A DNA stretch of 30,504 nucleotides from a virus, in IMG/VR virus record IMGVR_UViG_3300025769_000545, positions 1 through 30,504 of that record, one strand, 5' to 3'. The notes beneath the pieces were generated by a model. The model did not search any database. It was not told the origin of the DNA and saw only the letters and a list, made by a program, of their open reading frames with translations. Of the stretch, positions 1-30,504 are shown piece after piece; positions within the stretch are counted from its first letter, which is position 1; each line of letters opens with the position of its first letter. Both the position numbers and the translations under genes were made by a program.

Positions 1-1783
1 CTGTACATGAATATCTAGTTGAACCATAACAGATAGTCATAATACTACGCTTTGTTGTTGAACGTTTGATACCATAATCCAACCATAGTTGTGCATACGG
101 TTTGTTTTCCGCAGCATCAACTTTTAGTTTTTCAATTACAGCATCAGCAACTAATTGATAGATGTCTTGTGGTTTATCTGTAGGCAGTAAGTTAACAAGC
201 TTACCAGCTTTACTGTCTCTTAACATCAATGAGTAAACTTGAAGTCCATTACATGAACCATCAACACTTACTGGTATGTGAGACACAAAGCCATAACCTT
301 CTTTTTTAAACTTAGACCACTCATCACAGAACGCTAAAAATTGATAGCCATTTGATGCATCTTCCCATTGTCTATTCGTAAATGGGTCTTCAGCACATTT
401 GATTATCATATCTTCATTGTTTTTTACCCACTCAACACGCTCTTCTAAAGATATTTTATCTTGTCCAAACATGTTGGCTCCATGAATAGCCAGCCAGTAA
501 TCACCTTTGTTTTCTTTTGTGATTTCTTTTCCTCTGGCAAACGACAATAAAGCCTTAGCACCTGTAATACTTTGATAATTTAGAAAAGCAGGTACACAAT
601 ATGCTCTACCTCTAAAATCTAATTGCAATGGAAAATATAAAGTTTGATAATCTTTAAATTTTTCTGCAAGCCACATAATTTTAGCATAGAGTAATCTTTT
701 AGAAAACATCCTAGCATTTTCAGTGTGAACCATTACAGCTTTTCTTTTCCAGTCTTTACGGCTCTCTGCGTTTGTCTCAATGTCGTGTGGTTTGTTTGGT
801 ATGTCATAGTTAACGTTAGGTGGCATACCACCAATGGCCAAACCTTTGTCCCAAGCTTCCTGCATAACTTTTAAAACAAACTTGTTTATCTTATACGGTG
901 TATTCTGCATGGTATTCACAGCAGCATAAACTTCAGGCATGTCAAAGTTCTCAAGTTCTTTTTTAAACAGTTTATTCTTTTGTTTAACTAAGTCCAACTC
1001 AGGTAACTCTTTAGTCCAATACCCACCGCCAACTACAGTTGACCACGCCTTTGGCGGCATTACTGTGGGTAGATACTCTGGGTTTAATAACTCATTAAAA
1101 CCATTCCTGTTTTTAATCCACTCTCTAGTCTTATCTGTCTGTTTTATTATTTTAGCTTTTTTATGTTTGACAGTTTCAGTTCCTATCTCAATTAAACCTG
1201 TTGCATAAATCATAAGTTCAACAAGTCTAATACCTACATGAAGTTTAGTTGGTGTAGTCCACTCCTCCCAGCTCATCACTTCATCACGTTTAGCACTCTC
1301 TCTTAACTTACGTCTTTTATAAGTGTAGTTAAAAGAACGTTTATCCAAGTCAGCTTTAACAGTTTGATAAAGTTCAGGGTTTAAGTTTTTGAAATTCTTT
1401 AATGATATTTCAGTTTCAACTTTACCACCAAGTGAGATACAGGTTGCAGTAAGTGGTTTATACTGAGTAATTGTATTAATAATATGCTTACCAGTAATCA
1501 AAGCCAATACTTCAGGCTCCACTTCGCAAAGTTTCACAAAAGCAATAGGCGGTTTACCTATAGTCTTTTTAGACGTATCTTCAATCCATTCAGCAATAGC
1601 CATTGCTAAAGGTCTGATAGTGTTGGCCACCATAACTTTACCGTAACTGGTGACACTCTCTTCTTCTCGTTCTACATGTGAGACAAGCCTTTTGTTGGTT
1701 CTATTTTTACCAAGTTCAGCCATCTCTTTTTCGTGCGCCAGCTCATCATTGTAAGTTGGCATGCTCTCTATTAATTTAACCAA
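1..1783 (-). CDS. T7-like single-subunit DNA-directed RNA polymerase (C-terminus cut by window start)
   Basis: This is a phage RNA polymerase that would transcribe the phage's own middle and late genes. I translated the minus strand by hand, because the frame is open to the window edge. About 594 codons are present and align with T7 RNAP from near its N-terminus to about residue 640. Visible motifs are DFRGRAY at about 389-395 (T7 DWRGRVY), DGSCNGLQ at about 508 (motif A, T7 Asp537) and KRSIMTICYGS at about 578 (motif B, T7 Lys631). The C-terminal third with the second catalytic Asp lies outside the window. I chose the TTG at 1783 because AAAGGAG (1790-1796) sits just upstream. An in-frame ATG at 1762 is the alternative. 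It is the last visible gene of the early operon, the position of T7 gene 1. Confidence 0.96.
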   Translation of the reverse strand, partial: MVKLIESMPTYNDELAHEKEMAELGKNRTNKRLVSHVEREEESVTSYGKVMVANTIRPLAMAIAEWIEDTSKKTIGKPPIAFVKLCEVEPEVLALITGKHIINTITQYKPLTATCISLGGKVETEISLKNFKNLNPELYQTVKADLDKRSFNYTYKRRKLRESAKRDEVMSWEEWTTPTKLHVGIRLVELMIYATGLIEIGTETVKHKKAKIIKQTDKTREWIKNRNGFNELLNPEYLPTVMPPKAWSTVVGGGYWTKELPELDLVKQKNKLFKKELENFDMPEVYAAVNTMQNTPYKINKFVLKVMQEAWDKGLAIGGMPPNVNYDIPNKPHDIETNAESRKDWKRKAVMVHTENARMFSKRLLYAKIMWLAEKFKDYQTLYFPLQLDFRGRAYCVPAFLNYQSITGAKALLSFARGKEITKENKGDYWLAIHGANMFGQDKISLEERVEWVKNNEDMIIKCAEDPFTNRQWEDASNGYQFLAFCDEWSKFKKEGYGFVSHIPVSVDGSCNGLQVYSLMLRDSKAGKLVNLLPTDKPQDIYQLVADAVIEKLKVDAAENKPYAQLWLDYGIKRSTTKRSIMTICYGSTRYSCT

Positions 1784-1838
1784 TGTTAACTCCTTTGTAT
1801 ATTGTGGGTTAATGTTGTTAGTATCTACTATGGGTACC

Positions 1839-2033
1839 TTAGTCAGGTATTCTCAAAGATAGCATAAGTTCTTTTTCAAGGTTTACTTTAGGTGTCTCTT
1901 TACCTTCAATAATACGCTCAATTAAAATAGCTGACCTATGCGCTACTTGATTAGCTGTTAAATTATCATGGTCTTCTAAACTAAATGTGCGTTGTAAAAA
2001 CCTGATAATTTGATATTTCTTTTTCCATGTCAT
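1839..2033 (-). CDS. hypothetical protein, 64 aa
   Basis: This is a small soluble protein that I do not recognise. It is basic in its first 15 residues (MTWKKKYQIIRFLQR) and charged throughout, with no membrane segment, so a small helical protein is likely. Its ATG overlaps the TGA of the 34-residue gene upstream (ATGA), and AGAGGAA lies about 10 bases before the start. It directly precedes the RNA polymerase gene, with a 55-base gap containing one ACTAAGG motif, so it is co-transcribed with the polymerase. Position is analogous to the T7 0.x genes that take over the host, but nothing in the sequence identifies a target. Confidence 0.75.
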   Translation of the reverse strand: MTWKKKYQIIRFLQRTFSLEDHDNLTANQVAHRSAILIERIIEGKETPKVNLEKELMLSLRIPD

Positions 2034-2134
2034 TTGTTACGTTCCTCTGTTATAGTTAAATACACATAAAACACTAGACCCGCAAGTATAATTACTTGCA
2101 GGTCTGTAGGTATAGACAAAAATAGCTCCGTCAT
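2030..2134 (-). CDS. small single-span membrane protein, 34 aa
   Basis: This gene was found by reading the gap between 2033 and 2131. Residues about 11-27 (DLQVIILAGLVFYVYLT) form one hydrophobic span, followed by a charged EERNK tail. Its start overlaps the stop of the 192-residue gene (ATGA at 2131-2134) and its stop overlaps the start of the 64-residue gene (ATGA at 2030-2033), so it is tied translationally on both sides. That tight fit is the main evidence that it is real. A strong hairpin is embedded in the coding sequence (2076-2105). The function is unknown; a membrane-acting takeover peptide would fit the early location, but this is a guess. Confidence 0.65.
   Translation of the reverse strand: MTELFLSIPTDLQVIILAGLVFYVYLTITEERNK
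2076..2105 (-). other. strong imperfect hairpin inside the 34-aa gene
   Basis: AGACC / GGTCT (5 bp) and GCAAGTA / TACTTGC (7 bp) are stacked with one C-A mismatch and a 4-base loop. On the transcribed strand it is followed by TAGTGTTTTATG, only a weak U-run. It could be an attenuator, an RNase III-type processing site or a mRNA stabiliser between the 192-residue gene and the genes leading to RNA polymerase. I cannot tell which. Confidence 0.6.
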
Positions 2135-2709
2135 TTAGTTGAATACCAACTTTTAAAGTAGGCACCTTCTATTACTAACGGTTTAGTTTTGTACTTTGTA
2201 TCTATTTCAAGAGCCCTGTGTTTTAACAAATTGTTTAACTGAGTGTTAAGACTAATAGGTTTAACATCAGGGAATTTAGCTCTAAGTTTGGCCAGTAAAG
2301 GTTTTTTCTTAGATTTCTCATTGTTGTGTACAAAGTCCAATATAAGTTGTTGAATGTAACTTTTATTGTAGCCATCATTTTCTCGTTTAGTCTTAGGCAT
2401 CCATTCAATATCTTTTATGTTGTACTTCTCACATAACCTACTAAACTTTTCAAAACTATTTTGATTATCACAGTTTACATAAGAAAATGTAAATTGGTGA
2501 TAGTCTAAAAGTTTATCTCTGTTTAGTCTATACTTATGGAAGTCTTCTTTACTTACGCCTGCTGCCTCATAATCGCAACGGCCTAAGTACCAATGACCCA
2601 TAAGTTTGTCTGATATAGAGCAATCAAATTTGAACTCTTCATCAGATAAAAAACGCCGTCTAGTCTTTTCATTGTCAACTAAGACGCTGCGTTGTTTCCA
2701 GTCTAGCAT
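2131..2709 (-). CDS. hypothetical protein, 192 aa
   Basis: I do not recognise this protein. It is soluble and charged, with many Lys, Asp and aromatic residues. The C-terminal half (about 110-160, with YNKSYIQQLILDF and PLLAKLRAKFPDVKPISL) reads like a helical, possibly DNA-binding segment, but this is weak. AGGAG lies 8 bases before the ATG and is preceded by the CAACAAACAA leader shared by this operon. It is the first gene after the hammerhead at 2767-2827, so the predicted processed mRNA for this gene would start at 2772. Translation couples to the 34-residue gene downstream through ATGA. Confidence 0.8.
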   Translation of the reverse strand: MLDWKQRSVLVDNEKTRRRFLSDEEFKFDCSISDKLMGHWYLGRCDYEAAGVSKEDFHKYRLNRDKLLDYHQFTFSYVNCDNQNSFEKFSRLCEKYNIKDIEWMPKTKRENDGYNKSYIQQLILDFVHNNEKSKKKPLLAKLRAKFPDVKPISLNTQLNNLLKHRALEIDTKYKTKPLVIEGAYFKSWYSTK

Positions 2710-2759
2710 ATATCACACTCCTATTGTTTGTTGTTTACAAATCGCCGTCAAGTCTTAAG

Positions 2760-2771
2760 GTTATTTGTAAC
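2760..2771 (-). promoter_or_regulatory. predicted 5' hairpin formed after cleavage of hammerhead 3
   Basis: The 3' strand of ribozyme stem I (UGUUAC) can re-pair downstream: GUUA (2771-2768), loop CAAA, UAAC (2763-2760). This would cap the new 5' end, leaving a one-base overhang. The hairpin and the ribozyme stem I are mutually exclusive, so cleavage should favour it. It is short (4 bp) and the weakest of the three. Confidence 0.5.
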
Positions 2772-2827
2772 AGACTAGGATTGAAAGTCAACCCTAGTTT
2801 CGCCTATTAAAGGCTCTTCAGTGTTAC
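2767..2827 (-). ncRNA. type I hammerhead ribozyme (third in operon)
   Basis: Reading the minus strand 5' to 3', stem I is GUAACA with UGUUAC, and the core CUGAAGA (2821-2815) fits CUGANGA. Stem II is GCCU / AGGC with loop UUAAU, followed by core GAAA (2801-2798). Stem III is CUAGGGUUGA / UCAAUCCUAG, 10 bp with loop CUU, then UC. Predicted cleavage is between 2773 and 2772. All conserved core positions are present, and stems II and III are closed while stem I is the open end, which makes it type I. Stem I starts on the last base of the UAG stop of the 70-residue gene. Activity is inferred, because the peripheral tertiary contacts that give fast cleavage are not obvious. Confidence 0.87.
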
Positions 2828-3039
2828 TACTCTTCCGTTGCGTCAATCTCAATATTAACTGAGACTTTGCCATTCCATCTATAGCCGAGATTTTCTTGTG
2901 TCTCTTCTAAAAACTTCGCCAAGTCCTTAGCTCTCACGCCATCATAAAAATTAAAGTTGTGAGTTGTTACAGTGAACGGCTTGCCTTTTTTGTCATATTC
3001 ATTGCCCAACACTTTTATTTTAACATTATCAAAGTACAT
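2827..3039 (-). CDS. hypothetical protein, 70 aa
   Basis: This is a small, soluble protein that I do not recognise. It alternates short beta-like stretches (MYFDNVKIKVLG, KGKPFTVTTHNFNFY, KVSVNIEID) with one helix (AKDLAKFLEETQENLG), suggesting a compact alpha/beta domain. AGGAG precedes the ATG by 8 bases, after a CTAACAAACAAAT leader. The UAG stop is immediately followed by the hammerhead ribozyme at 2767-2827, so its mRNA 3' end is predicted to be defined by self-cleavage. It is co-transcribed with the zinc-ribbon gene upstream (23-base gap, no ribozyme between them). Confidence 0.75.
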   Translation of the reverse strand: MYFDNVKIKVLGNEYDKKGKPFTVTTHNFNFYDGVRAKDLAKFLEETQENLGYRWNGKVSVNIEIDATEE

Positions 3040-3062
3040 AGTTTTTTACTCCTATTTGTTTG

Positions 3063-3209
3063 TTAGTTTGTTTTTACATTTTCAGAACCGCAGCTGGCAC
3101 ACACATCAGTCATTTTTGCCAAGTCTTCCCAGCTGTAATTCTTTTCGGGCTCTTCCTGAAATTCTTTTAATAAAGTACCTTCAGAGGCGCCGCAATCATA
3201 GCATAACAT
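3063..3209 (-). CDS. small zinc-ribbon protein, 48 aa
   Basis: This gene was found by reading the gap between 3039 and 3304. Four cysteines in two CxxC knuckles (C3/C6 in MLCYDCGA and C37/C40 in VCASCGSEN) frame a 30-residue charged linker, the layout of a small zinc ribbon. Such proteins usually bind nucleic acid or act as adaptors on a larger enzyme; the partner here is unknown. AGGAG lies about 9 bases before the ATG, preceded by CAAACAAACAAC. It is the first gene after the hammerhead at 3246-3304. The track frame on the opposite strand across this stretch has no such support. Confidence 0.75.
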   Translation of the reverse strand: MLCYDCGASEGTLLKEFQEEPEKNYSWEDLAKMTDVCASCGSENVKTN

Positions 3210-3235
3210 AAGTTATTACTCCTGTTGTTTGTTTG

Positions 3236-3250
3236 GTTGCTTTTTGCAAC
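3236..3250 (-). promoter_or_regulatory. predicted 5' hairpin formed after cleavage of hammerhead 2
   Basis: The released 3' strand of stem I refolds perfectly: GUUGC (3250-3246), loop AAAAA, GCAAC (3240-3236), leaving one unpaired 5' U. The CAAACAAACAAC leader and AGGAG of the zinc-ribbon gene follow directly. The pairing excludes ribozyme stem I, so it would form after cleavage or act as a competing fold before it. Confidence 0.6.
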
Positions 3251-3304
3251 AGACTAGGCAGACAAGCCGCCTAGTTTCGCTCAATTAGAGCTCTTCAGTG
3301 TTGC
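3246..3304 (-). ncRNA. type I hammerhead ribozyme (second in operon)
   Basis: On the minus strand, stem I is GCAACA / UGUUGC, followed by core CUGAAGA (3298-3292). Stem II is GCUC / GAGC with loop UAAUU, then core GAAA (3278-3275). Stem III is CUAGGCGG pairing with CUGCCUAG (8 bp, one G-U) with a short loop, then UC. Predicted cleavage is between 3252 and 3251. Compared with the third copy, stem I changes C-G to U-A and stem II changes completely, yet pairing is kept; that covariation argues strongly for a selected RNA. The 5' strand starts on the last base of the UAG stop of the upstream gene. Confidence 0.9.
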
Positions 3305-3714
3305 TAATGGCCAGCCTTAGAGTAACCAGCATTAAGCCTGATACGCTCTGCAAGTCTATTGTTCCTAAATTCAACTTCTTTTTTCTCTTTTAGGATTTCA
3401 TAAACAGCAATAGTTGACCTACGTTGGCTTTGCTCCATCTCAGCTAATTTAGCTTCAAACTCTTTAGAGTTGACCCTTTTTGCTTTGTCACCTATTCCGC
3501 CGCCGTCTATAGCGTTCAAGTGTGCGCCTGTAGTAGTTCCCCAGATATTATGTTGAACTACAAGGCCTGTAGGTATGCTGCTAAAAGCAACACAAGTGTT
3601 ATAAGACATGTAAAAAGTTACATTCATATAATCAATATAAATTGCTTTATTGTTATTGCCTCTAGCATACTTCCAAACCTTAACTGGCTGGCCGTCTGTG
3701 TTTAAGTTTTTCAT
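3304..3714 (-). CDS. conserved phage hypothetical protein, 136 aa
   Basis: The middle of the protein (about 38-66) carries an aromatic and polar pattern (MSYNTCVAFSS, then NIWGTTTGAHLN) of the kind seen in many phage hypothetical proteins that have a conserved N-W-x-x-TTG-x-HLN segment. The C-terminal third is charged and helical (SKEFEAKLAEMEQSQRR onward). No enzyme motif is visible. I moved the start to the ATG at 3714, because GGAG sits 6 bases before it and would otherwise lie inside the coding region; the upstream ATG at 3726 has no ribosome binding site. The gene is bracketed by hammerheads at 3763-3824 (before) and 3246-3304 (after), so it would become a self-processed monocistronic mRNA. 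Confidence 0.8.
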   Translation of the reverse strand: MKNLNTDGQPVKVWKYARGNNNKAIYIDYMNVTFYMSYNTCVAFSSIPTGLVVQHNIWGTTTGAHLNAIDGGGIGDKAKRVNSKEFEAKLAEMEQSQRRSTIAVYEILKEKKEVEFRNNRLAERIRLNAGYSKAGH

Positions 3715-3739
3715 ATTTAACTCCATTTGTTTGTTTGTA

Positions 3740-3767
3740 TCAGCGTTTTAACATACTTTAATGCTGA
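3740..3767 (-). promoter_or_regulatory. predicted 5' hairpin formed after cleavage of hammerhead 1
   Basis: The stem I 3' strand contains UCAGC (3767-3763), which pairs exactly with GCUGA (3744-3740) across an 18-base AU-rich loop. The 136-residue gene's CAAACAAACAAAUGGAG leader begins right after it. The same logic of ribozyme strand re-pairing downstream is seen at all three sites although the sequences differ. Confidence 0.5.
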
Positions 3768-3824
3768 AGACACTACGCCAAAGTGACGCAGTGTTTCGAC
3801 TAATAAAAGTCTCATCAGTCCAGC
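3763..3824 (-). ncRNA. type I hammerhead ribozyme (first in operon, canonical core)
   Basis: On the minus strand, stem I is GCUGGA / UUCAGC (one G-U), followed by core CUGAUGA (3818-3812), the most common natural form. Stem II is GACU / AGUC with loop UUUAUU, then core GAAA (3797-3794). Stem III is CACUGCGUC pairing with GGCGUAGUG, 9 bp with G-U pairs and loop ACUUU, then UC. Predicted cleavage is between 3769 and 3768. The UGA stop of the upstream gene (3817-3815) is itself part of the catalytic core, so a terminating ribosome should block folding. Sequence outside the core is unlike the other two copies, so this is not a recent duplication. Confidence 0.92.
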
Positions 3825-4135
3825 TCAATTATACTTACTTTGCCACCTATAACAAAATAGACTGCCAGTTGTTCAGCCTTTTTGCCGTACTCAATAGCAA
3901 ACTTTTTAATTTGTTCCTTTTCAATGATAGTATCTGGAATAGCTACAACATAATTAATTACGGCTTCCTCAAACATTTTGTTGCTTTTCTCATCATACCA
4001 ACAACCAACAGCATGGCTTATTTGTGTATATCCACCGTAATTAGTGCAGAGCAGTTTTTTTAATTCTTGGTGCTCTTTTAATAAAGTTTCACCGTTGTTT
4101 TTATTTGTAGGCAAAACTATTTTTGCTTCAATCAT
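3815..4135 (-). CDS. hypothetical protein, 106 aa
   Basis: This is the first gene of the early operon after the non-coding region. It is soluble, with an alternating beta/alpha pattern: MIEAKIVLP, then LLKEHQELKKLL, GGYTQISHAVGCWY, EAVINYVVAIP, KKFAIEYGKKAEQLAVYFVI, then a C-terminal strand KVSIIELD. This resembles the small ferredoxin-like phage domains that have a GG-[YW]-T plus G-x-W signature (DUF3574-like), a fold-level guess only. I moved the start to the ATG at 4135, because GGAG lies 6 bases before it after an AAACAAACAA leader. The ATG at 4171 has no ribosome binding site. Its UGA stop lies within a hammerhead core. Confidence 0.75.
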   Translation of the reverse strand: MIEAKIVLPTNKNNGETLLKEHQELKKLLCTNYGGYTQISHAVGCWYDEKSNKMFEEAVINYVVAIPDTIIEKEQIKKFAIEYGKKAEQLAVYFVIGGKVSIIELD

Positions 4136-4429
4136 ATTTAACTCCATTGTTTGTTTAAGTGCATTATGCACAAATTGACAATCAATGCAATAGTTATTTT
4201 TGTCTATTTTGTCGCACCAAAAAAACAGTCATTAGTGAGCTATTAGTCCTAATAGATTACACACTAGAGTGACTAGTATAAGTATTACTATAATGATATT
4301 AATGCTGAGTAGTAACTCAAGTATAAGCCATAGTTTATTCATTAGGTATAAGCCTTAGTTAATCATTAAGTATAACACTAAGTATAACTATCATTAATAG
4401 TATCAATTATATCTATAACACATAGTATG

Positions 4430-4462
4430 AACCTTAGTATATCATATACGGGAACCTTAGTA
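4430..4462. repeat. left arm of 33 bp inverted repeat (ACTAAGG element)
   Basis: This arm, read on the minus strand, matches the plus strand at 4742-4774: ACTAAGGTTCCCGTAT, then ATGATATA, then CTAAGGTT. The differences are one substitution and one single-base indel. Each arm itself holds two ACTAAGGTT copies about 24 bp apart. It may be a bidirectional phage RNA polymerase promoter pair, a replication origin element or a terminase recognition region. Confidence 0.75.
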
Positions 4463-4487
4463 CTTCAGGTTGTATTGCTGCTAATGT

Positions 4488-4503
4488 GTTGCAATTATGC
4501 AAC
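4488..4503. repeat. perfect 6 bp hairpin GTTGCA-ATTA-TGCAAC
   Basis: This is a short symmetrical hairpin lying between the arms of the long inverted repeat. It is AT-looped, has no U-run on either strand, and could be a protein site or a processing signal. Confidence 0.45.
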
Positions 4504-4741
4504 AGTATAACTAAGGTGATGGCCTGCGTTAGGCTAAGTGTATAACTAAAAGCAAAAAAACAGACTAGCTCACACACACACCAAAACACAAAGGCCGCCG
4601 TTTTACTCTATATATGCCTAAAGTTTGCCTATATGCCTGCTTTTTTTGTCTGCGTGCGGGCTGCTATTGGTGATGCCTACGGGGGAAACCGCACGGCGTA
4701 TATACGATATACCCTCTCATATTTTTCTATCAAATATTCCG

Positions 4742-4774
4742 ACTAAGGTTCCCGTATGTGATATAACTAAGGTT
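4742..4774. repeat. right arm of 33 bp inverted repeat (ACTAAGG element)
   Basis: This is the partner of 4430-4462, in the opposite orientation and about 280 bases away. The shared sequence includes ACTAAGGTTCCCGTAT and TGATATA. It lies 26 bases past the end of the wall-hydrolase gene (on the downstream side), so it could also mark the end of the late transcript. Confidence 0.75.
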
Positions 4775-4799
4775 AAACTATGTGTATATATCTTTACTT

Positions 4800-5267
4800 T
4801 TATTTCTTATTTATAAACTCTCTAGCCTGCTTTAAAGTGTAATTAGCAGGTAAACTATGTTGTGATAAGACAACAGCTTCATCAAATACCTCTTTTTGTA
4901 AGTATAATTTAACTAAAGGACTGTCTAAACCATTTTCATACTCTATAATAGCTTTAGCCATTGATGGTATATCATCATTAGTAACTTTATTTTTCCCTAC
5001 TTGAGATGTTACATAACCAGCATAAGATATAGTATCATTCTCAAATGATGGTGCAAATTGATTCATAATAGAATTAATATCACCTTTATGTCTTTTTATT
5101 TTAGTGTTTAAGTCTCTCATAAGAGCCCTTACACCCATTTGTGGACTGTCAAACACTGCAAATCTTTCAGCATAAGTCTCTCCAGTTTCACCTGCATATC
5201 CTTGACCTATCTCAATATTAGCTGGATTATTATACCTTTTTTGCTCTTTTTTAACTATTATATCCAT
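4800..5267 (-). CDS. putative virion-associated or lytic cell-wall hydrolase-like protein, 155 aa
   Basis: The N-terminal 60 residues carry the pattern RYNNPANIEIGQGY, FAVFDSPQMGVRALMRDL, followed by a NQFAPSFENDTISYAGYV segment. This N-P-x-N-I ... F-x-x-F-x-x-x-x-x-G-x-R-A layout is typical of a phage family annotated as structural lysozyme or endolysin-like proteins, which I recall as having a lysozyme-like fold. There is no signal peptide or membrane span. It overlaps the end of the large terminase gene by 10 bases and uses GAGAGGAC as its ribosome binding site. It is the last gene of the late transcript, next to the lysis and packaging genes, which fits a role in host wall degradation. 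The catalytic residue is not assigned. Confidence 0.6.
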   Translation of the reverse strand: MDIIVKKEQKRYNNPANIEIGQGYAGETGETYAERFAVFDSPQMGVRALMRDLNTKIKRHKGDINSIMNQFAPSFENDTISYAGYVTSQVGKNKVTNDDIPSMAKAIIEYENGLDSPLVKLYLQKEVFDEAVVLSQHSLPANYTLKQAREFINKK

Positions 5268-6898
5268 CTGTCCTCTCTTGGGGTTCTGCCTATAGCAGAC
5301 TCCATAAATTGTTCTAATTCCTCGTTTAATAAGTCCTCTTTATGCTGATTATAAGACATAATTTGGTCTCTATCCATACGCTCTACCCAGTAGTTAGCAG
5401 CTATTGCTAGTGCATCTATCTGGTCATCATGCCTTAGAGCACCTTTATCCCTAGTTATTCTAGTCATTTGTCTAAATAACTGGTGGTCAGGCTCTAATTT
5501 AAAGTCTTCTTTGATAAGTAAATCATCAACAACTAGCCTATGTCCATTCATAATAGGCTCTAAAGTATCAATAATACGCTTTTCTTTTTGTATATTATGT
5601 CTAACTTCTTCTATTTCACACGGATGTATTTGTGCCATAATAGGTTTTAATAGCTGTGTAGCCATACCATCACCAAAGTTACTCTCAATGACCACATAGT
5701 TAACATCTTGTTTCTTAGCAATGTTAGCTAGTCTAGCCATAGTGTCCTCTGAGTAACCACCATCTAATGCTCCGATAGCAGTCAGGTATAACACACCGTG
5801 TAACATCTTTAATACACAGTAAGCTGTTTTGTCTTCTCCTCTTCCAGAGGGGTCTATAGACATCACAGAGCCCTCAAATTGCGTGAACTCAGGACTTGTG
5901 TACATAGGAGCCACATAGTAATCTCCTTTAAGGCCTACATTAGGTATCTCAGGGTCTAACGCTTTTATCTGTTCAACTCCTGATGCCCATTGTACTTTAG
6001 CAGGCGCTTCTTTCCACGTTGATGAGCCAGATAATACAATTAAGTCATTCAACTTAAGCGGGTATCTGTTAGCATCAGACATGGTTGTGTCCAACATAAA
6101 CTGTAAGTTAAACCCAGAACGGCCATAAGATGACATACGTTCTAGTAAGTCCACCTCATCAAACCTTTTAGGGTCTGTAGGTTTACCTATTTTGTCTGTT
6201 ACATTAGCAATCATAGGAGCTATCTTGTGTCCATAGCCTGTAAGTTGCTCTTTAGTTGGATATAAAGCTGTCCATATCTTAGTTTTATAACCACGTTCTT
6301 CTAAATCATTGTATAATGACATCTCAGTTTGTGGTGTACCAAGAAATATAATTCTTCCTACGTTAGGTTTAATGATTGCATCAAATTCTTTTACAGTCTC
6401 ACCTAATCTATCACGCATAAGCTGCGTTTGTGAGTTATTAGCTGACTCTACGTCATCCGCAATAATTAAATCTGCACGTGAACCTGTTAACTGTCCAGTA
6501 ATACCCATAGACTTAACTGATGGTGCATGACTGGCTGTAGCTGGAGCTACATCAAAGCTAACCTTTGAACTTCTTTGATTATCTCTAGGGACAAGATGCT
6601 TAAGTATAGGCATCTCACCTATCAGTCTCTGTGTGAATGTACTAAAGTCATCCGCCCTAGATTTTGAAGCTGATACCACAAGTATGTTACGTTGTGGATT
6701 TAATAATAATTGATGACATACAAATGCAGATGTAATCCATGACTTACCGACACCCCTAAAGGCCTCTATCACAAGTCTCTTTTCGTCTGACTGTAAGTAA
6801 TCAGCAATATCGTATTGTACAGGTGTTGGCTCTGGTAAGTTTAAGTGTTTCCAACACAGATACAAAAAATTCTTAAAGTTTTTTATTTTACTATTCAT
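5258..6898 (-). CDS. T7 gp19-like terminase large subunit (DNA maturase B)
   Basis: This is the packaging ATPase and nuclease that drives DNA into the prohead and cuts concatemers. It aligns with T7 gp19 almost end to end. Walker A EAFRGVGKS is at about 45-53, followed by VKSMGITGQLTGSRAD, Walker B LIIADDVES at about 144-152 and the coupling motif LGTPQTE. The nuclease acidic residues are in SIDPSGRGEDKTAY (about 349), IESNFGDGM (about 404) and RHDDQIDALA (about 489). All look intact. I chose the ATG at 6898, which overlaps the upstream TAG (ATGAATAG), and it starts like gp19. The in-frame ATG at 6919 is possible; neither has a clear Shine-Dalgarno. A second, unrelated large terminase lies at 24454-25788. 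Confidence 0.95.
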   Translation of the reverse strand: MNSKIKNFKNFLYLCWKHLNLPEPTPVQYDIADYLQSDEKRLVIEAFRGVGKSWITSAFVCHQLLLNPQRNILVVSASKSRADDFSTFTQRLIGEMPILKHLVPRDNQRSSKVSFDVAPATASHAPSVKSMGITGQLTGSRADLIIADDVESANNSQTQLMRDRLGETVKEFDAIIKPNVGRIIFLGTPQTEMSLYNDLEERGYKTKIWTALYPTKEQLTGYGHKIAPMIANVTDKIGKPTDPKRFDEVDLLERMSSYGRSGFNLQFMLDTTMSDANRYPLKLNDLIVLSGSSTWKEAPAKVQWASGVEQIKALDPEIPNVGLKGDYYVAPMYTSPEFTQFEGSVMSIDPSGRGEDKTAYCVLKMLHGVLYLTAIGALDGGYSEDTMARLANIAKKQDVNYVVIESNFGDGMATQLLKPIMAQIHPCEIEEVRHNIQKEKRIIDTLEPIMNGHRLVVDDLLIKEDFKLEPDHQLFRQMTRITRDKGALRHDDQIDALAIAANYWVERMDRDQIMSYNQHKEDLLNEELEQFMESAIGRTPREDRWI

Positions 6899-7181
6899 CA
6901 GTGTCAAATGGAACATCATCTAAGATGTTATCAGGTTTCTTTTGTAAACTATCTGTACTATATGTTTTACACACATCTAAACAGACTTTCATTTCTGATG
7001 CTGTTAGATTATCACCTGATTTTAACTTTGCGTATGCATGTGTAACTAATAATTGTGGTAATTCTTTAATAATCTTGTCTAAATCAGATTGTTTATTACA
7101 ATCACATGAAGTATATTCACTTCCAGATGCACCACAGTTACCGCATTTCTTCTCAGTCATTTCTATTGGTCTATTATCCAC
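6891..7181 (-). CDS. putative small terminase subunit (T7 gp18-like position) with N-terminal zinc ribbon
   Basis: This 96-residue acidic protein lies immediately upstream of the T7-like large terminase, where T7 has gene 18 (89 residues). The N-terminus carries CGNCGA and CDC, a Cys cluster like a zinc knuckle. The remainder is helical, ending in an acidic tail (DDVPFDTDE). Residues about 50-75 (AYAKLKSGDNLTASEMKVCL) resemble the helical core of small terminases. The GTG at 7181 is preferred because GAGG sits 8 bases before it; the ATG at 7160 has only weak support. The assignment as a small terminase rests mainly on position and size. Confidence 0.6.
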   Translation of the reverse strand: MDNRPIEMTEKKCGNCGASGSEYTSCDCNKQSDLDKIIKELPQLLVTHAYAKLKSGDNLTASEMKVCLDVCKTYSTDSLQKKPDNILDDVPFDTDE

Positions 7182-7308
7182 GTCCTTGTCCTCTATATTT
7201 CTTATAAGTCTTTGATTTATTTGGTGTTTTTGTGTGTCTGCCTTTACGTTTTCTTCTGTTTATCTCTCTTATTTCAGAAGTTCCTATACCTGTTTTCTTT
7301 TTTGCCAT
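7174..7308 (-). CDS. small basic protein, 44 aa, paralogue of 27317-27445
   Basis: This gene was found by reading the gap. The C-terminal half reads KRKGRHTKTPNKSKTYKKYR followed by GQGRG. A second protein in this window at 27317-27445 shares the core KRxGRHxKxPNKxSKxxYKKYRGQG, so this is a real family present once beside each terminase module. The composition (Lys, Arg, Gly) suggests nucleic-acid or capsid binding. Its stop overlaps the GTG of the putative small terminase, and its ATG overlaps the stop of the 28-residue gene upstream (TAATG). The function is unknown; a packaging accessory or minor virion protein would fit. Confidence 0.8.
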   Translation of the reverse strand: MAKKKTGIGTSEIREINRRKRKGRHTKTPNKSKTYKKYRGQGRG

Positions 7309-7394
7309 TATAAAATTTGTCTAAAAGGATTTGCTTCAATATCATCTACATTGAAACGTATTTTTTTATATAATTTTTTAATAAATTTAATCAT
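7308..7394 (-). CDS. very small basic protein, 28 aa
   Basis: This is a short frame starting MIKFIKKLYKKIRF and ending NPFRQIL. It fills the gap between two genes with TAATG overlaps at both ends (7308-7310 and 7394-7396), and that is the main support for it. The N-terminal half would form a basic amphipathic helix. No family is recognised. It might be a leader needed only for translational coupling. Confidence 0.5.
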   Translation of the reverse strand: MIKFIKKLYKKIRFNVDDIEANPFRQIL

Positions 7395-7639
7395 TAGTTA
7401 TACCAGTTAATCATTGCTCTAATACCTACAAGCACATACATTAACTCCATACATGTTCTTGCAACATCTTTATCTTTAAATCCTATGTACACCCATATAA
7501 AACAAGATATTAAACTAATCCCCCAGCCATATATTTGTGTTGCTGGGTTAGCATCAGATAAAATAAATACACCTAAAAATGCTATGATAAATCCTAGCCA
7601 TCTAATGCCTGTTAAATCTTGATAAAATCTAATTTTCAT
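7394..7639 (-). CDS. small membrane protein with three hydrophobic segments, 81 aa (holin candidate)
   Basis: Three hydrophobic stretches are visible at about 13-28 (WLGFIIAFLGVFILS), 36-52 (YGWGISLISCFIWVYIG) and 60-78 (CMELMYVLVGIRAMINWY). They form a compact membrane protein with short loops and a positive N-terminus. The last segment resembles short PnuC-like phage proteins, but it is far too short for a transporter. It lies in a run of small membrane genes between the fibres and the T7-like terminase, the position of the T7 holin (17.5) and spanin (18.5). It is a candidate holin or pinholin, unproven. Confidence 0.65.
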   Translation of the reverse strand: MKIRFYQDLTGIRWLGFIIAFLGVFILSDANPATQIYGWGISLISCFIWVYIGFKDKDVARTCMELMYVLVGIRAMINWYN

Positions 7640-7818
7640 TTTAATTTACCATTAATATAATTATATAATCTTCCTACATCTCTATTAATACCTAATAATT
7701 CACCTTTAAACATAGAACTATCTTCTTTTAACTCTACAACAGAGACTAATATCCAAGTTGATAACCCAATTAATACGGTTCCTAAAAAACCAATAATAAG
7801 TTTAATGTCAATTTTCAT
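7636..7818 (-). CDS. single-span membrane protein, 60 aa (spanin or holin-regulator candidate)
   Basis: One membrane span (about 7-28, LIIGFLGTVLIGLSTWILVS) sits at the N-terminus and is followed by a 30-residue charged helical domain (VVELKEDSS to NYINGKLK). That is the signal-anchor plus coiled-coil layout of an i-spanin, although the periplasmic part is very short for one. It overlaps its neighbour downstream by 4 bases (ATGA) and the start overlaps the stop of the gene upstream. The function is inferred from topology and location only. Confidence 0.6.
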   Translation of the reverse strand: MKIDIKLIIGFLGTVLIGLSTWILVSVVELKEDSSMFKGELLGINRDVGRLYNYINGKLK

Positions 7819-8033
7819 TACATTAATCCTTTAATAAATTCTATTAATCCACCTTGTGTCATACCATACAAAGCTAAAGCACCCATAATAAAGTATTTAA
7901 TTCTAGCTTGTAAGTCTTTAATATCGTCATAGATAAACTTAAGTTGATTTTCATTGTTACGAAGTTTGTGCATAACATTATCTTCTAAGTTATCAATTTT
8001 TTCTTCTACAACTCTTAAATCACTTCCAGTCAT
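7818..8033 (-). CDS. XhlA-like coiled coil plus C-terminal membrane segment, 71 aa
   Basis: Residues 5-47 form a likely coiled coil (VVEEKIDNLEDNVMHKLRNN onward), followed by a hydrophobic segment at about 48-66 (FIMGALALYGMTQGGLIEFI). This is the layout of phage haemolysin XhlA-type holin partners. Downstream it abuts the 60-residue membrane gene. A similar layout is found again at 8761-8940, so the cluster has two XhlA-like proteins. A role in membrane permeabilisation or lysis timing is an inference. Confidence 0.6.
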   Translation of the reverse strand: MTGSDLRVVEEKIDNLEDNVMHKLRNNENQLKFIYDDIKDLQARIKYFIMGALALYGMTQGGLIEFIKGLM

Positions 8034-8164
8034 TTATCTCTCAATATATCTTTTTTAACTCTTGGTCTAGATTGTCTTTGTTTATAAGAATAAACAGATA
8101 ATGATTTTTTATGTCTTGTTGCTGTTTGCTCTGCAATAAGTTTTTTAAAGTCTTTACTGTCCAT
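8030..8164 (-). CDS. small basic protein, 44 aa
   Basis: This gene was found by reading the gap. It starts MDSKDFKKLIAEQTATRHKK and is rich in Lys, Arg, Ser and Gln, with no hydrophobic segment. GAGGAA precedes the ATG by about 7 bases, and its TGA overlaps the next ATG (ATGA at 8030-8033). The family is not recognised. Among the membrane genes around it, it is the one clearly soluble product and may bind DNA, RNA or another virion part. Confidence 0.65.
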   Translation of the reverse strand: MDSKDFKKLIAEQTATRHKKSLSVYSYKQRQSRPRVKKDILRDK

Positions 8165-8166
8165 AA

Positions 8167-8544
8167 TTATTTCCTCTTAATTAAATCAGTGGCTTTTAAA
8201 CCATACACACTAGCTATAACGCCTACAAATATAGTTTGATACCAAAAGGGAAGCTGTGAGAAATACTCAAAAAACAACTTCATTTTATCCATAGCTGTAG
8301 GGTCTTCACTGAATACTGCCCATGCAAGTAAACCTATGGGTAAACTCAACAGTATAAGTATAAATTCGTCTTTCCAGTCACTTTGTCTGGCCTCTAATAG
8401 TTTACCTTGATACTCAGCTTCACCATTAGCCATCTTCTCAGCGTGACGCATTTGTGCATCCGCCATTAACATCTTAGTTTTTTGTTTGTTTTTATAAATA
8501 TGGCTGCCTGCTTGAAACGCTAATTTAATTGCTGATAACCACAT
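8167..8544 (-). CDS. phage membrane protein with two spans, 125 aa (holin candidate)
   Basis: An N-terminal helical part (MWLSAIKLAFQAGSHIYKNK then KMLMADAQMRHAEKMANGEA) is followed by two spans, at about 60-78 (EFILILLSLPIGLLAWAVF) and 98-117 (FWYQTIFVGVIASVYGLKA), and a basic tail. This combination of HAEKMANGE, WKDEF, and FWYQTIFVGVIASVYGLK is familiar from T7-like marine phages, where it is annotated as a holin or membrane protein related to the GTA holin family. CGGAG lies 9 bases before the ATG. I favour the holin role, with the caution that several neighbours also qualify. Confidence 0.7.
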   Translation of the reverse strand: MWLSAIKLAFQAGSHIYKNKQKTKMLMADAQMRHAEKMANGEAEYQGKLLEARQSDWKDEFILILLSLPIGLLAWAVFSEDPTAMDKMKLFFEYFSQLPFWYQTIFVGVIASVYGLKATDLIKRK

Positions 8545-8545
8545 A

Positions 8546-8761
8546 TTATGCTCCGTTATATTTAGGTGGTTTACAAGTTAATATTACTTTTAAATTTCTT
8601 GTTTCTAAATCTTGATTAATTAGGTCAACCATTTGTTTACCTATATCTCTACAATCTTCTAATGTCTTGTATTCCCCACCAGTTTCTCCTGCTTTAAAAC
8701 ACAAATCAAATTGACCGTTGTTTATTGCTAAGATGCAGACTGTGCCTATTAATTTGAACAT
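8546..8761 (-). CDS. small Cys-containing protein, possibly exported, 71 aa
   Basis: The N-terminus (MFKLIGTVCILAINNGQFDL) is short and hydrophobic, with one Lys near the start. This resembles a weak signal sequence, or equally a beta strand. Four Cys residues (about 9, 21, 37 and 63) could form disulfides if it is exported. Residues 30-63 are amphipathic (YKTLEDCRDIGKQMVDLI). It sits between two membrane genes; its start overlaps the stop of the 59-residue gene (TAATG). No family is recognised, and an outer-membrane lysis accessory is one possibility. Confidence 0.55.
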   Translation of the reverse strand: MFKLIGTVCILAINNGQFDLCFKAGETGGEYKTLEDCRDIGKQMVDLINQDLETRNLKVILTCKPPKYNGA

Positions 8762-8940
8762 TATTTACCTACGATTAAATTGTAAGCACCACCAACAACA
8801 GACCCTAATAAAATCAACACCCATACAGCACCTTTACCAAAAGCTACTGTTTTAGTTAAAGATTGAACTTCTGTGCGTAGTTCTTTTACTTCTTTGCATA
8901 GCTGCTCTATCTTGTAATCGGTTGTTGTTTTATCAGTCAT
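8761..8940 (-). CDS. XhlA-like coiled coil plus C-terminal span, 59 aa
   Basis: This gene was found by reading the gap. Residues 8-32 are a heptad-like charged segment (DYKIEQLCKEVKELRTEVQS), followed by a hydrophobic segment at about 37-56 (GAVWVLILLGSVVGGAYNLI). This is the same architecture as the protein at 7818-8033, and of XhlA-type proteins. It overlaps its downstream neighbour by TAATG at 8759-8763. Likely part of the lysis cluster; the specific role is unknown. Confidence 0.65.
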   Translation of the reverse strand: MTDKTTTDYKIEQLCKEVKELRTEVQSLTKTVAFGKGAVWVLILLGSVVGGAYNLIVGK

Positions 8941-8942
8941 TA

Positions 8943-9089
8943 TTAGTTATCTTTTTTTATATTATTGAATACGTCATTGTAAAAGTCTTTCCAGAAATTT
9001 ACAACTTTTTCATTAAACTGTACAACGTTTTGTTTTACTGCATTGTAATTTAATGGGTCAAATGTATTGAACCAATTATTATTAAACAT
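8943..9089 (-). CDS. small aromatic, phasin-like peptide, 48 aa
   Basis: This gene was found by reading the gap. The sequence is unusually rich in Asn, Phe and Val (MFNNNWFNTFDPLNYNAVKQ, then NEKVVNFWKDFYNDVFNNI). The alternation of aromatic and charged residues gives a clear amphipathic helix and resembles the short phasin-like helices seen in some marine phages. AGGAG lies 8 bases before the ATG. It is the first of the cluster that leads to the terminase. The function is unknown, and the phasin resemblance is a pattern impression only. Confidence 0.6.
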   Translation of the reverse strand: MFNNNWFNTFDPLNYNAVKQNVVQFNEKVVNFWKDFYNDVFNNIKKDN

Positions 9090-9100
9090 AGTTTTTCTCC

Positions 9101-9385
9101 TTATGGTTTAGTTGGGAATACTACAGCATTAACATCTTCTACTGTAGTTAATCCATTAGTTATATCTCTAAGTGCTTGTCTGTAAGTAGACATTTCCGCA
9201 GATAAAGTCTGGTCAGATAACGCAAGGTAATCTGTAGCAGCTAGTAGTCTATCTCTTTTAGACCTTAATTCTGCCATGCTTCTGTCAAAAGCACCAGCGT
9301 TCCATGCTGTTTCTTGTGCAGCTATAGCAGCAATCTCATCTGCTGTGAGTTCTACTTGTTGTCCATTTACTATTTTATGTTGCAT
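9101..9385 (-). CDS. tail-fibre assembly or chaperone-like protein, 94 aa
   Basis: The C-terminal half, RSKRDRLLAATDYLALSDQT and YRQALRDI, is the hallmark of phage tail-fibre assembly proteins and XkdW-like or DUF4376-like domains (R-D-x-L-L-x-x-T-D-x-x-x-L-S-D ... Y-R-Q-x-L-R-D). The N-terminal half (QHKIVNGQQVELTADEIAAI) is acidic and helical. It is located immediately after the fibre and adhesin genes in the direction of transcription, which fits a chaperone for their assembly. It has no membrane segment and is not expected to be in the mature virion. Confidence 0.75.
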   Translation of the reverse strand: MQHKIVNGQQVELTADEIAAIAAQETAWNAGAFDRSMAELRSKRDRLLAATDYLALSDQTLSAEMSTYRQALRDITNGLTTVEDVNAVVFPTKP

Positions 9386-9402
9386 AATTTCTCCATGTTA
9401 TA

Positions 9403-10002
9403 TTAGTTTAATCCAAACATCAATATCTTACCATCATCTATGTTTCCGCTAGACATTTGGAATTTTATATTTGTCAATGCTAAAGTAGTATTACAATATC
9501 CAGCTACATAAGTATCTGTAACATAATCATGGTAAGTTGTATTTGCTGTTCTAACTATAAAATGTTTTACAAATGTTGTAGATGAAGGATTAAAAACATT
9601 CATAATAGAACATAAATTTTGGTCATTATCATTTCCTATAATCGTATCATCAGTTTTTTGAAAATCAGTACTTTGTGCTAAATCATGGTTAGTTTCATAG
9701 TTTAAAATTGCTGAAGAACCAGACTCATTTTGAAATGCTCTAAACATTGTAGTAGTTTTAGTAACATTATAATTGCTTCCGTTGTCTGTAGAAAAATTAA
9801 AATTTAAACCTACTTGGTCTGTAGCTGGGTGAATGTTTACAAGAAAAAACTTGTACTCCTTATATGAACCCAAATCAAACTCTATACTAGCTGATGAAGA
9901 AGCTGTGGCACTAGAGATTAATACCATATCACCTAGACTAGCTGAACCTTCAAAACTTGTAAGGTTAGCCAATGCGTTATTTTTTAGCTTAATCAAACTC
10001 AT
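9403..10002 (-). CDS. fibre-tip or adhesin paralogue 3 of 3, 199 aa
   Basis: This is one of three adjacent homologues. Shared features are a start like LIKLKNNALANLTS, a central beta-rich body with NFSTDNGSNYNVTKTTT and an IGNDNDQ segment, a conserved NPSSTTFVKHF, and an end like KFQMSSGNIDDGKILMFGLN. The all-beta composition with many Ser, Thr and Asn is typical of trimeric fibre-tip or adhesin domains. Its ATG overlaps the TGA of the paralogue upstream. The paralogue C-terminal motif (F-x-M-S-S-G-N-x-D-x-G-x-I-x-M-[YF]-G) is seen at the ends of several marine phage adhesins. Likely receptor or polysaccharide contact on the host surface. Confidence 0.75.
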   Translation of the reverse strand: MSLIKLKNNALANLTSFEGSASLGDMVLISSATASSSASIEFDLGSYKEYKFFLVNIHPATDQVGLNFNFSTDNGSNYNVTKTTTMFRAFQNESGSSAILNYETNHDLAQSTDFQKTDDTIIGNDNDQNLCSIMNVFNPSSTTFVKHFIVRTANTTYHDYVTDTYVAGYCNTTLALTNIKFQMSSGNIDDGKILMFGLN

Positions 10003-10616
10003 GCTGAAATCCCATACATTTTAATTGTACCAGCGTCTATGTTGCCTGATGACATTTTGAATTGTATTGCATTAATATCATTAGAGCCATCATTAAAATA
10101 TCCAGCTATATAACTATCTGTACTTATGTTTGAAGCAGTATATTTTTGAGTTCTTGCCATAAAGTGCTTTACAAATGTGTTTGAACTTGGTGCAAATAAA
10201 TATAATTCACCTGATAATGTTTGGTCATTATCGTTTCCTATTCCTTCACCAGCACCTAATCTTTGAAAAGAAGTTGATTGTGCTAAATCACTGCTAGTAT
10301 GATAAGCTAATGCAGTTGCCGCATCATTTTCATAATGCTCTGACCTAAAAGCAGTTGATGTTATAGTTACTCCATAAGAACTTCCACCATTTGTGCTACC
10401 TTGAAATGTAAAATAAACATCATTTGTTGCTGGGTGTATTGAAGTAAACTCCCATTTATAAATATCATAAGTACTGTCAATCCCACTTGTAAAACTTATT
10501 GAACTAGAACTAGATGCTGTGGCAGTAGATAATAGAACAGGTTGTCCAGTAGGAACAGCACTAGGAAATGCAGTAACAGATGATAGTGCGTTGTTTCCAT
10601 GCTTAATTAATGCCAT
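9999..10616 (-). CDS. fibre-tip or adhesin paralogue 2 of 3, 205 aa
   Basis: This is the middle copy of the tandem triplet. It begins MALIKHGNNALSSVT, has SFTSGIDSTYDIYKWEFTSI and a STNGGSSYGVT strand pair, a GNDNDQTLSG turn, NTFVKHFMARTQ, and ends KMSSGNIDAGTIKMYGISA. The middle copy is longer by a few residues and its start overlaps the upstream copy's stop by TAATG. It diverges from the neighbours mainly between about residues 80 and 120 and 145-160. Such differences between otherwise alike copies would fit different binding specificity, which is an inference. Confidence 0.75.
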   Translation of the reverse strand: MALIKHGNNALSSVTAFPSAVPTGQPVLLSTATASSSSSISFTSGIDSTYDIYKWEFTSIHPATNDVYFTFQGSTNGGSSYGVTITSTAFRSEHYENDAATALAYHTSSDLAQSTSFQRLGAGEGIGNDNDQTLSGELYLFAPSSNTFVKHFMARTQKYTASNISTDSYIAGYFNDGSNDINAIQFKMSSGNIDAGTIKMYGISA

Positions 10617-11218
10617 TATGATACTCCATACATTTTGATTATGCCGTCAAAGTTACCTGAACTCATTTCAAATTTAATAGCATCTACAGCACTTGTGGTA
10701 TTAAAATATCCAGCAATAAATCTATTTCCTGTTGCATCATTATAACTTTTATCAGCATTGTTAGAAATAAAATGCTTAACAAACGTAGTTGATGAAGGAT
10801 TGAATAATTGTAAAGTTCCTCCAATACTTGTGTCTGTATCATTACCTGTATTGTATGATATTCTTTGAGAAGCAGTAGATTGTGCTAAATCTTGTGGTGT
10901 GTCATAATTTAATCCTGAATTAGTATCATTTTCAAGATGAAACGGACTAAAAAAAGTTGTTGTTTTAGTTACATTGTAATTACTGCCACCATCTGTACTT
11001 CCATTAAATTGAAACTGAACATTATCTGTTGCTGGATTTATATCTATAAACTTAAACACATAGCTATCATAAGTACTATCTATTCCTGATGTAAAACTAA
11101 TAGATGCACTGCTACTTGCGGTTTGAGTAGAGAGTAAGGTTAATGCACCTGTTTCAATAGCTGATGGTAATACGCTTATGTTTGATAAAGCATTATTAGA
11201 AACTTTAGTTAAAGCCAT
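10616..11218 (-). CDS. fibre-tip or adhesin paralogue 1 of 3, 200 aa
   Basis: This is the first copy of the tandem triplet in transcription order. It begins MALTKVSNNALSNISVL and contains SFTSGIDSTYDSYVFKFIDI, FQFNGSTDGGSNYNVTKTTT, NPSSTTFVKHFISNN and a C-terminal KFEMSSGNFDGIIKMYGVS. Shared segments with the other two show that the triplet arose by tandem duplication. No signal peptide or membrane segment is present. Virion attachment is presumably through the larger fibre at 13983-16733 or by trimer stacking; the sequence does not show which. Confidence 0.75.
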   Translation of the reverse strand: MALTKVSNNALSNISVLPSAIETGALTLLSTQTASSSASISFTSGIDSTYDSYVFKFIDINPATDNVQFQFNGSTDGGSNYNVTKTTTFFSPFHLENDTNSGLNYDTPQDLAQSTASQRISYNTGNDTDTSIGGTLQLFNPSSTTFVKHFISNNADKSYNDATGNRFIAGYFNTTSAVDAIKFEMSSGNFDGIIKMYGVS

Positions 11219-11221
11219 TGG

Positions 11222-11587
11222 TTAAACCCCTAAAGCTAAAATAAAATCTATAGAATCGTCTGCTGTTAAACTTTCAGAGAATACAATGTTGCTACCACTT
11301 ATTGTAAAACTATCATTAGGAGATTGAATAACTCCATTTAAAGATACAATACAATTATTAGCATCAGGAGAAACTGATGTTCCAGAGTTTTTAGTCAAAG
11401 CATAAGTATCTGTAGCACTTGCAGTAATAGCATCTAGTTTTGTAAGCGAAGTAGATATACCAGTTAAGTTAGAACCATCTAAAGCACCAAAAGTACCTGT
11501 TGTAATCTTACTAGCATCTAAATTAGGAATATCATCTGCTGTAAAACCGCCTGATATAATGTTTGCTAAATCTCTTGCTTTTGTCAT
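11222..11587 (-). CDS. short fibre-like protein, 121 aa
   Basis: The start MTKARDLANIISGGFTADDI, followed by DASKITTGTF and LDGSNLTG repeats, is a common N-terminal module of marine phage fibre proteins, which probably docks to or trimerises with others. The second half (about 60-121) is beta-rich and ends in a hydrophobic strand (SIDFILALGV). The gene is much shorter than typical fibres, so it may be an adaptor between a large fibre and the paralogues downstream, or a trimmed fibre. It is separated by only 3 bases from each neighbour on both sides. Confidence 0.65.
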   Translation of the reverse strand: MTKARDLANIISGGFTADDIPNLDASKITTGTFGALDGSNLTGISTSLTKLDAITASATDTYALTKNSGTSVSPDANNCIVSLNGVIQSPNDSFTISGSNIVFSESLTADDSIDFILALGV

Positions 11588-11590
11588 TGT

Positions 11591-12637
11591 TTACCTCGCT
11601 GTACTTGGAATGTTGTTAGTGCCGACTAATGGTTCTGCGGCAAATGCAATATACATATAAGTATTTGCATGGTTAAAAGAATTGTCTGATGTTCTGAATT
11701 TAAAACCATTACTTAACATATCAATTCCATAAGCTGTTGTGTATTCTGCATCAATTAGTTCTGCATGAAGTCTTTTATAAGTAGGATTGCTAGGTTCTCT
11801 TTTGTTATCAAACATAATCCAACTTGTTGCAGTAGTTACTCCTTTAATCATAACAAAAGCAGGTTTAAAGCCAGTGTAAACAAATGTACCATCGTTTAAA
11901 GTGTTACCTGCGTAACTTCCAAACTTACTAAATCCTTTTTTCTCTGCGAAGCAGTAGGCGATATAATCTTCACCACTACCATTTAGATATGCACCTACTG
12001 AAAATACTGAACTTGTTGGTGCTGTATTAAATGCTGTTCCGCCAGCATCTGTCATCTTTGCTGATGCCGCATTAAGATGAAAATAATCATTAGACCAATT
12101 CCAACCAGATATTTTATCCGTTCCTACTAACCAAGCATCTGCATCATCTCTACTTTTAACAATCATTAAATCTGGTTTTGCTCCAAGACCATGTCCGATT
12201 GTTGATGGATTTGTTCCATTACCAGTATAAGACACAATACTAAATCCTGATGTAGTTGATGCTGAAACACTAGAAGTAATACTTCCATCTGTGTTTGATG
12301 AAGGTGTTCCACCTGCTTTCCAGTTCCAAGCTACATAACTTGAAGAATTTTCATTTGATGTATCATTTGGATTAACATTTAAATCAAAACCATCTGGGTC
12401 AAAATCTGGTACTAAATTTGAACCAGTTCCAAATTCAGAATTAGTTACATTTGAAGCTAAAGTAATTCCTGCTCCTCTAACAGCATCAACTAAAGTGTGC
12501 CACCATAAATTATTACTTCTATTTTTTAACCAAACTAAATCAGGTTGAAAACCTACTCCTGTAATTGTTTGAGTAGAACCATTACCAGTATATAAAACTG
12601 AATTAAAATAATCTGTCGGCTTGTTGATTTGTGCCAT
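11591..12637 (-). CDS. adhesin-like tail protein (DUF7483-like beta repeats), 348 aa
   Basis: The protein has three copies of a fibre-associated beta unit: YTGNGSTQTITGVGFQPDLV (about 16-35), SYTGNGTNPSTIGHGLGAKP (about 137) and TFVYTGFKPAFVMIKG (about 251). Each is followed by W-rich strands (LVWLKNRSNNLWWH, LMIVKSRDDADAWL, SWIMFDNKRE). These match the repeated unit typical of DUF7483-type proteins in marine phages: Y-T-G-N-G ... H-x-L-G-x-x-P-D-x-[LM]-I-V-K-x-R. The end (YIAFAAEPLVGTN) is common to that family. A structural role in the tail fibre complex is likely. Its start overlaps the upstream stop. Confidence 0.7.
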   Translation of the reverse strand: MAQINKPTDYFNSVLYTGNGSTQTITGVGFQPDLVWLKNRSNNLWWHTLVDAVRGAGITLASNVTNSEFGTGSNLVPDFDPDGFDLNVNPNDTSNENSSSYVAWNWKAGGTPSSNTDGSITSSVSASTTSGFSIVSYTGNGTNPSTIGHGLGAKPDLMIVKSRDDADAWLVGTDKISGWNWSNDYFHLNAASAKMTDAGGTAFNTAPTSSVFSVGAYLNGSGEDYIAYCFAEKKGFSKFGSYAGNTLNDGTFVYTGFKPAFVMIKGVTTATSWIMFDNKREPSNPTYKRLHAELIDAEYTTAYGIDMLSNGFKFRTSDNSFNHANTYMYIAFAAEPLVGTNNIPSTAR

Positions 12638-13983
12638 TAGCTGTACTCCTGTTCGTTAATGTTCTTTGTGTTCAATCCATAATATCCACTTGGACAATCG
12701 TATTCCCAAATGCTGTCGTCACCTGAAGTTGATGTACCTGCTGAAGCTACTGCTGTAGTTCCGAAATAGCCATTACCGAAGTTTAAAGAAAATTTTTGTT
12801 GAGGTAAAAAACAAAAACTTACAAAACCATCACTTCCAACAACTGTATTTATATTTGAAAATGCTTCATTAGTTCCACTTGCTGGGTCGCCACTATTAAA
12901 CCAAGTTCCATTTTTACCCCACCATATTTTGCCATTATCTTTATCAAGTGCTATCATAACAATATCATTTTGTACTATTGCACTTCCATAACTATCGTAG
13001 CTTTGATTGTTTCTTTTATACCCAGTTCCAGTAAATATTCCCCATGAATATAATTGATAACCTACATAATTTGAAGTTAATGAATTATCAGCACTCCATA
13101 TTCCGATATGATTATCGTTATCACTTCCTGATTTTTCACATTTATATTCCATATACCATTTTCCTTGTGAAACAGCTATTGTAGTTCTAAAAGGTTTATC
13201 AGATAATTCTGCTGATGTTATGCTTAAATTTCCATTTCCTAAAGTTGGTGCAGTTCCAGAATAATCTAATGGATTTGCTGTAGCAAAAACATTACTAGGT
13301 GTATCAATCGTCTGTGTCATTGTACCATTAACTGTGAATGTATTTGAATTACCAGAACTGTCTGTTCCAAAAGCACCTGAGTTTTCAAACTTTAAGAAGA
13401 AACCATTTGTACCATAAGTAACACTAGGTGCAGTTTTAGGTTTCCATATTCCAGTTGTTGCATCTGTTTCCCCGAAAGTATCTGCGTCATAAGCTGTGCC
13501 ATCTATGAAGTGATAGTGTGCTAATGAACCATTAAGATAACCAAATTTAGTTCCGCTTGTATTTTCAGTTACACCAACAAATGTATCTTTACCATTATCT
13601 GTGGATACAAAAGAAGCATTATTATCTGGGTAATTACTTGTCGCAAAACTTGTTTCTTGCACACCATTAACATATAATTTTACTCTATTACTAGCTGTTC
13701 CTTGTGTACTATCAACACTCCAAACTATATGATACCAAGCGGATACATCTCTAAATAATCTATTAGTTAATAAATCCATATCTGTACCTGAAGTGTTATC
13801 AAAAAATCTTAATTGGTCTGATGTATTAAAATAGATTTGTGATGCAGAGTCAGTTGACCCATCTTTACCATAGATACAATTATCAGAACCATTTGATGAT
13901 TTTTTAATCCAACAAGATATTGTAAATATTTTTGCACTTGTAGGTGAACTAGAAAATGTTTTAGATAAATAAGTTGATGCCAT
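12637..13983 (-). CDS. LamG-SPRY adhesin, 448 aa
   Basis: An N-terminal concanavalin A-like (LamG/Laminin_G_3) domain covers about 1-190: FTISCWIKKS, WYHIVWSVDS, RVKLYVNGVQ, YLNGSLAHYHFIDG. A SPRY-like domain covers about 262-400: GKWYMEYKCEKSG, NHIGIWSADNS, IALDKDNGKIWWGKNGTWF. Both fold as jelly-roll beta sandwiches used for sugar or surface binding. This suggests recognition of host glycan. It starts one base into the stop of the large fibre and ends in the start of the next gene, so it is strictly co-translated. Domain identification is by pattern and has not been tested by search. Confidence 0.75.
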   Translation of the reverse strand: MASTYLSKTFSSSPTSAKIFTISCWIKKSSNGSDNCIYGKDGSTDSASQIYFNTSDQLRFFDNTSGTDMDLLTNRLFRDVSAWYHIVWSVDSTQGTASNRVKLYVNGVQETSFATSNYPDNNASFVSTDNGKDTFVGVTENTSGTKFGYLNGSLAHYHFIDGTAYDADTFGETDATTGIWKPKTAPSVTYGTNGFFLKFENSGAFGTDSSGNSNTFTVNGTMTQTIDTPSNVFATANPLDYSGTAPTLGNGNLSITSAELSDKPFRTTIAVSQGKWYMEYKCEKSGSDNDNHIGIWSADNSLTSNYVGYQLYSWGIFTGTGYKRNNQSYDSYGSAIVQNDIVMIALDKDNGKIWWGKNGTWFNSGDPASGTNEAFSNINTVVGSDGFVSFCFLPQQKFSLNFGNGYFGTTAVASAGTSTSGDDSIWEYDCPSGYYGLNTKNINEQEYS

Positions 13984-16733
13984 TAGTTAAACTGACCCCC
14001 ATTGTTAATTCCTGTTGTTACTGTAATAGAGAATGCTCTATCTGCCGTCTGACTTTCTTGGTCAGTTGCCGTAACTGTAAAGTTATAAGTTGTTTCTGCA
14101 CTATCTGTTCCACTTTCAGTTCCAGTAATTGCACCTGTAGAACTATTTAAAGATAATCCTGTTGGCAACGCACCTGAAGTAACTGAATATGCTACTGTGC
14201 TATCTGAACTTGCTGATACTGAAAATGATGCAGTACCACCTTGTGCAAGACTACCAAGTGAACCTGCTGATGTACTCCAAGTTGGAGCATCTGAAACTGT
14301 AAGTAAAGCTGTTGAACTTCTAACTGCAAGTCCATCAGGATTTTCTACTCTAATAAAATAAGTTCCATCAGTTGGTAAAGTTACATTGATAGTCAGTTGT
14401 GTAGCTGAATCTCTTGTAATTGAATTAGGATAAGTAATACCACCTACTGAATTTATAATCTCAACATTAGGTGTAATGACAAAGTTTGTTCCTGTAATGA
14501 CAATAGATGTTGCATCATTAGTAATCGTATCAGGTGAGATAGATGTAATTGTAGGTTTTGTTTCACCAATAGTTACTGAACCACCCAATGCTACATCACT
14601 ACCATTAATGGTAATTGCACCATTGTTTACAAGTCTAGCATTGTTAATAGTTCCTGAAGTAATATCTGAACCTGAAATATCTGAAACACTAAATGTACCA
14701 AAAGCAACAACATATAATTCGTCATCTACTGTAGCTCCTGAACTTAAAACAATAGATGTACCAGTTGTAGCTGTGTAATCTGATGGGTCTAAATGAACTC
14801 CGTTTAAATAAACATCTATAAATCCTGCATCATATTCTAATGTTTCACCATTATCATCTGTTCCAGAGAATGTTGTTTGACTAGCAGTTGCTGTATATTT
14901 GTATCTTCTTGATGTTCCGTTTACCGAACTACCTGCGTTTTGCCATCCTGATGCTGAATAAACTTTTAATACGTTATCTGTTGTATCAAAATATAAATCT
15001 CCAACATCTAAAGAAGTAGTTGGTGCTGATGATGATATTCTATAAACTTCACCAAAGTTATTGACTGAAGCTATATTAGTTGCAACTGTATTTACATTAG
15101 CAATAGAACCACCAACACTGTTTACGTTAGCGATTGAACCTGCAACAGTACCTATATTATTTGAACCTGATAAATCTGTAGCAACTGTTCCTATTGTATC
15201 TGAACCAGATAAATTTGATGATACTGCTGTTACATCTGAAATATTATTACCAACATTTGAAATAGCATTAGTAGCTGTTGTTCCATCTTCAATATCAGCA
15301 AGAGTTTGAATATCTGAACTTAATCCTGAAACAACACCAATATCTGTTCCATCATTGGCAACTGTTGTAATATCAGAACTAATAGAAGCTACAGTTGTAA
15401 CTTCAGTTGCTTTTGGTGTAAGTCTGTGAAAATTATAAGTATGTAATGTAGAAGTTGTTTCTACTAATACACCAAATCCAGCAGTTAAAACTGTAGAACC
15501 GCATCCATTAATTGTTACTGTATTTGATCCAGCACCATTAGTAATCGTTACTGTACCAGCAACAGGTGTTCTAGTTGTTGCAATTTCTTTAATAGAAATA
15601 ATTGTACCAGCAGCATCATTAATATCAGAGTTACTTTCTGGAAAACTTGTTTCATTTGCAATTGGAACAAAACCTCCAACCTCATCTACTAAATCTACAA
15701 CTCTTGCATCAATCGCAGCAGTTGTTGCTACATAAGAATCTGAAGATGACCAACTATCTCCTGAAGAAATTGTTTCAGTTGAATCTTGTCTAAAGTATCT
15801 TGCATCAGAAGCTGATGTTGTAAAAAAACTTGTATCGTCTGGTGTATGTGCAGAATGTTCTGCATTAGTTACAATAACTTCATCTGCAATTTTATCTGCT
15901 GTAACTGCATTATCATTTATTTTTGCAGTTGTAATTTGTGAATCTCCAATGTGAGCTGTATCAATTGAACCATCTACATAATGCTCACTGTCTATACTAT
16001 CGTCTGCAATCTTAGCATTAGTTACTGAATCTGCTCCAAGTTTTGCAGTGGTAATAGCACTATCAGCAATTTTTGCTGTTGTTACATTTGCATCAGCAAT
16101 GTGAACGGTATCTACAGCACCATCTGCAATTTGATCAGAATCAACAGCATCATCTGCTATTTTAGCATTGGTTACAGCGTCTGCTGCAATAGCACTTGTA
16201 GTTATAGAATCCCCAGCTAGTTTAGCAGCAGTAATAGATGCGTTTGTAATTTTTTGAGTTGTAACAGCATCTGTTTTTAAATTTGCTGAATCAATAGAAT
16301 TTTCTGGAATAGAAGGATTGATTTGAGATAATGCACCAATAAATACACTGGTAATCGCTTCATTAGATAATGAACCACTATCCCATGTTACATTTACAGT
16401 TGTATCAGTAGAAAAAGATGAACTAGATATTGTTCCATAAATTGTACCAGGTGTTGCTGCTACAACTTTAATTCTTCTACCTTCATGGTAGATTGTAGAT
16501 ACATCTGCACCTGTAATTGTAAAAGATGTTCCAGAAGCATACGTTGCTGTAAAACTTCCATCACCATCTCCATACTGAACCCATTGTGAATCGTTATACC
16601 ATTCTCTAATATCAGCAGTAACAGCTCTAAATGCATTATTAATATTTGAAGGTAACATACCTTCTGCAATACTAATACCACCTACTGAAGTGTTGTTTGC
16701 TGCTGTTGTTGAATAATCTTTTATACCTGCCAT
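13983..16733 (-). CDS. large tail-fibre protein with repeat shaft, IPT/TIG and Ig-like C-terminal domains, 916 aa
   Basis: The N-terminus (about 1-135; MAGIKDYSTTAANNTSVGGI, then SQWVQYGDGDGSFTATY) is a typical virion-anchoring module of marine phage fibres. Residues about 150-290 form a shaft of about a dozen short repeats of the type TTAKIADSAITTAKLGADSV. A second beta part (about 590-680) has a VYLNGVHLDPSDYT pattern. The C-terminus has an IPT/TIG domain (about 724-812; TITSISPDTITNDATSIVIT) and an Ig-like (He_PIG type) domain (about 814-912; GALPTGLSLNSSTGAITG). The only GATC sites lie in the codons for the N-terminal ~400 residues, which fits a recombination or assembly junction inside this gene. 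Confidence 0.85.
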   Translation of the reverse strand: MAGIKDYSTTAANNTSVGGISIAEGMLPSNINNAFRAVTADIREWYNDSQWVQYGDGDGSFTATYASGTSFTITGADVSTIYHEGRRIKVVAATPGTIYGTISSSSFSTDTTVNVTWDSGSLSNEAITSVFIGALSQINPSIPENSIDSANLKTDAVTTQKITNASITAAKLAGDSITTSAIAADAVTNAKIADDAVDSDQIADGAVDTVHIADANVTTAKIADSAITTAKLGADSVTNAKIADDSIDSEHYVDGSIDTAHIGDSQITTAKINDNAVTADKIADEVIVTNAEHSAHTPDDTSFFTTSASDARYFRQDSTETISSGDSWSSSDSYVATTAAIDARVVDLVDEVGGFVPIANETSFPESNSDINDAAGTIISIKEIATTRTPVAGTVTITNGAGSNTVTINGCGSTVLTAGFGVLVETTSTLHTYNFHRLTPKATEVTTVASISSDITTVANDGTDIGVVSGLSSDIQTLADIEDGTTATNAISNVGNNISDVTAVSSNLSGSDTIGTVATDLSGSNNIGTVAGSIANVNSVGGSIANVNTVATNIASVNNFGEVYRISSSAPTTSLDVGDLYFDTTDNVLKVYSASGWQNAGSSVNGTSRRYKYTATASQTTFSGTDDNGETLEYDAGFIDVYLNGVHLDPSDYTATTGTSIVLSSGATVDDELYVVAFGTFSVSDISGSDITSGTINNARLVNNGAITINGSDVALGGSVTIGETKPTITSISPDTITNDATSIVITGTNFVITPNVEIINSVGGITYPNSITRDSATQLTINVTLPTDGTYFIRVENPDGLAVRSSTALLTVSDAPTWSTSAGSLGSLAQGGTASFSVSASSDSTVAYSVTSGALPTGLSLNSSTGAITGTESGTDSAETTYNFTVTATDQESQTADRAFSITVTTGINNGGQFN

Positions 16734-16734
16734 A

Positions 16735-16887
16735 TTAACTCATGAACCATGCAAAAACTTTATCAGTTTCTACGTTGTTTTTGTTTATTAAGCTATTGAC
16801 AGATTCTTCTAGTTGTCTTTGGAAAAATTCTTGTGTTTCAAAAGAATACCTAACATTATCGATATCTCTTTCTATTACATCTGCCAT
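16735..16887 (-). CDS. small acidic helical protein, 50 aa
   Basis: This gene was found by reading the gap between the fibre and the stabilisation protein. It starts MADVIERDIDNVRYSFETQE and is a continuous charged helix to the end (VFAWFMS). Its ATG overlaps the stop of the upstream gene (TAATG at 16885-16889), and it ends one base before the fibre start region. It may be a helical adaptor between the tail hub and the fibre, or a fibre chaperone. No family is recognised. Confidence 0.65.
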   Translation of the reverse strand: MADVIERDIDNVRYSFETQEFFQRQLEESVNSLINKNNVETDKVFAWFMS

Positions 16888-18353
16888 TATCTTAATCCTG
16901 CTTTACTTGCTATTATATCAATACCTTGTGCGTGAGTAAACAAAGTGCCAGAAGGTACTTTAACATTAGCTCTAAAATATCTACCAGATTGTCTAACTGG
17001 ATTAACACCTGTGCTATTCATAGCAACAGAAGCTGATTCTACAGGGGTATCAGCAAGTCTATCTCTAGTTTTAATAGTAACTGTAGCTTGTGCATCTACA
17101 ATAGGTCTAACTTGTTGTACATTTGCTCTGAAATTAGGGAATATTTCAAATTCAGTTGTTTCTAATTCTATTTCATTTGAAGTACCTGAATAAATAGCTG
17201 CTTTGTAATTATTATCTATTGCACCTAATAACAATTGTCCACCAGACCAAAAATCAGTATCTAAAGCAATATTAATATTTTCTAAATTTTGTGATAATAA
17301 ATCCATTAATTCTACAGTGTATGCACCTACAAATTGTGAAAAGATAAATGATGCATTAGATTCAGCTAATGACCATTTTTGTGTAGCATAGTTATAAATT
17401 AAAAGTCTATCACATATACCAGTTGTATTAGTTGGATTTTGTGCAGATGGATATAGCCATAAAGCTAATTGATTAAATGGATCTACTGCTGCACATATAC
17501 GATCTGAAAATGCTTTGTTTAAATCGTTTTCAAAAAATCTATTTACTTTTTCTGCTCCAATAGGAATAATAGTATCTCCATTAATTTCAAAAAAACCATC
17601 GTCTGCATAAAAGAATACTTGTCTATTATCTTGGCATACAGTTTTTCCATAAACTGCTCCCCTGTTTGGTGATACAACTGAAAATCTAAATATTGTTGCT
17701 CCACCCACAAAGTCCATACGAACTATTTGATTTTGTCTAAATACATATCCAACTTCTCCAGAGGTAATTGCTACAATCTCTCCACCTGATCCAGGTAAGT
17801 CTTGTTGATCTGCTAATTTTTTACCAGCACTCCAAGTTGTAATATCATTAATACCTGACCATTGAACTCTATTTTGATTTGATGATTGATTACCTGTGAC
17901 TAAAAAATCTCTTATGACTCCTGATACTCTAAATACAGGAGGTGTTCCATCAGTTGCAATACTAGATAAATCTGCAAAGTTAGTTGATGTACCCATTAAA
18001 TAATATTGAGGTGCATCTACTCCATTACTTGCAATAATATAATTTCCAAATTGTGAGAATGTCCAATAGTCTGTATTATCTCCTGTAAGAGATCCTTTTC
18101 TAGAAGTAAATGTTCCAGCATCTAATTGATAAATGTCAGTATTGTTTGCAACAAAGTTGTATACATTTCCTGCGTTATCTCTGAATGAACCACCACCTCT
18201 GCAATCAGTTCCAATATTATTAGTAGAATAATTAACAAGAGAAGGAAATCTTTTATAAGACTTAGAAGCATGATAAACATTTGTAGCTACGTTTGCACCT
18301 GGATTGTTATGTTTAGGTTGATCAGGTAGCCATTCTCCAAAAGGAACTTGCAT
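16887..18353 (-). CDS. P22 gp10-like packaged-DNA stabilisation / tail hub protein, 488 aa
   Basis: The start (MQVPFGEWLPDQPKHNNPGA, then ASKSYKRFPSLVNYS) and the blade-like repeats (FADLSSIATDGTPPVFRVSG, QSSNQNRVQWSGINDITTWS, GEIVAITSGEVGYVFRQNQI) fit the beta-propeller family of P22 gp10 and the SU10-like tail nozzle. Such proteins plug the portal channel after packaging and form the tail tip. The length is close to the family's 470-520 residues. AGGAT precedes the ATG. It follows the adaptor gene, as in P22-like short tails, and is not the T7 tubular tail protein B, which marks this half as different from T7. Confidence 0.8.
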   Translation of the reverse strand: MQVPFGEWLPDQPKHNNPGANVATNVYHASKSYKRFPSLVNYSTNNIGTDCRGGGSFRDNAGNVYNFVANNTDIYQLDAGTFTSRKGSLTGDNTDYWTFSQFGNYIIASNGVDAPQYYLMGTSTNFADLSSIATDGTPPVFRVSGVIRDFLVTGNQSSNQNRVQWSGINDITTWSAGKKLADQQDLPGSGGEIVAITSGEVGYVFRQNQIVRMDFVGGATIFRFSVVSPNRGAVYGKTVCQDNRQVFFYADDGFFEINGDTIIPIGAEKVNRFFENDLNKAFSDRICAAVDPFNQLALWLYPSAQNPTNTTGICDRLLIYNYATQKWSLAESNASFIFSQFVGAYTVELMDLLSQNLENINIALDTDFWSGGQLLLGAIDNNYKAAIYSGTSNEIELETTEFEIFPNFRANVQQVRPIVDAQATVTIKTRDRLADTPVESASVAMNSTGVNPVRQSGRYFRANVKVPSGTLFTHAQGIDIIASKAGLR

Positions 18354-18361
18354 GTGATATC

Positions 18362-19036
18362 CTAACTAGATGCTTTTCTACGATAGAAAGATAAATCTGT
18401 TCCCACATCTGTTCTTTGAACTGTAGGTGCAGCACCATAACTATCTGTTCTATCATTGTTCTCACATCTTTCCATTGCAGCTTGATACATTCCTAGCCAT
18501 TGTTGTTGTTGGTTAGGTTCGATACCCCCCAAGAAATTAGATGCATGATACAAACTACCATAAAGATAAATAGCAGGATGGCTTGAAAGAATATAATTAG
18601 TAGAAACTGAAGCAGATAAAGAAGGAAATTCTTTATAGTATTGTAGATATCCTGTATACGATGTGTCAGGCGATGGAGCAAATCTAAAACTTTCTGTACC
18701 ATTATCTGATTCTAACGTATAAACTCTAGGTAATCCAGAACTAGAAGCACCTTTTGTTTTAAACATATTTGCAGGTGATATGTATTCTAAATTATATTTA
18801 GTATCTCCTGATAATACATAAAAAGATCTTGCAGCAATAAAACCTTCTGGAACTTCTACTGTTTCTGCATTAATAGTAATAGGATCTATTTGTTCCATTT
18901 GTCTAATTCTTAATTTAGCATTAAAGTCACCTTCACATAATGCAATAAAATCTCCAGATATCTCTGAAGTTAAATCAGATCTATTAAGCCAATTAGCTAT
19001 TGATGTTTTTAATTCTGTGTAATTTGTTAGTGCCAT
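18362..19036 (-). CDS. head-tail adaptor protein (SU10-like), 224 aa
   Basis: The N-terminal pattern (YTELKTSIANWLNRSDLTSE then FIALCEGDFNAKLRIRQME) is the signature of the SU10-like adaptor family, which binds under the portal and joins it to the tail. The middle has VPEGFIAARSFYVLS and PRVYTLESDN, and the C-terminal helix contains LGMYQAAMERCENND. A bonus clue is the location between the capsid genes and the gp10-like protein, the usual place of the adaptor. No membrane or signal part. Confidence 0.75.
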   Translation of the reverse strand: MALTNYTELKTSIANWLNRSDLTSEISGDFIALCEGDFNAKLRIRQMEQIDPITINAETVEVPEGFIAARSFYVLSGDTKYNLEYISPANMFKTKGASSSGLPRVYTLESDNGTESFRFAPSPDTSYTGYLQYYKEFPSLSASVSTNYILSSHPAIYLYGSLYHASNFLGGIEPNQQQQWLGMYQAAMERCENNDRTDSYGAAPTVQRTDVGTDLSFYRRKASS

Positions 19037-19365
19037 TAAAATCTACCTGATGCAGTTCTAAAATATTTGTAATCACTGCTATTAAGTTTTTCTTTTAAAA
19101 TTTTTTTTCTTACTTCGTCTGGCAAACCAAACCAATTGTTTGTACCATTGTATTCTTTTGCCCAAAGCGTTAAAACAAGTGTAGGAATACTAGCAACTCG
19201 TTTCATGTCTTTGCCTACATTGTAACCAGAATCGCCTTTATTATATAACTCTTTATTTCTTTTTAAGACTTTGTCTGTATTTTGAGATTGTTTGACAGTA
19301 AGTTTACCATCAGATTCAAAATAGTATTTAGTACCATCTGGATCTACTGATCTTAAAATACTCAT
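19036..19365 (-). CDS. conserved small virion-module protein, 109 aa
   Basis: The C-terminal half (DMKRVASIPTLVLTLWAKEY, then LNSSDYKYFRTASGRF) matches a pattern often seen next to the major capsid gene of podoviruses and siphoviruses, ending in [FY]-x-x-L-R-T-[SA]-x-G-R-[FIV]. The N-terminal half is charged and polar. It ends with a TAATG-type overlap into the adaptor gene. Its role could be head completion or scaffold-related; nothing in the sequence fixes it. Confidence 0.6.
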   Translation of the reverse strand: MSILRSVDPDGTKYYFESDGKLTVKQSQNTDKVLKRNKELYNKGDSGYNVGKDMKRVASIPTLVLTLWAKEYNGTNNWFGLPDEVRKKILKEKLNSSDYKYFRTASGRF

Positions 19366-19631
19366 TACTCACTTAATTCAGTTACGTATAAATTCACAGT
19401 TCCAATTACAGCTACTTTTTCACCTGCAGAAACTTTAAAGTATTCTATATCATCTGCTGGTAAATAAATTTTAGCATTAGTTGCAGTTGGATTAACTCCA
19501 AACTCAATATGACAAGCTGCATCTGCACATACTCTAACATATTCAATGTTAGCTCCAAAAGCAGAAGATTGTGCAGAACTTCCTGATGAGTTCACTTTTT
19601 GTGTAGTTGTTGGTCGCATAGCTATATGCAT
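19365..19631 (-). CDS. small virion-module protein, 88 aa
   Basis: The sequence is beta-rich (IEYVRVCADAACHIEFG, then YLPADDIEYFKVSAGEKVAV, INLYVTELSE-like end) and could be a decoration, or a head-completion protein. I use the ATG at 19631: AGGAG lies 7 bases before it. The GTG at 19667 would place the start inside the hairpin at 19654-19671. It ends one base into the start of the next gene. The two Cys residues (in CADAAC) are not an obvious metal site. No firm family. Confidence 0.65.
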   Translation of the reverse strand: MHIAMRPTTTQKVNSSGSSAQSSAFGANIEYVRVCADAACHIEFGVNPTATNAKIYLPADDIEYFKVSAGEKVAVIGTVNLYVTELSE

Positions 19632-19653
19632 ATTTTTTCTCCTATAATTTAGC

Positions 19654-19671
19654 GGGGGTGTTGCCACCCCC
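19654..19671 (-). terminator. strong GC hairpin upstream of the 88-aa gene
   Basis: GGGGGTG / CACCCCC (7 bp, loop of 4) stands out in very AT-rich DNA. On the transcribed strand it is followed by GCTAAATTATAGG, not by a U-run. It may act as a partial terminator or as a barrier that protects the mRNA of the capsid-side genes from 3' decay. Confidence 0.5.
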
Positions 19672-19679
19672 TAAAAGAT

Positions 19680-20027
19680 TTATCTTCTAATTACGAATGT
19701 TATCACACATTCACAAGCAGTTGAAGATCCACCATCGCTAATGATTTCGATAGCTTCTCCTTCTTCTACTCTATTAGCAGCAGAAGGTGTTGAAGAATCA
19801 ACATCTCCAGCAGCAGAACCATCATAAGCAACAGTGATACCACCATTAGTTACTGCTGTTCCACCAATCTCAAATGATAAAGCTGCGTCAGCAGTTGTAA
19901 TAGCATTTTTGATTGAGCTATAAATTTTAACAATTCTACCACCATCAGGTACTGCAACGAATGTGCTTCCTGCTGTACTAATGTCAGTTACTTTAGCTGT
20001 TAAAAAATAGTCGTTTAATGTTCTCAT
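19680..20027 (-). CDS. putative head decoration protein or structural protein, 115 aa
   Basis: The start MRTLNDYFLTAKVTDISTAG is followed by a compact beta-rich domain: VAVPDGGRIVKIYSSI, ALSFEIGGTAVTNGGITV, then EAIEIISDGGSSTACECVI and a C-terminal RR. Small beta proteins of this type, directly downstream of the major capsid gene, are commonly capsid decoration or stabilisation proteins. TAGGAG precedes the ATG. The assignment is by location and composition. Confidence 0.6.
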   Translation of the reverse strand: MRTLNDYFLTAKVTDISTAGSTFVAVPDGGRIVKIYSSIKNAITTADAALSFEIGGTAVTNGGITVAYDGSAAGDVDSSTPSAANRVEEGEAIEIISDGGSSTACECVITFVIRR

Positions 20028-20080
20028 TTTGTTTCTCCTACGTTCCGTCTATATCTCTATAAGACTTCATAGTTTGTAAT

Positions 20081-20107
20081 GGGGGAGAACAAAGGGAGAA
20101 CTCCCCC
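20081..20107 (-). terminator. hairpin just after the major capsid gene
   Basis: GGGGGAG / CTCCCCC (7 bp, loop about 13) lies in the 95-base gap following the capsid gene stop at 20123. No U-run follows on the transcribed strand. In T7 the single late terminator lies at this same place after gene 10, so a partial terminator giving excess capsid mRNA is plausible. Alternatively it stabilises the capsid mRNA's 3' end. Confidence 0.5.
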
Positions 20108-20122
20108 ACTATTATTATATTA

Positions 20123-21064
20123 CTACGCTGTTGTTAAGTCGTAAACTCCACCAGATGCAGCTTCGTTTCTAGAGATTAGTGTGAACTCGACAAGCATTTG
20201 TCTTTTCTCACTGTCACCAGTTTTCGATAGCTCATGCATAGTGAAATCTCTCAAGAACCCGATAGACCAATAGTCCATGTCTAAGACATGAGCATCTCTA
20301 TCTCTTGAGAATCTGTTTGGTACAACTTCTAAATCACCGAAGTCAGACGAATATACATCGATTGAAGTGTATAAAGTCTTATCTTCAGATGCATCGAATC
20401 TAGTTGATCCACCAGTAAAACCAGAAATTTTCTGTTTATTGAATGGGCCTACCATGATTACAGATGGGTTACCACCTGCGTTCCATACATTTTTGATTAC
20501 AGTTTTCAAATCAGCTTCAGTTAAAGCTCTTTGAGTACCATCAGTTCTAGCTGTGTTACCAGCAGCACCTGATGCACCACCTGCTCCAAAAACGTCATTT
20601 GATGCGATCCAAGAGTTAATTGAACCAAATTTTCTAGCAGTTTCAAAGTCGCCAGAAACTTCAGCTTGGTTAGCTAATAAAGTAGCTTCCATATCTCTTT
20701 TTAACTCTTTAGATTTTTTAGCGATTTGGTACGCTAATTCTGATGCTCTACCAGCTTTATCTACAGCTTCTTGAGTACCAGTAATCACGACAGTTTTGTC
20801 CATGATTTGAGTTGTATTTGACAATCTAGTAGTTGCACTAGATGCGTCTAATGTTGCTTCGTCACCTTCGACTACTGCATTTGAAGTAGAAGCAGCAGCT
20901 AAACTATCAGTTTGCCACTCATGCAAAGTGTTTCTTACAGCTTCTCTACCTGCTGAACTCATGAAAGGAGTATCAGTTGGAGAGATAGAGTAGATAACAT
21001 CTTGCAAATCTTCTCTTATACCTACAGCATCGTAAGTATCGAAAGTATTTGTTGGTTGTGCCAT
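20123..21064 (-). CDS. major capsid protein (SU10-like, DUF5309 type), 313 aa
   Basis: The start MAQPTNTFDTYDAVGIREDL then IYSISPTDTPFMSSAG, and the middle (TDGTQRALTEADLKTVIKNV, NPSVIMVGPFNKQKISGF), are hallmark segments of the DUF5309/SU10-like major capsid family, with the HK97 fold. The end, STGDSEKRQMLVEF-type then SRNEAASGGVYDLTTA, is also typical. The ribosome binding site is GAGGAG. It comes just after the scaffold gene (21083-22093), and decoration-like genes follow. This family is different from the T7 gp10 capsid. Forms the icosahedral head, to be packed by the nearby terminase. Confidence 0.9.
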   Translation of the reverse strand: MAQPTNTFDTYDAVGIREDLQDVIYSISPTDTPFMSSAGREAVRNTLHEWQTDSLAAASTSNAVVEGDEATLDASSATTRLSNTTQIMDKTVVITGTQEAVDKAGRASELAYQIAKKSKELKRDMEATLLANQAEVSGDFETARKFGSINSWIASNDVFGAGGASGAAGNTARTDGTQRALTEADLKTVIKNVWNAGGNPSVIMVGPFNKQKISGFTGGSTRFDASEDKTLYTSIDVYSSDFGDLEVVPNRFSRDRDAHVLDMDYWSIGFLRDFTMHELSKTGDSEKRQMLVEFTLISRNEAASGGVYDLTTA

Positions 21065-21082
21065 GTTTTTTCTCCTCTAAGG

Positions 21083-22093
21083 TTATTTAGTTATCATACC
21101 TAAGATTGCAGAATGGGCATCATCAAGACGACCAGATTTCTTCAACTTAGATATTTTGTTCCTTACTTCACTACGCTTAGAGTTTTCTGTTTTGACAACA
21201 CCTGGTTTAATAACCTTTGGAGCATTTGCGACTTTTTTTTGTACAATAGGTTTAGAATTTCTCAAACCTTTGTATGACATCGCATCTTTAATTACCATTA
21301 ACATTCTATGATCTGCTAATGATCCAATTTCTTGATCTGAAAAACCATAACTTTTTAAAGTAGATTTAATTCCACTCTTAAAAGTTTCTGATTTATTTGG
21401 ATCAGAGAACTCTGGAATACGCTCTTGTGCTAGTCTTTTTTGTTCAGATAGATACTGATTATATTGCTGCTGTGCAGCTTGTTTTGCTTGATCTTTAGCT
21501 TGGTTAATCTTTTCTTGTTGTTGCCTTAATTGAAAATCAATTTTAGCAGCTTGAGTAGGATCTTCTTCGTAAAGTCTTTGCAATTCAGCAGGATCTAACT
21601 GTTGTCTGCCTATAGATTCAGCACTAGATATTGCCTCATTTAACTCTCTAAGTTTCATGTCGTATTGTTGTCTAAGAACACTTTTTTCTTCATCAAATTG
21701 TTTTTTTTCTAAAGATAAAGAGTGTGTCTTTTGACGATAGTCGGAATCTCTAGAATAACCTGCCTTAAGTTCATCAAGGGTAACCTCCATCTCTTGACCT
21801 TGTACTTTGACTTGGTGGAGATTTGGTTTCTCGATTTCTGCTTCAGATACAGTTTCTTCTTTTACTTCCTGATTTTCAGTAGCTTCGACTTCTACTGGAG
21901 CTTCTTCAGACTGAGTTTGGCTCTCTTGAGATGTTACCTGTTCCTCAACAGGTTCTACTGATGGTTCAGCATTAGCTTCTGGAGCTAATTGTCCTTCATC
22001 CTGTTTTGGCTCTGATTGAGCTTCAGGTTGAGGATTCAGTAATCCTAAAATTTTATCTGCTGCACCTTGAACTGATTTATCAGTTGATTGCAT
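21083..22093 (-). CDS. scaffolding protein, 336 aa
   Basis: This is a strongly charged, Gln/Glu-rich, low-complexity protein. An acidic disordered N-terminus (about 1-90, many EV and EE pairs) is followed by a short conserved patch (VKVQGQEMEVTLDELKAGYS at about 94-113, then RDSDYRQKT). A long coiled coil (about 120-210) and a basic C-terminal tail (about 285-336, with KKVANAPKVIKPG) complete it. The acidic-coil-basic tail order is typical of phage scaffolds, whose basic end binds the capsid shell. The gene lies between portal and capsid, which fits. AAGGAG precedes the ATG by 7 bases. Confidence 0.8.
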   Translation of the reverse strand: MQSTDKSVQGAADKILGLLNPQPEAQSEPKQDEGQLAPEANAEPSVEPVEEQVTSQESQTQSEEAPVEVEATENQEVKEETVSEAEIEKPNLHQVKVQGQEMEVTLDELKAGYSRDSDYRQKTHSLSLEKKQFDEEKSVLRQQYDMKLRELNEAISSAESIGRQQLDPAELQRLYEEDPTQAAKIDFQLRQQQEKINQAKDQAKQAAQQQYNQYLSEQKRLAQERIPEFSDPNKSETFKSGIKSTLKSYGFSDQEIGSLADHRMLMVIKDAMSYKGLRNSKPIVQKKVANAPKVIKPGVVKTENSKRSEVRNKISKLKKSGRLDDAHSAILGMITK

Positions 22094-22119
22094 ATGTATG
22101 CTCCTTATGTTGAACGCTT

Positions 22120-22389
22120 CTACTTAGTAGATTGGCGTGTTAGATTTTCTAGCTCTGAGGAAGCTAGTTTACCTGTTTCCATGACGCTAACAAGGTGGCC
22201 TTTAATCTTGTCTAGCATATTATATGCCATCCAAAGTACTTGTCTTTGGTCATGGTCATTGTAACTTGTATTAAATATCTCTGATTTATATTGTTCAGCG
22301 AGATACTCAAAAGCCTCTTTCAATAAAGGGTCGTTAAGAAGTTGTTTAGCTTTCTGACCCTGTTGAATCTGTTTGTCTAGGTTGCTCAT
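22120..22389 (-). CDS. conserved hypothetical protein between portal and scaffold, 89 aa
   Basis: This is a helical, charged protein: KAKQLLNDPLLKEAFEYLAE and QVLWMAYNMLDKIKGHL, then ETGKLASSELENLTRQ. I recall similar small helical proteins between portal and capsid genes in this kind of phage, but no function is known to me. It overlaps the portal gene by 44 bases, so it is translationally linked to portal. A chaperone or assembly role is a guess based on place. Confidence 0.65.
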   Translation of the reverse strand: MSNLDKQIQQGQKAKQLLNDPLLKEAFEYLAEQYKSEIFNTSYNDHDQRQVLWMAYNMLDKIKGHLVSVMETGKLASSELENLTRQSTK

Positions 22390-24457
22390 TAAAAAACTCT
22401 TTTTGTTCTTCCATTATTTTTTTAAATATATCACCAGATTGTTTAACCTGTTGTTGTTCTATCATAGATCTGTTCTTTAATGCAAGTTCATCTACTTTAG
22501 TACCATATTTTAATTCCATGTCTTTTACTTTTAACTCAAAGTCTAATAATGTTTGTTTCATTTGAGTTTCAAGTTTTTTGAGTTCAATTTGACTATTAAG
22601 AACAGCTCTTTCATTTTCACCTTGTACTTGAGCTAATGAAACTTTCTCGAACTCTGTTGGAGGTTTAGGAGGTAATTGAGGCATTTGTGATTGACCTACA
22701 TCTGGATCCATGAAGTATGGTTCTACATTTCCTAATCCTGCATTTTCTACAAGTTTCTTTAATGTATGATAAATATTTTTAACATTAACAACTGGGCCAA
22801 ATACATTTTGTTGTAAGTTAATAGCTTGTAGTTGTCTTTCTAAAATAGAATTTAATAAAATTAATTGTTGTTCTTTAGAACCTGTACCAAGTCCTACAGC
22901 TACAGTAACATTCATTCTATCTCTCCATTCATATGGTTTCATAGGAATAAACTTACCTCTAATTCTAACGATCTGTTCTTTTTGTTGATACTTACATACA
23001 AGTTCAAATATTTTTCTAGCTAAATCTTTAACACCAGTTTCTGCAAAAGTTCTGGCAATAAGTTCTAATCTCATTTGAGATTGAGTTAAGATTTGGTTTA
23101 ATCCAGTTGCAGTTTTATTATTTAATGTATCTGCTTGAATACCTTGTGATTGTCTTGTTTGTCCTGTTCTAGATTCTTTTACTGAATCTAAATAAGCTAA
23201 CATACCTGATGCTTGATCAGTAATAGGTTGAGCTTGTAATGGTAAAATAACATTTGATGGTGGTTGTTTAGTTCTAACAATTCCACCTGGTCTATTTGTT
23301 AATAGATCATCCATTGCAACTTGACCATCTTGAATAGCTACTCTGTTATTATTTGTTAGATACATATTGTCTAACATTTGACGCATAACAGTTGATTTAA
23401 TTAATTGGATATCTTCTACTAATTCTGAAACTGATCTACCATAAAATCTATGTGGCATCATAATTGGTGTAACAGAAATAAATGGCATTGAATCAATTTC
23501 TTCAATACCTAAAACTTTATATGCACTATCACCTGCTATACATGCTTTAATAAGTTCTGCTTTACCATCACCATTAATATCTATTCTTGCATAACATTCA
23601 TGTATTAAAACTTCATCTGTACTATCATCACCTCTATCTTGTGGTGCAGAAAAATCTGTTTCTTGAAATCTAATATGTCTATCTTCTAAATAATAATTTG
23701 TATCACCAATAGGTAAGTTGTTTACTACCTCTGGATCATATCCCATTTCAATTAATTGAGTTCTGCTCATGTTAGTTCTATGAGCTATAAAATTTGCATC
23801 TTCAATAGACTTAGCTCTACGTTCAATTAAAAATTCTTCAGGTGGGATAGGTTCAATATTTACTTTACCATACTTTGTCGTTTTATATAAAACAACATCA
23901 TGATATTTAATTGTATCTAAAACTTCACCTTGATCATCTTTTAATTCTTCTTCATACTCTGTGTGTTGTGATACATTAATTTCAGGATCTTTAGTTAAAT
24001 CTATAAACTCATCATCAGTTAATTTTTTGTATTCTTCTCGAGTTGTTTTTTCAGACTCATCCCAATAAACTTTTAGTATTCCATTTTTTTGAATTAGTGC
24101 ATCTTTGAACGCAGTATATAAAGCACTGAATCCATTATTCTGTTTATAGAAAATATAATTTAAATAATCAGTTGCTTGTTTAGCTGCTTCTTCATCTTCT
24201 GGCCCAACAGGTTCACATTCAAATACATTATCACTTGCAGTAAAGATTCTCATTAATGAAGGCATTAATCCTTCAATTGTATCAGAAACATCTGTAGAGA
24301 TAACTTGTGATCTACCTTCTTGTTCATTACCAAAAGGTCTACCAAGATAATATTCTAAAGATCTTTTTCTTCTACTAACAATCTCACCACCAATGTAACC
24401 TGATGATGCTCTAATTTCTCTATTTAATATTGATAAAATTTCTTGTTCGTTTTTCAT
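22346..24457 (-). CDS. portal protein (P22/SU10-like), 703 aa
   Basis: This is the dodecameric channel through which DNA is packaged. The N-terminal half has the diagnostic segments EYYLGRPFGNEQEGRSQVIS then VSDTIEGLMPSLMRIFTASD, an acidic insert (DEEAAKQATDYLNYIFYKQN), and the central PIPPEEFLIERRAKS and HECYARIDINGDGKAELIKA. RFYGRSVSELVEDIQLIKST then MRQMLDNMYLTNN marks the clip and stem region. The C-terminal 120 residues form a Gln/Glu-rich coiled tail (barrel). It starts 4 bases inside the upstream large terminase gene (ATGA), so portal and terminase are a single translation unit. Confidence 0.92.
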   Translation of the reverse strand: MKNEQEILSILNREIRASSGYIGGEIVSRRKRSLEYYLGRPFGNEQEGRSQVISTDVSDTIEGLMPSLMRIFTASDNVFECEPVGPEDEEAAKQATDYLNYIFYKQNNGFSALYTAFKDALIQKNGILKVYWDESEKTTREEYKKLTDDEFIDLTKDPEINVSQHTEYEEELKDDQGEVLDTIKYHDVVLYKTTKYGKVNIEPIPPEEFLIERRAKSIEDANFIAHRTNMSRTQLIEMGYDPEVVNNLPIGDTNYYLEDRHIRFQETDFSAPQDRGDDSTDEVLIHECYARIDINGDGKAELIKACIAGDSAYKVLGIEEIDSMPFISVTPIMMPHRFYGRSVSELVEDIQLIKSTVMRQMLDNMYLTNNNRVAIQDGQVAMDDLLTNRPGGIVRTKQPPSNVILPLQAQPITDQASGMLAYLDSVKESRTGQTRQSQGIQADTLNNKTATGLNQILTQSQMRLELIARTFAETGVKDLARKIFELVCKYQQKEQIVRIRGKFIPMKPYEWRDRMNVTVAVGLGTGSKEQQLILLNSILERQLQAINLQQNVFGPVVNVKNIYHTLKKLVENAGLGNVEPYFMDPDVGQSQMPQLPPKPPTEFEKVSLAQVQGENERAVLNSQIELKKLETQMKQTLLDFELKVKDMELKYGTKVDELALKNRSMIEQQQVKQSGDIFKKIMEEQKEFFNEQPRQTDSTGSES

Positions 24458-25788
24458 ACTATATATTTTGTTTCAACATAAATGGGTCTATCCCAATCAG
24501 AAGAAGTTACAGGATCGTGTACACATCCATATCTAAAAGCATCTGCAGCATGAGAACACCAATCGTGTAAAGGTTTATTTTTAAAAACCTGGTTTTTCTC
24601 ATCCCATTGCTTTCGATATTGACGCATAGCATCAATGCCTAATTTGCACTTTTCTCTGTCAAACCAGCAATATGGTAACACATTTCTTACTGATTCGATA
24701 CCATGATCTACTTCTAATTTAGGTGCTACCTCAAAGTCAATACCTAAGTCTGAAGCAACTTCTAATCTTGATTTACCTGTTCCTAACTCTCTAGCTTGAA
24801 TATCGTGAGGAGCTATATGTCTTTCATATGCATAACCTTTGTTATGTAGAATATCTGCATAATGCATAAGACTTTCGCCACTATTTTCATAATAATCTAT
24901 AATATGTAGTTCTTCTCCAACTCTTTGAACAAACCAAATAGCTGTACTATCTCCAATACCTAAATCCCACCATGTTTCTACACCCATAACTTTATCGTAT
25001 GGTACATTTGTTATTCGATCTTCATTATCAGCATTTGTCATTAATTTACCATAATATGATCCAGATACAGCAGCAGTAAAAGAACATTCAAATTCTTGGT
25101 TATACTGTTCTTCTGTCATAATAGATCTAGCATGTCTAAGTTCTTCATCAGGAATAACTTGTGTTTCACTAGCTCTATACATTGCTGCAAACCAATTAGG
25201 ATCACCTCTTTGTGCATAGTCATAGACTTCCCAGAATTGATTATGACCCATAGGTGTTCCAATAAAAATAACAAATCCTTGTGTATCTGCTATTGCTGGT
25301 CTAATAATTTCTGTCCAGGTTCTTGGTGCCATGATGGCATACTCATCCATAACAACTCCATGAAATCCTAATCCCCTAAGTGAATCTGCATGATCTGCTC
25401 CAAAGATTTGTATTTTAGATTCATTCCAAAAATCTATTTTAAGTTCAGATTCATTTCTTTGTCCACCAAGTTGTAATAAAGGTTTAGAATATTGTTTTAA
25501 TAAATCCCATGCAATAGCTTTACCTTGTCTATAGGTAGGAGCTATGTATGCAAACTTTTGTTGTGCATTATTTGCTGCGTGTGAAATGAGTTCGTTGATT
25601 GCTAATACAGATTTACCAAAACGTCTATGACAAACAAGTACATTAAATCGTTTTAGTTTTTGATGAACCTCTTTTTGGAGAGGTCTAGGTTTGTAGGGAA
25701 TGGTAATATTTACTGTTTTATTCTTCCCACTTGATATTGACTTTGATTGGGCTTGTTTCGATTCTGTTTGTTGTTGGTGCTTTTCCAT
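24454..25788 (-). CDS. second terminase large subunit (SU10/HMO-2011-like), 444 aa
   Basis: This is a packaging ATPase and nuclease of a family unlike the T7-type one at 5258-6898. Walker A is CHRRFGKS (about 53-60), the Walker B-like acidic site is GVVMDEYAIM (about 144-153), and a coupling motif GTPMG follows at about 177-181. The RNase H-like nuclease begins WWDLGIGDSTAIWFV (Asp275, Asp280) and ends with DWCSHAADAFRYG. All catalytic residues seem present. It overlaps the small terminase upstream by 71 bases and the portal downstream by 4, the normal packaging gene order. With its portal it appears complete, so the other terminase is the redundant one. Confidence 0.92.
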   Translation of the reverse strand: MEKHQQQTESKQAQSKSISSGKNKTVNITIPYKPRPLQKEVHQKLKRFNVLVCHRRFGKSVLAINELISHAANNAQQKFAYIAPTYRQGKAIAWDLLKQYSKPLLQLGGQRNESELKIDFWNESKIQIFGADHADSLRGLGFHGVVMDEYAIMAPRTWTEIIRPAIADTQGFVIFIGTPMGHNQFWEVYDYAQRGDPNWFAAMYRASETQVIPDEELRHARSIMTEEQYNQEFECSFTAAVSGSYYGKLMTNADNEDRITNVPYDKVMGVETWWDLGIGDSTAIWFVQRVGEELHIIDYYENSGESLMHYADILHNKGYAYERHIAPHDIQARELGTGKSRLEVASDLGIDFEVAPKLEVDHGIESVRNVLPYCWFDREKCKLGIDAMRQYRKQWDEKNQVFKNKPLHDWCSHAADAFRYGCVHDPVTSSDWDRPIYVETKYIV

Positions 25789-25999
25789 GTATGTAAGGTG
25801 CAGCTTTTTCTGCTGCGTAAAGTTTTCTTTCTGGACTACTCATAGGATGGTTTAATACAGAAAGCAAGTAGTCTAAAGGAGATGTTTGGTATTTAACAGC
25901 TAATTCCTGTAGATCTTTCCATTTTTTTCTAAATGAAGATCCTTTAGGTCTACCAGCACCTTCTCTTTTACCACCACGCTTCTTGGTTTCTTGTTCCAC
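25718..25999 (-). CDS. terminase small subunit-like DNA-binding protein, 93 aa
   Basis: The start EQETKKRGGKREGAGRPKG is the KRGGxREGAGRPxG motif at the N-terminus of many phage small terminases and similar DNA-binding proteins. Residues about 28-70 are helical (WKDLQELAVKYQTSP, SPERKLYAAEKAAPYIHGKA), as in the small terminase oligomerisation part. The start codon is GTG in a TAGTG overlap with the upstream gene. It recognises viral DNA and loads it onto the large terminase. It is followed at once by that large terminase gene, which is the canonical arrangement. Confidence 0.8.
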   Translation of the reverse strand: MEQETKKRGGKREGAGRPKGSSFRKKWKDLQELAVKYQTSPLDYLLSVLNHPMSSPERKLYAAEKAAPYIHGKAPTTNRIETSPIKVNIKWEE

Positions 26000-26292
26000 T
26001 AGATGCCTCGTCTAATTAATTGAGAATTTAAATTTCTATTTTCACCAAATTTAGGTGCTTTAGCATATCTTCTTGATGATGCTCCCATAGCATATGCAGT
26101 ACCTGCAACAGCAGCAGTTGTTAATGGATTTTTAATAGCAGCTCCAGCAACTTTACCAGCTCCTTTAGCTACTTTACCTAAAAACTTAAATTCACCTGGA
26201 ATTTTTTTTACAATCTTTTTTCCAATACCTTTAATACGTCTACCAAATGATTCAGTAGATGAATAAGGTACGAGTTCTTTTCCTTTAGCCAT
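25999..26292 (-). CDS. basic protein with Gly-rich hydrophobic segment, 97 aa
   Basis: A basic N-terminal half (RRIKGIGKKIVKKIPGEFKF) is followed by a small-residue helix (about 60-82; GKVAGAAIKNPLTTAAVAGT), and a polar tail. This is one of several neighbouring proteins with a Lys-rich amphipathic part and a Gly/Ala-rich segment; two others are at 27030-27320 and 27451-27750. That pattern could be a virion protein ejected into the host membrane or a DNA-condensing minor head protein. The function is unknown. The stop is TAG overlapping the next GTG. Confidence 0.6.
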   Translation of the reverse strand: MAKGKELVPYSSTESFGRRIKGIGKKIVKKIPGEFKFLGKVAKGAGKVAGAAIKNPLTTAAVAGTAYAMGASSRRYAKAPKFGENRNLNSQLIRRGI

Positions 26293-26399
26293 TATTTGCC
26301 TTTCTTTTTACATTTACAATTATGTTTACAAATACAAGGTGTAATATCAAATAAATTGCAAAGCATTTCGCATATTTTTTGTTTAATTTTTTTAATCAT
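26292..26399 (-). CDS. tiny Cys-rich basic peptide, 35 aa
   Basis: This was found by reading the gap. It starts MIKKIKQKICEMLCNLFDIT and has six cysteines in a short span (C10, C14, C22, C24, C28, C30), ending CICKHNCKCKKKGK. The Cys and His spacing could bind a metal ion. Its ATG overlaps the TGA of the 54-residue gene (ATGA) and its TAA overlaps the next ATG (TAATG). Coding support is the double overlap; no homologue is known to me. Confidence 0.55.
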   Translation of the reverse strand: MIKKIKQKICEMLCNLFDITPCICKHNCKCKKKGK

Positions 26400-26560
26400 T
26401 TACGTTTACCTTTTGCTGCCATAGCTTGAAACTTTTTCTTGCCGTATTTTTTTCTACCAATTGCAGCAGCTAATGCTTTTGGATTTTTAACACCTTGTTT
26501 TTTTAACTTAGCAGTAAGTTTTTTAAATCTTGTACCAGTTCCTAACTTAGCTTTTTTCAT
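26396..26560 (-). CDS. small basic protein conserved in marine phages, 54 aa
   Basis: This was found by reading the gap. The pattern TRFKKLTAKLKKQGVKNP, then KALAAAIGRKKYGKKKFQAM, is one I recognise from many tailed phages, typically a 50-70 residue protein with P-x-A-L-A-A-x-I-G-R-K-K-Y-G at its end. Its role is unknown. It is strongly basic and helical, so DNA binding or a virion role is likely. It is chained to both neighbours by ATGA and TAATG overlaps. Confidence 0.75.
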   Translation of the reverse strand: MKKAKLGTGTRFKKLTAKLKKQGVKNPKALAAAIGRKKYGKKKFQAMAAKGKRK

Positions 26561-26664
26561 TAGTACTTAGATTTAACCTTCATACCTTTTTTTTTTGCAT
26601 ATGCTTTAGCTTTCTTTTTTCCAGCTTTAGTATATGAAAACTTTTTCTTTCCTACTTGTGGCAT
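26560..26664 (-). CDS. tiny Lys-rich peptide, 34 aa
   Basis: This was found by reading the gap. It starts MPQVGKKKFSYTKAGKKKAK and ends KGMKVKSKY, with about 15 Lys in 34 residues. A TAATG overlap joins it to both neighbours (26558-26562 and 26662-26666). The composition suggests nucleic-acid binding. MPQVGKKKF[SP]YT is a start I have seen in tiny proteins of other phages, but no role is known. Confidence 0.65.
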   Translation of the reverse strand: MPQVGKKKFSYTKAGKKKAKAYAKKKGMKVKSKY

Positions 26665-26807
26665 TATATGTCCTCCTCATCATCATAGTCATCAAAGTTA
26701 TCAGCATCGCCAAATATTATTTCTTCGATTTCTTTTAAGATTTCTTCTTCTTCTATTTTAAGTTCTTTTAATTGGTCAAACAAGTTCTCTAAGCTACGTT
26801 TTTTCAT
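26664..26807 (-). CDS. small acidic protein, 47 aa
   Basis: This was found by reading the gap. A basic start (MKKRSLENLFDQLKELKIEE) runs into a Glu-rich helix and an Asp/Glu tail (DADNFDDYDDEEDI). This is the acidic counterpart to the very basic peptides beside it, and it could be their chaperone or a DNA mimic, though that is a guess. Its ATG overlaps the TGA upstream (ATGA at 26804-26807) and the stop overlaps the next ATG. Confidence 0.65.
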   Translation of the reverse strand: MKKRSLENLFDQLKELKIEEEEILKEIEEIIFGDADNFDDYDDEEDI

Positions 26808-27037
26808 CTTAATAATCCTTGTGCTGTCATATTTCTAGCTGTACCAGGTTGCATGATAGGAGCTTGTCTTTGACCCATTTGAGATGTTTGTTGATTTGGT
26901 TGAAGTAATCCTTGAGCTTGTTTCTCCATTTCAGGCATCATTTTGGCTTTGATTACAATTGCCAGTTGTTCTGACTCTTGTGGAGTTAAACTCATTAAAT
27001 CTTCAGCTAGTTGTTCTAATTTTGTTTTCTTAGCCAT
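26804..27037 (-). CDS. hypothetical protein, 77 aa
   Basis: A helical N-terminal half (MAKKTKLEQLAEDLMSLTPQ, then ESEQLAIVIKAKM) is followed by a Gln/Met/Pro-rich, probably disordered tail (QPNQQTSQMGQRQAPIMQPG). I use the ATG at 27037. A GTG at 27055 in frame would add six residues and overlap the upstream gene more. The function is unknown. It belongs to the pre-terminase cluster of very small proteins. Confidence 0.6.
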   Translation of the reverse strand: MAKKTKLEQLAEDLMSLTPQESEQLAIVIKAKMMPEMEKQAQGLLQPNQQTSQMGQRQAPIMQPGTARNMTAQGLLR

Positions 27038-27320
27038 CTTTTTTGTCTTTTCCACTTAAAAAATATCCAGCAGCTTTATTTATACCAGATCCAATAGCAT
27101 ATCCTCCTGCACCACCTATAATAGATGCTCCAACGGTAGCTTCAGGAAATTTTTTAAAGTTTGATTTTACTTGCTTAACATCTTTCTTAAGAATAGAAGT
27201 TCCTTTTTTTGCAAATTTAATTCCTTTTTTTCCATATTTTGTTTTAGCTAATGCTCTAGCACCTTTTACTATTGGTTTACCCAATAAGTAACTTATTCCC
27301 ATTAATTTTGCACCTATCAT
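27030..27320 (-). CDS. basic protein with glycine-zipper segment, 96 aa
   Basis: A basic helix (KTKYGKKGIKFAKKG) and a hydrophobic Gly/Ala segment at about 63-88 (VGASIIGGAGGYAIGSGINK) with GxxxG spacing suggest membrane insertion. The same layout is seen at 25999-26292. In podoviruses, small proteins like these can be ejected to make a channel, but this is a hypothesis. The start overlaps the stop of the 42-residue gene (ATGA at 27317-27320). Confidence 0.6.
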   Translation of the reverse strand: MIGAKLMGISYLLGKPIVKGARALAKTKYGKKGIKFAKKGTSILKKDVKQVKSNFKKFPEATVGASIIGGAGGYAIGSGINKAAGYFLSGKDKKDG

Positions 27321-27445
27321 TTGCCTTGTCCTCTATATTTCTTATACATCCTTTTGGATGCTTTGTTTGGCGACTTACTATGTCTGCCTGGTCTTTTTAT
27401 ACGTTTCTTTTCTAGCTTTGTAAACTCTTTGACTTTACGAGCCAT
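27317..27445 (-). CDS. small basic protein, 42 aa, paralogue of 7174-7308
   Basis: This was found by reading the gap. The core RPGRHSKSPNKASKRMYKKY followed by RGQGK matches the 44-residue protein at 7174-7308 at most positions in the last 25 residues, while their N-termini differ. Each copy sits a few genes before a terminase, so the family may aid packaging or the head. Lys, Arg and Gly dominate. It ends in an ATGA overlap with the glycine-zipper gene. Confidence 0.75.
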   Translation of the reverse strand: MARKVKEFTKLEKKRIKRPGRHSKSPNKASKRMYKKYRGQGK

Positions 27446-27450
27446 TAGAT

Positions 27451-27750
27451 TTAGTCATCATCTCCATTAAGAAAAGAACTTAACATATAACCACCAGTTC
27501 CAGCAGCAGTTGTTTTTCTACGAACTGATGAACCTAATGTTGCTTTGTAAGCACCTCTATAAGCTCCATAAGCCTTCTTAGAAGCACCTTCAATTCCTTT
27601 TATGAGCTTATCTTCCATCATTCCCATTTTGCCACCAGAAACGCTTTTCTTGGTCGCTTTCTCGTATAATGGTTTTAATGCTTTTTTTACTTTAGATGGT
27701 CTAATCTTTTTAACTAAACCATATCCAAATCTTGCTAATGCAGGATACAT
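27451..27750 (-). CDS. hypothetical basic protein, 99 aa (first gene of the leftward late operon)
   Basis: It has a basic N-terminal half (RFGYGLVKKIRPSKVKKALK) and a Gly/Ala-rich C-terminal half (YGAYRGAYKATLGSSVRRKT, then AAGTGGYMLSSFLNGDDD). This again resembles the basic plus Gly-rich pattern in this cluster. TAGGAG precedes the ATG. It starts the long leftward transcript that carries packaging, head and tail genes, so the control region at 27751-28045 is its promoter region. No family known. Confidence 0.65.
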   Translation of the reverse strand: MYPALARFGYGLVKKIRPSKVKKALKPLYEKATKKSVSGGKMGMMEDKLIKGIEGASKKAYGAYRGAYKATLGSSVRRKTTAAGTGGYMLSSFLNGDDD

Positions 27751-27777
27751 AATTTTATCTCCTATTTTTTATATCGT

Positions 27778-27834
27778 AATTATAACAAACCCCCTAGTAT
27801 ATTTCTACTAGTTGTATCAAACCCCCCTATATAT
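27778..27834 (-). promoter_or_regulatory. candidate leftward promoter and repeated CAAACCCCC sites
   Basis: Two copies of a CAAACCCCC(C)TA-type sequence, starting at 27786 and 27818, are exactly 32 bp apart (about three helical turns). Between them lies CTAGTA-N6-TACTAG (27794-27811), a perfect inverted repeat. A TATAAT hexamer for leftward transcription lies at 27783-27778 with no good -35. Together these look like a regulatory protein site over a promoter, possibly for the Cro-like protein encoded at 29245-29571. Confidence 0.45.
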
Positions 27835-27948
27835 ATTGTACACACTGTTACGCTAAGCTCTTGGTGTACTTCTAAAACCCGTCATTCACAACATTCAGCT
27901 AAGTTGCTTATGACTATTTGTTGTTGTTGTTCTATTTATTCTTGTTGC

Positions 27949-27973
27949 CCGAGCCTTCACAAGTGAAGGTCGG
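27949..27973. repeat. inverted repeat CCTTCAC-AA-GTGAAGG in the divergent control region
   Basis: A 7 bp perfect palindrome with a 2-base centre, extended by CCGA / TCGG with a single bulged G, so 11 pairs in total. No U-run follows on either strand, so it is more like an operator or a structural mRNA feature than a terminator. It lies about 75 bases before the first rightward gene. Confidence 0.5.
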
Positions 27974-28045
27974 ACACAAGATATTGATAAGTTGATATCC
28001 TAATCTGATTAATGTGTATATAAACTCTAGCAAAAGGAGAATCTC

Positions 28046-28237
28046 ATGAATAGAGCAAGACACACAAACATGCATAATTCCATACATTCTGGGATATATG
28101 TAGATGACAGTAATCAAATGGTATTGTTTGATAATAACGAACTACCATTACTAGTTAATCCTAATAGAACTTCAAGTAGAAGAATTAAGAAAGAAGTTAT
28201 TAGACAATATATAACAAGGAGGTATGGGATATGTTAA
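28046..28237 (+). CDS. hypothetical protein, 63 aa (first gene of the rightward operon)
   Basis: AAAGGAG lies 7 bases before the ATG, an excellent ribosome site. The sequence (MNRARHTNMHNSIHSGIYVD at the start, then LLVNPNRTSSRRIKKEVIRQ) is polar with a basic helix near the C-terminus. No family is recognised. The rightward operon begins with this gene and continues with very short proteins, the usual layout of phage early genes that disturb the host. Confidence 0.7.
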   Translation: MNRARHTNMHNSIHSGIYVDDSNQMVLFDNNELPLLVNPNRTSSRRIKKEVIRQYITRRYGIC

Positions 28238-28347
28238 GTGTATTAAGTACAATCGTACTTGTGTTAATGGCCATTTATTTAATGATGGTGATTGGCAGTG
28301 CTGTTATGGCGTATTTAATGTTAAGAAGAATATCTAAACAAGCATGA
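28231..28347 (+). CDS. small membrane protein, 38 aa
   Basis: This was found by reading the gap. AAGGAGGT lies 8 bases before the ATG at 28231. Almost the whole peptide is hydrophobic (MLSVLSTIVLVLMAIYLMMV then GSAVMAYLML), ending with RRISKQA. It will insert in the membrane with one long or two short spans. It overlaps the stop of the gene before it by 7 bases. The role is unknown. Confidence 0.7.
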   Translation: MLSVLSTIVLVLMAIYLMMVIGSAVMAYLMLRRISKQA

Positions 28348-28394
28348 CAGAGATATTTATCTTATTTGAACTAGTAGTAATACTATTAACGTAA
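28344..28394 (+). CDS. possible 16-residue peptide
   Basis: ATGA overlap with the upstream stop starts a frame reading MTEIFILFELVVILLT, then TAA. It is followed by a strong GTAAGGAGGT for the next gene. It may be a coupling leader or a spurious frame. The overlap arrangement is the only support, and the size is far below what can be relied on. Confidence 0.3.
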   Translation: MTEIFILFELVVILLT

Positions 28395-28404
28395 GGAGGT
28401 AAGT

Positions 28405-28572
28405 ATGTACTATATCCAAATATTCCTTTACAGCTTATTAGTTGTATTGGGTTTAATACTTGCTGTTATATCGCCTGATCATATGACTATTGGAGTCATT
28501 GGATCTGTTGCTGGTATAACATGCTTGTATCTTACCATAAAAGAAAAACGCAATCAACCACGACAGTGGTAG
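28405..28572 (+). CDS. small membrane protein with two spans, 55 aa
   Basis: This was found by reading the gap. GTAAGGAGGTAAGT precedes the ATG. Two hydrophobic segments (about 4-22, IQIFLYSLLVVLGLILAVI, and 28-44, IGVIGSVAGITCLYLTI) are joined by a short polar turn, and the tail is basic (KEKRNQPRQW). The 3' end of the gene forms a stem-loop with the downstream spacer (28550-28580). No family is recognised. Confidence 0.7.
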   Translation: MYYIQIFLYSLLVVLGLILAVISPDHMTIGVIGSVAGITCLYLTIKEKRNQPRQW

Positions 28573-28580
28573 CTGATTGC
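28550..28580 (+). other. stem-loop at gene end, GGTAGCT motif
   Basis: GCAATCA / TGATTGC (7 bp) encloses ACCAC / GTGGT (5 bp) with a GACA loop and a 3-base AGC bulge. It covers the stop codon of the 55-residue gene. The same GGTAGCT sequence recurs in structured spacers at 28774 and 30171, so it may be a shared signal. No U-run follows. Confidence 0.55.
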
Positions 28581-28597
28581 TAAAGAAAGGAGTCTAT

Positions 28598-28765
28598 ATG
28601 ACTACACAACAAACTAATCAGGTTATTAATTTTAATACTGATTACGCAAAGAAAGTACAGGCAGGCATATTGTTGCCTAAAAAACAACATGAAAACTTTG
28701 AACTGTTAAAAGCAGAAATTGCTCAGATCAAAGAGCTTGTACTAAAAGTAATAGAAAATAAATAA
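28598..28765 (+). CDS. small coiled-coil protein, 55 aa
   Basis: I chose the ATG at 28598 because AAAGGAG lies 6 bases before it; a TTG at 28577 is inside the preceding spacer hairpin. The C-terminal half (HENFELLKAEIAQIKELVLK) is a good leucine heptad, so it probably dimerises. The N-terminal half (MTTQQTNQVINFNTDYAKKV) is polar. The function is unknown. Confidence 0.7.
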   Translation: MTTQQTNQVINFNTDYAKKVQAGILLPKKQHENFELLKAEIAQIKELVLKVIENK

Positions 28766-28766
28766 A

Positions 28767-28818
28767 CTAGATCGGTAGCTCCCTGCTTGACCAGAACGGG
28801 GCAGGGATGCATACCTAG
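28767..28818 (+). other. structured spacer with 6 bp GC stem
   Basis: CCCTGC (28781-28786) pairs with GCAGGG (28801-28806) around a 14-base loop, inside an outer GGTA / TACC pair (28774-28777 with 28812-28815). Further CTA / TAG pairing is possible. The 5' side carries the GGTAGCT motif. It fills the gap between the coiled-coil gene and the 44-residue gene. It may be a processing site, partial terminator or small RNA domain; no known RNA family was recognised. Confidence 0.5.
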
Positions 28819-28834
28819 AAAGGATATATGATGT

Positions 28835-28969
28835 ATGAATAATAGCATAAAAAATCTTCAGAAGCTACTACATATAGTGCGTAAATTTCAAGATACACAA
28901 ATGAGAGCATATTTGAGAGGACAGATATTGTATGAGATATATAGTGTTCGAAAACAAATTCAGAAATAG
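28835..28969 (+). CDS. small basic helical protein, 44 aa
   Basis: This was found by reading the gap. AAAGGA lies about 10 bases before the ATG at 28835. The sequence starts MNNSIKNLQKLLHIVRKFQD and continues as a basic helix to SVRKQIQK. It overlaps the next gene by 38 bases in another frame. No family is recognised. Confidence 0.55.
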   Translation: MNNSIKNLQKLLHIVRKFQDTQMRAYLRGQILYEIYSVRKQIQK

Positions 28970-29282
28970 AAAGATAGGTATAAAGAAAGGTATAGAATTG
29001 CTTACAGGCCTTGAATTTACTGGATTTATTCAGTTAGAGAGGATCTGGTGGTGGCGAAACTATATAGAGTACTCAGACTATATACCTATTAAATATCCAC
29101 AACAAGGGTTTTTGAGTATAGCAAGACTCAATGATACCCACAAACATCGTAACACTATTAGGGTGTACACAAGACAACAAAGCAACTCCGACAAGCGTGA
29201 GTTGTTTGTTTTAAAACAATTATACGGAAAGGAGAAAGAACGCTATGACAGAAAATGCAACAGGCAAAAGAAAAGTAGATAA
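28932..29282 (+). CDS. hypothetical basic protein, 116 aa
   Basis: GAGAGGA lies about 10 bases before the ATG. The protein is basic and aromatic (LERIWWWRNYIEYSDYIPIK in the middle, then HRNTIRVYTRQQSNSDKREL), and its tail is very basic (ERYDRKCNRQKKSR). The pattern suggests a small nucleic-acid-binding protein, but no family is recognised. Its 3' end overlaps the Cro-like gene by 38 bases, so translation of the two is coupled. Confidence 0.65.
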   Translation: MRYIVFENKFRNRKIGIKKGIELLTGLEFTGFIQLERIWWWRNYIEYSDYIPIKYPQQGFLSIARLNDTHKHRNTIRVYTRQQSNSDKRELFVLKQLYGKEKERYDRKCNRQKKSR

Positions 29283-29571
29283 AGTGTTTAATTCAATAGT
29301 AGGGAAAAGACTTAAATCCCTACGTAAAGCTAGAAACATGTCGCAATCTAAACTTGCAGAAGCATGTGGAATTACATTTCAACAAATACAAAAGTATGAA
29401 ATGGGTATTAATTCATTAACACTAAGACGTGCTGCACTAGCATGTAAAGTATTGGGTGTAGACGTTAATTATCTAACTTATGATGTATTGAATGAAGCTA
29501 AAAGAATACGTTATGCTGCTGCGACCAGCGACAGCACCACAACGGAGGTAGATAATGTGGAACGTAATTAG
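29245..29571 (+). CDS. Cro/CI-family (XRE) helix-turn-helix regulator, 108 aa
   Basis: The pattern VGKRLKSLRKARNMSQSKLA then EACGITFQQIQKYEMGINSL and LRRAALACKVLGVDVNYL is a full XRE-type helix-turn-helix (about 18-78), with the recognition helix at ITFQQIQKYE. There is no C-terminal CI-type dimerisation or cleavage domain, only a 30-residue tail, so it is Cro-like. AAGGAG lies about 10 bases before the ATG. It may act on the divergent control region 27751-28045, where inverted repeats lie, but the site is not proven. Confidence 0.88.
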   Translation: MTENATGKRKVDKVFNSIVGKRLKSLRKARNMSQSKLAEACGITFQQIQKYEMGINSLTLRRAALACKVLGVDVNYLTYDVLNEAKRIRYAAATSDSTTTEVDNVERN

Positions 29572-29746
29572 GTTTATTGGATATACAGTAGGTGGCTATG
29601 CATTACGTGGAACGTACAATTGGTTAACTGAAGATGTAGATCCAACACCAGGAACAAAAGAATTTGCGAAAGAATATCGCAAGACTTACGCAAAATATCA
29701 ACGAATGAGGAGGAAATATGAAGCGTATAAACAGCATAACAAATGA
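29555..29746 (+). CDS. hypothetical protein, 63 aa
   Basis: ACGGAGGT lies 5-6 bases before the ATG. The N-terminus has a short hydrophobic part (MWNVIRFIGYTVGGYALRGT), which could be a membrane-associated helix. The remainder is charged and Tyr/Lys-rich (EFAKEYRKTYAKYQRMRRKY). Its start overlaps the end of the regulator gene. No family known. Confidence 0.65.
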   Translation: MWNVIRFIGYTVGGYALRGTYNWLTEDVDPTPGTKEFAKEYRKTYAKYQRMRRKYEAYKQHNK

Positions 29747-29897
29747 AGCCATTAAAATGGTAACATTTCCAATAAGACTAGGCATTGGCGTAATTAATGC
29801 AATTACAGAACATATGCCAGAAACATTAGAATTTCCATATGAACTAAAACGAAAGGATGTTGATCATGGAACAAACAAAGAAAGACCTCAAGACTAG
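29718..29897 (+). CDS. hypothetical protein, 59 aa
   Basis: This was found by reading the gap. GAGGAGG lies about 5 bases before the ATG at 29718. It starts MKRINSITNEAIKMVTFPIR, has one amphipathic segment (LGIGVINAITEHMPE), then a charged tail. It overlaps its neighbours on both sides by about 30 bases in other frames. No family known. Confidence 0.6.
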   Translation: MKRINSITNEAIKMVTFPIRLGIGVINAITEHMPETLEFPYELKRKDVDHGTNKERPQD

Positions 29898-30156
29898 AAT
29901 TGAGGATAAATACGGCAAGATGATAGATTACTATGCAACTGTATTAGAAAGATGTCATCATGCAGTAAAGACAAATGCAGGGTTAAGTCGATTAGATCCT
30001 ATGGGTCAAAAGACTTCTGCAACTACTTTGTTCATTCGTACATGTAGTCGAATGGATGAGGCAGATAAACAAAAGAAACTTACGCCAAAGGATATTGCTG
30101 ATGTAGCTACTAACTATGTAGCAAACATTAGTGAATCAGTTTCCAAACAAGCGTAA
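29866..30156 (+). CDS. hypothetical protein, 96 aa
   Basis: I use the ATG at 29866, because AAAGGA lies 8 bases before it; the ATG at 29857 overlaps that site. It is soluble, mostly helical and charged (KKDLKTRIEDKYGKMIDYYA, then DEADKQKKLTPKDIADVATN). A Cys-His-His cluster (ERCHHAV) is visible but not a recognised site. The function is unknown. A strong hairpin follows the stop codon. Confidence 0.65.
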   Translation: MEQTKKDLKTRIEDKYGKMIDYYATVLERCHHAVKTNAGLSRLDPMGQKTSATTLFIRTCSRMDEADKQKKLTPKDIADVATNYVANISESVSKQA

Positions 30157-30164
30157 GGAATAAT

Positions 30165-30197
30165 GGGTTGGTAGCTCTCAATGGGCTACCACCCAAC
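30165..30197 (+). terminator. strong hairpin after the 96-aa gene
   Basis: TGGTAGC / GCTACCA (7 bp, loop of 9) with an alternative GTTGG / CCAAC extension gives one of the most stable hairpins in the rightward operon. It contains the GGTAGCT motif also found at 28568 and 28774. No U-run follows, so a mRNA stabiliser or a processing or partial termination signal is more likely than a classical terminator. Confidence 0.5.
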
Positions 30198-30211
30198 AAA
30201 TAGGAGGATAT

Positions 30212-30504
30212 ATGAATAAACAAGAAGCGTACAAATTATATGAATTACCAGAAGAAGTAACATTTCCTGTAGCAAAAAAGGAAATATATTTTATTGATTC
30301 TGATAATGAATCTGAACAAGAAGTAACTGTTCCAAATAGATATGCATTAATCAATGATGTTACAAAAAAACCATTGAGTGTTGTATCTAATAAATACAAA
30401 ATAAGATCATATCAAACATTAGTGGAGAAAATAAATGAAAGTATTTTTAATCATTTCGGCAATCATTTTGTCAATAATAAAATTACTGTTAATGACTGGG
30501 TTAG
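30212..30504 (+). CDS. DUF932-like protein, N-terminal part (cut by window end)
   Basis: TAGGAGG lies 5-6 bases before the ATG. About 97 codons are present. The pattern RYALINDVTKKPLSVVSNKY then KIRSYQTLVEKINESI is typical of the start of DUF932 phage and plasmid proteins (R-x-A-[LV]-V-x ... L-x-V-V-S-x-x-Y-x-x-x-x). These are of unknown function. The C-terminal part is beyond the window, so the assignment cannot be checked further. Confidence 0.6.
   Translation, partial: MNKQEAYKLYELPEEVTFPVAKKEIYFIDSDNESEQEVTVPNRYALINDVTKKPLSVVSNKYKIRSYQTLVEKINESIFNHFGNHFVNNKITVNDWV

Follow-up and report, generated by a model that had tools for sequence, protein, structure and literature searches.

In T7, pausing of the phage RNA polymerase (RNAP) at the concatemer junction, together with lysozyme, serves packaging; the promoters phiOL and phiOR are secondary origins, and end formation has been explained by a hairpin model. 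T7 and T3 both carry phage promoters near the two ends. The left-end promoter lies just inside the end and points right (T7 405; T3 366–388), and the right-end promoter, phiOR, is also rightward, on the plus strand (T7 39229; T3 37432), facing outward on the linear genome. The promoter sites that we located in T3 (14), SP6 (13) and Syn5 (2) are all on the plus strand, and the annotated primary origin of T3 (5682–5758) sits just downstream of a phage promoter (5642–5664).

The terminal repeats in the records of these phages measure 160 bp in T7, 231 bp in T3, 237 bp in Syn5, 206 bp in P-SSP7 and 174 bp in SP6. The repeat is followed directly by ATCTGTT in T7, T3 and Syn5, by ACCTGTT in P-SSP7 and by TCTGTT in SP6. 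A block precedes the right repeat copy in T7 (AAAAATCTGAGTGACTA), T3 (AAAAATCTGAATGGGTA), Syn5 (TTTTGTGAAGGGGTA) and P-SSP7 (AAATGTCTGAGGTCATA); it is absent from SP6, in which the right edge alone matches. The P-SSP7 edges are given as experimentally determined (PMC3350473), and ATCTGTT is described as a class II pause/termination signal of T7 RNAP that is present at the concatemer junction (PMC11617373).

The nearest characterised promoter that we found, ATTGGGCACCCGTAA, belongs to the marine cyanophage Syn5, a Voetvirus. It has the core ACCCGTA in common with the Pelagivirus end promoters discussed below (GTACCCGTA), from which it differs in its upstream half (ATTGGGC versus TTAAAGT/TAAGGT). 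Syn5 also resembles Pelagiviruses in its repeat edges, TGTGAAGGGGTA and ATCTGTT, and in having a promoter just after the gene for the terminase large subunit, TerL (44800). Unlike them, it has no more than two sites when one mismatch is allowed; the gene strand carries both, and its right-end site points rightward. HTVC019P (KC465901), of the same genus as the phage studied here, has in its record an exact 162-bp terminal repeat that starts right after GGGGGTA; CTGTTTTTTT lies at 161 and a site resembling a promoter at 340. It differs in promoter type: GTTACACTATTAG occurs at 340 (the place of the left-end promoter P+ described below), at 7347 (before SSB) and at 17074 (before the structural genes), and no leftward site was found in the last 3.6 kb. 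Judged by sequence, HTVC019P has kept the place of the promoter and changed its sequence, a promoter change within one genus.

We analysed 30,504 nucleotides of the IMG/VR virus record IMGVR_UViG_3300025769_000545 (the window). We consider it highly probable that its intergenic stretch 4172–4799 represents the joined genome ends of a T7-like Pelagivirus, and that the arms of an inverted repeat within it are paired phage-RNAP promoters flanking a terminal repeat. Sequence comparison establishes the promoter motif, its occurrence ahead of other operons, the terminal-repeat edges and the direction in which the sites point.

The locus and its inverted repeat

The left part of the window belongs to a Pelagivirus, a T7-like phage of the marine SAR11 bacteria, as its DNA resembles Pelagivirus records. 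Its minus strand carries, in order, a T7-type TerL gene (DNA maturase B; 5258–6919), a lysozyme/endolysin-like gene (4800–5267) that is the final gene of the right genome end, the intergenic stretch, small early genes and a single-subunit RNAP gene truncated by the contig end (2–1783; phrog_414, 1.2e-186). The RNAP and its counterpart in Pelagibacter phage Eistla share 86% identity, with 100% of 594 amino acids covered. The intergenic stretch lies between the TerL-side genes and the early genes, the position expected of a T7-type end.

The rest of the window includes sequence of another type. The portal gene (22346–24457) is closest to that of HTVC106P (54.8%), and the tail-fibre gene (13983–16733) is a hybrid, HTVC106P-like over residues 4–288 and Pelagivirus-like over residues 347–916, the phage type switching within it at about 15430–15870. 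With two different TerL genes (5258–6919 and 24454–25788) and this switch, the window may be a chimeric assembly or else a true recombinant; either leaves the inverted-repeat finding untouched.

The inverted repeat, described in the earlier note as 33 bp long, is real and longer than was thought. Its left arm (4418–4461, minus strand) and right arm (4742–4785, plus strand) are 44 nt each, 82% complementary and about 280 nt apart, the longest among the inverted pairs listed. When the two halves of the intergenic stretch are aligned locally with gaps, the score is 38, compared with a mean of 16.8 and a maximum of 29 in shuffled sequence (0/1000 reach it). Between its two ACTAAGG copies, one arm has a 1-nt gap relative to the other. 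The exact 16-mer ACTAAGGTTCCCGTAT is found as the same inverted pair, at near-equal spacing, in two related contigs (L013 and L016).

Other kinds of element did not emerge. An Rfam scan of 4000–4900 gave no match at the gathering score, a scan for −35/−10 hexamers of host sigma-70 promoters found three against 4.1 expected, which is not above chance, and counting exact 10-mers over whole genomes returned low-complexity words only.

The probable promoter motif at the junction and before operons

We built a weight matrix from the regions upstream of RNAP and SSB genes only (185 regions, 115 distinct; about 28 bits), so that the junction was tested independently. The lowest score accepted for a site was 12 in genome scans and 11 in the junction survey. 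The consensus of this motif is TTAAAGTACCCATAGTAGATA. Relatives carry the extended element AAGGT(T/A)CCC(A/G)TA before the RNAP gene, and the form upstream of SSB, whose gene comes after that of RNAP, is AAGTACCCATAGTAGAA.

Three matches only in the window score at least 12. One, on the minus strand at 1822–1844 (score 34.7), is the putative promoter of the RNAP gene and belongs to the training class. The second, P+ (4440–4462, minus strand; 21.8), lies in the left arm and is predicted to direct phage RNAP towards the early genes and the RNAP gene at the left genome end. The third, P- (4741–4763, plus strand; 26.4), lies in the right arm and is predicted to be antisense to lysozyme and TerL at the right genome end. 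Transcription would begin near 4443 for P+ and near 4760 for P-, with AAGTACCCATAGTAGATA as the template sequence at which the Pelagivirus RNAP is predicted to start.

The same arrangement recurs in relatives. Eistla and HTVC142P each have six sites scoring 12 or more: P- and P+ at the junction and one each at RNAP, SSB, the structural operon (in the last part of nrdB, immediately ahead of the operon) and the tail fibre, all but P- on the gene strand. HTVC168P has these six and one more in its primase gene, and the divergent P+/P- pair is present in all three phages. HTVC031P has matches at RNAP, SSB and the structural operon and two in coding sequence, with none at the junction, and HTVC109P has seven matches, some weaker and some stronger, RNAP and SSB among them. 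The mean best score in 20 simulated sequences of 79 kb was 9.0; one of the 20 contained a chance match that, at 25.7, is on a par with P- and exceeds P+.

Element and strand were also followed in 13 IMG/VR records, in which ARGTWCCCNTW matches 68 times, with 64 matches on whichever strand predominates in the record concerned, while its reversed control has none in any. Three of the four minority-strand sites are P- (G009, G010 and G013); the fourth, in G006, is elsewhere. In this 42-kb relative, the promoter-like site on the minus strand lies on the early-gene flank of the junction and not on the lysozyme flank.

The check proposed in the earlier note, a search of the phage group for the element in front of other operons, is therefore positive in both the relatives and the IMG/VR records. 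A T7-family RNAP is encoded and the same motif stands before several operons, nearly always on the gene strand; very probably, then, each arm holds a promoter recognised by that single-subunit polymerase. The suggestion of polymerase promoters facing both ways is thus supported, with P+ and P- as the sites concerned. On the other suggestion in that note, binding sites at an origin, what the sequence shows is a pair placed on either side of the terminal repeat. A likeness to the T3 promoter core CACTAAAGGG, suggested at the same time, does not hold, since CACTAAAGGG is the initiation half in T3 and ACTAAGG the upstream half here.

Two sets of motif matches were set aside as false positives. Plus-strand matches at TerL+395, such as HTVC031P 40143 inside a peptidase gene, are coding sequence, and minus-strand matches near TerL+836 are in, or resemble, lysozyme coding sequence.

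For HTVC031P RNAP, a PHIRE-predicted promoter, AACTAATGCTCAATTTAGAGATA, has been published in a study that gives 8 of 26 tested polymerases as active (PMC11475235). AACTAATGCTCAATTTAGAGATA occurs once in HTVC031P (MH598800), at 33805 inside the coding gene gp42, and is unlikely to be its promoter; the sequence proposed here is therefore the better candidate to test. In a search of mostly open-access literature for Pelagivirus promoters and ends, this PHIRE prediction was the only promoter of the group that we met. The motif provides a testable promoter for the RNAPs of an abundant group of SAR11 phages.

The predicted terminal repeat and genome ends

P+ and P- flank a predicted direct terminal repeat of 144 bp (4566–4709, minus strand), the edges of which were placed by homology. 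The repeat is single in the window contig because the ends are joined. Just ahead of it in gene direction is the conserved block AAAAATATGAGAGGGTA (4710–4726, minus strand), the counterpart of AAAAATCTGAATGGGTA in T3, and just after it is GTCTGTTTTTTT (4554–4565, minus strand), the counterpart of the ATCTGTT pause signal at the concatemer junction of T7, T3 and Syn5. The window thus has the conserved edges of a T7-type end, GAGAGGGTA before the repeat and GTCTGTTTTTTT after it. Other Pelagiviruses have AAAAATCTGAAGGGGTA-like blocks before the repeat and GTCTGTTTTTTT after it, or GTCTATTTTTTT in the HTVC109P type, and their edge blocks are 135–200 bp apart, mostly 159–169 bp, compared with 144 bp in the window.

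Physical ends in the records agree with these edges. A 40-kb contig (G001) has an exact terminal repeat of 162 bp with the same left edge as HTVC019P to 1 nt; a pattern search that matched mostly unrelated contigs was used for this contig alone. Among 25 contigs that end within the 660-bp junction span, five (L077, L084, L085, L093 and L102) have their end at the predicted right edge to within 1 nt. L085 is the same contig as G001, and L093 has no near sibling from which to predict the expected edge. The right end of HTVC019P is 4 nt beyond the position at which the contigs end. End overlaps in G002 and G003 were rejected as physical ends, as they lie in the lysozyme gene.

Downstream of P+, a leader with degenerate ACTAAGG/ACTTAG repeats (4229–4439, minus strand) leads to the second CTGTTTTTTT (4219–4228, minus strand), about 215 nt from P+ and a possible pause or stop for P+ transcripts. 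CTGTTTTTTT occurs twice on the gene strand in Eistla, HTVC168P, HTVC142P, HTVC031P and the window, both copies being in the junction, and once in HTVC109P. The short repeats between P+ and the second CTGTTTTTTT read ACTTAGG in Eistla and ACTAAGG, every 11–13 nt, in HTVC168P. Such stretches (L021 7690–7890, L022 39355–39405 and window 4229–4417) are reminiscent of the CCTAAAG arrays of T7. HTVC031P (40292–41046) has terminal-repeat edges without a recognisable P+ or P-.

The Pelagivirus ends are T7-like in several respects. Like T7 and T3 they have a direct repeat of similar size, exact in HTVC019P and G001 and predicted in the window, with matching edges (in T7 and T3, AAAAATCTGA..TA before the repeat and ATCTGTT at once after), and phage promoters near both ends; like T7 (CCTAAAG) they have short repeats beside the terminal repeat. 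P+ corresponds in place and direction to the left-end promoters of T7 and T3. They differ from T7 and T3 in promoter sequence, in the lysozyme gene between TerL and the end, and in the ACTAAGG/ACTTAGG-like form of the repeats and their position between P+ and the second CTGTTTTTTT. Above all, P- is leftward where phiOR is rightward, such that P+ and P- face inward in the linear genome and the right-end promoter of T7, T3 and Syn5 faces outward. These edges mark genome ends that the fetched genome records mostly conceal by circularising. As both edges match from coliphages to cyanophages to pelagiphages, they offer a simple rule for locating T7-like ends in metagenomic contigs.

Possible roles and spread of the inward-facing pair

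In gene direction the junction would read lysozyme gene, leftward P-, pre-end block, repeat of about 144 bp, GTCTGTTTTTTT, rightward P+, leader, CTGTTTTTTT and early genes. In the linear virion genome P+ and P- would lie just inside the two ends, and phage RNAP would fire at both. From P+, the putative counterpart of T7 phiOL, RNAP would enter the early region, first crossing the roughly 215-nt leader with its many repeats and then reaching the second CTGTTTTTTT. Polymerase that has come through the late genes would pause at GTCTGTTTTTTT and so mark the cut, as in T7. From P-, RNAP would run antisense into lysozyme and TerL; no conserved gene that it might serve was found downstream.

The likeness of P+ and P- is not confined to the core. 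Position 17 of the motif is T in all distinct 23-mers of P+ (21/21) and P- (9/9), compared with 6/21 for RNAP promoters and 2/28 for SSB promoters. Allowing one mismatch, CTATGTGTATA lies within 60 nt downstream of 16/36 P+ and 10/18 P- sites and follows none of the gene promoters (RNAP 0/49, SSB 0/39). By these features P+ and P- are one subclass. Their shared downstream module accounts for the extra length of the inverted repeat over that of a promoter, each arm probably consisting of a promoter copy and about 20 nt of initially transcribed sequence. The A+T content downstream of P- (0.73) and P+ (0.69) is barely above that at RNAP (0.69) and SSB (0.71) sites and hence provides no A+T-rich origin signature.

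The shared subclass, the position at the end and the origin role of phiOL and phiOR in T7 favour RNA-primed inward synthesis, in which P- would prime leftward DNA synthesis from the right end and complement P+ at the left. The main alternative, to which we give appreciable weight short of an even chance, is that P- is no part of replication and drives a regulatory antisense RNA against lysozyme and TerL. P- is indeed directed into late genes, CTGTTTTTTT is absent from its strand in the window, and LUZ100, a T7-like phage, has been reported to produce antisense transcripts in its structural region (PMC10134795). However, in subclass signature and downstream module P- goes with P+ and not with the gene promoters, and it adjoins the terminal repeat. 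We therefore judge priming from P- the likelier of the two. A broader scenario is more tentative, and we would sooner doubt it than adopt it: in one Pelagivirus group, the same-direction end promoters of T7 may have been replaced by a mirror-image, inward pair, matched in both promoter and initially transcribed sequence and acting as two RNA-primed replication origins that copy the genome from both ends towards its middle, with packaging left to the late-operon polymerase at the concatemer-junction signal. The inverted right-end promoter in any case provides a natural variant for asking what phiOR does.

The pair is unevenly distributed. Our junction survey covered 88 loci, 76 of them distinct, after seven loci without an anchor and 11 that were too short or partial had been left out. 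P+ scores at least 11 in 46 of the 57 distinct junctions readable on both sides and less in the other 11, which include HTVC031P. Both promoters are present in 19 of these 57, P- alone in one and neither in ten. P- was found in 22 of the 76 distinct junctions with a readable left side and is missing from 54. A TerL tree accommodated 73 of the 76 rows and 21 of the 22 with P-. A branch with SH-aLRT support of 99 splits the tree into 37 and 36 rows; all 21 belong to the 37, and none to the 36. This distribution requires at least eight changes on the tree, and P- has therefore been repeatedly lost or gained within the group. A coding match at TerL+392/395, which marks the HTVC031P-type peptidase, is present in 14 of the 16 rows of the group that are free of P- and in none of those with it; P- and the lysozyme cassette seem to move together.

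These counts also bear on the idea that the arms act as DNA structure, folding in single-stranded replication intermediates and helping to make or finish the left end as in the T7 hairpin model. The arms bracket the terminal repeat and their similarity extends beyond the promoter core to 44 nt. Against this, the second arm exists in a minority of junctions (22/76) and the repeat with its edges is present in the rest, the arms are about 280 nt apart, and their conserved part is a promoter motif found singly elsewhere. We regard this as improbable. Slightly more doubtful still is that the element is an operator, bound by a phage regulator of the RNAP gene and the ends, and not itself a promoter. 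A MarR-type gene adjoins RNAP in HTVC019P and HTVC109P, and the site upstream of RNAP is partly palindromic in Eistla, HTVC142P and HTVC031P. Yet no MarR or integrase gene is annotated in the early region of Eistla, HTVC168P or HTVC142P, the element stands in one orientation at the operon starts of SSB, structural genes and tail fibre, and its length and layout fit a promoter for a single-subunit RNAP such as that of Syn5.

The ACTAAGG copies noticed at the outset were found within a base of their description, four on the minus strand (1837, 4353, 4432 and 4455) and three on the plus strand (4510, 4742 and 4766). Seven copies in the window, against 3.84 expected, are not rare (10 of 100 shuffles reach seven), whereas their clustering, also pointed out earlier, exceeds chance: six lie within 420 bp, and 200 shuffles gave at most three, once. 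Chance, in the form of short A+T-rich repeats in a non-coding stretch, would suit the lack of window-wide over-representation of ACTAAGG and is already refuted by the shuffles of repeat and cluster and by the conservation of the pair in relatives. Three of the seven copies (1837, 4455 and 4742) are in promoter cores, two (4432 and 4766) are just 3' of the two end promoters, and two (4353 and 4510) are outside every motif-scored site. ACTAAGG as such is thus composite and not one element.
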